Shown here one piece after another: positions 1-64,000 of a stretch of DNA of 64,000 nucleotides. Position 1 is the first letter of the stretch. Each line of letters starts with the position of its first letter. The position numbers were made by a program, and so were the translations under genes. The notes beneath the pieces were generated by a model. That model was given only the letters and a program-made list of their open reading frames with translations, was not told the origin of the DNA and did no database searches. The DNA lies in contig NZ_AKKU01000011.1 in NCBI RefSeq assembly GCF_000272005.1, forward strand, positions 124,001 to 188,000. Reading direction: 5' to 3'. This DNA comes from Alishewanella agri BL06. GTDB taxonomy: Bacteria; Pseudomonadota; Gammaproteobacteria; Enterobacterales; Alteromonadaceae.

Positions 1-100
1 TGGTCAGTGGCAGCTGCACTTCATAACCCACACCACCGACATCAATAAGCAAGTCCGGGGGTTGTTTTTCCAGAATAGTGCCTTGTAAACGACCAATCAT
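1..100 (-). CDS. ruvA: Holliday junction helicase subunit RuvA, N-terminal fragment
   Basis: Only the first 33 codons lie in the window; the gene runs off the left edge. The visible start reads [12 protein letters not shown] followed by a stretch ending [14 protein letters not shown], which is the conserved N-terminal OB-fold of RuvA. RuvA forms tetramers that hold the Holliday junction and load the RuvB motor. The gene lies 9 bp downstream of ruvC on the same strand, giving the usual yebC-ruvC-ruvA order. The identification is firm despite the short fragment. Confidence 0.93.
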
Positions 101-109
101 CAGCTTTCC

Positions 110-634
110 TTATTTACGTAAACGACCGCGTACCGTTTTACTGGCCTGCCCGGCTAAACTGACCAGGCTCTGCTGGGTATGACCATGACACAGCGCTACT
201 GCCAGTGCATCAGCAGCATCAGCTTGCGGGTTGGCCGGTAGCTTTAACAGATAACGCACCATATGCTGTACCTGCGCTTTATCGGCCGCGCCCGTGCCAA
301 CCACGGCTTGTTTCACCTGGCGGGCAGAATACTCAAACACCGACAACCCGGCATGGCAGGCGGCGACGATGGCCGCCCCCCGTGCCTGCCCCAGCTTTAA
401 CGCCGAGTCAGCATTACGCGCCATAAAGACCTGCTCAATCGCAAACACAGTGGGCTGAGTTTGGGCAATAATCTCACTTACGCCATTAAAAATGCGGATC
501 AACCGCTCCGGCAGCTCATCGGTACCGGTACGGATACAGCCGCTGGCGACATAACTAAAGTTACCGCCAAGCTGCTTAATCACGCCATAACCGGTCAGCC
601 GGCTGCCGGGGTCAATACCCAGAATAATGGCCAA
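110..634 (-). CDS. ruvC: Holliday junction resolvase RuvC (TTG start)
   Basis: RuvC is the endonuclease that cuts four-way DNA junctions together with RuvAB. At 174 aa it has the usual length. The acidic catalytic residues are visible in three blocks: the N-terminal [20 protein letters not shown] near residue 66, and [13 protein letters not shown] near residue 140. The protein aligns with known RuvC from its first residue, and the codon there is TTG, so TTG is the start. A GGAG motif lies 5 bases upstream. The yebC stop ends only 2 bases before this TTG, so the two genes are translationally close and probably cotranscribed. Confidence 0.96.
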
Positions 635-636
635 GC

Positions 637-1380
637 TTACTCCAGAGTTGCCATAATGTCGTCGCTAATGTCGGCATTATGGTAAACGTTTTGCACATCG
701 TCAGAGTCTTCCAGCGCGTCGAGCATTTTAATAAACCTGGCCGCGGTCTCGGCATCCAGTTCAGCGCGGGTATCCGGTAACAGGGTGATTTCTGCTGATT
801 CGGCAGTAAAGCCAGCTGCCGCTAACGCATCTTTGACGGCACTGAAGGCCTCCGGGCTGGTCAGCACTTCCTGACTGCCATCATCATGGCTTTGGACATC
901 ATCGGCACCGGCATCCAACGCTAATTCCAGCAGCTGGTCTTCATCAATGCCCGGCGCAAACAACAACACGCCCTTGCGTTGAAACATATAGGCGACTGAA
1001 CCGCTGGTACCCAGGTTACCGCCGTATTTGGTAAAGGCATGCCGCACATCCGCCACAGTGCGCTTATTATTGTCGGTCATGGTTTCAACGATAACCGCGA
1101 CCCCACCCGGCCCATAGCCTTCGTAGACCAGCTCTTCGTATTGCTCACCGTCTTGCATCCCGGCACCGCGCTTAATGGCGCGTTCAATGGTATCGCGGGT
1201 CATATTTTCACTTAAGGCTTTGTCGACAGCCAAACGTAAGCGTGGATTAGCGGCAACATCGGGGCTAATGCGGGCTGCGGTGGTCAGCTCGCGGATCATC
1301 TTGGTCCAGATTTTGTTTTTCTTCGCATCCTGGCGGGCCTTACGATGCTTCATATTGGCCCATTTACTGTGTCCAGCCAT
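637..1380 (-). CDS. yebC: YebC/PmpR family protein
   Basis: A 247-aa member of the YebC family. These proteins have been described as transcriptional regulators (PmpR) and more recently as factors that help ribosomes through difficult peptide stretches. The start is set at [18 protein letters not shown], the near-invariant family N-terminus; the open frame extends 21 codons further upstream, but that extension is not conserved. Family signatures include the GYGPGGVA motif and the acidic C-terminal region. It lies directly upstream of ruvC with 2 bases between them, the classic arrangement. Confidence 0.95.
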
Positions 1381-1470
1381 CGGTGCTCCTGTGCTTGTAA
1401 AAACTGCGGGGTAAAGACGCAGTGGGCAAGGCCCACTGCACAAGCTTAGCGATTGTTTCGCTACTTAGAC

Positions 1471-3246
1471 TCAGGCTTTGACCGCCACCTGAATACCCAG
1501 TTCGGCTAGCTGGGCTGGATTAGCGGCACCCGGTGCGTCCGTGAGCGGACAGGCTGCAGTAGCGGTTTTCGGGAACGCCATCACATCACGGATTGAGGTC
1601 GCGCCGGTCATCAACATCACCAGGCGATCCAGGCCAAAGGCCAAACCGGCATGCGGCGGCGCGCCGTATTTTAAGGCTTCGAGCAGGAAACCGAATTTCT
1701 CGGCCGCTTCTTCATCGCTAATGCCCAATAAGGTAAAGACCTTGGCCTGCACTTCAGCGGTGTGGATCCGCACTGAGCCACCACCTAATTCAGTGCCGTT
1801 TAATACCATGTCATAGGCATTGGATAACAGCTCACCAAGCTTGAGCTCGTTATTCGGGGTATTCAGGAAATGCGCCGTGTCCAGTGGCGAGGTAAACGGA
1901 TGGTGTACTGCCGAGTAGCTGCCATCATCGTTTTCTTCAAACATCGGGAAGTCTACCACCCATAACGGTTTCCAACCCGGTACCGTCAGTTTTAAGTCTT
2001 CGCCCAGCTTTAAGCGCAGTGCCCCCATGGCTTCGCAGACAACCTTGTAACTATCGGCACCAAAGAAAATTAAATCGCCATTTTGAGCGCCGGTGCGGGC
2101 CAGAATTTCGGTAATGATCTCTGCGCTTAAGAACTTAGCTACCGGTGACTGGATACCTTCAGCGCCTGCTGCCAGATCGTTAACTTTCAACCAGGCTAAC
2201 CCCTTGGCGCCATAGATGCCAACAAAGCTGGTGTAGTTATCGATATCTTTGCGGGAGATTTTCTCGGCAGCGCCTGGCACTTTCAATGCCACAACGCGGC
2301 CTTTTGGATCATTGGCCGGGCCAGAGAAGACTTTAAATTCAACGTCTTTTAATAAGTCAGCCACATCGACAAACTGCATCGGGTTGCGTAAATCCGGCTT
2401 GTCGGAACCGTATAAGCGCATCGCTTCCCAATACGGCATCCGTGGGAAATCGCCTAAATCGACATTCAGCAGGCTCTGGAACATCTCACGTACCATCTGC
2501 TCGGTCACCGCCATCACTTCCGGCGCCGTCATAAAGGAGGTTTCGATATCGATCTGGGTAAATTCCGGCTGGCGATCGGCGCGTAAGTCTTCATCACGGA
2601 AGCATTTCACGATCTGGTAGTAGCGATCCAGACCTGACATCATCAACAGTTGCTTAAACAGCTGTGGTGATTGTGGCAACGCAAAGAACTGGCCTTTGTG
2701 CGTGCGGCTGGGTACCAGATAATCGCGCGCGCCCTCTGGCGTGGCCTTGGTCAGGATCGGCGTTTCGACATCTAAAAAGCCCTGGCTGTCCATAAAATTG
2801 CGCACAAAGCTGGTGACCTTGGCGCGGAATTTCAGCCGGTCGCTCATCAGCGGCCGGCGTAAATCCAGGTAGCGGTATTTCAGGCGCTGCTCTTCACTGT
2901 TTTCGTGGTTAAAGTCCAGCGGCAGCGGCGCGGCTTTATTCAGAATAGTCAGCTCACTGGCATAAACTTCTACCGCACCGGTGGCCATCTCCTGGTTTAC
3001 CTGCGAGGCCGGGCGCGCCCGCACCTGGCCTTTTATCTGAATGCAGTATTCATTACGCACGGTATAGGCAACATCGAACAAATCTTTTAAATCCGGGTCA
3101 CAAACGACCTGCACCAGACCTTCACGGTCACGCAAGTCAATAAAAATCAGACCACCCAGATCCCGCCGCCGGTTGACCCAACCACTTAAGGTGACGTCTT
3201 GCCCAACTTCTGTTGCCGTTAACTTACCGCAATAATGGCTACGCAT
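1471..3246 (-). CDS. aspS: Aspartate--tRNA ligase
   Basis: A class II aminoacyl-tRNA synthetase that charges tRNA-Asp in the cytosol. Its 591 aa match bacterial AspRS. Domain order: N-terminal OB anticodon-binding domain (about 1-105, with [20 protein letters not shown]), class II catalytic core with motif 2 ([18 protein letters not shown]), the bacterial GAD insertion (about 280-420), and C-terminal motif 3 ([15 protein letters not shown]). It is transcribed toward yebC and ruvC, with a 90-base gap to yebC. A good promoter is visible upstream (see the promoter entry). Confidence 0.98.
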
Positions 3247-3357
3247 TAACCTTTCCTTTCATTCAAGCTGAAGTGCTACACCTGTCATCTGGCGACAACC
3301 ACGGTTTTTGTCTGCGCGGCTGTCGAAATTGATAGTGTATCTATTTAATGGGCGCTA

Positions 3358-3385
3358 ATTATAGCGAAATGCGCTTTAATGTCAC
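3358..3385 (-). promoter_or_regulatory. Sigma-70 type promoter for aspS
   Basis: Read on the minus strand, GTGACA (3385-3380) is followed after 16 bases by a perfect TATAAT (3363-3358). Transcription would run toward aspS, whose ATG is about 110 bases downstream. The divergent cmoA-cmoB pair shares the same 251-base intergenic region. No equally clear promoter is visible for cmoA; a TAAAAT before it is only a weak candidate. Confidence 0.55.
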
Positions 3386-3488
3386 TGCCCGCTTTGGAAA
3401 AGCATTAAAGCCCCGCGACTGTAAAGATTAACTGCAGAAAAGTACCCGCCTTTGCGTTAAAATGCCGCCCATATCGTGCCCTTATTGA

Positions 3489-4226
<738 letters not shown>

Positions 4227-4228
4227 GC

Positions 4229-5194
4229 ATGCTGGATTTTTCTCCCTTTTATGCCGCCCTGGCGCAAAACCAGTTAAGCGCCTGGCTGGAAACCTTACCG
4301 GCCCAACTGGCCAACTGGCGCAAAGAAGCGCTACATGGTGACTTTGCCAGCTGGCAAAAGGTGTTGCAGCATTTGCCCGTGACCAGGCCCTCGGTCGTTG
4401 AGCTAAAGCAGGAGGTGAAATTCGGTACCGCCGCTGATATCAGCACTGGCGAAGCCGAACGCATTCGCTATTTATTACAACAGTTAAAACCCTGGCGCAA
4501 AGGCCCCTTCTCAATTCACGGCATTGACATTGATACCGAGTGGCGCTCGGATTGGAAATGGCAGCGCGTATTACCGCATATCAGTGATTTAACTAACCGC
4601 ACCGTGCTTGATGTCGGCTGTGGCAGCGGCTATCACTTATGGCGGATGCGCGGTGCCGGCGCCCGTTTTGTAGTCGGTATCGACCCGTCGCAACTGTTTT
4701 ATGCGCAGTTTCAAGCCATTAAACACTTTAATCCGGATCCGGCGGTGAATTTAATCCCGATTGGTATCGACGAGATGCCGGCCTTAAAGCAGTTCGATAC
4801 GGTGTTTTCGATGGGGGTGTTATACCATCGCCGCTCACCGCTGGATTTTTTACAGCAATTAAAGCAACAACTGCGGCCGGGCGGCGAGCTGGTGTTGGAA
4901 ACTTTAGTCGTCGAAGGCGACGAGCAGACGGTGTTAGTGCCGGGTGAGCGCTATGCCAAGATGCGTAATGTCTGGTTTATTCCCAGTACCGCCGCCTTAT
5001 GCCATTGGTTAACCCGGCTTGGCTTTAAAGATGCACGGGTGGTTGATTTAAATACCACCAGCCTGGAGGAACAGCGCGCCACGGCCTGGATGGAAAATGA
5101 AAGTCTGATTGATTTTCTCGATCCGAATGATCATAGTAAGACCATTGAAGGTTATCCGGCACCGATACGTGCCGTTGTGATTGCCGGCGTTTAA
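4229..5194 (+). CDS. cmoB: tRNA U34 carboxymethyltransferase CmoB
   Basis: CmoB transfers the carboxymethyl group of carboxy-SAM to 5-hydroxyuridine 34 of tRNA, forming cmo5U and widening wobble decoding. The 321-aa length fits. The methyltransferase core begins after about residue 115 with the SAM motif [15 protein letters not shown] and later [19 protein letters not shown], both strongly conserved in CmoB. It starts 2 bases after cmoA, so the two enzymes of the pathway are coupled. Confidence 0.96.
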
Positions 5195-5229
5195 CGCCGG
5201 CATAGCTGCAGCAGGAGCGCACCAGCACT

Positions 5230-6117
5230 ATGCCCTACCGTCCCAAGTCAACGCTGGAACAATGGCGAATTTTACAGGCCGTGGTCGATGCCGGCGGTTA
5301 TGCCCAGGCGGCGGATCTGTTAAACAAAAGCCAGTCGTCGTTAAACCATGCCGTCGCCAAACTACAATCGCAATTAGGCGTCGAGCTACTGGAAGTCATT
5401 GGCCGCAAAGCGCAGCTTACCCCAGCTGGCGAGGTGATGCTGCGCCGCTCACGCATTCTGACCCAGCAAATTGAAGATTTAGAGCTGTTAGCCGATAACC
5501 TTGATAAAGGCTGGGAGCCAGAAATTCGTATCGCTACTGAACTGGCCTATCCGAAACCCTTTTTATACCAGGCGCTGCAGGCCTTTTACCCAATTAGTCG
5601 TGGCAGCCGGGTGCAAATTATTGATACGGTACTCACTGGCACCAGCGAGATTATTACCCAGAAAAAAGCGGATCTGGTGATTACCGGCGTAGTACCCAAA
5701 GGCTATTTAAGTGAACCGCTGTATGTGACCCGCTTTATTCCGGTGGTCGGTTGCCAGCATCCGCTCGCCAGTATAGATAGCCTGGATCAAAATGAGCTAA
5801 GCCAACAGCTGCAAATTGTGATCCGCGATACCGCCGTCAAGCCGCAGGAGCATATGGGCTGGCTTAAAGCCGAACAACGCTGGACAGTGAATAATTTTCA
5901 CGAAGCAGTCGATATCTTACAGCTTGGCTTAGGATTTTGCTGGTTACCCGACTTTGTGGTGAATCCACAGTTGGAAACAGGTCAACTTTGCCGTTTACCG
6001 CTAAAACAAAGTACCGAACGCCTGGTGCCGATGAGTTTGCTGGCACCACAAGAAGAAACCTTAGGGCCGGGTAGCCGGCAATTACGGCAGTTGCTACTGG
6101 CCGCACATCAAAAATAA
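5230..6117 (+). CDS. LysR family transcriptional regulator
   Basis: A 295-aa LysR-type regulator. The N-terminal winged helix-turn-helix is visible at about 10-65 (ILQAVVDAGGYAQAADLLNK, then SQSSLNHAVAKLQSQLGVEL). The rest is the periplasmic-binding-protein-like effector domain. It follows cmoB on the same strand after 35 bases and precedes a small hypothetical gene after 12 bases. An AGGAG motif lies 13 bases before the ATG, somewhat far. The effector and targets cannot be read from the sequence. The Ser-Ser-Leu-Asn-His recognition helix is unlike the more common SQPAVS pattern. Confidence 0.85.
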   Translation: MPYRPKSTLEQWRILQAVVDAGGYAQAADLLNKSQSSLNHAVAKLQSQLGVELLEVIGRKAQLTPAGEVMLRRSRILTQQIEDLELLADNLDKGWEPEIRIATELAYPKPFLYQALQAFYPISRGSRVQIIDTVLTGTSEIITQKKADLVITGVVPKGYLSEPLYVTRFIPVVGCQHPLASIDSLDQNELSQQLQIVIRDTAVKPQEHMGWLKAEQRWTVNNFHEAVDILQLGLGFCWLPDFVVNPQLETGQLCRLPLKQSTERLVPMSLLAPQEETLGPGSRQLRQLLLAAHQK

Positions 6118-6129
6118 CAAGGACCTTTT

Positions 6130-6537
6130 ATGCAAGCGCAGGAACTGAACGCCCTGATGCAACAATCGGCAGTTGATGCCGTCAACTTTGCGGCTGAGCA
6201 ATATCAATTAACGCTGGATGGCAGTCTGGAAAGTCTGCATCAGGTTGATACGTTGCTGGCCAAGTTGTATCAGGATCAACAGGCAAAACCGCACTCCAGT
6301 GAAATGCTGTTTACGCTGTGTAATATTATTGGTGCCTATGTTGGGGAAGTTTTTATCCAACACGTCGGTGGCCAGTGGCAAAATAATACGCAAGATCACA
6401 GCGCGCCGTACCTGGCGGTAGGCTTTGGCGATAAAGAATTTCCATTTGCATCAGTGTGTTACCACAAGATTGTTAATGATAACAGCATCAGCCTGCAAGA
6501 TTACCTGCGCCAGGCACGTGAGAACGCCACACAGTAA
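6130..6537 (+). CDS. Conserved hypothetical protein, 135 aa
   Basis: I do not recognise a named function. The protein is soluble, acidic and without a signal peptide or membrane segment. It contains an internal GAYVGEVFIQHVGGQW block followed by GFGDKEFPFASVCYHKIVN. That layout (small helical N-terminus, then GAYxGE and a Trp-containing strand) resembles DUF3806-like proteins, but I cannot confirm it. A good ribosome site (AAGGA) precedes the ATG. It sits 12 bases after the LysR gene and 74 bases before purM, so it may be read with the regulator. Confidence 0.7.
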   Translation: MQAQELNALMQQSAVDAVNFAAEQYQLTLDGSLESLHQVDTLLAKLYQDQQAKPHSSEMLFTLCNIIGAYVGEVFIQHVGGQWQNNTQDHSAPYLAVGFGDKEFPFASVCYHKIVNDNSISLQDYLRQARENATQ

Positions 6538-6611
6538 GGCTTTTGTCGGCGCCGTTAAAAAGGTAAAATGGCGCCCTCTTTAGCCAACCCCCAAGCCATT
6601 CGAGGAAAGCC

Positions 6612-7655
6612 GTGAGCGAGCAGAAAACATCTTTAAGCTATAAAGACGCCGGAGTAGACATAGACGCAGGTAATGCGCTGGTTGATCGGATTAAAGGCGC
6701 GGTAAAGCGCACCACCCGTCCGGAAGTCATCGGTGGCCTTGGTGGTTTTGGCGCGCTATGCCAAATCCCTGCCGGTTATAAAGAGCCGGTACTGGTGTCA
6801 GGTACTGACGGTGTCGGCACCAAATTGCGCTTAGCGATGGATTTAAAGCGCCATGATGGTGTGGGTATCGATTTGGTTGCGATGTGTGTGAACGATCTGG
6901 TAGTACAGGGTGCAGAACCGCTGTTTTTCCTCGATTATTACGCTACCGGTAAATTAGATGTCGATACGGCGTCGCGGGTCGTTGCCGGTATTGCGGAAGG
7001 CTGTGTGCAGTCGGGTTGCGCCTTGGTTGGCGGTGAAACCGCTGAAATGCCAGGCATGTATCATGGTGATGATTACGATATCGCCGGTTTCTGCGTTGGT
7101 GTGGTGGAAAAAGCCGATATTATCGATGGCTCCAAAGTCCAACCCGGTGACCAGTTGATTGCTCTGGCCTCTTCTGGTCCACACTCCAATGGTTTTTCAC
7201 TGATCCGCAAGGTACTGGAAGTGTCAGGTCAATCTCCTGAGACCTTACTGGACGGTAAGTCGATTGCCGACCACCTACTGGAACCGACCCGTATCTATGT
7301 GAAAAACCTGCTGGCACTGTTTAAAACCACACCGGTACATGCGCTGTGTCATATCACCGGCGGTGGTTTCTGGGAAAATATTCCACGGGTACTACCGGCT
7401 GATACCAAAGCGGTGATTAATGGCAAAAGCTGGCAGTGGCCGGCGATTTTTGACTGGTTACAGCAACAGGGTAATATCAGCCGCCATGAAATGTACCGTA
7501 CCTTTAACTGTGGTGTCGGTATGATCGTAGTGGTCCCTGCCGCTGAGTTAGATCAGGCGCTGGCGAAGCTGCAACATGCTGGCGAAACCGCCTGGCATCT
7601 GGGTGAAATTCAGGCCGCTGCGGCCGGCGAGCAACTGGTTATTATCAACGAGTAA
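6612..7655 (+). CDS. purM: Phosphoribosylformylglycinamidine cyclo-ligase PurM (GTG start)
   Basis: PurM (AIR synthetase) closes the imidazole ring in step five of de novo purine synthesis, using ATP. Its 347 aa match the family. Conserved blocks include [15 protein letters not shown] at the N-terminus, the GTDGVGTKL nucleotide-binding segment, the [11 protein letters not shown] loop and [13 protein letters not shown]. The start is GTG with GAGGAAAG immediately upstream. purN follows after 9 bases, the standard purMN operon. No clear PurR box is visible in the 74-base upstream gap. Confidence 0.97.
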
Positions 7656-7664
7656 GAAGGCAGC

Positions 7665-8327
7665 ATGAAATCTATCGTCGTGCTGATCTCAGGCAGTGGC
7701 AGCAATTTACAGGCCCTGCTTGATAGCTGTGCTACGGGCTTTATCCCCGGTAAGATTACCGGGGTGATCTCGAACAAGGCAAACGCCTTTGGCTTAAAAC
7801 GGGCAGAAGCCGCAGGTGTCGCGACTGCGGTCCTCAGCCACAAAGGCTTCGACAGTCGGGAAGATTATGATCAGGCGCTGATTGCGGCGATTGAGCAGTT
7901 TAAACCCGATTTAATTGTGCTGGCCGGTTTTATGCGCATCCTGACTGCAGAGTTTGTGCAACATTTTTCCGGTAAATTATTGAACATTCACCCTTCTTTG
8001 CTACCTAAGTATCAGGGATTGGCGACACATCAGCGGGCGATTGACGCCGGTGATACCGAACATGGCTGCAGTGTGCACTTTGTCACTGAACAGCTGGATG
8101 GCGGGCCGGTAATTTTGCAAGCCAAGGTGCCAATTTTCCCAGGCGACGATGCTTCAGTTGTGGCAGAGCGGGTGCATGAACAAGAACACCAAATTTATCC
8201 GTTGGTGGTGCGTTGGTTCTGTCAGGGCCGTTTACAACAACAGGTAAATGAGGCATGGTTAGACGGTAACTTACTTCCAGCACAAGGTTATGCCCAGGAT
8301 GAGGATGATGTCGAGGTGGCGCCGTAA
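7665..8327 (+). CDS. purN: Phosphoribosylglycinamide formyltransferase PurN
   Basis: PurN transfers the formyl group of 10-formyl-THF to GAR in purine synthesis. At 220 aa it is normal. Visible signatures are the N-terminal LISGSGSNLQALL loop, the catalytic Asn-His-Asp set in LNIHPSLLPKYQGL (Asn and His) and HFVTEQLDGGPVI (Asp), and AGFMRILTAEFV. It follows purM by 9 bases. Its last 23 bases overlap the next gene, a DUF3108 protein. Confidence 0.96.
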   Translation: MKSIVVLISGSGSNLQALLDSCATGFIPGKITGVISNKANAFGLKRAEAAGVATAVLSHKGFDSREDYDQALIAAIEQFKPDLIVLAGFMRILTAEFVQHFSGKLLNIHPSLLPKYQGLATHQRAIDAGDTEHGCSVHFVTEQLDGGPVILQAKVPIFPGDDASVVAERVHEQEHQIYPLVVRWFCQGRLQQQVNEAWLDGNLLPAQGYAQDEDDVEVAP

Positions 8328-9081
8328 CGCAGCCGTTTTGTTTACCACCTTTCTAATCAGCACTGCAGTCTCAAGCACTGCAGTTGCTGAATCTACAATA
8401 GAAAGCCCTGCTTTTAGTACTTTTAATGCCGAATATCTGATTTACCGTGGCGGTAAAAGTCATGGTAAAGCCAAACGCTATCTACACCAGCAAGCAGACC
8501 ACTATGAAATGGGTTACAGCAGCGATATTAGCTGGCTGGTGTTTAGTGATAAACGCAGTGAAACCTCAACCTTTATCGTGCAGGATGCGCAGATCCGACC
8601 GCTGCATTACCTGATGAAACGCAGTGGTACCGGTAGTAACCGCCATTATGAATGGCGTTTAGACTGGCAACAGCAACAGGTCCTTACCGGTAAGAAAGCA
8701 GCCGTAAAAGCCATACCCTGGCAGGATAACTGGTTAGATCCGCTCAGTTATCATCAGCAGCTGGTTAATGATCTGAAAGCGGGTAAAACCGAATTCAGCT
8801 ATGACGTACTCAATCGTGATGGCAATAGCCGTACCTATCACTACCGGGTAGAACTGGAAGAACCGCTGGCGCTGCCCTACGGCAATGTGCGGGCAATCCG
8901 TATTGCCAGAGTGGAAGAGAACAGCGAGAAACAAGTGTTGGCCTGGGTCGCGCCTGAGCTGGACTATATGTTAGTGCGACTGTGGCGCGGTGAAGACAAC
9001 GTGGAACAGTTCGATGTCCAGCTGCATAAATTAGAGTGGTTACAGCGCTCAGAGCACGAGCGGCTCACCGAAACGGAATAA
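8305..9081 (+). CDS. DUF3108 domain-containing exported protein
   Basis: A secreted or periplasmic protein of about 258 aa. The N-terminus has basic residues (MMSRWRRN), a hydrophobic stretch and a likely cleavage site near AVSSTAVAES. The rest fits DUF3108: FSTFNAEYLIYRGGKSHGKA near the mature N-terminus and a beta-rich body. The frame opens at 8290, but the AGGA at 8296-8299 best serves the ATG at 8305 (5-base spacing); 8308 is also possible. The gene begins inside purN and is likely cotranscribed. Its end overlaps the convergent amidotransferase gene by 33 bases. The function of DUF3108 is unknown. Confidence 0.82.
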   Translation: MMSRWRRNAAVLFTTFLISTAVSSTAVAESTIESPAFSTFNAEYLIYRGGKSHGKAKRYLHQQADHYEMGYSSDISWLVFSDKRSETSTFIVQDAQIRPLHYLMKRSGTGSNRHYEWRLDWQQQQVLTGKKAAVKAIPWQDNWLDPLSYHQQLVNDLKAGKTEFSYDVLNRDGNSRTYHYRVELEEPLALPYGNVRAIRIARVEENSEKQVLAWVAPELDYMLVRLWRGEDNVEQFDVQLHKLEWLQRSEHERLTETE

Positions 9082-9819
9082 CTGCGCCTCGCCTGGCCGC
9101 ATCTTATGCCACTGCTCGTTATTGGTCAGTGGCTCAGTGGCAATGATGGTGACCACATCCTTGGGGGTGGTTTCCCGGCTAAAATCAATATCGACATCCA
9201 CATCCGACAGCCGTGCCACACCAAAGGGCGCGCGTCGGGTGATCCAGTGCAACTTGGTAGTACAAAATGCCAGCACATACTCACCGTCACTCAGCAGCAT
9301 ATTAAATACCCCCAATTGTTGCAGCTTGGGTAATAATCCGGCGATAAAGCGCATTGCCGCTTTGGGTCCCGGGCTTGTGCCGGGATAACGTTTTACTAAC
9401 TCACTGAATAAGTAACAAAAGGCGCGCTCACTATCCGTGGTTCCGACAGGCTGAAAGCGCTCAACCGCTAACTGGCGGAAATCTTTTAACTGACCATTGT
9501 GAGCATAGGTCCAGTAACGGCCCCATAGCTCGCGGGTAAAAGGATGGGTGTTTTCCAGTCCCACCCGGCCGCTGTTAGCCTGCCGCACATGGGCAATCAC
9601 GGCAGTACTTTTAATCGGATAATCAGAAACCAGGCGGGCAATTTCCGACTGATAGCTCGGTAATGCATCCTTAAAGGTACAAACGCCCTTCCCCTCGTAA
9701 AACGCCACGCCCCAGCCGTCTTTATGCGGGCCAGTTCGGCCACCGCGCTCTTTTAGTCCTTTAAAGCTAAAACAAATATCGGTTGGCACATTGGCTGACA
9801 TCCCCAGTAATTCACACAA
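9049..9819 (-). CDS. yafJ: Class II glutamine amidotransferase, YafJ-like (TTG start)
   Basis: A 256-aa N-terminal-nucleophile glutamine amidotransferase. The family needs Cys immediately after the initiator Met, and E. coli YafJ begins MCELLGMSANVPTDICFSF. Here the same sequence is preceded by TTG, giving (M)CELLGMSA; starting at the upstream ATG (9834) would bury the catalytic Cys behind five extra residues. A GGAG lies at the right distance before the TTG. Other family motifs are GGRTGPHKDGWGVAFYEGKG, ENTHPFTRELWG, YAHNGQLKDF and GTTDSERAFCYL. Its amide acceptor is not known. It converges on the DUF3108 gene. Confidence 0.92.
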   Translation of the reverse strand: MCELLGMSANVPTDICFSFKGLKERGGRTGPHKDGWGVAFYEGKGVCTFKDALPSYQSEIARLVSDYPIKSTAVIAHVRQANSGRVGLENTHPFTRELWGRYWTYAHNGQLKDFRQLAVERFQPVGTTDSERAFCYLFSELVKRYPGTSPGPKAAMRFIAGLLPKLQQLGVFNMLLSDGEYVLAFCTTKLHWITRRAPFGVARLSDVDVDIDFSRETTPKDVVTIIATEPLTNNEQWHKMRPGEAQLFRFGEPLVL

Positions 9820-9968
9820 GTGCCACACTCCCATTCCGGCAAAACAACAGTCTGGTTGCTATGCTAGAACGTACAAACAGTGTCTGCAACTTTTGTTGAC
9901 AGTTATAGCTGGTGTGCTGCGGCACGAAGTGCTTGCAACTTGGCGCAAAGCATTCTAAGCTAAGACTT

Positions 9969-9985
9969 TAGTGGTCAGACCTCTT
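9969..9985. promoter_or_regulatory. Candidate FadR operator upstream of fadE
   Basis: The 17-mer TAGTGGTCAGACCTCTT contains TGGTCAGACC, close to the known FadR operator pattern (AnCTGGTCnGACCnGTT). It ends 16 bases before the fadE ATG, between a plausible promoter (TTGCAA, 17 bases, TAAGCT) and the AGGAG ribosome site, so a bound repressor would block transcription. FadR repression of fadE relieved by acyl-CoA is established in other gammaproteobacteria. No fadR gene is in the window, so the match is inference from sequence. Confidence 0.5.
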
Positions 9986-10001
9986 ATCACAGGAGTTTAC
10001 A

Positions 10002-12488
10002 ATGAGTGTGTTTCTGTTTTGTATGGCATTGCTGGTTGCGACAGGCGTACTCGCCTATCACCGCGCCAGCCTGACATTATTTACCGCGGTACTTGGCGCT
10101 ATTCTGTTAGTAGGTACCTTTAGTGGTGTGGCCGGCTTTTTTGCCTGGTTGGTATTTTTAGTTATCGCGCTGCCGCTGAATATCGCCTCGGTACGCCAGC
10201 AGCATCTGACTAAGCCGCTGTTAAAGCTGTACCGCAAAATTATGCCGGAAATGTCCAGCACCGAAAAAGAAGCTATTGATGCCGGCACTACCTGGTGGGA
10301 AGGGGATCTGTTCCGCGGCAATCCGGATTGGCAAAAAATGCATAACTTCCCGCAACCACGCTTAAGCGCTGAAGAGCAGGCGTTTTTAGACGGCCCGGTA
10401 GAAGAAGTGCTGGCCATGTTTGATGATTGGCATGCGACTCATGAGCGGGCCGATCTGTCACCGGAAGTCTATCAGTATCTGAAAGACAAAGGCTTCTTTG
10501 CCATGATCATCAAGAAAGAATACGGTGGTCTGGAATTCTCTGCCTTTGCCCAGTCTTGCGTACTGCAAAAGCTGACCAGTAAGAGCATGATGTTATCCAG
10601 TATCGTCGGTGTACCTAACTCCTTAGGCCCGGGCGAACTGTTGCAGCATTATGGTACGGATGAACAAAAAGCTTATTATTTACCGCGTCTGGCGAAGGGT
10701 ATCGATGTGCCTTGCTTCGCTCTGACCAGCCCGGAAGCCGGCTCAGACGCCGGTGCCATTCCGGATTTTGGTGTGGTCTGTAAAGGTCAGTGGAATGGTG
10801 AGGAAATCCTCGGCATGCGCCTGACCTGGAATAAGCGCTATATCACACTGGCGCCGATCGCCACTGTACTGGGCCTGGCTTTCAAACTGCAAGATCCGGA
10901 CAAACTGCTGGGCGATAAAGAAGATCTGGGCATTACCTGTGCGCTGATCCCTGCTAATACCCCAGGTGTCAAAATTGGCCGCCGTCACTTCCCGCTGAAT
11001 GTACCATTCCAGAATGGTCCAACGCAGGGTACTGAGGTCTTTGTGCCACTGGATTATATTATCGGTGGTCCGAAGATGGCTGGCCAGGGCTGGCGGATGC
11101 TGGTGGAATGTTTATCAGTGGGCCGGGCTATTACGCTGCCATCGAACAGTACTGGTGGTATCAAGGCTGTGGCGCTGGCGACCGGTGCCTATGCCCGTAT
11201 TCGTCGTCAGTTCAAATTACCTGTTGGTAAGATGGAAGGCGTAGAAGAAGTGATGGCGCGGATTGGCGGTTATGCCTACATGGCCGACGCGTCAACAGCA
11301 ATGTCAGTGAGTTCAATTGACCTCGGCGAAAAGCCGTCTGTGATCTCAGCCATTACCAAATACCATATGACCGAACGCATGCGTCAGGCCATTATTGACG
11401 CGATGGACGTGCATGGTGGTAAAGGGATCTGTATGGGTCCGAACAACTACCTGGCCCGTGGTTATCAGGGCGCACCGGTAGCCATTACCGTAGAGGGTGC
11501 CAATATCCTGACCCGCAATATGATTATTTACGGTCAGGGCGCGATCCGTTGCCATCCTTTTGTACTGGCTGAATTGCAGGCAGCCCAACTGACGGACGAA
11601 GGCGCAGCGGTCACGGCTTTTGACAAGGCACTGTTTGGCCATATCGGCTTTGCAATCAGTAATTTCTTCCGCACCTTCTGGTTATCGTTAACCGGCGGCG
11701 CCTTCAGTCACGCCCCTTACAACGATGATACCGCCCGCTACTACAAGCAAATGAACCGCTTTAGCGCAGCACTTGCACTGATGTCTGATGTGGCCATGGG
11801 CACCCTGGGTGGTGATTTAAAACGTCGTGAACGGATTTCAGCGCGCCTGGGTGATATTCTGAGTATGCTGTATATCACTTCGTCCGTGTTAAAACGTTAT
11901 CAGGACGAAGGCCGGCAGGTGCAGGATTTACCGCTGGTGCAGTGGGCCTGTGAAGATAACCTGTTCCGTGCGCAGCTGGCGTTAACAGAGCTGTTCGATA
12001 ACTTCCCGAACCGCGTTGTCGGTGTCGTGTTAAAGCGTATTGTGTTCCCGTTTGGCCGTACCCTGCGCAAACCGTCCGACCAACTGGATCATCAGGTATC
12101 ACGTATTATGATGACACCATGCGAAGCGCGTAACCGCTTAGGTAAACACCTGTATCTGAAAGTTGAACCACTTAATCAGTTAGGCCGTGTTGAGCAGGCG
12201 CTGCTGGATGTGTTGGCCGCTGAGCCTCTGTTCGATAAAGTCAGCAAAGCCTCGGGCAAACGCCTGCCGTTCTTCCGCCTGCATGAAGTGGCGGATGAAG
12301 GTCTGAAGCTGGGTGTGATTAACCAACAGGAAGCCCAAATACTGCGCACAGCTGAAGAAAGCCGTTTATTTGTGATTAATGTTGATGATTTTGAGCCAGA
12401 GTATCTGGCTGCGGATAAATCATTAAAACAGCAGGCTAATGGCGCCGAGGCGCTAAATGCAGCCGAGAAAAAATCAAAGGCGGCTTAA
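10002..12488 (+). CDS. fadE: Acyl-CoA dehydrogenase FadE
   Basis: FadE carries out the first, FAD-dependent step of fatty acid beta-oxidation. The 828-aa length and layout are those of the large proteobacterial FadE. Two hydrophobic N-terminal segments (about 1-60) probably anchor it in the membrane. The acyl-CoA dehydrogenase core follows (about 100-520), with [33 protein letters not shown] and [22 protein letters not shown]. The C-terminal domain (about 540-800) is of the DUF1974 type. AGGAG precedes the ATG. It is monocistronic: a candidate FadR operator lies upstream and a strong terminator follows. Confidence 0.96.
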
Positions 12489-12510
12489 TAACAGCCAAGT
12501 CAGAGAAATT

Positions 12511-12540
12511 AAAAGGCCGGTTATCGCAACCGGCCTTTTT
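12511..12540 (+). terminator. Intrinsic terminator after fadE
   Basis: A perfect 12-bp stem, AAAAGGCCGGTT (12511-12522) with AACCGGCCTTTT (12528-12539), surrounds a 5-base loop and runs into TTTTTT. Because of the A run on the left arm it could also stop transcription from the opposite side, where the convergent nuclease gene ends at 12627. Confidence 0.9.
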
Positions 12541-12626
12541 TATTCTGACATCATTTTTTTATTCTGACAGCATATTGTGCTGCAGCGGCCGGTCCTTATA
12601 CCTGTACCGCCGCTTCGCCATTACGA

Positions 12627-15200
12627 TCAGAAGTTAACTACCAAGGGTGCCGAACATTGCTTAGTGGCATCATAGCACAGCAGATAAGTTACTGATTCTG
12701 CCTGGGTCTTAAACTGATTATTATAAATACCCGGTTTGGTTAGGGTGCTTACCACCTCACCATCACGATACAGGGTCAAACCAGTTTGCTCGCTGCTCCA
12801 ACTCAGCTGCACCAGCTTACTGCCAGAGCGCGCATTACCCTGGTTTACCCGTACCAATTGCAGCTGAATATCCAGCGGTCGTGGCAGGTCTAAGGCAACC
12901 AATACCGGATCATGATCTGATGAGCGATAAGCATCTGGTGCATAATAAGTATTAACCGTATTACCTGGTTTAAACTCGGTATTGTAATCCAATACTATCG
13001 GCTCATCGGCATTGATATGCCACTCTGTGGCATCGACCAGATATTGCTGCGCATCAGCGTTTAACAACATATGATCAAGCTGACCAGACAGATTGTCGAA
13101 GATATAACCATAGGCCGGGGTTTTGCCAAGTACCTCGAAGGCACTGACGTAACCAGCACTGGCCAGCATCGTCAGCGGATCTTCTTTGGCATAGGCGTTG
13201 AGATCACCCAGTACTACCGCCGGAATATCAGCAAACTGGCTAGCTGCAAACACACCGATAGCTTCAGCTGCGCGGGTACGGGTTTGATTACAGTTACCCT
13301 GTCCGTCATTCAAATCCGGATCACCAGAGCAAGATGAACCTTTGGATTTCAGATGATTTACCATCACCGCAAACTCGGCATTATTTTCCAGCAAGCGGAA
13401 ACGCTGTGCCAGCATTGGCCGGTTACGGCTGGTATCGAACAGCGGCACACCGTTAGTATCGGTTGCGGAGTTCTGCTCATCCAGAATTTGCGCGGCGGCT
13501 ACCGGTGTGACCAGTGCAGCGCGGTACAACATACCAACAGTAATTTCGTCAGTACCAATTTTGGCCGCGTCAACCGCGATATATTGCCAGTCGGCGAAAC
13601 CGGAGCTTTGCCGTAAACCGGCAACCAGATCAGCCAGTGCCGACGTCTCAGTAAAGCCGTCGTTCTCAATTTCCATTAACCCGATCACAGTAGCATCTAA
13701 TGCGCTTAAGGCAGCAAGTATTTTCGCCCGTTGCCGCTCAAATTCCAGTGCGCTATCAGCGCCGCGGGAGGTCGGGAAGCCGCCACCTACGCCATTACCA
13801 TTAAAGTAATTCAGCACGTTAAAACTGGCTATTTTCACATTACCGTCACCGGTTAACTCCGGTGCTGTAGTACGTGGATTGGTCGCGATGATATTAACCG
13901 GCTGAGTAGGATTAACCCGATACTCATTAAAGCCGTAATACAGGGAGCCCGTTAAACCAACAACGGTATCACCAGAGCGCACGGTATTAGCCGCAGTTAA
14001 ACCCGGCGCCGGATAGGGAACCTGCAGTGGGTTTTGCAGTGTCGATGCATCATCGATCAGAATTTTATTCAGACTATGCTGTGCTGCCAGCGCTTGTGCC
14101 GCTGCGCCCGGGCTGACAACTTGCGTTGGCGTAAAACGACGACCATGAGATAAAACTAACTCGCCGAAGCGTCCCAGCGTGAAGTTGCCATTAACTGTTA
14201 ATTCCTGGCTAAATTGCACCAGCATACCTTCATAGCGCTCCAAATAATCACTGGAGGCAACCGGCAGGCTCAGGTTGACCGCGGCAGGAATAGCGGCAGC
14301 GCCACAATCTACCGTAGCGGTAATATTGTCGAGCTGTGTATTGCCCTGGAACTCAGCAACCCGGGCTTGTAAACGAACACGCTGCCCGGTTGTCACTGCT
14401 AATGTTTGACTATTGGTATAAACGAATACCCCTTCCGAGGTGAGCGGATTATCATCCTGCTCAGTATCTGCCGCCTGGATCATATAACCACGCAAACCAG
14501 ACAGAGTATGCGTCACGATGCCTTCAACAACGACCGTTTGCCCGGCTAGCGGGCTGGCACTCTCCGCGCCCTGAATAGCTGAAATAGGCGTAAAAGGCGC
14601 GGCACACGTCAAGTCAAACTCTGGTTCTGGCTCTTCCGGATCCACCGGCCCACCACTGCCATTAAATTGGCCGATATCAGAAAAGTCATCCTGCGGGAAT
14701 TGTAGCCATTGCACCGAGGGGTCAAAGGCATCACTAATATTAGTGTCGTAGACGATCCCCACGCGTCTCAGGCTCTGGTCAACCGTACGCACATTATTGT
14801 TGCTCCAGGCCGCCCCCGGATCTTCACCAACACGACCGAAACTGTCTACTACGGCACCGTTCTTCTCCAGCACAATAGCGTCATCGCCATTCCACGATGC
14901 ACTACCGGTGATTAAGTTTGCCAGATCTCTCAAGCCAACTACCGCCTGGCCATTGACAATAACAAAGGTTTGCTTTGCCGCCAGTGAGCCAGAGAGGTTA
15001 ATGTTGGTTGATGATGTACTACCATTATAAAATACCCGCACGCGGTAGTTGCTCAGATCTACGGCTTGTTCGCCCGGGTTATAAAGCTCCAGCGCTTTAT
15101 TGTTACCACTGCCCTCGACATATTCTGAGATAAAAATTTCCGCCTGAGCAGCCGGCGCGAGTGCGACGGCCAGACTGGCGGCTAAGAGTGTCTTTTTCAC
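12627..15200 (-). CDS. ExeM/NucH-type extracellular endonuclease
   Basis: An 857-aa exported nuclease. A signal peptide (MKKTLLAASLAVALAPAAQA) is followed by a lamin-tail domain (about 20-125, IFISEYVEGSGNNKALELYN). An OB-fold-like region (about 195-300) comes next, then an endonuclease/exonuclease/phosphatase domain (about 445-780) with LMEIENDGF, MVNHLKSKGSS, VVLGDLNAYAKEDP, GQLDHMLLN and SSDHDPVLVAL. This domain order is that of Shewanella ExeM, which degrades extracellular DNA and affects biofilms. Unlike many relatives there is no GlyGly-CTERM tail; about 75 C-terminal residues form an Fn3-like region with two Cys. It has its own upstream region. Confidence 0.9.
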   Translation of the reverse strand: MKKTLLAASLAVALAPAAQAEIFISEYVEGSGNNKALELYNPGEQAVDLSNYRVRVFYNGSTSSTNINLSGSLAAKQTFVIVNGQAVVGLRDLANLITGSASWNGDDAIVLEKNGAVVDSFGRVGEDPGAAWSNNNVRTVDQSLRRVGIVYDTNISDAFDPSVQWLQFPQDDFSDIGQFNGSGGPVDPEEPEPEFDLTCAAPFTPISAIQGAESASPLAGQTVVVEGIVTHTLSGLRGYMIQAADTEQDDNPLTSEGVFVYTNSQTLAVTTGQRVRLQARVAEFQGNTQLDNITATVDCGAAAIPAAVNLSLPVASSDYLERYEGMLVQFSQELTVNGNFTLGRFGELVLSHGRRFTPTQVVSPGAAAQALAAQHSLNKILIDDASTLQNPLQVPYPAPGLTAANTVRSGDTVVGLTGSLYYGFNEYRVNPTQPVNIIATNPRTTAPELTGDGNVKIASFNVLNYFNGNGVGGGFPTSRGADSALEFERQRAKILAALSALDATVIGLMEIENDGFTETSALADLVAGLRQSSGFADWQYIAVDAAKIGTDEITVGMLYRAALVTPVAAAQILDEQNSATDTNGVPLFDTSRNRPMLAQRFRLLENNAEFAVMVNHLKSKGSSCSGDPDLNDGQGNCNQTRTRAAEAIGVFAASQFADIPAVVLGDLNAYAKEDPLTMLASAGYVSAFEVLGKTPAYGYIFDNLSGQLDHMLLNADAQQYLVDATEWHINADEPIVLDYNTEFKPGNTVNTYYAPDAYRSSDHDPVLVALDLPRPLDIQLQLVRVNQGNARSGSKLVQLSWSSEQTGLTLYRDGEVVSTLTKPGIYNNQFKTQAESVTYLLCYDATKQCSAPLVVNF

Positions 15201-15385
15201 GTTGTTATTCCCTGGTTTTTGTTATCGGTTGCTCAGACTACAACCGCTTTATGGCAATCTGATTAAATTTTGAAGAAATTATGCTGACCACCAAAAGACG
15301 TAAAGACTTCTAAATAGCTAAATATCGCTAGGCAAAAGCGTCAATTTCGGTTTTACTAAGCAGCGAACTATTTAAGGAGCGAGCA

Positions 15386-15667
15386 ATGTTTAAAGTCAAT
15401 CAGTATTTTGATGGTAAGGTGGCGTCTGTCGCATTTCAGGGCGAGCAACTGCCTGCCACCGTTGGCGTGATGGCACCGGGGAATTATGAGTTTGGCACCA
15501 GCCAGCACGAAGTGATGACGGTAATCAGCGGCGAGTTGACCGTAAAGCTGCCGGGTAGTGACAGCTGGCAAACCTATTCGCGCGGCCAGGCCTTTCAGGT
15601 GCCTGCTAATAGCAAGTTTCAGTTGCAAGTCGCCCGTGATACCGCTTACCTTTGCACCTATCAGTAA
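15386..15667 (+). CDS. ppnP: Pyrimidine/purine nucleoside phosphorylase PpnP
   Basis: A 93-aa single-domain cupin matching E. coli PpnP (YaiE), which phosphorolyses several nucleosides to base and ribose-1-phosphate. Recognisable blocks are [16 protein letters not shown] at the N-terminus, [19 protein letters not shown], and [21 protein letters not shown] precedes the ATG. It is divergent from the nuclease gene and 20 bases upstream of the ABC exporter, so those two may share a transcript. Confidence 0.93.
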
Positions 15668-15687
15668 GCCAGCCGAACGAGTGAACT

Positions 15688-17490
15688 ATGCGTGGCATGC
15701 GCAGCGCAGCCAAACAGCCTGAACCACAAAAACGCAGCTATGCGATGCCACTTAGCCAGAGCGTAAAAACGCTCTGGCCTTATTTAATGCAGTTTAAAGT
15801 CAGGGTCCTGCTGGCACTGCTCTGTTTGATCGGCGCCAAGGCTGCGACCTTGCTAGTGCCCTTCGCATTAAAAGAGATTGTAGATTCGTTGGATTCTGGT
15901 CGCCAGGCTTTGCTGGTGTTGCCCGTGGCCTTGATCCTGCTGTACGGCAGCCTGCGTTTTCTGACGGTATTTTTAGGCGAACTGCGCGATGCACTCTTTG
16001 GCCGGGTGACCGAACATGCGATGCGTCAACTGGGCTTAAAGGTATTTCAACATCTGCATCAGCTGGAACTGAGTTTTCATCTCGACCGGCAAACCGGCGG
16101 TATCAGCCGCGATATTGAGCGTGGCACTAACGGCCTCAGCTTTCTGATGCGGTTTTTAATGTTCAATATTGTGCCGACGCTGCTGGAAATTCTGGCCGTG
16201 GCCGTGATCTTCAGCGTGCTGTTCTCCCCTGTTTATGCGCTGATTACTGTGGTCGCGGTTGCTCTCTACATCTTTTTCACGATCTATGTCACGGAGTGGC
16301 GTAATAAATTTATCCGTGAAGCTAATCAGGCTGATAACACCACCAACAGCCGCGCCATCGACAGTCTGCTGAACTATGAGACAGTTAAATACTTTAATAA
16401 TGAACAGCATGAAGCGAAAATTTACGATGGCTTTCTAGCCAGCTGGGAGCAGGCGCGGCTAAAGAATAGACTCAGTTTATTGGTGTTAAACTCAGGTCAG
16501 GCGCTGCTCATTGCGTTGGCCGTAACCGCTTTGATGTATCTGGCAGCACGCGATGTGGTGAATCAGCAACTGAGTCTTGGCGAATTGGTGATGCTAAACG
16601 CCTACTTGATCCAACTGTTTTTACCGCTGAACTTTCTTGGCTTTGTCTATCGGGAAATTCGCCGCGCCCTGACCGATCTGGAAAATATGCTCGGGCTATT
16701 GACCCGAAAACCGGCCATTATTGATGCAACAGATGCGCAACCGCTACAACTTAATGGGGCCGATATTCGTTTTGAGAACGTTAGTTTCCGCTATCAAACA
16801 GAGCGGCCAATATTACAGGATCTGAGTTTTCATGTGCCCAGCGGCAGTAAAGTGGCGATTGTCGGTGCCTCAGGCGCGGGCAAAAGCACCATTGCCCGCC
16901 TACTGTATCGCTTTTATGAGCTAGAGGCCGGACGGATCCTGATCGATGGTCAGGATATCCGTAAAGTCAGCCTGGAATCACTACGTCGCGCTATTGCCAT
17001 AGTGCCGCAGGATACGGTGCTGTTTAATACCAGTATTCGCGATAATATTGCCTATGCCAAACCCGACGCCAGCGCCGCCGAAGTGGACCAGGCTATCGCT
17101 ATGGCGCACCTGCAGGATTTTATTAACAGCTTGCCGCAGGGCGACCAAACCCAGGTAGGCGAGCGCGGTTTAAAAGTTTCAGGTGGCGAAAAACAGCGGA
17201 TAGCCATCGCCCGCGCCATGCTGAAAGGCTCACCCATTTTAGTGTTTGATGAAGCCACATCGTCTTTAGATTCGGCCTCGGAGCAGGCGATTCTCAAGGC
17301 GATGCGCGAGGTGGCACAGCAGCATACCAGCCTGGTGATTGCGCACCGCTTATCTACCATTACCGACGCCGACCAGATCCTGGTGTTGCAGCAGGGACAG
17401 TTAGTCGAACAAGGGAGTCACCTGCAACTGCTTGCCGCCAATGGCCGCTATGCCAGTTTATGGCGGCAGCAAGCTGAACAGTCGGACTAA
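15688..17490 (+). CDS. ABC exporter, Atm1/HMT1-like half transporter
   Basis: A 600-aa fused permease-ATPase. The N-terminal membrane domain (about 25-330) has six predicted segments, and the ATPase domain covers about 350-590. Walker A GASGAGKST lies near residue 392, the signature VSGGEKQRIAIARAM near 499, and Walker B ILVFDEATSSLD near 516. Motifs such as NYETVKYFNNEQHE and FHLDRQTGGISRDIERG are typical of the Atm1/HMT1 family, which exports glutathione-linked sulfur or metal conjugates. The substrate here is not known. An internal ATG (MPLSQSVKTLW, about codon 20) is an alternative start. Confidence 0.88.
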   Translation: MRGMRSAAKQPEPQKRSYAMPLSQSVKTLWPYLMQFKVRVLLALLCLIGAKAATLLVPFALKEIVDSLDSGRQALLVLPVALILLYGSLRFLTVFLGELRDALFGRVTEHAMRQLGLKVFQHLHQLELSFHLDRQTGGISRDIERGTNGLSFLMRFLMFNIVPTLLEILAVAVIFSVLFSPVYALITVVAVALYIFFTIYVTEWRNKFIREANQADNTTNSRAIDSLLNYETVKYFNNEQHEAKIYDGFLASWEQARLKNRLSLLVLNSGQALLIALAVTALMYLAARDVVNQQLSLGELVMLNAYLIQLFLPLNFLGFVYREIRRALTDLENMLGLLTRKPAIIDATDAQPLQLNGADIRFENVSFRYQTERPILQDLSFHVPSGSKVAIVGASGAGKSTIARLLYRFYELEAGRILIDGQDIRKVSLESLRRAIAIVPQDTVLFNTSIRDNIAYAKPDASAAEVDQAIAMAHLQDFINSLPQGDQTQVGERGLKVSGGEKQRIAIARAMLKGSPILVFDEATSSLDSASEQAILKAMREVAQQHTSLVIAHRLSTITDADQILVLQQGQLVEQGSHLQLLAANGRYASLWRQQAEQSD

Positions 17491-17587
17491 CCGCATGCGC
17501 TGCACATTTTTTGTGCGCCAGATCAACAGCAGCTTGTAACGGCTCTGCTACAGTTTAAGTTGGTAGAACAGCAAACAGGAGCCGCAA

Positions 17588-17902
17588 ATGCCATTTCAGG
17601 AATTTAAAAGTCGCCTGCTAGCCCGAAAATTAGAATTGGAGCGCCAGGTCGCTGCCATTGAGCGCGACTTTGCGCAAGGTCGCAGTGCCGACTTTGCCGA
17701 ACAGGCAACCGAACGTGAGAATGATGAAGTATTAAGCGCCATAGAACAAAAAGATCGGCAAGAACTGGCACAAATCAACAGAGCGCTTGGCCGAATGGAA
17801 CACGGCACTTACGATAAATGTGCCCAGTGTGGCGAGGCCATTAAATTGGCACGTCTTACCGCTATCCCCTTTACTGAGCTTTGTATTCGCTGCGCCAAGT
17901 AG
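17588..17902 (+). CDS. DksA/TraR family zinc-finger protein
   Basis: A 104-aa protein with a helical N-terminus and a C4 zinc finger made by Cys78/Cys81 (CAQC) and Cys99/Cys102 (CIRC). This is the DksA/TraR fold; such short members may act on RNA polymerase or have unassigned roles. The acidic tip residues characteristic of DksA are not clear, so a DksA-like regulatory action is only possible. AGGAG precedes the ATG. A terminator follows within 6 bases of the stop, so it ends its transcription unit. Confidence 0.85.
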   Translation: MPFQEFKSRLLARKLELERQVAAIERDFAQGRSADFAEQATERENDEVLSAIEQKDRQELAQINRALGRMEHGTYDKCAQCGEAIKLARLTAIPFTELCIRCAK

Positions 17903-17907
17903 CCACT

Positions 17908-17932
17908 GGGCCGGCAAAACCGGCCCTGTTTT
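17908..17932 (+). terminator. Terminator hairpin between the zinc-finger gene and the RND operon
   Basis: GGGCCGG (17908-17914), loop CAAAA, CCGGCCC (17920-17926), then TGTTTT. It lies just after the zinc-finger gene and immediately before the 3' end of the convergent RND pump gene. Confidence 0.75.
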
Positions 17933-17939
17933 AACCAGC

Positions 17940-20900
17940 TCAGGCCGGTTTTATCCGAAACAGCATGGCATACAGTACCGGCACCGCGACCAGGGTTAAT
18001 ACCGTGGCAAAGGCTAGGCCGGCCATTATCGTTACTGCCATACTATTGAAAAACGCATCCCAAATCAGCGGCAACATCCCCAGAATCGTGGTCAAGGCTG
18101 CCAGTAATACCGGCCGGATCCGGCTAACGCTAGCCTGGACTATCGCCTGAACCTTATCGCTATTTTGCTGAATTTGCAGGTCAATCTCGTCCACTAGCAC
18201 GATGGCATTTTTCATCAGCATGCCTGATAAGCTGAGGAAACCGAGCAACGCCGTAAAACCAAAGGGCAGACCCGTTGCCAATAAACCGGCGGTCACGCCA
18301 CAGATAGACATCGGGACAATTAACCAAATCACCAGCGGCTGCTTCAGCGCACCGAACAGCAGAATACTGATCACCAGCATCACGATAAAACTTAAGGGTA
18401 ATTGCGCGGCCAGCGATTGCTGAGCTTCAGCAGAGCTCTCATATTCACCACCCCAACTCAGTTGATAACCACTGGGTAATGGCAGCGCCTCAATTTTCGG
18501 GCGAACCAATTTTAGGGCTTGATCGGCCGTGTAACCCAAGGCCGGCTCAGCTTCGACAGTAAGGGTTCTTAACCGGTCGCGGCGCTGAATTTTCGCTTCT
18601 TCAGTTTGGGTTTGCAGCCCATTAATCACCTGTGTAATCGGGATATAGGTATTATCGTTAGCACTCCAAATCATCCGATCCTGCAGCCGGTCAATATCAA
18701 AGCGCTCTGACGCTGGCGGCCGCACCACGATTGGGATTTGCTTATCATGTTCACGGTAGACACCACTGCGTACTCCGGTGCTGGCAAACTCCAGTGTTTG
18801 CGCCAAATCAGTGCGATTAATACCGGCAACCCGCGCCCGCTCTTCGTTAAAGTCCGGTACGATCACCAGCTCCCGTTGCCGCCAGTTTTGCCGTAAATCG
18901 GTGATAGCCGGCTCTTGGCGCATTAACTCGGTAATTTGCTGGCCCAACTGCCGTAAGATGCGTTCATCCGGGCCAGATACCCTGGCCTGTAGCTTGGCAC
19001 CACTGCCCGGCCCAAACATCAGTTGCTGGGTGTAGATCTCAGCCTGCGGTAAGCGCGGCGGCAGTTCAGTGCGCAGCCGCTGCATCAGCGGTGGGATCTG
19101 GTCACGGTGTGCGGTACGGATAATCAATTGGCCATAGGCGGCATTCGGCTGCTCCGGTGCGTAAGTCAACATAAAGCGACTGGCACCCGAGCCAACGAAG
19201 CTACTGACCGATTCGACTTCAGGTTGCGCCAGTACAAAGGCTTCAATTTCTGCCAGATCACGCGAGGTAGCGCGAATATCTGAGCCCTGAGGCAAGAAGT
19301 AATTCAAGTAGAAAATTGGCGTGTTCGACGCCGGGAAAAATACCTGCTTTACTTGCCCGAAACCGATCACACTAATTAGCGTGAGCACCGCCAAACCGCC
19401 CAGAGTTAGCGCACGTTGGCGTAAGGCAAAGTGCAATACCCTGATATAGCGCTGATAAAAACCTGCTGCATAGGGATCGGCAGCAGCACTATTAGCATCG
19501 ACTTTAAACAAATAATGCGCCAGCAAAGGCGTGACACTAATCGCCAGCACCCAACTTAACAGCAATGAAATCGCAATTACCGCGAACAGTGAGAACAAGA
19601 ATTCACCGGTACTATCCGGCGACAGGCCAATACCAGCAAAGGCCATAATGCCAATCACGGTCGCGCCTAACAGCGGGATCTGGGTACGACTGGCCGCTTC
19701 ATCCGCCGCCTGCCGTGAACTCTGGCCACGCTGCATATTAATCAGCATGGTTTCCGCCACAACGATGGCGTTATCAACTAACATTCCCATGGCGATAATC
19801 AGGGCACCAAGCGAAATCCGCTCCATTTCGATATTCGCCAGTTTCATAAAGAATACGGTACCCAAGACAGTAAGTAACAAAGTACCGCCAACCACTAAAC
19901 CAACCCGCCAACCCATGGTCAGACACAGCACAGCAATAACAATGACCACGGACAAGATCAGGTTAATAATAAAGTCGTTAATGGCGTTATCCACCACGAC
20001 ATGTTGCTGATAGATCGGATGCAGGGTTACGCCAAGCGGGATACGCTCTGCCAGTTTCGCCAGATGCTGATCAACCGCTTTACCTACATCGACAATATTG
20101 GCATCAGTCAGGCCGGAAATCGCCAACGTAAAGGCCGGTTTGCCATTAAAGCGGATGAGTTGCGACGGCACTTCAACTTCATCCCGGCGCACTGTTGCAA
20201 CATCAAAAATGCTTAGTTGCTCGGTTGAGCCAGGTTTGCCAATCCGTAAATTTTCAATTGCCTCAATTGAATCCAGGCCTGGTTTGCTGTTCAGGCGAAC
20301 CCTTTTGTCCCCCACCTGCACCGAGCCGGCTTGTGCTACTGCATTTTCGGTTTGCAGGGTGTTGACCACCAATTGCAATGGCAGGCCAATCCCGAGTAAA
20401 CGCTCATGTGAGATTTCTACGCTGATTTGCTCTTCCGGTTCGCCGGCGGTCTGGACTTTTGCCACCCCAGGCACCGTCAGCATCTCACGGCGTAAAAAAG
20501 TAGCCAGCTCGCGCACTTCGCGATCGGAAAAACCGTCAGTTGTCACGGCATAAAAAATACCAAATACATCACCGAAATCGTCATTAACGATCGGTTTCAT
20601 CACGCCTGAAGGTAAGCGAATACTGGCATCATTAACCTTACGCCTGAGCTCATCCCAAATCTGTGGCATCTGACTGCCGTCATACTTATCCTGAATTTGC
20701 ACCCGGATTTCCGATTTACCCGGCATCGACTTGGAGGTAATACGCTTTAATTGTGATAATTGCTGAATACCGGATTCCAGCAATTCCGTCACTTCCTCTT
20801 CCACTTCCAACGCAGTCGCGCCCGGATAATGGGTGACAATAATCGCCTCTTTCAGCGTAAAGGCCGGATCTTCTAAGCGGCCAATACTGACCAATGCCCA

Positions 20901-20978
20901 AAGTCCGCCCAAAAAGCACAGCATAATAAACAGCCAGGTATTAACCTGCTTTTCAATTGCATAACTGGCAATCCGCAT
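17940..20978 (-). CDS. RND efflux transporter, inner-membrane permease
   Basis: A 1012-aa RND pump of the AcrB/MexF fold. Two repeated halves each start with one membrane helix, a large periplasmic loop and a cluster of five to six helices. The first transmembrane cluster has LIIAMGMLVDNAIVVAETM, where the proton-relay position holds Asp followed by Asn rather than the double Asp of AcrB. The second has SGMLMKNAIVLVDEID. It is the last gene of a TetR-adaptor-pump operon: the adaptor gene ends 11 bases before its ATG, and AAGGAG precedes the start. No outer-membrane channel gene is present nearby. Confidence 0.92.
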   Translation of the reverse strand: MRIASYAIEKQVNTWLFIMLCFLGGLWALVSIGRLEDPAFTLKEAIIVTHYPGATALEVEEEVTELLESGIQQLSQLKRITSKSMPGKSEIRVQIQDKYDGSQMPQIWDELRRKVNDASIRLPSGVMKPIVNDDFGDVFGIFYAVTTDGFSDREVRELATFLRREMLTVPGVAKVQTAGEPEEQISVEISHERLLGIGLPLQLVVNTLQTENAVAQAGSVQVGDKRVRLNSKPGLDSIEAIENLRIGKPGSTEQLSIFDVATVRRDEVEVPSQLIRFNGKPAFTLAISGLTDANIVDVGKAVDQHLAKLAERIPLGVTLHPIYQQHVVVDNAINDFIINLILSVVIVIAVLCLTMGWRVGLVVGGTLLLTVLGTVFFMKLANIEMERISLGALIIAMGMLVDNAIVVAETMLINMQRGQSSRQAADEAASRTQIPLLGATVIGIMAFAGIGLSPDSTGEFLFSLFAVIAISLLLSWVLAISVTPLLAHYLFKVDANSAAADPYAAGFYQRYIRVLHFALRQRALTLGGLAVLTLISVIGFGQVKQVFFPASNTPIFYLNYFLPQGSDIRATSRDLAEIEAFVLAQPEVESVSSFVGSGASRFMLTYAPEQPNAAYGQLIIRTAHRDQIPPLMQRLRTELPPRLPQAEIYTQQLMFGPGSGAKLQARVSGPDERILRQLGQQITELMRQEPAITDLRQNWRQRELVIVPDFNEERARVAGINRTDLAQTLEFASTGVRSGVYREHDKQIPIVVRPPASERFDIDRLQDRMIWSANDNTYIPITQVINGLQTQTEEAKIQRRDRLRTLTVEAEPALGYTADQALKLVRPKIEALPLPSGYQLSWGGEYESSAEAQQSLAAQLPLSFIVMLVISILLFGALKQPLVIWLIVPMSICGVTAGLLATGLPFGFTALLGFLSLSGMLMKNAIVLVDEIDLQIQQNSDKVQAIVQASVSRIRPVLLAALTTILGMLPLIWDAFFNSMAVTIMAGLAFATVLTLVAVPVLYAMLFRIKPA

Positions 20979-20989
20979 CAGAAGGCTCC

Positions 20990-22042
20990 TTAGTAGGCCA
21001 CAAAGGGCTGCACCTGCTGCCCGGGCTGTAACTGATAAATCCCGGCAGAAACCACCTGCTCGCCACGATTCAAGCCACTGAGCACTTCAATCTGTTGCTC
21101 ACGCACCGTGCCAACCTGTACGGCAATGCGCTGCACAGTTTGGGTTTCGGGCTGATAGCGCCAGACATAAAATTGTTCCGGTGTCGCGGTATCCAGTGCC
21201 GAGACCGGAATAAGGACGGTGCTGTTAGTGGCAACTTTTTCGGTCACCACATTCACCGTCATACCGGGCAATAAATTAACATCCGGCAAACGTGGCATCG
21301 CAAACGAGACCTGATAAGTCTGAGTTAAGGGATCAACTTCAGTGGCATGTTCACGGTAAGCCAGAGGATAGCGTTCGCTGGCAGCTTCTGATAACCGCAC
21401 TGAAACCAGATAGTCACTGGTATCCCTGACCTGGCGCATAATCTGTTCCGGCACGTTAATATGTACACGCAATTCGGTAATATTTTGCACTCGTAACAAT
21501 GGCGTACCGGCAGCAACAGTGGCAAAACGCTCGACCAGCCTGCGGGTAACCAGCGCATCAAAGGGCGCTTTAAGTTGGGTGTAGTCCAGATTACGGCGGG
21601 CATTTTCCAGCGCCACCCGGGCAATTTCGTAGTTGGTCTGCAACTGATCAAAGGCTGATGGCGTTAAAATACCTTGCTCACGCAAGGGTTTGCCACGCTC
21701 CAGATCACGACTGGCTTGCGCCAACTGCACTTCAGCCTGCTCGACGGCCAATTGATAGTCTGCCGGGTCCAATGCGGCCAGTAATTCTCCGGCAGGCACG
21801 ACTTGTCCTTGCTGCACCGGTAATTCGGTTACCCGGCCACCGACCTGAAACGCCAGATCCACTGTACTGACCGCATCTATACGCCCGACAAAATGCCGGC
21901 TATTGGCTTGCTCTTCGCCATTAATGGTATAGAGCTTTACTGTCGGTACTATCACAGTGGCAGGTGGCGTCGCGTCTGAGCAGGCGCTTAAACCAATCAC
22001 GAAACTCAAAACCCAGCAGGGTGATTTAAATGCCATCTTCAT
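20990..22042 (-). CDS. RND efflux periplasmic adaptor (MFP) lipoprotein
   Basis: A 350-aa membrane-fusion protein that links the RND pump to an outer-membrane channel. The N-terminus has a lipobox, LSAC with Cys21, so it is probably lipid-anchored to the inner membrane. Visible parts are the lipoyl-like half motifs (VGGRVTELPVQQGQVVPAGELLAALDPADY near 68 and LKAPFDALVTRR near 155), a coiled-coil hairpin between them, and a C-terminal beta domain. Its ATG overlaps the stop of the TetR gene (ATGA), showing tight coupling. Substrate unknown. Confidence 0.92.
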   Translation of the reverse strand: MKMAFKSPCWVLSFVIGLSACSDATPPATVIVPTVKLYTINGEEQANSRHFVGRIDAVSTVDLAFQVGGRVTELPVQQGQVVPAGELLAALDPADYQLAVEQAEVQLAQASRDLERGKPLREQGILTPSAFDQLQTNYEIARVALENARRNLDYTQLKAPFDALVTRRLVERFATVAAGTPLLRVQNITELRVHINVPEQIMRQVRDTSDYLVSVRLSEAASERYPLAYREHATEVDPLTQTYQVSFAMPRLPDVNLLPGMTVNVVTEKVATNSTVLIPVSALDTATPEQFYVWRYQPETQTVQRIAVQVGTVREQQIEVLSGLNRGEQVVSAGIYQLQPGQQVQPFVAY

Positions 22043-22581
22043 ACTTGTAGCTCCCGTGCCTGTTGCACTAATTGTTGTTCCAGCGCGCTGCGCTCTGCTG
22101 CGGTAAAAGGGGATAAATTAAGTAAATCGTGATAAATCAGGGCTTCACTGGCCAGTAACAGCAAGGTTGCCTGCAGTGCATTGCCATGTTCAGCCTGAAT
22201 TTGCTGCATTACATCCTTATTGTGTTGCTGCACCGGTTGTAACAAGGCAGGCTGCTCTGCGGCCGCGGCCAGAATCGCCATCGCGGTATTACCGGCAATC
22301 TGCCGGGTAAAGTGGGCGCGGGTTTGCAATACCGCTGCCAAGGTCGAGCTTTCTGTGCGCTCTTGCAAGCTACGCTGGCACTCAGCTTCCTCTATCAACT
22401 GTTGCACCATGGCACTAATTAACGCCTCTTTACTGGGGAAGTGATAAATCAAACCACCTTTACTGACACCAGCGGCTTTGGCAACCGCATCCAGCGTCAC
22501 TTTACCGGCGCCTTTTTCAGCGGCAACACTGAGTGCGGCCTGAATGATTTGACTGTTAGTAAGTTGAGATTTTTTATTCAA
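22039..22581 (-). CDS. TetR family repressor of the RND operon (TTG start likely)
   Basis: A TetR regulator with an N-terminal helix-turn-helix (IIQAALSVAAEKGAGKVTLD, then AVAKAAGVSKGGLIYHFPSKEALI) and a variable ligand domain. The frame opens at GTG 22626, but no ribosome site precedes it. TTG at 22581 has GGGAG 7 bases upstream and gives the compact (M)NKKSQLTNSQIIQAAL start usual for the family, 180 aa. It is first in the operon with the adaptor and pump. A promoter and palindrome lie just upstream, fitting autorepression relieved by a pump substrate. Confidence 0.85.
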   Translation of the reverse strand: MNKKSQLTNSQIIQAALSVAAEKGAGKVTLDAVAKAAGVSKGGLIYHFPSKEALISAMVQQLIEEAECQRSLQERTESSTLAAVLQTRAHFTRQIAGNTAMAILAAAAEQPALLQPVQQHNKDVMQQIQAEHGNALQATLLLLASEALIYHDLLNLSPFTAAERSALEQQLVQQARELQV

Positions 22582-22634
22582 GGATAAGCTCCCGTGCCGA
22601 GGCCGGTTTGAGGCCGCTGTAGCCACAGCAAAAA

Positions 22635-22684
22635 ACCGACCAGTTGGTACAGTAAATTATTATAGATCAGCCGTAGTAAACCGC
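22635..22684 (-). promoter_or_regulatory. Promoter and candidate operator of the tetR-RND operon
   Basis: On the minus strand TTGCGG is followed after 16 bases by TATAAT (22663-22658). A predicted transcript start near 22651 is followed directly by an imperfect palindrome, ACCGACCAGTTGGT on the plus strand (22635-22648), with 10 of 14 positions symmetric. A palindrome straddling the start site is where TetR repressors of RND operons usually bind. The promoter is well supported; the operator is tentative. Confidence 0.45.
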
Positions 22685-22851
22685 AACACTGGGATCGAAA
22701 AATGACTATATTATGGTGAACCTGACTAATGCTTCGCCGACATAAAATTTATTTCTGTTAAATAACAAACATTTAAAATATGGCATAGAATTGGCATCAG
22801 CATAACAGCAAATTCCATAGTGACTTTCGCAACAGCAAAAAGGAAAAACAA

Positions 22852-23268
22852 ATGAGCGTGTTACGATTAATTTTTAACTTCTTCTGGTTTATTTTGGGTG
22901 GCTTTGTGATGGGGTTGGCCTGGTGGCTAATTGGTCTGCTTTGTTTTATCAGTATTATCGGCATCCCCTTTGGCCGCGCTTGCTTTGTGATGGGTGAACT
23001 GGCGTTCTGGCCCTTTGGTCAGGATGTGATCAATCGGCGTTATCTGAATAAAGTCGACGACATTGGCACCGGTGCCTTTGGCACCCTGGGTAATATTATC
23101 TGGTTTGTATTTTTCGGGATCTGGCTGGCGATCGGGCACTTATTTCATGCCATTGTCTGCTTTGTCACTATTATTGGTATCCCGTTTGGTTTACAGCATC
23201 TGAAACTGGCCGGTTTGGCGGTGGCCCCGATTGGTAAAACCGTGATTAATAAGCAGCGTATGGTCTGA
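22852..23268 (+). CDS. yccF: YccF domain inner-membrane protein
   Basis: A 138-aa membrane protein with two copies of the YccF motif, LCFISIIGIPFGRACFVMG and IVCFVTIIGIPFGLQHLKL, each next to hydrophobic segments. E. coli YccF has the same double arrangement; its function is unknown. AAAAAGGAAAAA precedes the ATG. It is divergent from the tetR-RND operon and lies 50 bases upstream of a DUF3429 membrane gene. Confidence 0.88.
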   Translation: MSVLRLIFNFFWFILGGFVMGLAWWLIGLLCFISIIGIPFGRACFVMGELAFWPFGQDVINRRYLNKVDDIGTGAFGTLGNIIWFVFFGIWLAIGHLFHAIVCFVTIIGIPFGLQHLKLAGLAVAPIGKTVINKQRMV

Positions 23269-23318
23269 TCCCTGCCGCTATCCGGGGCGTAAAAGCGACA
23301 TCACAGGATTTATATTTA

Positions 23319-23732
23319 ATGTCGATGATTACGCCTCTGGGTTATGCGGGATTACTCCCTTTTATACTATTACCACTCTGCAGCCTGCTCTGGCCGTTAA
23401 TGGCGCCGGCACAGGCGATGTTGTTATTCCAATTCTACAGCTGTCTGATTTTAGGTTTTATGGCCGGCGTGCTCTGGCCTGTGCTGTATCAATCGCCGGA
23501 GCCGGCAAGCCGTGCTTTGTGGGCGGTGAGTTTTCCGGTGTTGGCCATTCTGGCATTAGCGCTGTTACCAGCCTATAGCGTGCTGATTTTGGCAGCACTC
23601 TTTGCTGGTTTACGTTGCTATGAAATAATCAGCGGCGTCAATCTGCGCTATACAGCACCTTACCGTAGTCTGCGTAATCAGCTGACGACTGTGGTGGTGC
23701 TGTGTCATCTGGGGTTTTATGTCGCTTACTAA
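23319..23732 (+). CDS. DUF3429 family membrane protein
   Basis: A 137-aa protein with about five hydrophobic segments and very little soluble sequence. PLGYAGLLPFILLPL at the start, FYSCLILGFMAGVLW in the middle and LRYTAPYRSLRNQLT near the end fit DUF3429. Proteins of this group are small inner-membrane proteins without assigned function. AGGA lies about 10 bases before the ATG; a second in-frame ATG two codons on is possible. It overlaps the next gene by 14 bases, so the two are translationally coupled. Confidence 0.8.
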   Translation: MSMITPLGYAGLLPFILLPLCSLLWPLMAPAQAMLLFQFYSCLILGFMAGVLWPVLYQSPEPASRALWAVSFPVLAILALALLPAYSVLILAALFAGLRCYEIISGVNLRYTAPYRSLRNQLTTVVVLCHLGFYVAY

Positions 23733-24096
23733 TTACAACTCTACTGCTTTGAATAAAAAACTGTTTTTTGATGGCAGCTGCAGGCTTTGCCGGCATGAAA
23801 TTAACTGGCTGGGGCCGAAACTGCGCGGCAAAATCGAACTGGTTGATATCAGTAAGCCTGATTTTACCGGTTTTGCCGGCGTCAGTCGTAGCCAGATGAT
23901 GGCCGAAATTCACCTCTGGGATGGCGAACGTTATCTCACCGCCCTACCCGCTACGCTCTATTACTGGCGCACCGCCGGCCTGCGCTTTTTACCCTGGCTG
24001 TTAAGCCTGCCACTGGTTAATACCCTGGCCAACAAGGCTTACCAGTTTTGGGCCGCTCGTCGCCAACGTTGTGTCAACGGCCAATGCGATCTTTAA
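23719..24096 (+). CDS. DCC family thiol-disulfide oxidoreductase-like protein (DUF393)
   Basis: A 125-aa protein of the DCC/DUF393 family. Its mark is the N-terminal FFDGSCRLCRHEINWL, in which DGSCRLC supplies the DxxCxxC motif, and it ends in a short Cys-containing tail (RQRCVNGQCDL). The family is thioredoxin-like and is presumed to have disulfide chemistry, though substrates are mostly unknown. It overlaps the DUF3429 gene upstream and a small hypothetical gene downstream, so the three form one operon. Confidence 0.85.
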   Translation: MSLTNYNSTALNKKLFFDGSCRLCRHEINWLGPKLRGKIELVDISKPDFTGFAGVSRSQMMAEIHLWDGERYLTALPATLYYWRTAGLRFLPWLLSLPLVNTLANKAYQFWAARRQRCVNGQCDL

Positions 24097-24440
24097 ACGG
24101 TCGCCGTTCCCGTCGCCCGCCCAGCCGGGCGCAACAGCACAATGACCAACAACTGCTTGCTCTGCATCAGCTTATCGCCGAAAAACTGCTGGCTCAACCA
24201 GACCTGGCCCTACCTTTATTGGAAAAGTTGGAACTGCGCTACCAAAGTGGTCTGATTAAACACTGGGGCTATATTCGCTGGTACAGCATGCTGACCCAGC
24301 TCGACCAACCGGAGCTGTTTCGCCATGCCCTGCTGGAAGATAGCGAAAGTATGCGCCGGTTACGCCGCAAAACGCTGCTAACCGGCATTCTGACCGAAGA
24401 TGAGCGGCAACAGGTGTTAAGCAGCGAGATTTCTGGCTAA
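24084..24440 (+). CDS. Hypothetical protein, 118 aa
   Basis: I do not recognise this family. The frame opens at TTG 24048, but ATG 24084 is the more likely start: it overlaps the end of the DCC gene by 13 bases, as the previous pair also overlaps. The N-terminus is strongly basic (MRSLNGRRSRRPPSRAQ). The rest is helical and charged, with LLALHQLIAEKLLAQPDLAL and a GLIKHWGYIRWYSML block. No signal peptide or membrane segment. It closes the small operon. Confidence 0.65.
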   Translation: MRSLNGRRSRRPPSRAQQHNDQQLLALHQLIAEKLLAQPDLALPLLEKLELRYQSGLIKHWGYIRWYSMLTQLDQPELFRHALLEDSESMRRLRRKTLLTGILTEDERQQVLSSEISG

Positions 24441-24488
24441 GATAAAGCGATTAAGATAACAACTAAACCAAAAACGAAGGAATTGCTT

Positions 24489-27400
24489 ATGCACGCTCGA
24501 TCTTATCTGGCGCTGTGCTGCTCGCTTGTCTTATGTGGCAATGCTTTGGCCAGTGAAGGCAGCCGGCTGTTACGTCAACCTGATATCTCCGCCAATCAGC
24601 TGGTGTTTGTGTACGGTGGTGATCTTTGGATTGCCAACCGCGATGGCTCAGCACCGCGACAACTGACCAGCCATCCGGCAGCTGAGTTTGCGCCAAAATT
24701 TTCACCCGACGGTAACTGGATCGCTTTTTCAGCAGCCTATGATAATAACACCGACGTTTACGTGATACCTGCTACGGGTGGCGCCGCGAAGCGCCTGACC
24801 TGGCACCCCGGTGCCGATACCGTCAACGGCTGGAGCCCTGATGGCAGCAAGGTGTTGTTTGCTTCAAACCGTGAGGTAGCCAATAGTCGCAGTAATCAGC
24901 TATATCAGGTCGCAGTAAGCGGCGGTTATGAACAAAAACTGATGCCAGCCGTGGCTTTTGAAGGTGAGTTATCGGCGGATGGTAAGAAGCTGGCCTACCG
25001 GCCAAATAATCTGGCTTATAGCGGCAGTAGTGGCTGGCGGCTACATCGTGGTGGCAGTACGCCGCCGATCTGGATCCTCGATCTGGAACAAGAAAAGCTG
25101 GAAAAAGTGCCACAACCCAATGCCAATAACCTGAACCCGTTCTGGTTAAATAATGAGGTGTATTTTTTATCCGATCGCGATAATCAGGCGGTTAATCTGT
25201 TCCGCTATCGCAACCAGCAGGTAGAACAGTTAACCACACTGCGGGATTGGGATATCCGCTCGGCAGCCGGTTTTGATAATCAGGTAGTGTATGAGGCCGG
25301 GGGCTATTTATACCAGCTGGATCTGACCAGCGGCCAGAGTCAGCAATTGGTGGTGCAACTTAATACCCAATCGGAACAACGGCGGCCGCAGTGGAAAGAT
25401 GCCACTAAAACCCTGACTTCAGCCCGTTTATCTGCCACCGGCCAGCGAATTCTGGTTAGTGCCCGCGGTGATATCTTTACCGTACCGGCCAAAGAGGGTT
25501 CGACACGTAATCTGACGCAAAGTGCGGGCGTGCGGGAATTCGACGCGCACTGGAGCCCGGACGGCAGCAAAGTGGCCTATATTTCTGATCAGGGTAACCA
25601 GCATCAGCTGGTGATCAGCAATCAGGATGGCAGCAGCCAGGCAACCACTATTGCTCTTGGTAGCAGCGGTTACTACAACCTGCTGAGCTGGTCACCGGAT
25701 GCCAATGTGCTGGTCTATCAGGACAGTAACCTGAATTTGTATGCTTATGATTTAAAGCGCAAACGCGAAGCCAAGCTGGATACGTCATTACGCCGGCAGA
25801 ATTTTAGCGTCAGTTTTTCACCGGATAGCCGCTATCTGGCTTATACCACAGTGGGCGAAAATTACTTTAGCCAAATCAAGATCTATGACTTTACGCTGCA
25901 ACGCAGTCAACAGTTAACCGATGGCTTAAGCCATGCCACCAGCCCGGTGTTTAGCCAGGATTATCTGTATTTTGCTGCGTCTGTAAATACGGGGCCGGCG
26001 CAGGTAGGTTTGGATCTGTCTACCCGGGAACGGCCGGTGCGCTCAGCGCTTTATGCTGCAGTGCTTGCCGCTAACGGCAAGTCGCCGTTGTTGCCTCGCA
26101 GCGACGAAGAAAGCCCGAAAAAAGCTGCAGCCAAAACCGATACCGATGACAAAGCCGCTGTGGTTAAACCGGTACAGCTGGATTTTAACGGCATTCAGGA
26201 TCGCATTGTTGGCTTGCCAGTGGCTGAGCGCAATTATAGGCGACTGGAAGTTGCCAGTGATGGTGCCCTGTTCTATCTGGAGCTGCCACAAAGCGGTGCC
26301 AGTAACGAGCCACCAGGCAACGATAACCGTAATAGCGCCAGCTTGTATCGCTTTGATTTTACAGAGCGTAAAGCAACGTTAGTTCAGCAAGGGCTGAATG
26401 ACTACGAGCTGAGCAGTGATGGCAAAAAATTGTTACTGGTCAGTTTACCGAACCGGCTGCAACTGGCTGATGCGGTCGCCAAGCCTGAACCTAAAACCCT
26501 GGATCTTAGTCAGGTGCGTAGCTTTATCGATCCGGCTGTGGAATGGCAGCAAATCTTTGATGATGCCTGGCGGATGCAACGCGATTACTTCTATGATCCG
26601 GCACTGCATGGTATTAACTGGCAAGGTATTTACGATAAGTATCAGCCGATGCTGGCGCATGTGCAGCGCCGTGAAGATCTGAACGACGTGCTGGTCGAGA
26701 TGATTGCCGAGCTACAGGTTGGCCATAACCGGATTGGTGGCGGCGATGTATACCAGGCCGCTGCGACGGGTGTTGGCTTACTGGGTGCCGATTTTGCAAT
26801 TGATAATAATCGCTACCGAATCCAAACTGTATATCAGGGCGATCGCTGGAGCCCCTTCCTGCGCGCGCCGCTGGCGACGCCTGGCGCCAGTGCCAAGGCC
26901 GGTGATTACCTGCTGGCCATTAACGGTGTCGAGCTCACTGCTGCGCAAAATATCTATCAGTTGTTAGATAATACGGCCGGCAAGCAAGTTCGCCTGACAC
27001 TGGCCGACGATGTGCGTGGCCGTAACAAACGCGATATTACTGTAGAGCCCGTGACCGATGAAAGTCAGCTAAGACTCTGGCATTGGGTAGAAAACAATCG
27101 TAAACGGGTGGAAGAAAAGACCCAGGGCCAGGTTGCCTATGTTTACCTGCCAAACACGGCCGATGGCGGTTTCTACTTCTTTAACCGGATGTTCTTTGCG
27201 CAAACCGAAAAGCCGGCGCTGATTATTGATGAGCGGAAAAATGGCGGCGGTCAGGCGGCGAACTATATAACCGAAATTCTGGCCCGGCCCTTCCTGGCTG
27301 GCTGGAAAGATCGGGCCGGTGCCGGCTTTACTACGCCGGGTGCCGGAATCTATGGCCCGAAAACCATGCTAATTGACCAGGATGCCGGCTCAGGCGGCGA

Positions 27401-27737
27401 CTTCCTGCCCTGGGCCTTTAAACGGTTGGGCCTGGGCAAAACCATAGGTACCCGTACCTGGGGTGGTCTGATTGGTATTTCGGCGAATCCAGCGATGATC
27501 GATGGCGGCTTCCATGTGGTGCCCTATTTCCGCTTCTATACGCCGGATGGCGAATGGCGGGTAGAGAACGAAGGGGTGGCGCCGGATATCGAGGTAGAGC
27601 TGGATCCGATAGCCGTTAACCGCGGCATCGATGTACAGTTGGAGCGTGCAATTGAACACACGCTGCAGCAGTTAAAAGCCAATCCACCGCAAGACCACCG
27701 GCAGGCGCCAGCCATGCCAACCAAGTTGGGGTTGTAA
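24489..27737 (+). CDS. Tricorn-like S41 family peptidase, exported
   Basis: A 1082-aa exported protease. It begins with a signal peptide (MHARSYLALCCSLVLCGNALAS). The N-terminal part is a WD40-like/TolB-type beta propeller of repeated SPDG-type blades (about 30-500). A helical core region, a PDZ domain (about 760-850) and a C-terminal S41 domain follow. The catalytic Ser probably lies in DQDAGSGGDFLPWAF near residue 960. This architecture matches the tricorn protease core. The ATG at 24489 is chosen over an upstream TTG because AAGGAA lies 6 bases before it. It probably degrades peptides in the periplasm. Confidence 0.88.
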   Translation: MHARSYLALCCSLVLCGNALASEGSRLLRQPDISANQLVFVYGGDLWIANRDGSAPRQLTSHPAAEFAPKFSPDGNWIAFSAAYDNNTDVYVIPATGGAAKRLTWHPGADTVNGWSPDGSKVLFASNREVANSRSNQLYQVAVSGGYEQKLMPAVAFEGELSADGKKLAYRPNNLAYSGSSGWRLHRGGSTPPIWILDLEQEKLEKVPQPNANNLNPFWLNNEVYFLSDRDNQAVNLFRYRNQQVEQLTTLRDWDIRSAAGFDNQVVYEAGGYLYQLDLTSGQSQQLVVQLNTQSEQRRPQWKDATKTLTSARLSATGQRILVSARGDIFTVPAKEGSTRNLTQSAGVREFDAHWSPDGSKVAYISDQGNQHQLVISNQDGSSQATTIALGSSGYYNLLSWSPDANVLVYQDSNLNLYAYDLKRKREAKLDTSLRRQNFSVSFSPDSRYLAYTTVGENYFSQIKIYDFTLQRSQQLTDGLSHATSPVFSQDYLYFAASVNTGPAQVGLDLSTRERPVRSALYAAVLAANGKSPLLPRSDEESPKKAAAKTDTDDKAAVVKPVQLDFNGIQDRIVGLPVAERNYRRLEVASDGALFYLELPQSGASNEPPGNDNRNSASLYRFDFTERKATLVQQGLNDYELSSDGKKLLLVSLPNRLQLADAVAKPEPKTLDLSQVRSFIDPAVEWQQIFDDAWRMQRDYFYDPALHGINWQGIYDKYQPMLAHVQRREDLNDVLVEMIAELQVGHNRIGGGDVYQAAATGVGLLGADFAIDNNRYRIQTVYQGDRWSPFLRAPLATPGASAKAGDYLLAINGVELTAAQNIYQLLDNTAGKQVRLTLADDVRGRNKRDITVEPVTDESQLRLWHWVENNRKRVEEKTQGQVAYVYLPNTADGGFYFFNRMFFAQTEKPALIIDERKNGGGQAANYITEILARPFLAGWKDRAGAGFTTPGAGIYGPKTMLIDQDAGSGGDFLPWAFKRLGLGKTIGTRTWGGLIGISANPAMIDGGFHVVPYFRFYTPDGEWRVENEGVAPDIEVELDPIAVNRGIDVQLERAIEHTLQQLKANPPQDHRQAPAMPTKLGL

Positions 27738-27774
27738 GCATTAGTGCTGCATACAAACGCAGCACGCTCTAATC

Positions 27775-27814
27775 AAACGCCGGCACAGATTTCACGCTGT
27801 TGCCGGCGTTTTTT
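27775..27814 (+). terminator. Terminator after the tricorn-like protease gene
   Basis: AAACGCCGGCA (27775-27785) pairs perfectly with TGCCGGCGTTT (27801-27811) around a 15-base loop, followed by a T run to 27814. A smaller GTGCTGC/GCAGCAC hairpin lies about 20 bases upstream. Confidence 0.85.
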
Positions 27815-27867
27815 CGCCCGGCACCACTATACTTAACCGAGTATTTAAGCCGGAGCCAAAGCGACCA

Positions 27868-28425
27868 ATGGAAGCCCTCACTAAAGCACAAATCCTCGAC
27901 ACCGCCTTACAGCTGGCTACGGCCAGCAGTTGGGAGCAATTGCGGCTATGCGATATCGCCTCAGCCCTCAACTGTCCGCTCAGTGCGCTCTATCAGCAGA
28001 TCAGCACCAAAGATCAGCTGGCCGACGCCTGGTTTGATCGTGCCGATCAACAGATGCTAAGCCACTGCTATCAGGGGCGGTCAGCAAGCGAGCGCTTATA
28101 TCTGGCCATTAGCAGCTGGCTTAATGCTCTGGCCCCTTATCAACAGCAAACCGGGCAAATGTTGCTGTATAAGCTGGAACCGGGTCATGTTCATCTGCAG
28201 GCAGCGGCGCTGCTTAGGATCAGCGCGACGGTACAGTGGCTGCGTGAAGCAGCAGCACTTAGTGCCAGTGGCCTGGCGCGAATTGGTCAGGAACTGGCGC
28301 TAAGCGCGCTGTTCGTTGGGGTTTTTGTGCATTGGTTAAATGACCGTTCAGACGGGCAACAGCAAACACTGCAGCTGCTGCAACGAAAACTGAGTGCCGG
28401 CGATAAGCTGGGCTTGTGGCGCTGA
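27868..28425 (+). CDS. TetR family transcriptional regulator
   Basis: A 185-aa TetR-like protein. The N-terminal DNA-binding domain is degenerate but recognisable: AQILDTALQLATASSWEQLR, then LCDIASALNCPLSALYQQIS and TKDQLADAWFDRADQQ. The C-terminal part is helical. It stands alone between a terminator and a convergent EamA transporter gene (10-base gap), so no target can be assigned by position. Confidence is high for the fold and low for any role. Confidence 0.75.
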   Translation: MEALTKAQILDTALQLATASSWEQLRLCDIASALNCPLSALYQQISTKDQLADAWFDRADQQMLSHCYQGRSASERLYLAISSWLNALAPYQQQTGQMLLYKLEPGHVHLQAAALLRISATVQWLREAAALSASGLARIGQELALSALFVGVFVHWLNDRSDGQQQTLQLLQRKLSAGDKLGLWR

Positions 28426-28435
28426 TGTTGGTAAG

Positions 28436-29308
28436 CTAATGACCGCGCCTTTGCTGCCACAGCAGATACAAACCACAGAGCATAATCACAGTGGCACCGA
28501 GCAAAACACTGCGCCCCGGATACAGTTGCCATAACGCAATATCAAAGCCAATGCCCCACAGCAGCGCCGTATACTCAAAGGGCGCGACTATTGCCGCCGG
28601 CGCAATGCGAAAGGCTTCGGTAATCGTAATTTGCCCCAGAAAGCCACAGACACCAATCAGCAGATAGACCGGCCATAGCTGCGCTTGTAACGGCTGCCAG
28701 TTCGGCAATGCCAGCGCTGTGGCACCCAGGGTTAAAAAGGTCATCAGCCAGAACACCATATTGGCAGCGCTGTCTGAGCGCGCCAGCACCCGCACCGTAA
28801 TCGCCGACACCGCATAGCAACAGGCCGCCAACAGTGCCGCTAAAGCCCCTAAACTTAGCCACTGCCCGGCATCCGGTTTTAACATATAACACACCGCCGC
28901 CAGGCCAATCACCAACACCAGATACTGCCGCGGTGCCACATACTCTTTCAGCCACCAGGCCGACAGCAGGGTAATAATAAAGGGCGCAGCAAAGAAAATG
29001 GCATAAGCATCGGCCAGTGCCAGCGTTTGCAAGCTAAACACAAAGGCCCAAAGCATAGTAATTCCGAGCGCTGCGCGCAGCAGATGCAGCGACCAGCGGG
29101 TTTGCAAGATCTGCTTAATGGCACCACTGCTGCATAACCAAATGACTACCAGTGGCCAGGCTAAGGCGCCACGCAGCGCGGTGATTTGCATCGGGCTATG
29201 GTAAGCAGTCAAGGCTTTCATACCGGCATCCATCGCCGAAAAAAACGCCACCGCCAGCAGCATAGCGATAATGCCGCGCAGCGGACGATCAATCAGGGGT
29301 TGCGACAT
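28436..29308 (-). CDS. EamA/DMT family transporter
   Basis: A 290-aa membrane protein with ten predicted segments in two repeated EamA halves. The first half starts GIIAMLLAVAFFSAMDAGMK and ends before about residue 140; the second starts near LGALAALLAACCYAVSAITV. The family exports metabolites such as amino acids or nucleosides; the substrate cannot be read. It converges on the TetR gene. Its upstream side borders the 80-bp repeat block. Confidence 0.88.
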   Translation of the reverse strand: MSQPLIDRPLRGIIAMLLAVAFFSAMDAGMKALTAYHSPMQITALRGALAWPLVVIWLCSSGAIKQILQTRWSLHLLRAALGITMLWAFVFSLQTLALADAYAIFFAAPFIITLLSAWWLKEYVAPRQYLVLVIGLAAVCYMLKPDAGQWLSLGALAALLAACCYAVSAITVRVLARSDSAANMVFWLMTFLTLGATALALPNWQPLQAQLWPVYLLIGVCGFLGQITITEAFRIAPAAIVAPFEYTALLWGIGFDIALWQLYPGRSVLLGATVIMLCGLYLLWQQRRGH

Positions 29309-29410
29309 TAAACGGGACCTTTAGCAAGCACAGCAGCAGGATAGTAGGGCGAAGATTATACCAACTTGCTAAGGCAACTGCATCAGCGCTTATCGACGCG
29401 TTACACCGTT

Positions 29411-29602
29411 CGACTCCGGTACGACAAGCATACCGGAGTCGGAGCGTGGTTTAAGGTCTGCTTTAGTGCCAGATCTGAGATCGCAGGTGACGACTCCGGT
29501 ACGACAAGCATACCGAAGTCGGAGTGCGGTTTAGCGTCCGCTTTAGTGCCAGAACTGAGATCGCAGGTGACGACTCCGCTACGACAAGCATACCGGAGTC
29601 GG
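29411..29602. repeat. Tandem 80-bp repeat with hairpin, 2.4 copies
   Basis: The unit starts at 29411, 29491 and 29571, a period of exactly 80. Copies 1 and 2 differ at only a few bases; copy 3 stops after the first 32. Each unit opens with an 11-bp stem, CGACTCCGGTA and TACCGGAGTCG, around the 9-base loop CGACAAGCA. Copies 2 and 3 each carry one arm change. The block fills most of the 322-base gap between the EamA gene and a hypothetical gene. No T run follows the hairpins, so they are not ordinary terminators. No coding sequence is supported here. Confidence 0.9.
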
Positions 29603-29630
29603 GATTAGATGTTGTTAAGATAGTTAAGCG

Positions 29631-30050
29631 TCAGGAACAGCGTTGAAATGAAGAATCAATAACCGGGAAACCTCGCTCGGCCAGCCAGTTAAATGCTTGT
29701 TGTTGGTCAGCATATACGCGGCGTTCAAAGGTCAGGGTTTTCTCAATAATCATCTTGTCCAGTTGGTAGCGCTTTACGCTGTGCGGACAATACACCTGAG
29801 CCGTCAGCACCAGGCCATTATGCAAACACCAGGTCACCAGTTCCTGCACTATCGGCTCAATATCGGGCGTACCCAACTGCCAGTCATCCAGATACACGAT
29901 ATGCACCCAAGGCTGACCGGTAAGCCTGCTGGCGGCAGCCTTAAAAGCCCGGCTATAATCCTCAGCCGCAAAACGATCCCAGCAGCCACGGATACAAGCC
30001 AGAACCACCCTGTTTTCAACCCAAATCTGAAACGCTTTTGCTTCGACCAT
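29631..30050 (-). CDS. Hypothetical protein, 139 aa, possibly STAS-like
   Basis: No named family is certain. The protein is soluble. Its pattern (an N-terminal strand FQIWVENRVVLACIRG, a helix AAEDYSRAFKAAASRL, then WVHIVYLDDWQLGTPDIEPI and a long helix) resembles the SpoIIAA/STAS-like alpha-beta fold found in small bacterial proteins of unknown role. The ATG is followed by a consistent reading frame with codon use like its neighbours. It sits between the tandem hairpin repeats and a SIMPL gene, all on the minus strand. Confidence 0.65.
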   Translation of the reverse strand: MVEAKAFQIWVENRVVLACIRGCWDRFAAEDYSRAFKAAASRLTGQPWVHIVYLDDWQLGTPDIEPIVQELVTWCLHNGLVLTAQVYCPHSVKRYQLDKMIIEKTLTFERRVYADQQQAFNWLAERGFPVIDSSFQRCS

Positions 30051-30123
30051 TAATAGCCCCCTACTTGCCTGCTTAAAGCATAGCAGCTGAGGATCTTACT
30101 GCTTAGCGCTAACTTGATATGGC

Positions 30124-30849
30124 TTAAGGATTGAGCTTATAAATGACATTCACGCTTTTTTGCAACGTAATCTGCTTCGGCGCTAATAAGGCCCCGGCCA
30201 TGCCGCTGTCAGCACTCATTTTCTCCATCCGGCCATAACTTACCTGGCCACCGCCAAAGCCAAAATCACCGGCCAGATTACCGAAACCGGCGTTCTCGGT
30301 GATGGCAAATACGGAGCTGAGCTTTACGCCTTGCGCCGCGGCTAAGCGGTTGGCTCGGGCACGGGCATCCGCGCCGGCTTTTTCACTTAGCGTCAGTTCA
30401 AATTCCTCGCGTTTGCTGTGATCAAAGCTGCTGTGAATAGAAAAAATCTGTGGCTGGGTAAACAGATAATCCATTACCGTCACATACTGCTCCAAATTCG
30501 TCAGTGTCAGGGTGATCGGCTGACTGGCTTCATAGCCGGTGATGGTTCTGTCCTGGTAGTCTTTATACAGCGCTTCTTTATTGATTTGCGCCGCATCCAG
30601 TGCCTTCTCAGTTAAGCCTTGCGCTTGCAAAAACTTCAGCAAACTTTCGCCCTGCCGGTAGACCGCCCGGGTTGCCTGTTCGGCCGTCGCTCCGGTCTGG
30701 CGCAAGACAAAGCGGATCTGAGCTTTGTCGGGGGCCACTTCCAACGTCGCCTGACCGGTAACATTGATAAACGGGAAATCAGGTAATGGACTGGCCGTGA
30801 CGCTGGCAGCAGCAACTAACAGACTAAAAGCGGTGGTTAATCTCAGCAT
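30124..30849 (-). CDS. SIMPL (DUF541) domain periplasmic protein
   Basis: A 241-aa exported protein. The signal peptide (MLRLTTAFSLLVAAASVTASP) precedes a SIMPL/DUF541 domain: FINVTGQATLEVAPDKAQIRF opens it, SLLKFLQAQGLTEKALDAAQ and YEASQPITLTLTNLEQY follow, and ARANRLAAAQGVKL lies near the C-terminus. The family includes OMP28- and BP26-like proteins, often tied to oxidative stress, with no known enzymatic activity. It is divergent from the M1 aminopeptidase gene, with an 80-base shared upstream region. Confidence 0.88.
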   Translation of the reverse strand: MLRLTTAFSLLVAAASVTASPLPDFPFINVTGQATLEVAPDKAQIRFVLRQTGATAEQATRAVYRQGESLLKFLQAQGLTEKALDAAQINKEALYKDYQDRTITGYEASQPITLTLTNLEQYVTVMDYLFTQPQIFSIHSSFDHSKREEFELTLSEKAGADARARANRLAAAQGVKLSSVFAITENAGFGNLAGDFGFGGGQVSYGRMEKMSADSGMAGALLAPKQITLQKSVNVIYKLNP

Positions 30850-30929
30850 GATGGTTCTTCCCTTTACATAAGTGCGACTATTACATACCTTGTTGACTGT
30901 ACTTTAGCTGAATAAGAATAAGGTTTGCT

Positions 30930-32807
30930 ATGTTACTGCGTTTTTCTGCGCTATCTTCTGTACTCTCTGCTGCACGCGCTTCCGCGCTGTGCGCACTACT
31001 GCTCGGCGCGGGTCTGACTCAGGCCGCCGATGATGCCTATACCTACGCCAATTTACAGGATGTGAAAGTCAGCCATCTCTATCTGGATTTGGCGGTCGAT
31101 TTTGAACAAAAAGCCCTGACCGGTTTTGCCGATCTGAGCCTAAACTGGCAAAACCAAACGGCGAATACGGTTTATCTCGATACCCGGGACTTAATCATCA
31201 AACAGGTGTATGCCCGCCGCGCTGATGGTCAGTGGCGTAAAGTGCCCTTTAGTCTGGCCGCCGCTGAGCCGGTGCTTGGCAGTAAGCTGACGATAGAGCC
31301 AGGCTTTCAGGCCGATACGCTACGTATTCACTATCAATCGCAACCGCAGGCCTCAGGCTTGCAATGGCTGAGCAAAGAACAAACCGCGGCGAAAACGCAA
31401 CCCTTTATGTTTAGCCAGAATCAGGCGATTCACGCCAGAAGCTGGATCCCGATTCAGGATACACCCGCGGTACGCCTGACTTATAGTGCCCGCATTCAAA
31501 CCGATAAAGACCTGCTGGCGGTAATGAGTGCGCCAACCGCTCCCGGCGCAGCGCGCAGTGGCGATTACCGCTTTACGATGCCACAGGCGATCCCGCCCTA
31601 TTTGCTGGCCATCGCCGTCGGCGATCTCGAATTTAAAGCCATGAGTGCGCAAACCGGCGTTTATGCCGAAGCTTATATTCTGGAGGCCGCCGCCAAAGAG
31701 TTCGCCAGCACGCAACAGATGATTGATGTGACTGAACAGCTGTACGGTGACTATCGCTGGGGCCGTTATGATTTACTGATCTTACCGCCCAGCTTTCCGT
31801 TTGGCGGCATGGAAAACCCGGTGCTGTCTTTTATTACGCCGACCGTAGTCGCTGGCGATGGCAGCCTGGTCAATCTGATTGCCCACGAGCTGGCGCATTC
31901 CTGGTCCGGCAATCTGGTCACCAACGCTACCTGGCAGGATCTGTGGTTAAACGAGGGCTTTACCTCTTATGTCGAAAACCGCATTATGGAGCAGGTGTTT
32001 GGCACCGATCGCGCCATCATGGAGCAGGCCCTGGCGGTGCAGGATCTAAAGCAAGAATTGGCCAGTCTGGATCCGGACGATAGCCGGCTCTACCTCGATC
32101 TGAAGGGCCGCGATCCGGATGATGCTTTTAGTGGCGTGCCCTATACCAAGGGACAACTGTTTCTGATGTTTCTGGAAAGCCGCTTTGGCCGTGAGGTCTT
32201 TGATCCTTTCGTCAGAAAATACTTCGATGACCATGCCTTTCAAAGTATCACCACGGCCGCCTTTGAGGCTTACTTAACAGCGAATTTGCTGGATAAGCAT
32301 CCCGGCAAAGTCAGTGCCGCCGAAGTGCAGGAATGGATCCATGGCCGGGGTTTACCGGCAACAGCCCCCAACCCGCAATCAGATGCCTTTGTCAGGGTAC
32401 AACAACATAGCAATGCCTGGTTATCAGGTTTACACACCCTGGATGAGCTGCCGACGGCAGACTGGACAGTGCACGAGTGGCTGTATTTTATCAATAACCT
32501 GCCGCTGAGTATTAGCCCCGGCCAGTTACAGCAGCTGGATAATGGCTTTAACCTGACGCAATCGACCAATAGCGAAATTGCCCACGCCTGGTATCTGTTA
32601 GCCCTAAAAACCGGCTATCGCGAAGTGCTACCGGCATTAGAGCGCTATCTGATTAGCATCGGGCGGCGCAAACTGATCCTGCCACTGTACCGCGAGCTGG
32701 CCAAAGCGCCGGATGGCCTGGCCTTCGCCCGTAAGGTCTATCAACAGGCGCGGCCAGGTTATCACCCACTGGCACAGGGTAGTGTCGATGAGATTCTAAA
32801 GCAGTAA
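30930..32807 (+). CDS. M1 family metallo-aminopeptidase, exported
   Basis: A 625-aa zinc aminopeptidase. A signal peptide (about 1-33, ending LTQAADD) is followed by the N-terminal beta domain and the thermolysin-like catalytic domain. Zinc ligands are seen as HELAH (His319, Glu320, His323) and Glu342 in LWLNEGF. The substrate-binding [11 protein letters not shown] loop precedes them. A C-terminal helical domain completes the layout of the leukotriene A4 hydrolase/cold-active aminopeptidase group. It probably trims peptides in the periplasm, in keeping with other exported peptidases nearby. It converges on chrA. Confidence 0.93.
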
Positions 32808-32817
32808 CTAAGGGGCT

Positions 32818-34026
32818 CTACAGCACCCTTACCATACCAATCAGGGCGCCAGCCAGCACCAGTAACCAGGCTGGCAGGCGCCAGAATTGCAGCGCAATAA
32901 AACCCAGCAGTGCCAGCGCAAAATCAGTGGCTCCGAACACACTACTTTGCCAGATTGGCTGATATAGCGCTGACAGCAAAATGCCGGTGACACTGGCCCC
33001 CACGCCGGCCATTAAGCGACTGACGTTATTAGAAGCGCGCAGTTTCTGCCAGTACGGCAGCACCGCAGCCAATACCAGAAAAGACGGCAAAAAGATGGCC
33101 AGCAGCGCCACTACCCCACCCCAAACACCGCTTAGTTCACCATTACTGGCGGCACCTAAAAAAGCGGCAAAGGTAAACAAGGGGCCGGGTACCGCCTGCG
33201 CTGCCGCATAACCGGCAATAAAGTTATCAGCACTGACGAGATCTGTTGGCACCACTTCGGCCTGTAACAGTGGCAACACCACATGCCCCCCGCCAAACAC
33301 CAGCGCACCAGCGCGGTAGAAAATATCGAACAGTGTGACAACAGTACCGGGATAGAGCTGCGCCACGAGCGGTAAACCGAATAACAAGACCAGAAATAAC
33401 AGACCGTAAGCCTTGGCTGCCGTACTCGACACACTAAGAGGTAAGGCAGAGGCCGCAGCGGCTGCTTCCTGCTTTAACAGAAAATAACCAAGCAGCGCGC
33501 CAAGCAGGATTACCACAGGTTGCAACCAGATAACCGGAAATAACAGCAACAACACCGCACTTAGCGCCATAATGCTGACTTTTGGCACCGTATTACATAA
33601 ACTTTTTGCCATCCCCCAAACCGCATGAGCGACCACAGCAACCGCCACCAGCTTTAAGCCCTGCAAGGCACCCTGCAACAGCGGGCTTTGTAAAATCGCC
33701 AAACTTAGGCTAAACGCAATCAAAACCCCAGCCGATGGCAGCGTAAAACCAAGCCAGGCAGCCAGCGCACCGCGATAGCGACCACGTAATAAACCAAGCG
33801 CTAAACCAACCTGGCTACTGGCCGGGCCGGGTAAGAACTGGCATAACGCCACCAGTTCAGCATAGTCGCGTTCAGTCAGCCATTTACGTTTTTCAACAAA
33901 CTCGGTACGAAAATAACCAAGATGCGCTACCGGCCCGCCGAAGGAGGTTAGGCCCAGTACCAGGAAAATCCGGAAGATGCTCCAGAAGTTGTTATGTATC
34001 GGTTCGTTCATTACTTCGTTTGTCAT
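32818..34026 (-). CDS. chrA: Chromate transporter ChrA
   Basis: A 402-aa long-chain CHR family transporter with two homologous membrane halves. The first carries FLVLGLTSFGGPVAHLGYF, FVEKRKWLTERDYAELVAL and LPGPASSQVGLALG; the second carries FDIFYRAGALVFGGGHVVLP and GYAAAQAVPGPLFTFAAFLG. These are the duplicated CHR motifs. The family exports chromate, lowering its toxicity, although some members may move other anions. AGGAT precedes the ATG. The 3' end meets the M1 gene; the 5' side faces the repeat region. Confidence 0.94.
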   Translation of the reverse strand: MTNEVMNEPIHNNFWSIFRIFLVLGLTSFGGPVAHLGYFRTEFVEKRKWLTERDYAELVALCQFLPGPASSQVGLALGLLRGRYRGALAAWLGFTLPSAGVLIAFSLSLAILQSPLLQGALQGLKLVAVAVVAHAVWGMAKSLCNTVPKVSIMALSAVLLLLFPVIWLQPVVILLGALLGYFLLKQEAAAAASALPLSVSSTAAKAYGLLFLVLLFGLPLVAQLYPGTVVTLFDIFYRAGALVFGGGHVVLPLLQAEVVPTDLVSADNFIAGYAAAQAVPGPLFTFAAFLGAASNGELSGVWGGVVALLAIFLPSFLVLAAVLPYWQKLRASNNVSRLMAGVGASVTGILLSALYQPIWQSSVFGATDFALALLGFIALQFWRLPAWLLVLAGALIGMVRVL

Positions 34027-34119
34027 GCAGATCCTGCTTCAATCTCGATAATTTTAAAAATGCCTACTGCTGAAACCACATTGTCGGACGGGCGAGTCGT
34101 CATGCCTCACCGATATTAG
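34027..34119. other. Short unique spacer upstream of chrA
   Basis: No gene is supported. This spacer should hold the chrA promoter on the minus strand, but no strong -35/-10 pair stands out. It ends where repeat module A1 begins. The whole gene-free stretch from 34027 to 34833 consists of this spacer, module A1, the composite insert ending in module B1, and the terminator of the S9 gene. Confidence 0.5.
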
Positions 34120-34242
34120 TTAAGCCCTTAGCTGCGGTAGAATTTTCGTAACAGCAGCAGGGATGCTGCGGAGGCTGAAAGGGCACAGGGATGTGATCCT
34201 TGAAGCCGGTGGAGAAAATTACTACCCTGCTAAGGGCGCTGC
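34120..34242 (+). repeat. Dispersed repeat module A, copy 1 (CsrA-type hairpins)
   Basis: A 123-bp module that recurs at 42851-42973 with a single base difference. Its ends form an inverted repeat, GCCCTTAGC against GCTAAGGGC, continued by GGTAGAATTTTC against GAAAATTACTACC. Inside are two hairpins: GCAGC-AGGGAT-GCTGC (34154-34169) and CAC-AGGGAT-GTG (34184-34195), the second flanked by an AAGG/CCTT stem. Both loops give CAGGGATG, fitting the CANGGANG loop bound by CsrA/RsmE proteins. A short frame starting at ATG 34163 is shared by both copies but is not considered a gene. Confidence 0.85.
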
Positions 34243-34296
34243 GCTAGTCTGGACGCTGCAGAGTCGATATATGAGCATCCGGCGGCTAAACGCGCC

Positions 34297-34685
34297 GTAC
34301 AACTTTCCTGGGGCACGCCGTGAACCCATCCCTGGGGGATTATAAACTTCATCCTGAAGTTTACCCTGCGGGCCAGCGCAAGCGCTGTTCAAATTCGTTC
34401 CCGACGAATTTGTCTCTTTGGAATCCATGCCAAAGACGTCCCCAGAAAAGTGTACTCTGCATTTACCGCCTCGCTAAGCAACTACAGCAACCGCAATCTT
34501 CAATCGAAGCTCGCTGGATGTCATGCATACTTTCTGAAAATACTGGTGGTAGCACGATCGTGAACGAGGTGGTAAGCATTCCGTGCACTTTGTAAGGGAA
34601 TGTATTTTTCAGGGATGAAAAATGCAAGCGTACAGGGATGTATTCACAGCGTGTCCCGTCAAAGTTGTACGGTGTGCTTGCCACC
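34297..34685. mobile_element. MITE-like composite insert with inverted ends
   Basis: The segment begins GTACAACTTT (34297) and carries the inverted GTACAACTTT at 34661-34670. The first 38 bases of the two ends, read inward, match at 31 positions. It splits the palindrome GAGCATCCGGCG (34273-34284) from CCGGATGCTC (34684-34693), which is intact at 43022-43053. Inside are hairpins with minus-strand loops AGGGAT (34328-34333), AGGAT (34351-34355, 8-bp stem) and CGGGA (34399-34403, 8-bp stem), plus module B1. No transposase is encoded. The insertion reading is inference from the split palindrome. Confidence 0.55.
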
Positions 34686-34686
34686 G
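34564..34686 (-). repeat. Dispersed repeat module B, copy 1 (CsrA-type hairpins)
   Basis: A 123-bp module identical at every base to 42676-42798 in the opposite orientation. On the plus strand it holds ATTTTTC-AGGGAT-GAAAAAT (34604-34623) and TAC-AGGGAT-GTA (34631-34642). The latter extends to GTACAGGGATGT, an exact match to the CsrA selection consensus RUACARGGAUGU. A further hairpin uses CATTCC and GGAATG at the left end. Confidence 0.85.
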
Positions 34687-34784
34687 GATGCTCTATTCCA
34701 GACGTTGCAGCGTTCAAACCGGAGTACAACAACCTTAACATACTGATTTTTTATAACAAAAATATGACTCTCATAACACTGAAT

Positions 34785-34813
34785 AAAAAACGCCGCAGTA
34801 ATTAGCTGCGGCG
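34785..34813 (-). terminator. Terminator of the S9 peptidase gene
   Basis: Read on the minus strand, CGCCGCAG (34813-34806) pairs with CTGCGGCG (34798-34791) around a 7-base loop and is followed by TTTTTT (34790-34785). It lies about 20 bases after the stop codon of the S9 gene. Confidence 0.85.
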
Positions 34814-34833
34814 CTTGAATCAAACAACAGCCG

Positions 34834-36756
34834 CTACTTCAAATGCGTTTGCAAGAAACTTAAATACGCCTCCTGCGCTTTAATCCGGTTAGCTTTTACC
34901 GCAAACCCATGACCTTCGTCCGGGAACAACACATACTCCACCGGCACATTATTAGCACGGATCGCCGCCACCATCTCATCGCTTTCAACCTGTAACACCC
35001 GCGGGTCGTTAGCGCCCTGCACGACCAATACCGGGGCTTTAATATTACCGGCATGAAACAGCGGCGAAATACGGCGCAAACGTTCACCATCAACGGCCGG
35101 ATCGCCCAACTCATCGTACAGCGACTGACGGAAACTCTCCCACCATGGTGGAATACTCTCCAGCGTCCGCACCCAGTTGGTAACACCGAAGATATTAATG
35201 CCGGCATCAAACTCATCGGTAAAGGCCAGCGCCGCCATCGTCAGATAGCCACCATAGCTACCACCCATGACCACTATCTTGTCGCCATCAATCCAGTCCA
35301 GGCTTTGCAGGTACTTTTTGCCATAGACGATGTCTTGTAAGTCATCTTCACCATGCCGTTTATCATCAAGATGATAGAAAGTTTTACCGTAACCGGACGA
35401 ACCCCGGTTATTGACACCAAACACCGCATAACCATGATTGACCAGATGCTGCATCATCGCACTGTAGCCCTGGCGGGTTTGGCCGCCCGGACCACCGTGG
35501 ATCCAGATAATGCCGGGGACTTTGTTGCTGCTACTGGCCTGCTTAGGTTTATACAGTAAACCGGGAATTTCCAGGCCATCGAAACTTTTAAAGCGCTCGA
35601 TCGAGCTTTGCACCAGATGCGCGGCATCCATACCCGCAGCCAGGGTTTGCGTTAGCTGGGCCACGCTATCGGTGCCCAGACGCCAGACGAATAAGTTTGA
35701 CGGTGAGGTATCTGAGTTCACATAAAACACCATGGTGTTTTCATCGGCCGAGAAACTGACTCCACGTAAATCGCCGGCTGGATAAGCCGGCATTTGCAGT
35801 TTTTGCCCGCTGCTCAGATCGGTAATGGTTAACTCAGTGCGGGCATCGGCATTCACCCCCACCACCTGATAACGGCCTGATTTCGAGAAATACAGGAAAG
35901 AAACATCCCAATCGGCGGCGATATAGGCACTGTGTTCAGCCGTCGCCAGATCATAACGCCAGGCTTGATTAAATTCGCCATGACCATTGGTACTGTAAAT
36001 CAAGGCCTTATTATCAACGGTAAAGGTATAAGCCCCATGTTGGATATTGCCATCGGTAGGCGTAATCAACTTAGGTTCTGCTTTATCGGCCTGTAAATCG
36101 ACCAAAAACAGATCGGAGTCAGAGTTAGAGTTAGTGCGGCTAAGCGCCAGATAGCGGCCATTCGGGCTTACCGCTTCTAAATTAAAACCGGTATTGTTTT
36201 CAAACAACATGCTACGGCTGTAGTCCACACTGCTGTATTGATACAAATCGAAAAAGCGGTTATCCCGCTCGTTGGTCATAATAAAGAAATGCACATCGTC
36301 CTGATGCCAGCCCACCATCTGCGCCTTAAGCTTGTCGCCCGGTGTTAAATCTTTGCTGCTGCCATCGGGTAGTTGCACATAAACGTGGTTTAACTCATTG
36401 CCACCCTGATCAGCGGTATATAAAAAGCGATCATCCTTAGGAAACCAACTGATACCGTTATAGGCATCGCTGGTCGATTGGGTTAACTGCGTTGGGGCGC
36501 TGCCATCTACCGGATAACGGTAGACATTAAAAATACCACTGGCATCGCTGGTTACCAGTACCGCAGTGCCGTCATGACTTAGTGAAGAGCCATAGAGGGT
36601 GGTGGTGTTAAAAAAGGTTTCAGCCGAATACTGCGGCACTGTCTGACTTACCGCTGCCTGTGGTGGCGGAGTAGCCGTTTTTTGCTCTGCCGGTGGCGAG
36701 CAGGCCGCTAATAAAGCGGCGCAAGATAACGCTAAAATTGAAGCAGACCAACGCAT
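34834..36756 (-). CDS. Prolyl oligopeptidase family (S9) peptidase, lipoprotein
   Basis: A 640-aa exported S9 peptidase. The start at MRWSASILALSCAALLAACS is chosen because AGGAGAG precedes it and it opens a lipoprotein signal with lipobox LAAC (Cys19); the frame is open 58 codons further up without support. The N-terminal half is a beta propeller (about 55-390). The C-terminal alpha/beta hydrolase carries the nucleophile in GGSYGGYL (Ser near 498), Asp in GANDPRV and His in DEGHGFAV. It likely hydrolyses oligopeptides in the periplasm. The ars operon ends 80 bases upstream, and a separate promoter is presumed. Confidence 0.92.
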   Translation of the reverse strand: MRWSASILALSCAALLAACSPPAEQKTATPPPQAAVSQTVPQYSAETFFNTTTLYGSSLSHDGTAVLVTSDASGIFNVYRYPVDGSAPTQLTQSTSDAYNGISWFPKDDRFLYTADQGGNELNHVYVQLPDGSSKDLTPGDKLKAQMVGWHQDDVHFFIMTNERDNRFFDLYQYSSVDYSRSMLFENNTGFNLEAVSPNGRYLALSRTNSNSDSDLFLVDLQADKAEPKLITPTDGNIQHGAYTFTVDNKALIYSTNGHGEFNQAWRYDLATAEHSAYIAADWDVSFLYFSKSGRYQVVGVNADARTELTITDLSSGQKLQMPAYPAGDLRGVSFSADENTMVFYVNSDTSPSNLFVWRLGTDSVAQLTQTLAAGMDAAHLVQSSIERFKSFDGLEIPGLLYKPKQASSSNKVPGIIWIHGGPGGQTRQGYSAMMQHLVNHGYAVFGVNNRGSSGYGKTFYHLDDKRHGEDDLQDIVYGKKYLQSLDWIDGDKIVVMGGSYGGYLTMAALAFTDEFDAGINIFGVTNWVRTLESIPPWWESFRQSLYDELGDPAVDGERLRRISPLFHAGNIKAPVLVVQGANDPRVLQVESDEMVAAIRANNVPVEYVLFPDEGHGFAVKANRIKAQEAYLSFLQTHLK

Positions 36757-36836
36757 ATCACTCTCCTCTTGCTGTTTTTTTGTTCCAGTCCGCTTCAGTC
36801 TAGTGTAAAAAAACAACAAAAGAAAAATTAATCTGC

Positions 36837-38060
36837 TCAACCCGTTACCTGTGCCGATGTCTGACAGCGCCGCAATGCCCAGGTACAAGCCACAGCCCCG
36901 AGCAACAGTAACCCTGAGATCCACAAACACGCCACTAAACCATAGGCCTGAAACGCCCAGCCGGATAATAAAGTGCCGACTAAGCGCCCGGCCGCGTTTG
37001 CCATATAATAAAAGCCGACATCCAGCGAGACACCGTCACGATTGGCACTGGCCACAATTAAATAGCTGTGCAAACTGGAGTTAATGGCAAATACCGCACC
37101 GTAGAGCAGCAAACCGAGCAGCAGCGCCCACAGCGGCTCGCCACTAAATAGCATCGCCAGGCCGATCAGCCAGGGTAAGGCAGCCAGCACCAACGCCCAA
37201 TGCAGAGCTGTACCCGCCGCCGGTGGCGCCTTTTTACTGCTGTGGGTAAGTGCTGGCGTAAGAGCTTGCACTATGCCATAACCAATCACCCAGCAGGCTA
37301 AAAAGGCTCCGACCGCACTTTGTGACCAACCGGCGCTGCTGGCAAGATAAATAGGTAGGGCTATCACAAACCAGACATCGCGCGAGGCAAACAAACAAAA
37401 CCGCGCCGCCGATAGCCAGTTTAAACTGGCACTTTTTGACAGCAACTCGGTAAATTTGGGTTTGAAACTTTTTTTCCCAAGATCCTTTTTCAGCAGCAAC
37501 AAACTGAGGATCCACACCAGCAAGAGCGTAGCCGCCATTACGGCCATTGCGCCCTGAAATCCCAGCAACGCCAGCAATAGACCACCGAGGAAAAACCCGA
37601 CGCCCTTTAGCGCATTCTTGGAGCCGGTTAGTACCGCCACCCACTTATACAGCGCGCCTTGGGCCTCATCCGGTAGCAATAACTTGATGGCGCTTTTCGC
37701 ACTCATTTTATTCAGATCTTTGGCTATTCCCGAGATCGCTTGCGCTACCATTATCCACAGTACCGTTAGCATATCGGCAGGAACTAACAACATACTGAGC
37801 GCAATAATTTGCAGAAACAAACCGATATTCATCGTCTTGTTTAAGCCGAGCCGGGCACCGAGCCAGCCGCCGGTGAGGTTAGTTACAATCCCGAAAAACT
37901 CGTAAAACAAGAATAACGAGGCAATGGCCAGTGGCGAGTAACCCAGCTGATAAAAATGCAGCACAATCAGCATGCGCAGCGCACCATCGGTCAGCGTGAA
38001 GGCCCAGTAATTACCGGTAACGACCAGATATTGTTTGATATCGCTGCGCATAGTTATCAT
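36837..38060 (-). CDS. arsJ: Organoarsenical efflux MFS transporter ArsJ
   Basis: A 407-aa major facilitator with twelve predicted segments. VTGNYWAFTLTDGALRMLIV at the N-terminus and SGIAKDLNKMSAKSAIK are typical of ArsJ. ArsJ exports 1-arseno-3-phosphoglycerate, the unstable product made by GAPDH from arsenate, giving arsenate resistance without reduction. The GAPDH gene directly upstream supports this role. The start is placed at ATG 38060 (MITMRSDIKQYL), 8 bases after the GAPDH stop; ATG 38051 is the alternative. The frame extends upstream into the GAPDH gene, but that part is unlike ArsJ. Confidence 0.92.
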   Translation of the reverse strand: MITMRSDIKQYLVVTGNYWAFTLTDGALRMLIVLHFYQLGYSPLAIASLFLFYEFFGIVTNLTGGWLGARLGLNKTMNIGLFLQIIALSMLLVPADMLTVLWIMVAQAISGIAKDLNKMSAKSAIKLLLPDEAQGALYKWVAVLTGSKNALKGVGFFLGGLLLALLGFQGAMAVMAATLLLVWILSLLLLKKDLGKKSFKPKFTELLSKSASLNWLSAARFCLFASRDVWFVIALPIYLASSAGWSQSAVGAFLACWVIGYGIVQALTPALTHSSKKAPPAAGTALHWALVLAALPWLIGLAMLFSGEPLWALLLGLLLYGAVFAINSSLHSYLIVASANRDGVSLDVGFYYMANAAGRLVGTLLSGWAFQAYGLVACLWISGLLLLGAVACTWALRRCQTSAQVTG

Positions 38061-38068
38061 ATCGTCAT

Positions 38069-39073
38069 TTAGTCTGCCAAACCGACTAATTTCGCCAGTT
38101 CGACCGTGCGATTGGCATAACCCCATTCGTTGTCGTACCAGGCATAAATTTTTACCTGAGTACCATTTACTACCATAGTCGATAAGGCATCAATAATACT
38201 GGAGCGTGGGTCGGTTTTATAATCCACCGACACCAGCGGCCGGCTTTCATAACCCAAAATTCCTGCCAGCTCACCTTCAGCTGCATCCTTGAGCATGGCA
38301 TTCACTTCCTCGGCGGTAGTGGCGCGCTCGACTTCAAACACGCAATCCGTTAACGAGGCATTAGCCAGTGGCACCCGCACCGCATGGCCATTTAAGCGGC
38401 CCTTTAACTCCGGAAAGATCTCGGTAATAGCGGTCGCTGAACCGGTGGTGGTCGGAATTAAACTGGCACCACAAGCGCGGGCCCGGCGTAAGTCTTTATG
38501 GGGCGTATCTAAAATCGATTGCGTATTGGTTAAATCATGAATCGTGGTAATAGAGCCATGCTTAATCCCCAGTTGTTCGTGGATCACCTTAACCACCGGC
38601 GCTAAACAGTTAGTGGTACAACTGGCTGCAGTAACAATGCGATGTTCGGCGGCATTAAATAACTGCTGATTCACGCCCATCACCACATTCAGCACTCCGG
38701 CTTCTTTTACCGGTGCACTTACCACCACGCGCTTTACGCCGTGCTCCAGATAAGCTTGTAGCGCGGCTTTGGTTTTCATCTTACCCGAAGCTTCAATCAC
38801 CAGATCACAACCGGACCAGTCAGTATCGGCAATGGCTTTATTGCCGCTGACCTGAATGGTTTTGCCATTAATAAGTATGGTATCGCCAGCCGCCTCAGCT
38901 TGATGCTGCCAGCGGCCATGGACTGAGTCAAAGTTCAGTAAATGGGCAAAGGTTGCGGCATCGGCTGCCGGATCATTGATCTTTACAAACTCAAACTCTG
39001 GCCAATCAAAGGCCGCACGCAGGGCCAGGCGGCCAATCCGGCCAAAGCCGTTAATGCCAACTTTAATCGTCAT
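38069..39073 (-). CDS. ArsJ-associated glyceraldehyde-3-phosphate dehydrogenase
   Basis: A 334-aa GAPDH. It has the NAD-binding start ([19 protein letters not shown]), the catalytic Cys in [15 protein letters not shown] near residue 150 and the C-terminal [19 protein letters not shown]. In ars operons this dedicated GAPDH uses arsenate in place of phosphate to make 1-arseno-3-phosphoglycerate, which ArsJ pumps out. Its position between a phosphatase-like gene and arsJ, all on the minus strand with short gaps, marks it as the ars copy rather than the glycolytic one. AGAAGGA precedes the ATG. Confidence 0.93.
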
Positions 39074-39088
39074 CAGTAAATCCTTCTG

Positions 39089-39583
39089 TCAGGCGCCAGC
39101 TAGCGCGTTAAAATAATCAATATGTGGCGGCAGGCTTAGCGCATGCGGCCGGATCTGCTTAATACTGCTCAGGATCTGCGCTTTAGCGACACCACGTTCG
39201 GCCAGCAATTGTGCTGCCGCCAGCGAAGTGCGACCTGAGCCGCCTTTGCAATGAATCGCCACGCTCTGCTGCTGGCTAAGTAACTGCTGTATGGCGGGGC
39301 CGGCACTTTGCCAGGCCTGCTGAAAGGCTTCACCCGGCGCACAGTCATCTTCTATCGGGCAATGAAACCAGGTTAAGCCAGCTGCCGCGCATTGTTCGGC
39401 TAGCTCCGTGACCTGAAGCGCCGCCAGCTCAGTTGCCGGTGTTAGCGTTAATACGGCTTTGGCACCCGCAGCTTTTAGTGTCGCCAATGCCTCAGCCACA
39501 GAGGTGCCCTTGGTACCGGGGCAAGGGGTAAAAATCAGCCGAACCTGCTCCAGCAGTAATACATCGTATGGATGAGCCATCAT
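39089..39583 (-). CDS. Dual-specificity/tyrosine phosphatase-like protein in the ars operon
   Basis: A 164-aa protein with a Cys-based phosphatase P-loop: HCKGGSGRTSLA near residue 110 fits HCx5R. An acidic WFHCPIEDDCAPGE segment upstream could supply the general acid. The layout resembles the CDKN3-like dual-specificity group. It sits 15 bases before the GAPDH gene and 24 bases after the ArsC-ArsR gene, so it belongs to the arsenate operon. Its role is not established; Cys-x5-Arg enzymes can reduce arsenate, and a phosphatase acting on a phospho- or arseno-sugar is another option. AAGGA precedes tandem ATG codons. Confidence 0.82.
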   Translation of the reverse strand: MMAHPYDVLLLEQVRLIFTPCPGTKGTSVAEALATLKAAGAKAVLTLTPATELAALQVTELAEQCAAAGLTWFHCPIEDDCAPGEAFQQAWQSAGPAIQQLLSQQQSVAIHCKGGSGRTSLAAAQLLAERGVAKAQILSSIKQIRPHALSLPPHIDYFNALAGA

Positions 39584-39607
39584 GGTTCCTTATTGTCGAT
39601 TACAACA

Positions 39608-40384
39608 TTAACAAGCGGTTTGACATTGCTGCAGGCGCTGTGGCCGTTCGCCCATCGCGTTCAGGTTAGCTAATAGCGGCTGGATGCTACTGGCGCTGGC
39701 AGTGGCAAATTGCTTAATGCTTTCGCTGGCCCACAACGGTAAATCTTCGGCCAGGCGATAATACACCCACTGCCCTTGCCGGCGGTCTTGTAACAAGCCG
39801 GCTTTACGGAGCATTGCTAAATGCCGGGAAATTTTTGGCTGCGTTTCGACAAGGGCTGCCGTCAGCTCACAGACACATAGCTCCTGCTCCGCCTGGATCA
39901 GTAGTACGGTATTAAGACGGGTGTCGTCAGACAGTAATTTGCACAGATTTAGTGCGGTGAGAGGCTCGTGCTGATGCTGTTTGTCATACAGCAGCACAAA
40001 CATACTTAGCCGTTCAGCCAGTTCATGTAAGGTCGTTTCAAAGGCTTTGAGGGTGCCTTGTTGTTTGGGATCGCTAAAATCCCAGGCCAGCAAATGTTTG
40101 GCTGAAATATCATGGGCACACTCAGCAGCGGTTTTGCTGCACAGTACGATGGCATAATCGAAATGCTGCTGCCGGTGCGCGCTCAGGGGCTTGGAAAACA
40201 AACCTTCGGTGCTAATGCCATGCGAGTTTAATACTGCCAATGCCCGGCTATCGGCGGTGCCCGGGTGGCTACCGGCGCTATAAACTTCAAAACGATCGGC
40301 ATATTTATGTCGGGCTATCGCTTCCGCCATGATGGAGCGCGCCGAATTTTCGGTGCAGATAAAAAGAATTTTCGCTAACGCCAT
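39608..40384 (-). CDS. ArsC-ArsR fusion: LMW-phosphatase-type arsenate reductase with ArsR repressor
   Basis: A 258-aa two-domain protein. Residues 1 to about 135 form a low-molecular-weight phosphatase/arsenate reductase domain with the P-loop FICTENSARSIMAEAI (Cys-x5-Arg-Ser). Residues about 140-235 are an ArsR winged helix: LLSDDTRLNTVLLIQAEQEL, then CVCELTAALVETQPKISRHL, where the CVC pair is the usual As(III) sensor site. The single gene therefore encodes both a reductase and the operon repressor. It is first in the ars operon, directly downstream of two overlapping palindromes. The Cys-rich tail (QQCQTAC) could add thiols for reduction. Confidence 0.9.
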   Translation of the reverse strand: MALAKILFICTENSARSIMAEAIARHKYADRFEVYSAGSHPGTADSRALAVLNSHGISTEGLFSKPLSAHRQQHFDYAIVLCSKTAAECAHDISAKHLLAWDFSDPKQQGTLKAFETTLHELAERLSMFVLLYDKQHQHEPLTALNLCKLLSDDTRLNTVLLIQAEQELCVCELTAALVETQPKISRHLAMLRKAGLLQDRRQGQWVYYRLAEDLPLWASESIKQFATASASSIQPLLANLNAMGERPQRLQQCQTAC

Positions 40385-40410
40385 GCTGAACCCATGTACG
40401 TAAAAAACAA

Positions 40411-40446
40411 ATATATACTGAATTGTATATATGTTTTTTCATATAT
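40411..40446. promoter_or_regulatory. Two overlapping ArsR-type operators of the ars operon
   Basis: ATATATAC (40411-40418) and GTATATAT (40425-40432) form a perfect 8-bp palindrome with a 6-base spacer. ATATATG (40427-40433) and CATATAT (40440-40446) form a second 7-bp palindrome, again with a 6-base spacer, overlapping the first. Such ATA-rich inverted repeats are typical ArsR/SmtB sites. They lie 27-62 bases upstream of the ArsC-ArsR ATG, where they would cover the promoter. Confidence 0.7.
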
Positions 40447-40485
40447 CAAGTCATGGCGCTAAACTTCATAAAACTGTCATAAAGG

Positions 40486-41385
40486 CTAGCTTCTTAACGC
40501 CAATATCCGTTTGGCGCCCAACAACACGATAGCGCCAACAACAGCCCCTACCAGCAAATCCGGATAAGCCGAGCCGGTCCATGCGACTAACAACGCGCCC
40601 AGAATCACTCCAAAATTAATCAATACATCGTTAGCCGAAAAGATCCAGCTGGCTTTCATATGAACGCCACCCTGCCGATGTTTAGCTAGTAACATCAAGC
40701 AACTAACGTTTGCGACTAACGCCAGACTGGCCATGCCCAGCATCAGCGTTGACTGCGGCTCACTGCCATATAGTGCTCTGCGTACAACCTCGGCTAACAC
40801 GCCAAGCGCCAGAATCGCCTGTAACCAGCCTGCCACTTTGGCAGCCCGAAGCTGTAACTGTAATCCTTTGCCGACGGCGAATAAGGCCAGCAAATAAACG
40901 GCTGCATCAGCAAACATGTCTAATGAGTCGGCGAGCAGCGCCATTGACTGCGCGACTATGCCAACAGCAAACTCCAGCACGAACATCATAGCGTTGATTG
41001 CCAGCAACCAATAAAGTGTACTTCTTTCAGCTGCCGGATCAGCGGTAAAGCTTTGGCGATCAGCTGCAGATGCGGCACGTGAGATGGAAAGCTGTGCTCC
41101 CAACCCCAAACTTTGCAGCTTTTTGGTGATCATCGTTGCATCGCCCTGATGCAAGATCGCCAGCTGACGCTGTGCCAGATCAAACTCGAGTTGCACAATC
41201 CCATCCAGGTCCTGCAATGCCAGACGGATTAATCGCTCTTCCGATGGACAATCCATTTTCGGAATATGATAAAGGCTATGCCACTGAGCATCGTGGCTGG
41301 CGGCTTTAGTAACAGGCTCTTGCTCAGGCTGCACTTTTGCACAACAAGCTGATTGCTGGCAATCCGATTGATTCTCTCTGGTCAC
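40486..41385 (-). CDS. CDF-type cation transporter with Cys-rich and HMA-like N-terminus (GTG start)
   Basis: A 299-aa protein. The first 30 residues are Cys-rich (DCQQSACCAK). About 38-100 resembles a heavy-metal-associated domain with PKMDCPSEERLIRLAL in place of the CxxC loop. The C-terminal half is a six-segment cation diffusion facilitator: ALLADSLDMFADAAVYLLAL carries the Asp-rich TM2 site, and IFSANDVLINFGVILG the TM5 site. It probably exports a soft or divalent metal. The start is GTG with GAGG 7 bases upstream. It ends 101 bases before the ars operon but has its own promoter region. Confidence 0.82.
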   Translation of the reverse strand: MTRENQSDCQQSACCAKVQPEQEPVTKAASHDAQWHSLYHIPKMDCPSEERLIRLALQDLDGIVQLEFDLAQRQLAILHQGDATMITKKLQSLGLGAQLSISRAASAADRQSFTADPAAERSTLYWLLAINAMMFVLEFAVGIVAQSMALLADSLDMFADAAVYLLALFAVGKGLQLQLRAAKVAGWLQAILALGVLAEVVRRALYGSEPQSTLMLGMASLALVANVSCLMLLAKHRQGGVHMKASWIFSANDVLINFGVILGALLVAWTGSAYPDLLVGAVVGAIVLLGAKRILALRS

Positions 41386-41452
41386 GGTAATACCTCAACT
41401 GCTGCATATTAGCTGTTACTGTAACACCTGACCCCCAGCCATTGTAAAGTGG

Positions 41453-42505
41453 CTAAAACGGTAGTGAGTGCTGGCGCAGAAATTCGGTTACGCCAGCCAA
41501 TAGCTCGTGACTTAATGTCAGCTCAAAGGCGGCCAGATTTTCTGCTAACTGGCTGGTACTGGTGGCGCCGATAATGGTCGAACTGACACCATCAACCTGA
41601 TTCACCCAGGCCAGCGCCAATTGCGCCGCGCTTAGCTGATGGGCGGCAGCCAGTTCACAAAAAGCACGGATCGCCGCATTTGACTCTGGTGTGTCGCGAA
41701 ATAAACCATTGCGCTGCACCAGGGTCCAGCGGCTGGCAGCCGGTCGTTGCCCGTCCAGATACTTACCGGTTAGGGCACCACCTGCCAGCGGTGACCAGGG
41801 TAAATAGGCGATATTCTCGTGCTGGCATTGCTCAATTAGATAGGGCCAGTCTTTGGTATGCAGCGGGCCAAACTCGTTTTGAATCGAGACCATCCGCGGT
41901 AGGTTATGCTGTGCGCTGAGCTTTAGGTACTGGCTAATCCCCCAGGGCGTTTCATTCGACAGGCCGCAATAGCGGATCTTGCCAGCCTGCACCAGCTTGC
42001 CAAGCGTCTCCAGAATCGCCAGCATCTCTGCTTGCTGCGCTATGCTATCCGTTTCACTAAAGCGTACTTGATTCACGGCATGCCGGCCAAAGTGCGGCGA
42101 ACGGCGATTTGGCCAGTGTAGCTGGTATACATCGATATAGTCTGTCTGTAACCGCTTAAGCGAGCCGTCGACCGCAGCGACCAGACTTTGCGGGCTAATA
42201 TCGCTCCCGTCGCGAATATGTGCCAGGCCGTTGCCGGCGATCTTGGTAGCAAGCACTAACTGCTCTCGTTTGGCGCTATTACGGCTTAACCAGTTGCCAA
42301 TAATCTGCTCGGTGGCGCCATAGGTTTCTGGCCGCGGTGGAATCGCATACATTTCTGCAGTGTCGATAAAATTCACGCCGGCATCCAGTGCCAGCGCCAG
42401 TTGCGCATCGGCATCTGCCTGGGTATTTTGCTGGCCCCAGGTCATGGTACCCAGACAAACCCGCGATACCCGCAAGCCGCTGCTGCCTAAAGTGGTGTAT
42501 TGCAT
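41453..42505 (-). CDS. tas: NADP(H)-dependent aldo/keto reductase, Tas-like
   Basis: A 350-aa member of the aldo/keto reductase superfamily closest by eye to E. coli Tas: YTTLGSSGLRVSRVCLGTMT at the start, FIDTAEMYAIPPRPETYGAT, NWLSRNSAKREQLVLATKIA and LKRLQTDYIDVYQLHWPNR. The catalytic Asp, Tyr, Lys and His positions are all present (DTAEMY, ATKIA, LHWP). It reduces carbonyl compounds; the natural substrate is uncertain. It stands alone, downstream in orientation from module B2 and upstream of the CDF gene. Confidence 0.9.
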   Translation of the reverse strand: MQYTTLGSSGLRVSRVCLGTMTWGQQNTQADADAQLALALDAGVNFIDTAEMYAIPPRPETYGATEQIIGNWLSRNSAKREQLVLATKIAGNGLAHIRDGSDISPQSLVAAVDGSLKRLQTDYIDVYQLHWPNRRSPHFGRHAVNQVRFSETDSIAQQAEMLAILETLGKLVQAGKIRYCGLSNETPWGISQYLKLSAQHNLPRMVSIQNEFGPLHTKDWPYLIEQCQHENIAYLPWSPLAGGALTGKYLDGQRPAASRWTLVQRNGLFRDTPESNAAIRAFCELAAAHQLSAAQLALAWVNQVDGVSSTIIGATSTSQLAENLAAFELTLSHELLAGVTEFLRQHSLPF

Positions 42506-42675
42506 ATGTTGCTCTGTATTCAGGGAAATAAGCGGACTATACCAGATTGCAGGGGGTTTAGATCAGTAGTGATTTGGTTGTTACTACCTTAAGAATCCTC
42601 AAATCCGTCGTCTACGGGTGAACTATCAAGTTATCCCCATCCGGCGTTAGAGATAGAGTCCCAGATCTGTGCATA
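42506..42675. other. Unique spacer upstream of the aldo/keto reductase gene
   Basis: No gene is supported in the 559-base stretch 42506-43064. This first part is unique sequence and should hold the aldo/keto reductase promoter on the minus strand; no strong promoter is obvious. The rest of the stretch is module B2, module A2 and a perfect 12-bp palindrome. Confidence 0.5.
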
Positions 42676-42798
42676 CGGTGGCAAGCACACCGTACAACTT
42701 TGACGGGACACGCTGTGAATACATCCCTGTACGCTTGCATTTTTCATCCCTGAAAAATACATTCCCTTACAAAGTGCACGGAATGCTTACCACCTCGT
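42676..42798 (+). repeat. Dispersed repeat module B, copy 2
   Basis: The exact reverse complement of 34564-34686 over 123 bases. The two CsrA-type loops are on the minus strand here, with CATCCCTG at 42722-42729 and 42745-42752. The left end reads GGTGGCAAGCACACC before GTACAACTTT, showing that the module runs past the inverted end seen in copy 1. Confidence 0.85.
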
Positions 42799-42850
42799 CT
42801 TATATCTGCTGTTCTCTATGATATTTTTCGTGATGCATACCAGATACTAT

Positions 42851-42973
42851 TTAAGCCCTTGGCTGCGGTAGAATTTTCGTAACAGCAGCAGGGATGCTGC
42901 GGAGGCTGAAAGGGCACAGGGATGTGATCCTTGAAGCCGGTGGAGAAAATTACTACCCTGCTAAGGGCGCTGC
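42851..42973 (+). repeat. Dispersed repeat module A, copy 2
   Basis: Matches 34120-34242 at 122 of 123 bases, same orientation; the one change falls in the left inverted arm. CAGGGATG loops lie at 42889-42896 and 42917-42924 on the plus strand. An open frame at 42894-43355 crosses this repeat and the hydrolase gene and is not a gene. Confidence 0.85.
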
Positions 42974-43021
42974 TCCGATCTCAAAGCTACTGTTAGTCAT
43001 CGTTACACAGATTTTAATTCC

Positions 43022-43053
43022 GAGCATCCGGCGGCTAAACGCGCCGGATGCTC
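43022..43053. repeat. Perfect 12-bp palindromic hairpin
   Basis: GAGCATCCGGCG (43022-43033), loop GCTAAACG, CGCCGGATGCTC (43042-43053). The left arm and loop recur at 34273-34296, about 30 bases after module A1, but there the right arm is displaced by about 390 bases. It lies just past the 3' end of the hydrolase gene; no T run follows on either strand. Confidence 0.85.
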
Positions 43054-43064
43054 AGCTCCCAACG

Positions 43065-44207
43065 CTAATGATTATCTGCAGCAGCAGGCTTAGCAAACAC
43101 CTCCTCCAGCCAACGCCATACCCGCTGCTGCTGCGCCGCCGAAAACTGATGCCCGTACTCCGGCCAAAGCTCAGTCACCAGCTTTTCGCCGGCACCATGC
43201 GCCTGCCAGATTTGTCGCATCGTGGCAAAAGCCTGCTCAGTGCCGGCCGCAGGCATCAGACGATCTTTAGCACCACTGATAAACAATGCCGGTTTAGGTG
43301 CTGCTATGCCCGCCAGATGCGGGTAATCCAGTTTCGCTGCCAAACCGGGATGTAACATCCAGAACGCCGTTTGGCCGCGTAATTGATTATTGCCCGGCGT
43401 CATAGCAGTATCACTGGTGGTCATCCAGCTAATGGTCGCCGCGGCTTTGATATCATCCGTCAGTGCCGCCAGTTGCCAGGCCCGAAACCCGCCCATTGAA
43501 AAACCCAATGCCGCAATGCGTGTATTATCGACCTGCGGCAGCTGGGCAAGAAAGGCTGCCAACCGCAAGTCTTCATAAGCCGCCAAACCGGCCAGCGAGC
43601 GCCCGAGCTGAAAAAAATTCGCGGCCAGCGCCTGCTGGGCATCGGCATTTAACGGTCCCCGTTCACCAAAACCCAAGGAGTCCGCTGCCAGCACCAGATA
43701 CCCCTGAGCCGCTAACTCATCACCGATAAAACGGCCATCGTAATAACGTTTAGTCCAGGCCTCCGCCTTGGCAAGATCGGGATCCCTGGCAAAGGGTTTG
43801 ATCAGCTTGGCTTTACCAATTAAAAAATAAGCGCCGTGATCATGTAGCAGCAGTAACGCCGGGAAAGGCCCCTCACCTGCCGGGCTCAGCACCGAAACGG
43901 TAACCCGGTTTTCTGGTGTCAGATTAAGCTGCCAGCGCTCGGCCTGATAGCCATCGCGCTGCTCAACCATCAGTTGTTCAGCCGCAAAATCCAGTGGCTG
44001 TTCAGGCCACAGCAGTGCGTCGCGCAGCAGTTGCCGCGCCTCAGTACGCCACAGCTGAATTGACTGAGCGCTATCCGGGCGCCAGGCGGCACTAAACTGT
44101 TGCTCTGCTTTCAGCTGCTGATAAAAACCCGGTAACTGCTGCGCCAGAATCTCTGCCGAAAGCGGCGCAGCAAAGGTTAACACCAGTACACTTAGCAATA
44201 CTCTCAA
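43065..44207 (-). CDS. Exported alpha/beta hydrolase, acetyl-xylan-esterase-like (TTG start)
   Basis: A 380-aa secreted hydrolase. The signal peptide (MRVLLSVLVLTFAAPLSAEI) begins at a TTG codon with GGAGAG 6 bases upstream. The alpha/beta hydrolase core shows LLLHDHGAYFLIGK, GYLVLAADSLGFGERG, the nucleophile in AALGFSMGGFRAWQLA, Asp in FISGAKDRLMPAAG and His in PEYGHQFSAAQQ. It resembles the Abhydrolase_7/acetyl-xylan-esterase group. It is divergent from a PL10 pectate lyase gene, so it may remove ester groups from pectin; that is inference from position. Confidence 0.82.
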   Translation of the reverse strand: MRVLLSVLVLTFAAPLSAEILAQQLPGFYQQLKAEQQFSAAWRPDSAQSIQLWRTEARQLLRDALLWPEQPLDFAAEQLMVEQRDGYQAERWQLNLTPENRVTVSVLSPAGEGPFPALLLLHDHGAYFLIGKAKLIKPFARDPDLAKAEAWTKRYYDGRFIGDELAAQGYLVLAADSLGFGERGPLNADAQQALAANFFQLGRSLAGLAAYEDLRLAAFLAQLPQVDNTRIAALGFSMGGFRAWQLAALTDDIKAAATISWMTTSDTAMTPGNNQLRGQTAFWMLHPGLAAKLDYPHLAGIAAPKPALFISGAKDRLMPAAGTEQAFATMRQIWQAHGAGEKLVTELWPEYGHQFSAAQQQRVWRWLEEVFAKPAAADNH

Positions 44208-44366
44208 TTTGCACTCTCCGTAACAGACCGTGTTACAGACTAAGTGATTTCCCGCGACAGGGAAATTCCAGATACGAACAAAAGCACAAAAACCCCAGGC
44301 CTGACTTTGCCTGCGAGGCCAGCGCAGGTTAGCGTAGCTTTTTTACCATTCAATTTGGTGCTGAAA

Positions 44367-45551
44367 ATGCTCTCATTATTGCGGCCTTTGTTACTGAGCG
44401 GCGCCCTGCTCTGCGGCGAACTGCATGCCGGCAGCAGCCCGTCAGAGCCGCTGCTTTCAACCAGCTGGGAGCTGTATTACGCGCGTTCTGCAAGGCTGCT
44501 GCAGCAAGATGAGGCGACGCTACAGGCTGAACGGCAGGCTTTGCGCCAAAGCGATTTTAGCTTACCCACACCAACCCGGCGCTTTGGCTTTGAGCCTGAC
44601 TTACCGGCGGCGTTTTATCAAAGCGCGGCCGGACGCGAATTATTGCAGGCCATACTCAGTCTGCAAACGCCAAGCGGTGGCTGGTCGAAACGAACCGATA
44701 TGCGCATTGCCCGGCAAAGTGGTCAGCACTGGGGCGTGGAGCCAAACTATGTGCCTACCTTTGACAACAGCGCCACCACGACACAATTAAGGGTGCTGGC
44801 CCGGGCATATAACGCAACGGCCGAGCCGCTTTACCGGCAAGCCTTTACCCGCGGTATAACCTTGCTGTTGCAGGCGCAGTACCCGAATGGTGGCTGGCCG
44901 CAGAGCTTTCCGCTGCGCGGGGGTTATCATGATCATATTACGCTTAACGATGAGGTAACCGAGGAGGTACTGAGCTTACTGTATGCCGTAAGTACAGCTG
45001 AAACTGAGTTTGCTTTCGTCGATGCCAGCTTGCAACAACAAGCCGGACAGGCTTTTAGCCGTGGCCTTAAGCTGTTACTGCAGTTGCAACAGCGGGACGA
45101 GGCAGGGTTGAGCCTGTGGGCGGCACAGTATCATCACCGTACCTTGCAACCGGCCTGGGCCAGAGCCTACGAAATGCCGGCGCTGGCGGTAATGGAAAGT
45201 GCCAGCCTGCTGGATTTTTTGCTCAGCTTGCCCAAGCCATCCGTTGAACTGAAGCAGAGTATCCATGCTGCCGCCGGCTGGTTAGCGCGCCATGCGATCA
45301 CTGATCAACACTGGCATCCGCAACTGCGGGTGCTGCAAGCCAAAGCCGGCGCCGGGCCTTTGTGGCCACGCTTCGCAGAGCTTAATACCAACAGACCGAT
45401 CTTTGGCGATCGTGATGGCGAACTTTATTATGACGTGCATCAGGTCTCGCTCGAACGCCGGCAAGGTTATGCCTGGTATACCGAGCGCCCGGCACCAACG
45501 CTAAAGCATTATCAACGCTGGCGTACTGCCTTTAATGACGCTGCAAAGTAA
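44367..45551 (+). CDS. pelA: Pectate lyase, PL10 family
   Basis: A 394-aa secreted lyase that cleaves polygalacturonate by beta-elimination. The start at MLSLLRPLLLSGALLCGELHA opens a signal peptide; the frame runs 41 codons further up without support. PL10 signatures are visible: LQTPSGGWSKRTDMRI, YVPTFDNSATTTQLRVLA, AQYPNGGWPQSFPLRGGYHD with HITLNDEV after it, and FGDRDGELYYDVHQVSLERR near the end. It is divergent from an esterase-like gene. Its last 20 bases overlap the convergent lipase-like gene. A GATTTCCC-type hairpin lies in the shared upstream region. Confidence 0.9.
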   Translation: MLSLLRPLLLSGALLCGELHAGSSPSEPLLSTSWELYYARSARLLQQDEATLQAERQALRQSDFSLPTPTRRFGFEPDLPAAFYQSAAGRELLQAILSLQTPSGGWSKRTDMRIARQSGQHWGVEPNYVPTFDNSATTTQLRVLARAYNATAEPLYRQAFTRGITLLLQAQYPNGGWPQSFPLRGGYHDHITLNDEVTEEVLSLLYAVSTAETEFAFVDASLQQQAGQAFSRGLKLLLQLQQRDEAGLSLWAAQYHHRTLQPAWARAYEMPALAVMESASLLDFLLSLPKPSVELKQSIHAAAGWLARHAITDQHWHPQLRVLQAKAGAGPLWPRFAELNTNRPIFGDRDGELYYDVHQVSLERRQGYAWYTERPAPTLKHYQRWRTAFNDAAK

Positions 45552-46872
45552 AAACCGACTCAGCGACCTGGCGCGTTAATTCCACATCCAACAGCAGTGT
45601 TTGATGCGGTGCAAAAATCTGCGCCAGTTCCTCAACCGCCAAACGCAGCCCTGCTGCTGCACTGGCTGGTACCACACTAAAGCCAGCGGGTTGTCGCGGC
45701 GGTTTAAACAGCGGCTGGGCATGAAAACTTAAAAACAACTGCTGAAAGTTCGGGCTTTGCCTAAGCTCGTATAACGCCGCTACATCAAAATAAAACGCCC
45801 GGTTTTGTGGCTGCTGGCTATGCGGATGCACGTGCCGTAAAAACTGCTGATACAGCCTTTGTTCAAAGCGACTATCGGCATTGGCCGTGCGATACATTTC
45901 TAAAAAGTAATCGGTGACCGGATCGCCATGCTGATCCTGTAGCTTACAAAGCACCTGGCTGCGCAAATCCGCTTGCCAGTTGGCTGGCGGGTTTTGGCTA
46001 TCCAACTGCTGCTGATAGGCAAAATGACCTGTGCTGCCAACCTGAAAATCGGCATCCTCGACTTGCAGTGCCTGGCGAATCAGCTTTAAGGTCAGCGGGT
46101 TATGCGGAGCTTTTTTACCGTTCGCGGTAATGCTGCCATGATGTTCATCTGGCAGCACCGAAAAGGCGATTTCACCCTGACTTTTTCTCAGTTGCAAACT
46201 GCCGGGCTTAACGTTTTGCTGCTCATCCAGCGCCACTTTCAGATAACGACAATTCAGGTTTGCGCCGGCAATGCGTACCGTACCATCTGAGCCGGCTTCG
46301 TTGGCGATAGCGCTGATCCCGCTGTAACCACGATTACCAATTAAAATGGTGCTGAGCATTCTGCCCGCACCATACCAGGACTCAGTGGCAAAGAGATCGG
46401 CTTTAGCCAGTTCCCGGCTATAGTCGGCCGCCAACTCCAGCCCATATAACAAATTGGCGCCGGTTTGAAAGCCCGGTTGCTTCCAGCCTTTAACGGCCCG
46501 GCCATAGAAGCTGCGGCCTTTATGCGCCAGCGGCGAACCAAAGTTAGCCGGCGCCAGCTGCAGAAAACGTTTGACCGGGTTAGTGGCCGCAGCATAATAA
46601 CGGGTAAACCAGTGCCGGCTAACCAGGGCACCGGTGCTGTGGACGATCAGATCAACACTTTGCGGCGAAGTAGGCAGTTGCATACCCAGCCAGGCTTGTT
46701 GCATCGCCGCGGCCAGATCGCCATAGCTGATCTCATCCTGTAATGACAACCAGTCAGCCAGATACAGATGTTGTACCGCAGCACCAAACTCGGTTTGCAG
46801 AAAGTGGGCTAAGTCACGAAAAGAACGGCTGTTATCACTCCAGCCGTGCAGGATAACAATGGGATTACGCAT
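45532..46872 (-). CDS. Alpha/beta hydrolase, lipase-like
   Basis: A 446-aa hydrolase without a signal peptide. The N-terminus has the oxyanion-hole segment IVILHGWSDNSRSFRDLAHF. The nucleophile elbow is VDLIVHSTGALVSRHWF, where the sequence HSTGA departs from the usual GxSxG by a His in the first position. Gly-rich GSDGTVRIAGANLNCRY and DEHHGSI, which may supply the His, follow. The last 180 residues have no family match I recognise. Such proteins are often called lipases or esterases; the substrate is unknown. AGAGGAA precedes the ATG. Confidence 0.75.
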   Translation of the reverse strand: MRNPIVILHGWSDNSRSFRDLAHFLQTEFGAAVQHLYLADWLSLQDEISYGDLAAAMQQAWLGMQLPTSPQSVDLIVHSTGALVSRHWFTRYYAAATNPVKRFLQLAPANFGSPLAHKGRSFYGRAVKGWKQPGFQTGANLLYGLELAADYSRELAKADLFATESWYGAGRMLSTILIGNRGYSGISAIANEAGSDGTVRIAGANLNCRYLKVALDEQQNVKPGSLQLRKSQGEIAFSVLPDEHHGSITANGKKAPHNPLTLKLIRQALQVEDADFQVGSTGHFAYQQQLDSQNPPANWQADLRSQVLCKLQDQHGDPVTDYFLEMYRTANADSRFEQRLYQQFLRHVHPHSQQPQNRAFYFDVAALYELRQSPNFQQLFLSFHAQPLFKPPRQPAGFSVVPASAAAGLRLAVEELAQIFAPHQTLLLDVELTRQVAESVFTLQRH

Positions 46873-46954
46873 GGCGGTTCCTCTGCCAGTTGCTTATTTT
46901 AGCAGCAACCAGTATAGCTACCGCTGTCGCAATAGGGCAAAGTCGTCACTGCTT

Positions 46955-47461
46955 TTAGAACGCTTTCATCATATACCGCGCCTGTTCCCCTCGATAGCTG
47001 TTTAACGCAGCCTGAGCCTCAGCAGTTGGCTGATCCTGCACGATGAACCCCTGCCGCTGCCAGTAACCTACTGAGCCCTGCACGGCGACCAGCGCCAGAC
47101 GACTCAGGCGGTATTGGCTGGCGAAATCCTCCGCCTGTTGCAGCAAGCGGCTGGCCAGCCCTAAGCCCCTGGCTTTCGTACTTACCGCCATATCATGCAA
47201 GTACAATAGCTCTGGCTTGCTGGCAACCTGAAACGGACAGCCCAGTGGCGCCACTTTGCCGGCTACAGAGGGGTAGCAAAACAAATAAGCGAGCAGCTCA
47301 CCGGCCGGACTTTCTGCCAGCCAGCAGCTCTCTGGCGCTGCAGTCAGCCGCCTTGCCAATAATTCCGGTGGCTCATACAGATTATCGCTATAACAGCTAT
47401 CCTGCAGCGCCACCACCGCCGCCAAATCGGCAGCGCTGATTAAGCGGATCTGAATACTCAT
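46955..47461 (-). CDS. GNAT family N-acetyltransferase
   Basis: A 168-aa acetyltransferase of the GNAT fold. The start at MSIQIRLISAADLAAVVALQ is chosen because it begins the first GNAT strand; the frame extends 64 codons upstream through repetitive sequence. LLYLHDMAVSTKARGLGLAS followed by RLLQQAED is the acetyl-CoA binding motif A (Arg-x-x-Gly-Leu-Gly). RLALVAVQGSVGYWQRQGF is the C-terminal strand and helix. The acceptor is unknown. It follows the M14 peptidase gene on the same strand, with a 9-bp tandem repeat in the 35-base gap. Confidence 0.85.
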   Translation of the reverse strand: MSIQIRLISAADLAAVVALQDSCYSDNLYEPPELLARRLTAAPESCWLAESPAGELLAYLFCYPSVAGKVAPLGCPFQVASKPELLYLHDMAVSTKARGLGLASRLLQQAEDFASQYRLSRLALVAVQGSVGYWQRQGFIVQDQPTAEAQAALNSYRGEQARYMMKAF

Positions 47462-47470
47462 GTTGCTTAC

Positions 47471-47515
47471 TATGCCGACTGTTCCGACCGTTCCGACTAT
47501 GCCGACTTCGCTGAC
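47471..47515. repeat. 9-bp tandem repeat across the end of the M14 gene
   Basis: Five successive 9-base units, TATGCCGAC, TGTTCCGAC, CGTTCCGAC, TATGCCGAC and TTCGCTGAC. Units 1 and 4 are identical, and all end in GAC. The M14 peptidase stop codon (47497-47499) lies inside the array, so copy number could change the protein tail and the spacer before the GNAT gene. Confidence 0.7.
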
Positions 47516-48438
47516 AGCTGTTCCCGAACATAGTTTAAGCCACCCACTACCGCGGCTACCTGCGCCAGAATACACTGCTCGGGCGTGGCACTGGGACTGT
47601 CCGGATAGACTTCGGTGGTGGTAACAAAGCGCGCATCCGTCATACCGCCACACAAACCCAGGGATTTTTTCGGATAATTGACGACGCCAAACTGCGCCAG
47701 CGGCTCACCAATCAAACAGCCTTGCTCATCAGCAGGGGCGATATGCGTCACTTTTACCACTTCATCAATCATGGCTTTTTGAAAATCCGGCTGTGGGTTT
47801 TCGCTATCGCCAACCAGATAAAAGCCATCCGGAATATTCCAATTGGTGTTTACCGTACCATCCCGTGCCGCTTTGGCTGGGCGAAATTCGCTGTTATCTG
47901 AATCGGTCGTTTCATGTAAGTCGATATGCACCAACGGTGTAACATCCAATGCCAGCACATAGTCACGCAATAATCCGGCTTCTGCCGCCGGGCTATTGGC
48001 CACAAAAGAACGGTTTGGATCGACTGCCAGCGGGTTCCAGCGATTGATCGTTTCATAACCCCAGGGACTAATACAGGGCGCAATTAACAGGTTAAAGTCG
48101 GCAACATAAGCTGCCGCATGGTCTTTAGCAAACCGCAGCGCGCCATGCACCCCGCTGGTTTCATAGCCATGCACACCGCCGGTGATCAGCGCCAGCGGTT
48201 TATCGGCCTGCCAGTTACGGCTTTTTAGCAAAAATAATGGGTAGCGACTAAAACCCTGCGCCTGATAATCCAGCTCACCGTATTGCACGACCTCAAACTG
48301 CGACTCCAGTTCACTCAACTGACTTAACACATCGCTCTGATAGCTGCGCTTAATGCGTTGCTCGGCAAGCCATTGTTGTTTTTCTGCTTCACCCCAAGGC
48401 TGGCCCTGAGTGCCGATATGATAGATAAAAGGTTGCAT
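47497..48438 (-). CDS. M14 family metallocarboxypeptidase
   Basis: A 313-aa zinc-peptidase-like protein without a signal peptide. The zinc ligands are visible as His and Glu in ITGGVHGYETSGVHGALRF (HxxE) and His in PLVHIDLHETTDSDNSEF. The substrate-site block NRWNPLAVDPNRSF is present, and the candidate catalytic Glu lies in VTTTEVYPDSPSA. This pattern fits the M14 carboxypeptidase and succinylglutamate desuccinylase/aspartoacylase superfamily. GAGGCA precedes the ATG. It is divergent from a LysR gene 415 bases away, which might regulate it. Confidence 0.85.
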   Translation of the reverse strand: MQPFIYHIGTQGQPWGEAEKQQWLAEQRIKRSYQSDVLSQLSELESQFEVVQYGELDYQAQGFSRYPLFLLKSRNWQADKPLALITGGVHGYETSGVHGALRFAKDHAAAYVADFNLLIAPCISPWGYETINRWNPLAVDPNRSFVANSPAAEAGLLRDYVLALDVTPLVHIDLHETTDSDNSEFRPAKAARDGTVNTNWNIPDGFYLVGDSENPQPDFQKAMIDEVVKVTHIAPADEQGCLIGEPLAQFGVVNYPKKSLGLCGGMTDARFVTTTEVYPDSPSATPEQCILAQVAAVVGGLNYVREQLSAKSA

Positions 48439-48853
48439 AGTGCCTCGCTGTTATTCTGGTCAGTGCGAAAATAGTGGCAGCCTACCGGCTTTGGCTATTT
48501 TGTAAAGAGCTGTGCCGTCAGTTGCCGAAAAAAAGCGCTGTGACGGCGTTTTGGCGTTGGGTTGGCGCTAATCTGACGTCCTGAGCTGGTTGTTTTAACT
48601 GGCAGCATAGTCCTAAGCAGCAAAAGACTTACAGGAGAGCTCTGGTTAATATCAGTACGGAGAAGCTGAAATCAGTGAGCGAACCAGACTGCTGACATTT
48701 TACCAGCTACAATATCAACTTTGTTACAGTGGCACTGTGGCCATCCCCATCTGGGCTTAATCAGCTTGCTTTTTTTCAGTGCGGAATTTGAACAAAGCGC
48801 TTAACCACTAAGATTGCTAAAGGTTAAGAGTAACGACGATAGCAGGAAAACAA
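48439..48853. other. Gene-free region between the M14 and LysR genes
   Basis: A 415-base divergent intergenic region. No open frame, RNA gene or strong repeat is seen. It should hold promoters for the M14 gene (minus) and the LysR gene (plus). No clear -35/-10 pair or T-N11-A palindrome can be called with confidence. Confidence 0.5.
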
Positions 48854-49759
48854 ATGGATCATCTTCAGGCCATAAAAGTATTTTGCCAGGTAGTCGAAAG
48901 CGGTAGCTTTACCAAAAGCGCGTTGCTGCTGGATCTACCCAAATCGACAGTGACTAAACTGATACAGCAGCTAGAGAGCCACCTTAAAGTCAAACTACTG
49001 CACCGCACAACCCGTCAGCTCACTGTAACCACTGAAGGACAACAATATTATCAGCAAGTCCGCAAACTCCTGTCGGAGCTTGACGATTTAGAGAGTCAAA
49101 TCAGTGGTGAGCAGGCAATACCTCGCGGCCGATTGCGGGTTGATGTCGCTTCCGGTGTGGCTAATGATATTTTATTGCCATTATTACCTGATTTCTTTCA
49201 ACGTTATCCGCAGATCGAGTTGGACCTTGGGGTCGCAGATAGCAATGTGGACTTGCTCAGTGAAAATGTTGACTGCGTTCTGCGTGGTGGTGCTCTTACC
49301 GACCTTTCGCTGATCGCCCGCAAAATTGCCGATCTGTCGGTATTAACATGTGCCACACCGGCTTATCTGGCAACTTACGGCGAACCACAACATCCCGAAC
49401 AGTTGCAAAACGGCCATCAGTTGGTTCTTTATCGCGCTGGAAAAGCCAAGCAACTACGTCCTCTGCGCTTTACTTGCAGTTCACATTCGCTGGAGATCCT
49501 AACGAATAGCCGGTTGATACTAAATGAGAGTACAGCACACCGTAATGCGATTCTACTGGGCTTAGGTATCGGCCAGCTCCCACAGTTTATGGTACAGCAA
49601 CAACTGACTCAGGGTTTAATAAAGCCAATTCTGACAAACTGGCATACCAATCCGATTCCACTATATCTGGTCTATATGCCAAACCGGCATCTTAGTGGCC
49701 GCTTTCAGGCTTTTGCTAATTGGCTGCAACAGGCGTTTGCGCCATATAGGGCTTATTAG
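48854..49759 (+). CDS. LysR family transcriptional regulator
   Basis: A 301-aa LysR regulator of the CrgA/AaeR-like branch. The helix-turn-helix is clear (MDHLQAIKVFCQVVESGSFT, then KSALLLDLPKSTVTKLIQQL), with the wing LLHRTTRQLTVTTEGQQYY. The effector domain begins near residue 90. It is divergent from the M14 carboxypeptidase gene and 118 bases upstream of pagL on the same strand; either could be its target. Effector unknown. Confidence 0.87.
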   Translation: MDHLQAIKVFCQVVESGSFTKSALLLDLPKSTVTKLIQQLESHLKVKLLHRTTRQLTVTTEGQQYYQQVRKLLSELDDLESQISGEQAIPRGRLRVDVASGVANDILLPLLPDFFQRYPQIELDLGVADSNVDLLSENVDCVLRGGALTDLSLIARKIADLSVLTCATPAYLATYGEPQHPEQLQNGHQLVLYRAGKAKQLRPLRFTCSSHSLEILTNSRLILNESTAHRNAILLGLGIGQLPQFMVQQQLTQGLIKPILTNWHTNPIPLYLVYMPNRHLSGRFQAFANWLQQAFAPYRAY

Positions 49760-49877
49760 TAACGAAAACAAGGCTGTTATTGTTCATCTGCATGAACAAT
49801 GTTATCACTACGAGTGCCTTTATTCAGTCGTTTCTGATTTAAGATAATACCGCCATCCAGCAAGTCGGAGGATGGCA

Positions 49878-50399
49878 ATGGCCAAAATATACTTTTTTTT
49901 ACTGCTTTTTAGTGTCGGTTTATCACCTGTCGCCGCACAAGAAGTCTCAGCAGAATATTTGAAAGGTCCCGGGCGGGTACATGGCCTGCGTCTGGCTGTA
50001 CAGCCTATTCAGGTTTCAATCACCGCTTTAAAGTTACCCACTGATTTAACGCTAACATTTGAAGCCAGTACTAACTTCTGGCGCTATAACCAGCCGGCAG
50101 AGTATGAAACTAACTTTGCCGTCGCGCTGTCGCCAGTAATAAGCAGACAATTTACCACGCTGGGCGGCCGCGCGCTGTCCTGGGAGTTTGGTGTTGGGGT
50201 CAGTGTGCTGAACAAACGCCGCTTTGCCGGTAAAGATCTGGGATCTTATTTCCAGTTTGAAGACCGGCTGGGCTTGATTTTAGATTTGCCAAACAATGCC
50301 AAGCTTAAATTGCGCTATATGCACTACTCTAACGCCGGTTTATCCAGCCGCAATCCCGGTATGGATTTTCTGAATATCGCTTACAGCTGGCCGTTTTAA
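49878..50399 (+). CDS. pagL: PagL-like lipid A 3-O-deacylase
   Basis: A 173-aa outer-membrane beta barrel. The signal peptide (MAKIYFFLLLFSVGLSPVAAQ) starts at ATG 49878, chosen over ATG 49872 because GGAGG (49867-49871) then has a 6-base spacing. The catalytic region is typical of PagL: YFQFEDRLGLILD followed by RYMHYSNAGLSSRNPGMD, with His-x-Ser (HYS) and the conserved Asn. PagL removes the 3-linked acyl chain of lipid A at the outer membrane, altering surface and immune properties. Confidence 0.88.
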   Translation: MAKIYFFLLLFSVGLSPVAAQEVSAEYLKGPGRVHGLRLAVQPIQVSITALKLPTDLTLTFEASTNFWRYNQPAEYETNFAVALSPVISRQFTTLGGRALSWEFGVGVSVLNKRRFAGKDLGSYFQFEDRLGLILDLPNNAKLKLRYMHYSNAGLSSRNPGMDFLNIAYSWPF

Positions 50400-50420
50400 A
50401 GCATGCCGGCGGGCTTTACG

Positions 50421-51029
50421 TTAATCCGGATCCAGGCTGCCGGACGGCCGTTCTAATTCTAATGCCGCGACATGCGCCTGCAATTCGGGATAAAAGCTTA
50501 AAAACGCCTGTTCCAGCCTGGGATAATGGCGCTCGATATCCTGTCCGGCACCGCCAAAACGGTTAGCAAAACGAATGCGCTGCGCAATGCGGTCCAGCGC
50601 CATTGCTACACCCTCTAACTGCTGATAGGCCGCCAACCAGTCTTGCTGGCGCACCTTGCGCATTACCACCGCCATCGCCTCCGGCATCAGGGGCTCCGCT
50701 GTCGCCAATTGCAGGTAAAGCTCTGACTTGGCTTGCGGATACGGTGTGGCATAAAACTGCTGCCAATGCCGGATCAAGAAATGATCGAACAGCACATCCA
50801 ATGCCACCGGCGCAAAGCGACGGCGCTCAGTACTAAAACAGGCACGCGCCTCGCGCACCAGCGGATGACTATCGGTAAAACGATCCACCGCCCGATGATT
50901 GGCCAAACCGGCCTGAATTGGCCGCGGCAGCGTATCGATGGCAACACCTTTGCAGAAGTCGCCTAATAAATTGCCCACTAAAGATTGCGGCTGTGGCTGC
51001 GCCAGCGCCGCATGCGCCAGATAATTCAC
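50421..51029 (-). CDS. acpH: Acyl carrier protein phosphodiesterase AcpH (GTG start)
   Basis: A 202-aa protein that removes 4'-phosphopantetheine from acyl carrier protein. MNYLAHAALAQPQPQSLVGN with LLGDF after it, GLANHRAVDRFTDSHPLV and DVLFDHFLIRHW are the HD-like metal-binding motifs of AcpH. The start is GTG with GGAG 6 bases before it. It converges on pagL with 21 bases between them. Confidence 0.92.
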   Translation of the reverse strand: MNYLAHAALAQPQPQSLVGNLLGDFCKGVAIDTLPRPIQAGLANHRAVDRFTDSHPLVREARACFSTERRRFAPVALDVLFDHFLIRHWQQFYATPYPQAKSELYLQLATAEPLMPEAMAVVMRKVRQQDWLAAYQQLEGVAMALDRIAQRIRFANRFGGAGQDIERHYPRLEQAFLSFYPELQAHVAALELERPSGSLDPD

Positions 51030-51117
51030 TCGTTACTCCAATACCAAGGCTTGTTGTAGTTTACCCTGACATTCCTAGTTGATGATAAAAAAATTATTGT
51101 GTAGTTATTAAACAGTC

Positions 51118-51153
51118 TTGACGCCCACAAAATTTAGAGGTAAAACGTTTAAG
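51118..51153 (+). promoter_or_regulatory. Receptor promoter with overlapping LacI-type operator
   Basis: TTGACG (51118-51123), a 17-base spacer and TAAAAC (51141-51146) form a promoter for the TonB receptor. The operator-like GTAAAACGTTTAAG (51140-51153, 12 of 14 matches to CTTAAACGTTTAAG) covers the -10, an arrangement that would block transcription when the repressor is bound. It lies in the 331-base gene-free stretch 51030-51360. Confidence 0.65.
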
Positions 51154-51302
51154 ACAATTTTAACTGATAAAGTTTTACCCAAATAATAAGAGTTGTACCT
51201 GAACCAGCCAGCAGCTTTAGCGTGTCATCTAGCTGTTATCACGCTGCACTGGTCGGTCGCCCTACTTAAAATGCCCACTGGCATTTTTTTAACGGTAGGA
51301 AA

Positions 51303-51316
51303 CTTAAACGTTTCAG
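51303..51316. promoter_or_regulatory. Second LacI-type operator upstream of the receptor
   Basis: CTTAAACGTTTCAG matches the regulon palindrome at 13 of 14 positions. It is 163 bases downstream of the first operator and 44 bases before the receptor ATG, so it could act as an auxiliary or looping site. Confidence 0.6.
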
Positions 51317-51360
51317 CTTATAAAAAATACTATTCCAGATCGACAAGGGAGACACCCAAG

Positions 51361-53796
51361 ATGCAACAGCAACCTGCGTTATCCAGCCTGGCGCTGGCCA
51401 TTACTCTCGCTTTAACTTCTCAACAACTTATTGCGCAGGAAACTGCGCCTGAACCAACGGCTGCAGAGCAAACTGACGCGGCCGCAGACGCTGCCCCCAG
51501 TGGCCTCGGCTTTGAGCGTATTCTGGTAACGGGTGCGGTATCGCGCAATCAAACCGTAATGCAATCCAGCGTCTCAGTGAGTACCCTGACCTTTGAAGAT
51601 ATCGATGCGTCCGCGCCCCGCTCTACTGCTGAAGTGTTCCGTATGCTGCCGGGTGTGCGCAGTGAAGCCAGTGGTGGTGAGGGTAATGCCAATATCGCAG
51701 TGCGTGGCTTGCCGGTGGCTGCTGGTGGCGCCAAATTTCTAACCCTGCAGGAAGATGGTCTGCCGGTGATCCAGTTTGGTGATATTGCCTTTGGTAACGC
51801 CGATATTTTTGTCCGCGCTGACGCTACCCTGGCACGGCTCGAGGTGATTCGCGGTGGCTCTGCCAGCACCCTCGCCAGCAACTCACCGGGTGGCGTCATT
51901 AACTTTATCAGTAAAACCGGGCTTGATAATGGCGGCAGCGTCGCGCTGACCACCGGCCTGAATTATGATCAATTCCGTACCGACTTTGAGTATGGCGGCG
52001 ATATTAACAACGATATGCGCTTTCATATTGGCGGCTTTGTGCGCCAGGGCGAAGGCGTAAGGGATCCGGGTTATCAGGGTGAGCGTGGCTATCAGCTCAA
52101 AGCTAACCTGACCAAAGACTTTGACAGCGGTTATGTGCGGCTTTACGCCAAACATCTGAATGACCGGGTAACCAGCTATATGCCGATGCCGATGTATGCT
52201 GATGGCAGTTCAGTTCCCGGCTACGATGCCAAAAAAGATACGCTGCAATCAGCATACTTAACTCAGACCGTACGGCTAAATGGCGACAACCAGATCTCAC
52301 GCGGTGACATTCGCGATGGTATGAACCCTGAAGTAAACAGTTTTGGTATCGAAGCGCAGTTTGACCTGGATGATAACTGGACCCTGGATAACCGCTTTCG
52401 GATCAGTGAAGTCAGTGGCAACTTTATTACGCTGTTTCCGGCCGAAGTCGACAGCGCCCAGTCGATTGCCAATAGCATTGCCGGCAGTGGCGCTACCGTG
52501 CGCTATGCGGTAGGCCCACAAGCTGGCGACTTGTACGGCAACGGCAATGCGATGCGTATTCATACCTTTGATGTCGAACTGCATGACTTTGGCTCCATCG
52601 TTAACGATCTGAAATTGTCACGCCGTTTTGGCGAGGTGGATGTCAGCTTTGGCTACTACCTGGCTGATCAGAGCATCAGCATGTCCTGGCTGTGGAATTC
52701 CTATCTGATGGCGTTAAAAGGTGATAATGCTGAGCTGCTAAATGTGTTTGCCGCTAACGGCACCGCCTTCTCCGAACAGGGCCAGCTGGCCTATGGCGTG
52801 CCGTTCTGGGGCAACTGCTGTCAGCGCAATTATGATACTGACTACAGCATTAAGGCACCTTACGCTTCAGCCAGTTGGGCCTTTGGCGACTGGTCGCTGG
52901 AAGCCAGTGTACGCCGCGATATTGGCAGTGCCAGCGGTAGCTATGCCGGCGCGGTACAAAGTAGCCGTGATATGAACGGCGACGGGGTGATCAGTATTAT
53001 CGAGCAGAGTGTGTCCGGTATTGATCTGGCCAATCCGCAACTGGTGAACTACGGTTGGGCTTACAACTCGTACTCAGTCGGCGCCAACTACCAGTTTAAT
53101 AACGATTGGGCCATGTTTGGCCGCGTCAGTAAAGGTGGCCGTGCTAATGCCGACCGTCTGTTGTTTGGTAAGGTTAACGCCGATGGCTCAGTCGCCCGCG
53201 AAGATGCCATTGACCAGGTGAAACAATATGAACTGGGTAGCAAAAGCCGCCATGGCAACCTGAATCTATTTGCGACCTTGTTCTTTGCTGAAACGGATGA
53301 GCAGAACTTTGAAGCCACTACCCAGCGCTTCTTTGACCGCGTTTATCAGGCCAAGGGTATTGAGCTGGAAAGTAGCTACCGCATCGGCGATCTGGACCTG
53401 CGCGGCTCTATTACCTGGACCGATGCCGAGATCAGCAAAGATGCGCTGAATCCTGAGTTAGTCGGCAATACGCCAAGGCGTCAGGCCGATGTAATTTATA
53501 ACCTGTTAGCCCGTTATACTCTGGATCAGGCGCAATTTGGTGTCAGTTTAATTGGCACCAGTGCCGCCTATGCTCAGGATAATAACGACTTGAAATTCGG
53601 TGCCTATACCCAGATCAATGCCTTTGCCAGTTACGAGCTGGCCAGGGATCTGACGGTATCACTGAATATCAATAATCTGTTCGATAAGGTCGGTTTAACG
53701 GAAGCTGAGCAAGGCAGTGTGCCGGCCAATGGCATTATTACCGCCCGCACCATTAACGGTCGTACTGCCTCAGTTGGCTTACGCTATCAGTTCTAA
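51361..53796 (+). CDS. TonB-dependent receptor of the sucrose-type locus
   Basis: An 811-aa outer-membrane receptor. The start at MQQQPALSSLALAITLALTS has GGGAG upstream and opens a signal peptide; the frame runs 56 codons further up into the promoter. A TonB box-like ERILVTGA near the mature N-terminus leads into the plug (VFRMLPGVRSEASGGEGNAN, IEVIRGG-type LARLEVIRGGSAS, NSPGGVINFISKTG). The 22-strand barrel ends RTASVGLRYQF with a terminal Phe. It is followed by the LacI and MFS genes and carries the same operators, so sucrose or related sugars are the likely ligand (compare SuxA of Xanthomonas). Confidence 0.88.
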   Translation: MQQQPALSSLALAITLALTSQQLIAQETAPEPTAAEQTDAAADAAPSGLGFERILVTGAVSRNQTVMQSSVSVSTLTFEDIDASAPRSTAEVFRMLPGVRSEASGGEGNANIAVRGLPVAAGGAKFLTLQEDGLPVIQFGDIAFGNADIFVRADATLARLEVIRGGSASTLASNSPGGVINFISKTGLDNGGSVALTTGLNYDQFRTDFEYGGDINNDMRFHIGGFVRQGEGVRDPGYQGERGYQLKANLTKDFDSGYVRLYAKHLNDRVTSYMPMPMYADGSSVPGYDAKKDTLQSAYLTQTVRLNGDNQISRGDIRDGMNPEVNSFGIEAQFDLDDNWTLDNRFRISEVSGNFITLFPAEVDSAQSIANSIAGSGATVRYAVGPQAGDLYGNGNAMRIHTFDVELHDFGSIVNDLKLSRRFGEVDVSFGYYLADQSISMSWLWNSYLMALKGDNAELLNVFAANGTAFSEQGQLAYGVPFWGNCCQRNYDTDYSIKAPYASASWAFGDWSLEASVRRDIGSASGSYAGAVQSSRDMNGDGVISIIEQSVSGIDLANPQLVNYGWAYNSYSVGANYQFNNDWAMFGRVSKGGRANADRLLFGKVNADGSVAREDAIDQVKQYELGSKSRHGNLNLFATLFFAETDEQNFEATTQRFFDRVYQAKGIELESSYRIGDLDLRGSITWTDAEISKDALNPELVGNTPRRQADVIYNLLARYTLDQAQFGVSLIGTSAAYAQDNNDLKFGAYTQINAFASYELARDLTVSLNINNLFDKVGLTEAEQGSVPANGIITARTINGRTASVGLRYQF

Positions 53797-53817
53797 GCGA
53801 CCGCTGCTTTATACTTT

Positions 53818-53842
53818 AAGGCGACTGCGGTCGCCTTTTTTA
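53818..53842 (+). terminator. Terminator after the TonB receptor gene
   Basis: AAGGCGAC (53818-53825), loop TGCG, GTCGCCTT (53830-53837), then T run to 53841. It separates the receptor from the lacI-type gene. Confidence 0.88.
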
Positions 53843-53923
53843 TACCAGCCAGATTTAAGCCCGGTACCGGAACCTGTGCTCCACCTCCACTCCGGCAAGC
53901 ACGCCCTAAAACCAAAGTACAAT

Positions 53924-53944
53924 TTATCTTAACGTTTAAGATAA
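53924..53944. promoter_or_regulatory. LacI-type operator upstream of the repressor gene
   Basis: A perfect 9-bp inverted repeat, TTATCTTAA and TTAAGATAA, around CGT. The core CTTAACGTTTAAG is one base shorter than the CTTAAACGTTTAAG found at the other sites, while its arms are longer. It lies 66 bases before the repressor ATG, so autoregulation is likely. Confidence 0.6.
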
Positions 53945-54009
53945 ACTGAGTTAGAGTGGTTTTATCTGTCAGCTCTGTCTGCTAATACGCACAAAACCCG
54001 GAAAACCTG

Positions 54010-55035
54010 ATGCCAAAAGTTACCCTTAAAGCGCTGGCCAAACACCTTGGGGTGTCGGTGGCGACTGTATCTAACGCCTTTAACCGCCCGGATCAGCTCT
54101 CGGCAGAGCTGCGCAAACATATTCTGCAGGAAAGTGAAAAGCTCGGCTTTAGCGGCCCTAATGCCACAGCCCGCAGCCTGCGTACCGGCCGCTCCGATAT
54201 GATTGCCATTCTACTGTCGGATACGCTGGAGTATTCGGTTAGCGATCCGGTTGCGAATCAGTTGATTAAAGGCATCGCCGAGGTGCTGCAGGACGCCGGC
54301 AAGGATATGTTGCTGTTATCCGGTGCCAAAGCGGTACACAGCACCGCCGAAGCCCTGCCCGATGGCTTTATTATTTATGGCAGCCCAAAAAATCCGGAGC
54401 AACTGGAGCGGGTTAAACAAAGCGGCAAACCGCTACTCTGTGTCGACTGTAATCTCAGTGGTATCGGCTCGGTTAATATCGACAACTATCAATATGCCTA
54501 TGATATTGCTGAGTATGCGCTGCAAAAACAGCCTGGCAAGGTCGCAGTGTTAGGGCTTAGGTTGATAGATTCCGATCGGGTCTGCCGGCTGCAACAACAT
54601 GAGCTGTACGATGCGAACGAAGCGATTTCCCGCCGCCGGCTCGAGGGCTATCTGGCCGCCGCCACGCAGCAGCAACGCGAATTAAACGCGGAGCAAATCT
54701 GGCATATTCCGGTTAATAACCATCATTACGCGCAAATCGCCGCCCGTGAGGCTCTGACGCAACATCCCCGCCCAACGCTGCTGCTTTGTATGAGCGATCG
54801 GATTGCGCTTGGTGCTATTAGTGTCGCCCGGCAACTAGGTCTTAATATCCCGCAAGATCTGCGGATTGTCGGTTTTGATGGCATTGAAGAGGCCGAGCGT
54901 AGCTATCCGGCGCTGACTACCGTCGCCCAGCACAGCGATGAAAAAGGCCGTATTGCCGCCAGAATGCTGCTGGCGGGTAATACCGCTGAAAATGTGCTCT
55001 TACCTTGCGAGCTACGCCTGCGCGATAGCTGTTAA
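54010..55035 (+). CDS. LacI family repressor of the sucrose-type regulon
   Basis: A 341-aa LacI-family protein. The DNA-binding head is clear (VTLKALAKHLGVSVATVSNA, then FNRPDQLSAELRKHILQESE), followed by a hinge and a sugar-binding core (about 60-335) with KPLLCVDCNLSGIGSVNIDN and LRIVGFDGIEEAERSYPALT. The Lacl-type palindrome CTTAAACGTTTAAG is found before this gene, the receptor, the permease and the fructokinase, so it is the probable regulator of all of them. It corresponds in position to SuxR. Effector unknown, sucrose or a derivative being likely. Confidence 0.9.
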   Translation: MPKVTLKALAKHLGVSVATVSNAFNRPDQLSAELRKHILQESEKLGFSGPNATARSLRTGRSDMIAILLSDTLEYSVSDPVANQLIKGIAEVLQDAGKDMLLLSGAKAVHSTAEALPDGFIIYGSPKNPEQLERVKQSGKPLLCVDCNLSGIGSVNIDNYQYAYDIAEYALQKQPGKVAVLGLRLIDSDRVCRLQQHELYDANEAISRRRLEGYLAAATQQQRELNAEQIWHIPVNNHHYAQIAAREALTQHPRPTLLLCMSDRIALGAISVARQLGLNIPQDLRIVGFDGIEEAERSYPALTTVAQHSDEKGRIAARMLLAGNTAENVLLPCELRLRDSC

Positions 55036-55073
55036 AAAACGTTGTATTTTTCGCCAGAAAGTGGGTTCTTAGC

Positions 55074-55102
55074 TTGCAACTTAAACGTTTAAGGTGTAAT
55101 TT
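55074..55102 (+). promoter_or_regulatory. Permease promoter with operator in the spacer
   Basis: TTGCAA (55074-55079), a 17-base spacer and TAATTT (55097-55102). The spacer contains the perfect palindrome CTTAAACGTTTAAG (55080-55093). A repressor bound here would lie between the -35 and -10. The ATG of the permease is 170 bases downstream, leaving a long leader with no recognised element. Confidence 0.7.
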
Positions 55103-55271
55103 TAAGCCGTAACAACGATTACAGCAGGGTTAGCGTAAATGGTCAGTGTCTGCCGATAAGCAGTCCCCTGAGCCACTGATGCTACCTGCGGCTAAGGTTA
55201 GCTGCGCATAGCGCAGACTGCCACACTAATAAAACGCTGCACTGATGACAGCGATAAGACAGGGTTAGACT

Positions 55272-56498
55272 ATGCAACAGCTCAGCAGCGCAGCGGCAAC
55301 CGCCGTGCCGACGCACACCTATACCCAGGTTAAATGGATGACCTGCCTGATGTTCTTCGTCTTCGCCATGACCACGGATGCCGTGGGGGTGATTATTCCC
55401 GAAGTGGTCAAGCAGTTTGACCTTAGCCTGACGCAAGCAGCCGCCTTTCATTATGTGCCGATGATTTTTATCGGCTTATCCGGTCTATTCCTGGGCCAAC
55501 TGGCCGATCAGCTTGGCCGGAAGAAAATTATTCTGTTTGGCTTACTGATCTATACCCTGGCCTGCTTCGCCTTTGCGCTGGGGCAAAGTTTTTACTTTTA
55601 TAACTTATTGTTGGGGCTATGTGGCCTGAGTATCGGCTTATTTAAAACCGGCGCCCTGGCGCTGATTGGCGATATCAGCCCTAATTCTGCCAGCCATACC
55701 CGGCTGATGAACCGGGTCGAGGGTTTCTTTGGCCTGGGCGCCATCGTTGGCCCGGCCCTGGTGGCAGTGCTGCTGATGTTTGATATGGCCTGGGAGCAGC
55801 TGTATTTTGTGGCCGGCTTTATTTGTGCGCTGTTACTGCTGATTGCCTACCGTATGGACTATCCGCTTTACTCACCACAGCCTAAAGCCTCGATCTGGCA
55901 AACTCTGGCTCTGGTGAAAAATCCTTATGCGCTGGGCTTCTCGCTGGCCATTGCCTGCTATGTCGCAACTGAAGTGGCGGTCTTTGTCTGGTTACCTACT
56001 CTGTTACAGCAATATGAGGGTCAGTGGACCTTACTGGCCGCACATGCCATTACCGTATTCTTTATTTTGCGGACTATCGGCCGCTTTCTGGCGGAATGGT
56101 TACTGACCCGCTTTAGCTGGACCATTCTGCTGGCCTGGTTTAGCAGTGTTATCGCGCTGTGTTTTGTCCTTAGTATGTGGCATGGCGTAGCCTGGGCGCT
56201 GTGGTTGATGCCCTTATCCGGTCTGTTTATGTCGATGATGTACCCGACGCTGAACTCTAAAGGCATCAGCTGTTTCCCACGCAAACAACATGGCGCAGCG
56301 GCAGGCCTGATCCTGGCCTTTACCGCTCTGGCGGCCGCGCTGGGGCCACTACTGATGGGTATAGTCGGTGACTGGTTTGGCGATGTGCGCTACGGCTTTT
56401 ATCTGGCAACCGGCTTTGCGCTACTGCTGGCAGCGGCCATGTGGTGGAATCATCTGTTTAATCCGGCTGAGGCTCAATTACAGGCGATGTCCGACTAG
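55272..56498 (+). CDS. MFS sugar permease, probable sucrose transporter
   Basis: A 408-aa major facilitator with twelve predicted segments. MTCLMFFVFAMTTDAVGVII opens the first helix, and LGQLADQLGRKKIILFGLLI is the loop 2-3 motif of the superfamily. SNMVEGFF-type RLMNRVEGFFGLGAIVGPAL follows in helix 5. Its place in the locus, behind a perfect operator and next to the LacI gene, matches SuxC, the inner-membrane sucrose permease of Xanthomonas. Substrate assignment is inference from context. A terminator follows. Confidence 0.83.
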   Translation: MQQLSSAAATAVPTHTYTQVKWMTCLMFFVFAMTTDAVGVIIPEVVKQFDLSLTQAAAFHYVPMIFIGLSGLFLGQLADQLGRKKIILFGLLIYTLACFAFALGQSFYFYNLLLGLCGLSIGLFKTGALALIGDISPNSASHTRLMNRVEGFFGLGAIVGPALVAVLLMFDMAWEQLYFVAGFICALLLLIAYRMDYPLYSPQPKASIWQTLALVKNPYALGFSLAIACYVATEVAVFVWLPTLLQQYEGQWTLLAAHAITVFFILRTIGRFLAEWLLTRFSWTILLAWFSSVIALCFVLSMWHGVAWALWLMPLSGLFMSMMYPTLNSKGISCFPRKQHGAAAGLILAFTALAAALGPLLMGIVGDWFGDVRYGFYLATGFALLLAAAMWWNHLFNPAEAQLQAMSD

Positions 56499-56528
56499 GG
56501 GCTCTTATTGATTTTCTCTCGTGCTGTT

Positions 56529-56553
56529 GCCCCGCTTTACCGGGGCTTTTTTT
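56529..56553 (+). terminator. Terminator after the MFS permease gene
   Basis: GCCCCG (56529-56534), loop CTTTAC, CGGGGC (56541-56546), then seven T. It ends the repressor/permease section. Confidence 0.88.
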
Positions 56554-56635
56554 ATTGCTAAAGCCAGCACCAAAGTTGCAAGGCTCCCGGCCTTGCAGTA
56601 AGGTAGCGCCGCGCTATGACTCTGATCAGGTAGAT

Positions 56636-57241
56636 ATGATGTCCAGACCCTTTGCTACTATTCTGCTACTTGCCAGCCTGTTTGTTGCGGGTTGCGATCA
56701 ATTTAAAACCCTGACCGAAGCCGAGCAGATCGCGCGCAGCATTCAACAGGAAGTTAAACGTAACGAACGGGGTCTGGATGCGTTGATCGCAGCCGCAGAT
56801 AACACCACCTATGATGGTTTCGCCTGGCGGCGCGGCGAACGGATCCAGATCCGCCAGCGTCTGACTGAGGGGGAACAACAGGGCGAGCTGCAGTTACTGG
56901 CCGAGGCAGAAGCGCCTGAAATCATTGCCACCGCGGTGGCCAATAACCTGCCCAGCTTTAGTATAGTGCGCTATCAGCAAGGCTGGCTGGTGGTGTTTAA
57001 TACCTATCTGACCGAACATTGTCAGGCGGTTTATGCCTATGCCTACCGCGGCCAGTTACCTGAGGTGCCGTCTTGCAGCGAAGAGCGCTTTGCCGAAACG
57101 GCCAATGGCCAGTGCCAAAGTCCGATCACGGCCAATTGGCAGCTATTTAAAGAATGGTTTTTTGCCGAGTCGCTGGTAGCAGAAGGTAACCCCAAATGCA
57201 TCAGCAAAGCCGAACAAGGCTGGCGGGTTAGCGGCAATTAA
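56636..57241 (+). CDS. Predicted lipoprotein of unknown function
   Basis: A 201-aa protein with a lipoprotein signal (MMSRPFATILLLASLFVAGC, lipobox VAGC at Cys20). The frame extends 27 codons upstream across the permease terminator, so the tandem ATG at 56636/56639 is the real start. After the signal there is a helical stretch (LTEAEQIARSIQQEVKRNER) and then a Cys-containing domain with HCQAVYAYAYRGQLPEVPSC and QCQSPITANWQLF. I recognise no family. It has no operator and sits between the permease and the methionine synthase operon. Confidence 0.7.
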   Translation: MMSRPFATILLLASLFVAGCDQFKTLTEAEQIARSIQQEVKRNERGLDALIAAADNTTYDGFAWRRGERIQIRQRLTEGEQQGELQLLAEAEAPEIIATAVANNLPSFSIVRYQQGWLVVFNTYLTEHCQAVYAYAYRGQLPEVPSCSEERFAETANGQCQSPITANWQLFKEWFFAESLVAEGNPKCISKAEQGWRVSGN

Positions 57242-57311
57242 TTCTGCAACCCGAACCGACGCCGCAAAAACGCCCCCCTGCTGTGCTTGAACCGCTATCA
57301 AAGGCGGGACA

Positions 57312-58382
57312 TTAGCGACGCTGTAACTCCTGGCGCAATAACGCCGCTCCGGCGCTAAGCGCAGCTAGCTTTTGCCGGGCAATATGACGCGGCAAAGGTG
57401 CCATACCGCAATTTGTGCATGGATATAGCTTATCAGCATCAACATACTGCAAGGCACTGCGTAAAGTCGCTGCAACCTCGGCAGGCGTTTCAATCTGATG
57501 GTTAGCAACATCAATGGCACCTACCATGACTTTTTTACCTCTTACCAATTCGAGTAACTCCAATGGGACGCGAGAGTTGTGACATTCCAGAGAAACGATA
57601 TCAATATTTGATTCTTTTAACTTTGGTAAGATTTTTTCGTACTGGCGCCATTGCTCACCTAACGTCTTTTTCCATGCTGTGTTGGCCTGAATTCCATAGC
57701 CATAACAAATATGCACCGCGGTTTCACAGCTTAGCCCCTCGATAGCCAGCTCAAGTGCCTCAATGCCCCAATCATTGACGTCGTCAAAAAACACATTGAA
57801 TGCCGGTTCATCAAACTGGATGATATCCACTCCGGCCCCGACTAAATCTCTCGCCTCTTGATTTAAGATGCGGGCAAACTCGAAGGCTAACTGTTTCCGG
57901 CTGTGATAATGCGCATCATACAGCGTATCAATCATTGTCATCGGGCCCGGCAAGGCCCACTTTATGGGTTGACAGGTTTGCTGACGCAAAAAGCGGGCAT
58001 CTTCAACAAAAACAGGAGCTAAGCGTGCTACTGGTCCCACGACTGTCGGGACACTGGCATCATAACGATTACGGATCCGTACTGTCTGACGCTGCTGAAA
58101 ATCAACCCCCGCCAGATGTTCGATAAAGGTGGTGACAAAATGTTGTCTGGTTTGTTCACCGTCACTAACAATATCAATACCCGCTTGCTGCTGCTCCTGT
58201 AACGTAATTCTGAGCGCATCTTGCTGTGCAGTCAGTAAATCATCACCCGTCAATTTCCAGGGCGACCATAAAGTTTCGGGCTCTGCCAGCCAGCCAGGCT
58301 TAGGTAAACTGCCTGCCGTCGAAGTAGGAAACAGAGGTGTTGCTGCAAAATCAGGATTAGCTGCATAGTTTTGGTTCATCAT
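57312..58382 (-). CDS. mesD: Folate-independent methionine synthase core protein MesD
   Basis: A 356-aa protein of the cobalamin-independent MetE C-terminal type, lacking the folate-binding N-terminal half. The zinc ligands line up with MetE: His and Cys in AVHICYGYG, Glu in IVSLECHNSR and Cys in PCTNCGMAPL. Its partner MesX (DUF1852) is directly upstream, the arrangement described for MesD, which makes methionine from homocysteine with an unknown methyl donor and needs MesX. The start is the ATG overlapping the mesX stop (TAATG), with GGAG 5 bases before it. A LysR gene is divergent from the pair. Confidence 0.87.
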   Translation of the reverse strand: MMNQNYAANPDFAATPLFPTSTAGSLPKPGWLAEPETLWSPWKLTGDDLLTAQQDALRITLQEQQQAGIDIVSDGEQTRQHFVTTFIEHLAGVDFQQRQTVRIRNRYDASVPTVVGPVARLAPVFVEDARFLRQQTCQPIKWALPGPMTMIDTLYDAHYHSRKQLAFEFARILNQEARDLVGAGVDIIQFDEPAFNVFFDDVNDWGIEALELAIEGLSCETAVHICYGYGIQANTAWKKTLGEQWRQYEKILPKLKESNIDIVSLECHNSRVPLELLELVRGKKVMVGAIDVANHQIETPAEVAATLRSALQYVDADKLYPCTNCGMAPLPRHIARQKLAALSAGAALLRQELQRR

Positions 58383-59371
58383 TAACACTCCACCTGCGTC
58401 ACCCACTGCGCCAAAGTCTGCTGATAGGGTTTCAGCAGATGCTGTTCGACATAATGCCCCTGACTTAATGCCAACGCGCGCCGTTCATCGCGGTCATACT
58501 CGACTGAGGTCGACACATACGCGTTGGATGCTAATCGTGGGCAGTAGCTGACATCGGCTCTGCGAAGCGCATTATAAATTTCCGGCCGGTAAATTTTTTG
58601 GAAGGTTTCCATAGTACTGATGGTGCTGGCTAACTCCAAGTTGGTGTAATCGTTAAGTAAGTCACCAAAGAAATAAAACGCCAGTGGTGCCACACTTTGC
58701 TCGGGCATAAAATAGCGTACCTGCAGCCCCATTTTTTGGAAATACTGCTCGGTTAACGATGGTTCTGTTGGCACATACTCTACTCCCAGTATGGGGTGTT
58801 GATTACCATTTCGCTGATATACTTTGTTTTCAGATACGCTGATGCAAATCACCGGTAACTTAGAAAAATGCCGCTGGTAAGCCTCAGAACGTACAAAGTG
58901 TTGAAACAGCTGGCCGTGTAACTCACCAAAATGTTCAGGCACCTGAAACGTTGGCCGATCTTTGTTGTGCTGCGCCAGTAAAACGCTAAAGTCATAGTCT
59001 CGAATATAGGACGAAAAATTATTCCCCACTACGCCGTCAAATCGTTGCTGTCGCAGGTTGTCGACGATCTGTGTTTTCAGCACTTCGATGGCAGGAAACG
59101 CCGGACCAATGCCTGCGATATGCAAATCAACGGAAACGATTTCAAGCTCAACACGGTAACGATCGGCGTGTGGATTGTCCCAGTTCACCAACGAGTTAAA
59201 GCGCTGATTAATCATATCTAAAGCGGTTCGCAGATTCTGCTTACGTCCCGGGCCTCTGGCTAAATTGGCAAAGTTCGTTGTTAAGCGTGTATTGGCTGCT
59301 GGCTGATAATCGTCATCAAATGTAATAGTTCGGATACTGTAGCTTAGTGCGGGGTTACGCATGATGTTCAC
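58382..59371 (-). CDS. mesX: MesX (DUF1852), partner of methionine synthase MesD
   Basis: A 329-aa protein of the DUF1852 family. YSIRTITFDDDYQPAANTRL at the start, FANLARGPGRKQNLRTALDM and VEYDRDERRALALSQGHYVE near the end are characteristic. MesX is required with MesD for folate-independent methionine synthesis in Acinetobacter; its chemistry is unresolved and may involve oxygen. The stop overlaps the mesD ATG, so the two are coupled. A LysR gene is divergent, with a palindrome between them. Confidence 0.87.
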   Translation of the reverse strand: MNIMRNPALSYSIRTITFDDDYQPAANTRLTTNFANLARGPGRKQNLRTALDMINQRFNSLVNWDNPHADRYRVELEIVSVDLHIAGIGPAFPAIEVLKTQIVDNLRQQRFDGVVGNNFSSYIRDYDFSVLLAQHNKDRPTFQVPEHFGELHGQLFQHFVRSEAYQRHFSKLPVICISVSENKVYQRNGNQHPILGVEYVPTEPSLTEQYFQKMGLQVRYFMPEQSVAPLAFYFFGDLLNDYTNLELASTISTMETFQKIYRPEIYNALRRADVSYCPRLASNAYVSTSVEYDRDERRALALSQGHYVEQHLLKPYQQTLAQWVTQVEC

Positions 59372-59433
59372 CTTAGCTTTGCGGAAACTCTTAATAGATG
59401 TTTAGATGTCTGCAATGCTAAACGTGGTTATTG

Positions 59434-59458
59434 ATGAAGAAAAATGGTATTTTTTCAT
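59434..59458. promoter_or_regulatory. Candidate LysR operator between mesX and its regulator
   Basis: A 25-base imperfect palindrome with outer arms ATGAA and TTCAT (9 of 12 pairs symmetric). TGAA/TTCA half sites recall MetR boxes (TGAA-N5-TTCA), but the spacing here is wider. It lies 63 bases from the mesX ATG and 25 bases from the LysR ATG. Confidence 0.4.
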
Positions 59459-59482
59459 TAAACCATGAAAGGAAATCATCAT

Positions 59483-60373
59483 ATGCTGGAACGACATCAC
59501 CTTGCTATCGTCAGGGCCGTTGAGCAACAAGGCTCATTAACCGCAGCCGCCAGCAAGCTTTGCCTTACGCAATCGGCGCTGAGTCACACAATGCGGAAAC
59601 TGGAACAACAACTCGGTACATCCATTTGGTTACGTGAAGGCCGCCGCCTTAAGCTCACGCAAGCCGGACAATATCTCTTAGCCGTAGCAAATCGTGTGTT
59701 ACCACAGCTGGAACACGCACAACAACGACTGTCCCAATTTGCCAGTGGCGAACGAGGTACATTACGCATCGGTATGGAGTGCCACCCTTGTTATCAATGG
59801 CTTCTGAAATTAGTGAAACCCTTCTTGGCAGCTTGGCCGGCAGTGGATGTCGACGTGAAGCAAAAATTTCAGTTTGGTGGTATTGGGGCTTTATTTGGAT
59901 TTGAAATTGACCTGCTGGTAACGCCAGATCCTCTTTTTAAACCAGGCCTCTATTACCAACCGGTGTTTGCCTATGAGCAAGTACTGGTGCTATCAACGCA
60001 GCATCGCTTGGCTAATGCAACCCGAATCATGCCTTCTGATCTCAGTCAGGAGATATTGATAACCTATCCGGTCAGTACCGATCGTCTGGACATTTTTAGC
60101 CAGTTCCTGACGCCCGCCGGTATTGCGCCGAAGAAACATAAGACCATTGAAGACACCGATATCCTGCTACAAATGGTGGCAAGTAATCGCGGTGTTGCCG
60201 CACTTCCTCGTTGGTTAGCGGAGGAGTCCGCAACACAGTACGCCATCCGCAGTGTGCGACTTGGCGAGAACGGCATTCACAAACACATATATCTGGGTGT
60301 GCGGGAAACCGATCTTGATGTGGATTACCTGCAAAGTTTTATTGCTATGGCTAAAGCATACAGCAACCTTTAA
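59483..60373 (+). CDS. LysR family regulator, MetR-like
   Basis: A 296-aa LysR regulator. MLERHHLAIVRAVEQQGSLT followed by AAASKLCLTQSALSHTMRKL is the helix-turn-helix, closely resembling MetR. The effector domain carries RIGMECHPCYQWLLKLVKPF, also MetR-like. The start at ATG 59483 has AGGA 9 bases upstream; the earlier in-frame ATG (59465) is less suited. It is divergent from mesX-mesD, so it probably activates them according to homocysteine or methionine status, as MetR does for metE. Confidence 0.86.
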   Translation: MLERHHLAIVRAVEQQGSLTAAASKLCLTQSALSHTMRKLEQQLGTSIWLREGRRLKLTQAGQYLLAVANRVLPQLEHAQQRLSQFASGERGTLRIGMECHPCYQWLLKLVKPFLAAWPAVDVDVKQKFQFGGIGALFGFEIDLLVTPDPLFKPGLYYQPVFAYEQVLVLSTQHRLANATRIMPSDLSQEILITYPVSTDRLDIFSQFLTPAGIAPKKHKTIEDTDILLQMVASNRGVAALPRWLAEESATQYAIRSVRLGENGIHKHIYLGVRETDLDVDYLQSFIAMAKAYSNL

Positions 60374-60499
60374 CAAGCGCTGCCGAAGTCAGATAAAGCC
60401 TTTCAAACTTAACCCGCTCAGGCGAACAAAAGTGGTGATATCGTCTTTCAAACACCATGGGGCAGCGCAATTTATGCGGAAGCCCCCTTATAACACAGT

Positions 60500-62425
60500 T
60501 TACAACGCCGTTAACCACAGTACCTGATAAGGCTGCAGCTCAAGCCGGGCGCCCTGATATAGGTTACCGCTTAACTCATCCCGCCACTGGCTACCGGCCG
60601 GCATCGCCAGCGTCTGACTATGTTCGCTAAAATTGACCACACACAGCAAACTTTGCTGATCCTGATAACGACGATAGCTAAACAGATGTGGATTGGCACT
60701 GGCCAGAATTTCGGTTTTGCCCTGCCCCAGCAGCGGCAAGCGCCGCCTTACGCCCAGCAGCTGCTGCAGTTGCTGGTAAATTTTACCGGACAGCTTAGTA
60801 TTGTCGGTGGCGCTTTCAAGTTGCTGCTCGTTAACTGCCACCCGGTTCACCCAGCGGCTGTCGTCTTTTTTCGCTGCATCCTGCTGATAGCTGTAATCAT
60901 TTAACAGGCCCAGCTCATCGCCCATATACAGCAGCGGCAAACCGCCGATACTCAGGATCACGCTATTAAGCAGGTAAATACGGGCCAACGCATGCTGTAA
61001 ATGGGCGTTATTACCGGTTTTCAGAGCCTGCTCAACACCGGTTAATGACGCCAGCATGCCAGCGACGCGGCAATCGCCGGTTTGCGGATTTTGCTGAAAC
61101 GGCACCCCGCTGGCAAAGCTGCCGGCAAATTGCCCGGTATAGAACTGATTTAAAAACTGCCGGTGATGCTCGGGGTTAATCCCCAGCTGCCAGGCAACAT
61201 TGTCGTCAAAGGTCCAGCCGATATCATCATGGCAGCGGATATAGTTAACCCAGCTACAATGCGGGTCAATGGCAAAGCGTCGCTGTAACGACTCGGTCAG
61301 CAAACGGGTTTTACGGGTCGCCAGACTATTCCACAGTAAAGCCATTAACAGCGGGTTATATGACAGCTGACATTCCTCCGGGGCGATATATTTTACCACC
61401 TCATCCGGATGCACTATGGCTTCTGATTTAAACTGCAGCGCCGGTGCCGCTAGCCGTGCCACCTGATTAAAGGCGCGGATCAAGGTGTGTGCCAACGGCA
61501 GGTTTTCGCAGTTAGTGCCGGCCTCTTTCCAGACAAAGGCTAATGCATCCAGGCGCAGTACGGCAGCACCCTGATTGGCCAAAAATAGCATTTCTTCCGC
61601 CATCGCATTAAATACCGCCGGGTTAGCGTAATTCAGATCCCACTGGAAACTGTTAAAGGTGGTCCAGACCCAGCGCCCGGAATTGGCTTCCCGCGTAAAA
61701 CAACCGCGGCGGATTTCCGGAAAAATTTCCCGTAAATAAGGCGCATAGCGATCGCGTTCGGCTTCATCAAAAAAGAAATAATAATCCTGATACTCAGAGT
61801 CGCCCGCTTTGGCTTTTTGCGCCCAGCGGTGCTCATCTGAGGTATGGTTAAACACAAAATCCAGCACCGGCCTGATGCCATGCTGATGCAGCGACTGCAT
61901 CAGATCTGCCAGCTCAGTCATAGTGCCCAGCTTAGGCATGGTGGCGCGGTAATCTGATACCGCATAGCCGCCATCGCTATTTGGCTCGGGCGCTTTAAAC
62001 AGCGGCATCAGATGCAGATAATTAATCCCGGTTTGCTGTAAATACTGAATACGCTGCTTTAACCCCTGAAAATCGCCGGCAAACAGATCGACATAACAGG
62101 CCGAGCCAAGCGCCTGCTCCGATTGATGCCAATCTTGCGGCGCAGCATCTTCGGCCAGCAGATAATCCGGCCGCTGCGCTATCGCTTTGGCCAGAATTTT
62201 TAGCAGCTGCTCCAAATGATAATAGGCGTCAAAGCGTGCGCCATAAAGCGGCAGATACAGTGCCAGCAACGCCGGTAACTGCTGTCGTAAGCGCTCTGCC
62301 AGCAGCGGCCAGCGCCCCTTCGCCAGCGTTTTTAGCGACGAACTATAACGTTTAAGTAAAATATCAGAAAAATGCGCTAATTGTGCAGGATCAGCTGTCA
62401 TGGAGCGGGTCAGATACTGTGGCAT
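60500..62425 (-). CDS. Amylosucrase (GH13 subfamily 4)
   Basis: A 641-aa glucosyltransferase that splits sucrose, building alpha-1,4-glucan and releasing fructose. Long blocks match Neisseria amylosucrase: CYVDLFAGDFQGLKQRIQYL, YLHLMPLFKAPEPNSDGGYA, WVWTTFNSFQWDLNYANP. The catalytic residues are the Asp in VLRLDALAFVWKEAGT, the Glu in FKSEAIVHPDEV and the Asp pair in RCHDDIGWTF. It lacks a signal peptide and acts in the cytosol. It is divergent from fructokinase, which would take the fructose. The start is ATG 62425, two codons after a TTG. An operator-like palindrome lies within its first 30 codons. Confidence 0.94.
   Translation of the reverse strand: MPQYLTRSMTADPAQLAHFSDILLKRYSSSLKTLAKGRWPLLAERLRQQLPALLALYLPLYGARFDAYYHLEQLLKILAKAIAQRPDYLLAEDAAPQDWHQSEQALGSACYVDLFAGDFQGLKQRIQYLQQTGINYLHLMPLFKAPEPNSDGGYAVSDYRATMPKLGTMTELADLMQSLHQHGIRPVLDFVFNHTSDEHRWAQKAKAGDSEYQDYYFFFDEAERDRYAPYLREIFPEIRRGCFTREANSGRWVWTTFNSFQWDLNYANPAVFNAMAEEMLFLANQGAAVLRLDALAFVWKEAGTNCENLPLAHTLIRAFNQVARLAAPALQFKSEAIVHPDEVVKYIAPEECQLSYNPLLMALLWNSLATRKTRLLTESLQRRFAIDPHCSWVNYIRCHDDIGWTFDDNVAWQLGINPEHHRQFLNQFYTGQFAGSFASGVPFQQNPQTGDCRVAGMLASLTGVEQALKTGNNAHLQHALARIYLLNSVILSIGGLPLLYMGDELGLLNDYSYQQDAAKKDDSRWVNRVAVNEQQLESATDNTKLSGKIYQQLQQLLGVRRRLPLLGQGKTEILASANPHLFSYRRYQDQQSLLCVVNFSEHSQTLAMPAGSQWRDELSGNLYQGARLELQPYQVLWLTAL
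62343..62356. promoter_or_regulatory. Possible intragenic operator in the amylosucrase gene
   Basis: CTATAACGTTTAAG matches the regulon palindrome CTTAAACGTTTAAG at 12 of 14 positions. It lies about 70-83 bases inside the coding sequence and might serve as a roadblock or a partner site for the intergenic operator. It could also be a chance match forced by the codons. Confidence 0.35.
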
Positions 62426-62558
62426 AAGCAAGGGTCCAAACCAAAGTTTTATCCGCTATCTTTGCTTTATTTTTGCTGCATTGCAAGCCTTTGCTAAAAA
62501 TTTAAGCAATTTTAGCCAGCGTCTAATTTACAACAGCTGGCGAATAGGCTAGCTTAAG

Positions 62559-62572
62559 CTTAAACATTTAAG
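62559..62572. promoter_or_regulatory. LacI-type operator between amylosucrase and fructokinase
   Basis: CTTAAACATTTAAG matches the regulon palindrome at 13 of 14 positions. It lies 21 bases before the fructokinase ATG and 133 bases before the amylosucrase start, so it could control both divergent genes. Confidence 0.62.
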
Positions 62573-62593
62573 TTAATCTTCACAGGTACCCTA

Positions 62594-63541
62594 ATGTCGC
62601 TACCAGTCTATTGTTTTGGCGAAGTCTTAATTGACTTCTTACAGGATCCGCAACAAGCCGGTGTCTTTCGCCGCTTCGCTGGCGGCGCACCGGCGAATGT
62701 CGCTGTAGCCGTAGCGAAACTGGGTGGCGATGGCCGCTTTGTCGGCATGCTGGGGGCCGATATGTTCGGGGATTTTCTGCAAGCCGAGCTGGAACATTAT
62801 GGCGTTAATGTCAGCGCCTGCGCGCGCACGGCAGAGGCAAAAACCGCGCTGGCCTTTGTCGCGCTCAATGCCGACGGCGATCGCAGCTTTTCATTTTACC
62901 GGCCACCGGCAGCAGATTTGTTGTATCGGCTCAGCCATTTGCCGGTGGATTTCTGGCAGCAGCGATCTATTTTGCACTTATGCTCAAATAGCCTGACCGA
63001 TAGCGCCATTGCCGATACCAGCCTGGCGCTGTTAGCCGAGGCCAAACGCCACGGCTGGTTAATTTCTATCGATGCCAATTTGCGGCATAACCTCTGGCCA
63101 ACCGGGCTAGCCGACCGCGAGCTGGTGCAACAACTGCTACAACAGGCTGACATCATTAAACTCAGTGACGATGAACTGCGTTATCTGGCCGCGGATGGCG
63201 ATGAGCAAAGCTGGTTAAGCGCGTTAAATGCGCACAAGCAGCGCTGGATAGTGGTTACCGCTGGGAGTGAAGCTGTACAGAGTTATAGCAAACTTAACCT
63301 GAGCATACCGGTGCCGCCGGTAAAAGTGGTCGACACCACTGCCGCCGGCGACGCCTTTGTCGGTGCCTGGTTATATCAGCTTAGCCAAACTCTTATCTAT
63401 CAAGACTGGCAAAGTCTATTGGCCGATCAGGTGTTACAGCAGCTGATATTACAAAAAGCCATTAAAGCCGGCTCCCTTACCTGTCAGCATTTTGGGGCCT
63501 TTACTGCCCTGCCCACCCGCTTTGAATGGGATGCTGGTTAG
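62594..63541 (+). CDS. scrK: Fructokinase, PfkB family
   Basis: A 315-aa sugar kinase of the ribokinase/PfkB fold. The N-terminal signature FGEVLIDF and RRFAGGAPANVAVAVAKLGG is followed by the GMLGADMFGDFL block. The C-terminal ATP-site motif VDTTAAGDAFVGAWLYQL carries the catalytic Asp. With amylosucrase next door releasing fructose, phosphorylation to fructose 6-phosphate is the natural role; other PfkB sugars are not excluded by sequence alone. The LacI-type operator is 21 bases upstream, and a bidirectional terminator follows. Confidence 0.88.
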   Translation: MSLPVYCFGEVLIDFLQDPQQAGVFRRFAGGAPANVAVAVAKLGGDGRFVGMLGADMFGDFLQAELEHYGVNVSACARTAEAKTALAFVALNADGDRSFSFYRPPAADLLYRLSHLPVDFWQQRSILHLCSNSLTDSAIADTSLALLAEAKRHGWLISIDANLRHNLWPTGLADRELVQQLLQQADIIKLSDDELRYLAADGDEQSWLSALNAHKQRWIVVTAGSEAVQSYSKLNLSIPVPPVKVVDTTAAGDAFVGAWLYQLSQTLIYQDWQSLLADQVLQQLILQKAIKAGSLTCQHFGAFTALPTRFEWDAG

Positions 63542-63582
63542 TCGTAGCAAATCGGCCTTGCTGGTCAGAGCGCAGGCATAAA

Positions 63583-63607
63583 AAAGGGCTGTCATTAACA
63601 GCCCTTT
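63583..63607. terminator. Bidirectional terminator after fructokinase
   Basis: AAAGGGCTGT (63583-63592), loop CATTA, ACAGCCCTTT (63598-63607). An A run precedes the left arm, so the same stem could stop the convergent partial gene. Confidence 0.85.
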
Positions 63608-63622
63608 CGTTTCTAATGCAGG

Positions 63623-64000
63623 TTAGCCTACAAAGCGCTGATAACCATACCAGGCGGCTACAGCAACGATGATCAGCAACAGCAGATACAACGCCCAGGG
63701 CCGTTTTTTCTCAGCAAAAGGATCATGCAAGGAGCGTTTGGCACCTTTCGGCAGATGCGCCAGTCCGGTCAGCGAGGCACCAAAAGGCACATTAATTTTC
63801 GCCCGGGCATTCACTGCCCAGCCATTAGCATCCAATAAGGGGCCAATATTGCGCCGGCGTAGTGTCAGATACGCCAGTAACATCGATGGTGCCGAAATCA
63901 GCAGCATTACCCCGAGTAATACCAGCGGAATTTGCCACCAGCTCAGCGAAAACAAGCCCGCCACTATCGCCGCCAGTGCCGTGCCTAAGGCGCCTAATGC
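63623..64000 (-). CDS. Membrane protein of unknown function, C-terminal fragment
   Basis: The frame is open to the right edge of the window, so only about the last 125 codons are seen. It holds two hydrophobic segments, SWWQIPLVLLGVMLLISAPS and PWALYLLLLIIVAVAAWYGY, with a polar middle containing LLDANGWAVNARAKINVPFG and LPKGAKRSLHDPFAEKKRP. I do not recognise the family. A GTG at 63964 is possible, but the upstream frame reads on with similar composition (ALGALGTALAAI), so a longer protein is more likely. Confidence 0.7.
   Translation of the reverse strand, partial: ALGALGTALAAIVAGLFSLSWWQIPLVLLGVMLLISAPSMLLAYLTLRRRNIGPLLDANGWAVNARAKINVPFGASLTGLAHLPKGAKRSLHDPFAEKKRPWALYLLLLIIVAVAAWYGYQRFVG

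Follow-up and report, generated by a model that had tools for sequence, protein, structure and literature searches.

Two intergenic stretches of the window (the whole 64,000-nucleotide stretch of Alishewanella agri BL06 DNA that was analysed) carry hairpins that repeat one hexaloop on changing stems, which raises the question of what keeps the loop. The CsrA/RsmE binding consensus is a CANGGANG hairpin loop, and the CsrA selection consensus is RUACARGGAUGU. An earlier note had described ten such stem-loops in the two stretches and read them as sites of the CsrA/RsmA type. Our counts confirm the ten hairpins: CAGGGATG occurs nine times in the window, always within the two stretches (expectation 1.65; no more than 5 in any of 100 dinucleotide shuffles), and all nine, together with one CAGGATG, are hairpin loops of palindromic modules, with stems of 3 to 10 pairs when the closing pair is counted. 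The sequence at 34630-34641, GTACAGGGATGT, does fit RUACARGGAUGU exactly, as had been stated. CAGGATG is found 13 times in the window against 7.06 expected, a count reached by 3 of 100 shuffles, and only once within the two stretches, so that this motif alone is not notable. The two stretches, 34124-34691 and 42671-42973, resolve into five elements in opposing orientations, with the following features.

34124-34242, plus strand: module A, a palindrome around two AGGGAT hairpins, with an end-to-end TwoAYGGAY match below threshold
34158-34165 and 34186-34193, plus strand: the two loops of module A, including the closing pair
34224-34237, minus strand: terminator-like site inside module A
About 34281-34470, minus strand: composite element with B-type arms and a decayed CATGGATT hairpin, placed by its R1 match and the third-hairpin survey, limits set by eye
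34306-34376, minus strand: R1 match of the composite element, 41.7 bits
34327-34334, minus strand: CAGGGATG hairpin of the composite element
34350-34356, minus strand: CAGGATG hairpin loop of the composite element, on a 9-pair stem
34390-34412, minus strand: CGGGA hairpin of the composite element; read on the plus strand, a terminator-like site
34564-34691, plus strand: module B, a palindrome around two AGGGAT hairpins (34610-34617 and 34633-34640)
34587-34661, plus strand: R1 match of module B, 87.6 bits
34630-34641, plus strand: GTACAGGGATGT, within module B
34788-34816, minus strand: terminator-like hairpin between the first array and the gene at 34834-36930
42671-42798, minus strand: second copy of module B, 99.2% identical to 34564-34691
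42701-42775, minus strand: R1 match of the second module B, 87.6 bits
42855-42973, plus strand: second copy of module A, 95% identical to the first and head to head with the module B copy
42955-42968, minus strand: terminator-like site inside the second module A

In both modules a long outer stem surrounds two hairpins; from one loop start to the next is 28 nt in A and 23 nt in B. Since 42671-42798 and 42855-42973 repeat portions of the first stretch, the ten loops cannot be counted as independent and represent some three module types. The second-stretch modules fold better as RNA than their shuffles on either strand (z from -3.4 to -7.3), with z of -4.8 for the second copy of module A and -7.3 for that of module B; the isolated piece 34255-34345 folds no better than shuffles (z about 0.3), since it is only part of the composite element. 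Minus-strand genes flank both arrays, encoding a chromate transporter and a member of the prolyl oligopeptidase family (34834-36930, minus strand) around the first, and members of the aldo/keto reductase and abhydrolase families around the second. Relative to both flanking genes, three of the five elements lie antisense and two sense. A gene of the window gave no match in E. coli genomes.

Both modules recur elsewhere in the genome (3.49 Mb in 30 contigs): module A is complete in five copies, two more are split into four halves, and a single 24-nt stretch also matches; module B gives 20 matches, many partial, of 72 to 100% identity. Two other arrays adjoin tRNA clusters of four and three genes, respectively (L008 2071-2442 and L019 1838-2131). 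The motif itself occurs 70 times genome-wide against 9 for its reversed control, but only 21 of 60 distinct contexts, assessed by eye, lie in repeat elements and the other 39 have 1 to 4 stem pairs. We built a covariance model of the core, R1, from 13 copies of this genome (75 positions, 18 pairs), which returned 23 matches in the same genome, and matches in all 31 genomes of the window's genus, or 59 of 118 in the full set of that survey. An even draw of Gammaproteobacteria gave matches in 92 of 369 genomes, in 70 of these with E no higher than 1e-8, and the phylum (E 1e-6) gave 33 of 398, every one a gammaproteobacterium; per-genome copy numbers are lower bounds, at most 41 (survey of 118 genomes), 13 (class) and 12 (phylum) candidates having been scored in each genome. 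An exact core pattern was found in at least 119 stretches of named genomes, the matches listed including Rheinheimera, Arsukibacterium, Yersinia similis, Stenotrophomonas, Shewanella, Marinobacter, Halopseudomonas, Methylomonas and Oceanimonas, among others. Single queries of plasmids (with module B) and of phages (with a generic copy) returned no match. The window modules are members of a repeat family that is dispersed between genes in Gammaproteobacteria and has the Yersinia YPAL core.

What is conserved in this family is the loop and not the stem, and stems are altered by compensation. The 311 R1 hits (113, 74 and 124) were reduced to 278 distinct rows with at most three gaps. Across the 190 distinct copies from other genera, CANGGANG forms loop 1 in 183 and loop 2 in 175, while first-hairpin stems are of 60 distinct types. 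Any single G or A of GGA is altered in at most two of these rows, and all four bases are seen at both N positions; of the 15 exceptions in loop 2, 13 alter the closing C-G pair and keep GGA, 12 of them to T-A, all from two genomes of one genus. The earlier observation of a kept loop on a free stem holds, then, far beyond the window, and loops do not vary as freely as stems in other copies. The free and fixed positions are those of CANGGANG, which matches the CsrA/RsmE consensus and so supports the loop part of the earlier reading. Among the matches listed for papers containing the string CANGGANG, titles were mostly on Csr/Rsm or Gac; those listed for CAGGGATG held nothing related.

Within alignment A3, comprising the window's genus and two rows from other genera, GGA is never altered in loop 1 and once in loop 2 (88 rows). 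Over its 99 distinct rows 91.5% of pair cells are standard, and 463 cells are altered on both sides versus 165 in shuffles, with none of 500 shuffles as high and at most 88 such cells when pairing partners were slid, figures that lean towards structure because A3 was fitted to it. Conservation also reaches outside the loops: position 41 is A in 190 of 190 rows and position 65 is G in 187, as fixed as the loops, and a TTYAC bulge is also conserved. A41, before the second hairpin, and G65, after it, look like a conserved A.G mismatch at the hairpin foot. The outer arms of copies from other genera (L193, L198, L204, L267 and others), with a median of 26 bp by lenient extension, differ among many copies whose cores are alike; within one genome they are common to an element type.

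Since G.U on one strand corresponds to A.C, a mismatch, on the opposite one, the folding strand can be read from the alignment. On the GGA strand G.U outnumbers A.C by 62 to 24 over the 278 distinct rows (29 versus 7 in A3, 33 versus 17 elsewhere; p = 5e-5, an optimistic value given that cells are not independent and rows are related), identifying this as the strand that folds. Fold energies of the GGA strand were -59.0 against -46.3 kcal/mol for the other strand, and -58.3 against -39.4 kcal/mol. With 62 of 4987 cells, however, G.U pairs are scarcer than expected of a purely RNA-level structure, which counts against binding by CsrA as the cause. The third hairpin of composite copies, collected mostly from the window's genus and with no condition set on the loop, carries GGA in its loop in 17 of 17 distinct contexts and TCC in none; 15 of these are CNGGA pentaloops, with every base seen at N, and the remaining two contexts show an ordinary first hairpin of a different type. 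Both loop code and third hairpin indicate a protein that binds GGA loops, and to our knowledge CsrA is the only protein with such a loop code.

Carriage of the repeat tends to go together with csrA. The gene is present in 313 of the 369 class genomes and in 87 of the 92 carriers (p = 0.002 versus the rest), and among good-quality genomes in 76 of 77 carriers versus 204 of 237 non-carriers (p = 0.001); with stricter definitions of a carrier, at any genome quality, the association is weaker, p being 0.04 (E 1e-8 or better) or 0.10 (at least three copies), all of these being values that ignore relatedness among genomes. The five exceptional carriers, picked by eye from the carrier and csrA listings, gave no csrA above cut-off even by permissive search. 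Completeness does not exceed 88% in four of them; it reaches 98% in the fifth, G312, an assembly of 270 contigs with 8 copies.

Each unit folds, on one strand, into an outer stem enclosing two ANGGAN hexaloop hairpins closed mostly by C-G, to which composite units add further hairpins whose loops also hold GGA. The loops may be kept because CsrA/RsmA binds the transcript, one dimer possibly bridging both hairpins, and each transcribed copy would then be a small CsrA-binding module, acting as a sponge or as a handle on its own transcript. That the repeats carry CsrA/RsmA-binding hairpins, with loops kept for such binding, is a proposition drawn from sequence that we hold to be evenly poised. 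Loop conservation, covariation, the G.U excess, the GGA of the third hairpin and the co-occurrence with csrA speak for it, as do two published points: the independent prediction that TwoAYGGAY binds CsrA, and the transcription of Ysr224 copies in Yersinia ruckeri. Against it stand the antisense excess described below, the Ysr224 model on the opposite strand, the carriers without csrA, the weaker csrA association under stricter definitions, the scan that found no sigma-70-like site reading into the window modules, the turnover between relatives, and a seed model and choice of loci that favour intact loops; A41, G65 and the TTYAC bulge are not explained by CsrA.

The earlier note knew of no dispersed genomic repeats in this role, a statement overtaken by two described families: YPAL/RU-2 has the same core, and TwoAYGGAY was proposed to bind CsrA in 2014. 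No Rfam family matched in the window at gathering thresholds; TwoAYGGAY and Ysr224 emerged under permissive settings alone. YPAL/RU-2 is likewise a dispersed intergenic palindrome, and a published 168-nt Y. pestis copy, given in a table of PMC2759123, shares the core, with CAAGGATG and CATGGATG hairpins and GAGCCTACATGGATGTATTTACGGCGTCTTT. Compared with a hand-typed consensus, generic copies have the two CANGGATG hairpins and GAGCCTACANGGATGTATTTACGGCGTC, whereas module B deviates at several positions and module A, which has another second hairpin, at more. The conserved full length of about 168 bp is not shared: the window modules span 119 and 128 bp, beside one longer composite, their outer arms vary between copies, and they differ from YPAL/RU-2 in these arms and in first-hairpin stems and form mosaics. 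We found no link between YPAL-type repeats and CsrA in the literature searched, a scope that mostly excludes subscription papers, and nothing on point among the matches listed for CsrA combined with repeat terms.

PMC2864571 lists TwoAYGGAY (RF01731) as a probable RNA, from the human gut, Gammaproteobacteria and Clostridiales, and PMC4333381 predicted in 2014 that it binds CsrA via its two hairpins. It too has an outer stem and two GGA hairpins, and module A aligns with it end to end; the module A copies score 30.7 and 30.0 bits, however, below the gathering cut-off of 43, scores reach no more than 33.6 bits, in L022, and a whole-genome search gave no match at E up to 10. The architecture fits, but the window loops are AGGGAT rather than AYGGAY, with G at the second loop position, where G is also more frequent than a pyrimidine in the 190 rows from other genera. 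Ysr224 (RF02770) is described as multi-copy and transcribed in Yersinia ruckeri. The generic copy L030 matches it at 43.0 bits, with the model on the opposite strand, and L024 scores 29.4, against a cut-off of 70; the window stretch 34000-43100 gave no match at E up to 5. CsrB, CsrC and RsmX/Y/Z are regulatory genes present at one locus each, under promoters and terminators of their own. They share with the repeats several GGA-loop hairpins on one strand and differ from them in not being dispersed; their Rfam families had no match in the window, including a permissive search of 34000-43100. Like the GTAG and CGTC repeats of the REP/BIME type, the family consists of intergenic palindromes, often in inverted pairs, but with a branched structure of at least 119 bp and conserved loops, whereas REPs measure 20-40 bp and have a terminal tag (PMC3733652). 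As some copies have CGTC ahead of the first hairpin, REPs with a CGTC tag came into question; they are small hairpins with 8-9 bp stems and were rejected for that reason. A possible GTAG tag, read on the other strand, was discarded too, since its sequence varies along with the stem.

The main rival to CsrA binding is a mobile element acting at the DNA level, whose single-stranded hairpins, loops included, would be the substrate of a transposase without any part for CsrA. REP hairpins are thought to serve RAYT proteins in this way, and we know of no transposase partner of the present family. The dispersal of the repeats, their head-to-head pairs and their differences between close relatives, by presence or absence and by inversion, agree with such an element, and so do stems that are nearly all Watson-Crick; YPAL is described in PMC2229807 as mobile and intergenic with target duplications of 3-26 bp. 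In one genome two element types recur as head-to-head pairs resembling REP doublets (L228, L229, L230, L234, L235, L237, L239, L243 and L245). What a DNA-level element accounts for poorly is loop variation that closely follows CANGGANG, and the CNGGA loop of the third hairpin, whose retained GGA a single DNA-hairpin transposase would not predict. We regard this rival as a serious minority candidate.

Turnover can be followed at the first array. A relative of the prolyl oligopeptidase gene is present in 19 of the 31 genus genomes, and when a single locus from each of these genomes was taken with flanks of 1.5 kb, an R1 match lay only in this genome and in G016; as only G016 also shares the gene across the array, absence elsewhere is weak evidence. 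In G016 module A is mostly missing and the middle segment is inverted. Aligned with window positions 33930-34860, L447 2200-3030 displays this inversion, which sets the first array of G016, a close relative, apart from that of this genome, and recombination may take place at the inverted repeats of the array. Seven orthologous loci of another set include one without the element, one with part of it and one with a form 69 bp longer; where presence and absence were compared at an orthologous site, junction gaps ran from -6 to +9 bp, all at one site, and loss is as likely as gain, with G016 adding one further absence. That arrays change between close relatives speaks against a conserved local cis function, and the family is probably mobile. 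The split copies of module A had suggested a parent transposon of which the modules would be deletions, a candidate ruled out when the insert, at about 1450-2802 of L011 and in the corresponding part of L012, proved to belong to the IS110 family (Pfam DEDD_Tnp_IS110 and Transposase_20). The insert follows directly on CAGGGATG in the second hairpin of module A, and the two arrays concerned share 97.7% identity over 1.9 kb; the module A hairpin may be a target of this element.

Placement relative to genes bears on all of these readings. Flanking genes, called by a simple longest-ORF rule, were assigned to 275 of the 311 hits, and 148 of 172 flank clusters (225 loci) were counted: 48 convergent, 17 divergent, 27 tandem with the GGA strand sense and 56 tandem with it antisense. 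The antisense excess in co-directional contexts (56 versus 27, p = 0.002) is seen in other genera (50 versus 20) and among the 101 clusters with clearer gene calls (36 versus 18), the window's genus having no bias (9 versus 7). In antisense cases the 3' side of the element lies a median of 63 nt from the facing stop codon, a directional placement also consistent with a DNA-level element. The antisense excess does not fit a general role in sense 3' UTRs. The proposal that the copies are sense 3'-UTR elements of flanking mRNAs is not supported, given also the terminator-like site before the first array and the finding of an element near the prolyl oligopeptidase relative in only 2 of 19 genus genomes. 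The antisense excess suggests that transcription is independent of neighbours, or that sites in neighbour mRNAs are selected against; a scan of the window modules found no sigma-70-like sites reading into them. Judged by placement and turnover, the repeat is mobile and either indifferent or averse to being transcribed in sense from its neighbours.

An ordinary 3'-end palindrome, whose stem, as RNA or DNA, would stabilise or terminate neighbouring transcripts, as proposed for ERIC and YPAL, with the loop incidental, is improbable. Convergent placement is commoner than background (48/148 versus 74/360, p = 0.006, the background being 360 adjacent gene pairs of an earlier set of loci, 233 tandem, 74 convergent and 53 divergent), three terminator-like sites lie within window modules, and PMC2229807 has YPAL perhaps affecting RNA stability. 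Divergent placement, on the other hand, is not clearly depleted (17/148 versus 53/360, p = 0.4), the strongest terminator-like site around the first array is not within any module, and the loops are among the most conserved parts and the stems the least. That shared descent and search bias alone make the loops look conserved is very improbable: R1 was seeded on fixed-loop copies, many rows are related, and the loci are mostly best-scoring hits rather than a random draw, choices that favour intact loops, but GGA stays nearly constant over 60 first-hairpin stem types, the third hairpin, outside R1, shows the same GGA, and other unpaired positions invariant in the seed drift in the same hits (57, 58, 60 and 66 to 165-171 of 190, the second N of loop 1 to 157 of 190), so that the search model alone does not explain the constancy of the loops.

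We propose that CsrA sites serving the repeat's own RNA, or a sponge, would reconcile the loop code with the placement. A fuller version of CsrA binding, in which mobile repeats spread paired CsrA-binding hairpins through Gammaproteobacteria, forming a genome-wide CsrA reservoir of variable copy number whose insertions are filtered so that neighbour mRNAs tend to lack the binding strand, is offered tentatively and may well not hold. One architecture unites YPAL, TwoAYGGAY and Ysr224, which have been filed separately as a miniature insertion sequence, a candidate RNA and an sRNA, and their loop conservation gains a named and testable cause. If CsrA is not that cause, the family would be a mobile element working through DNA hairpins, with a loop code of unusual strictness, and its enzyme would have to be found. 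If it is, a global regulator could be tuned by how many copies of an intergenic repeat a genome carries, and such repeats would count among the targets of CsrA.
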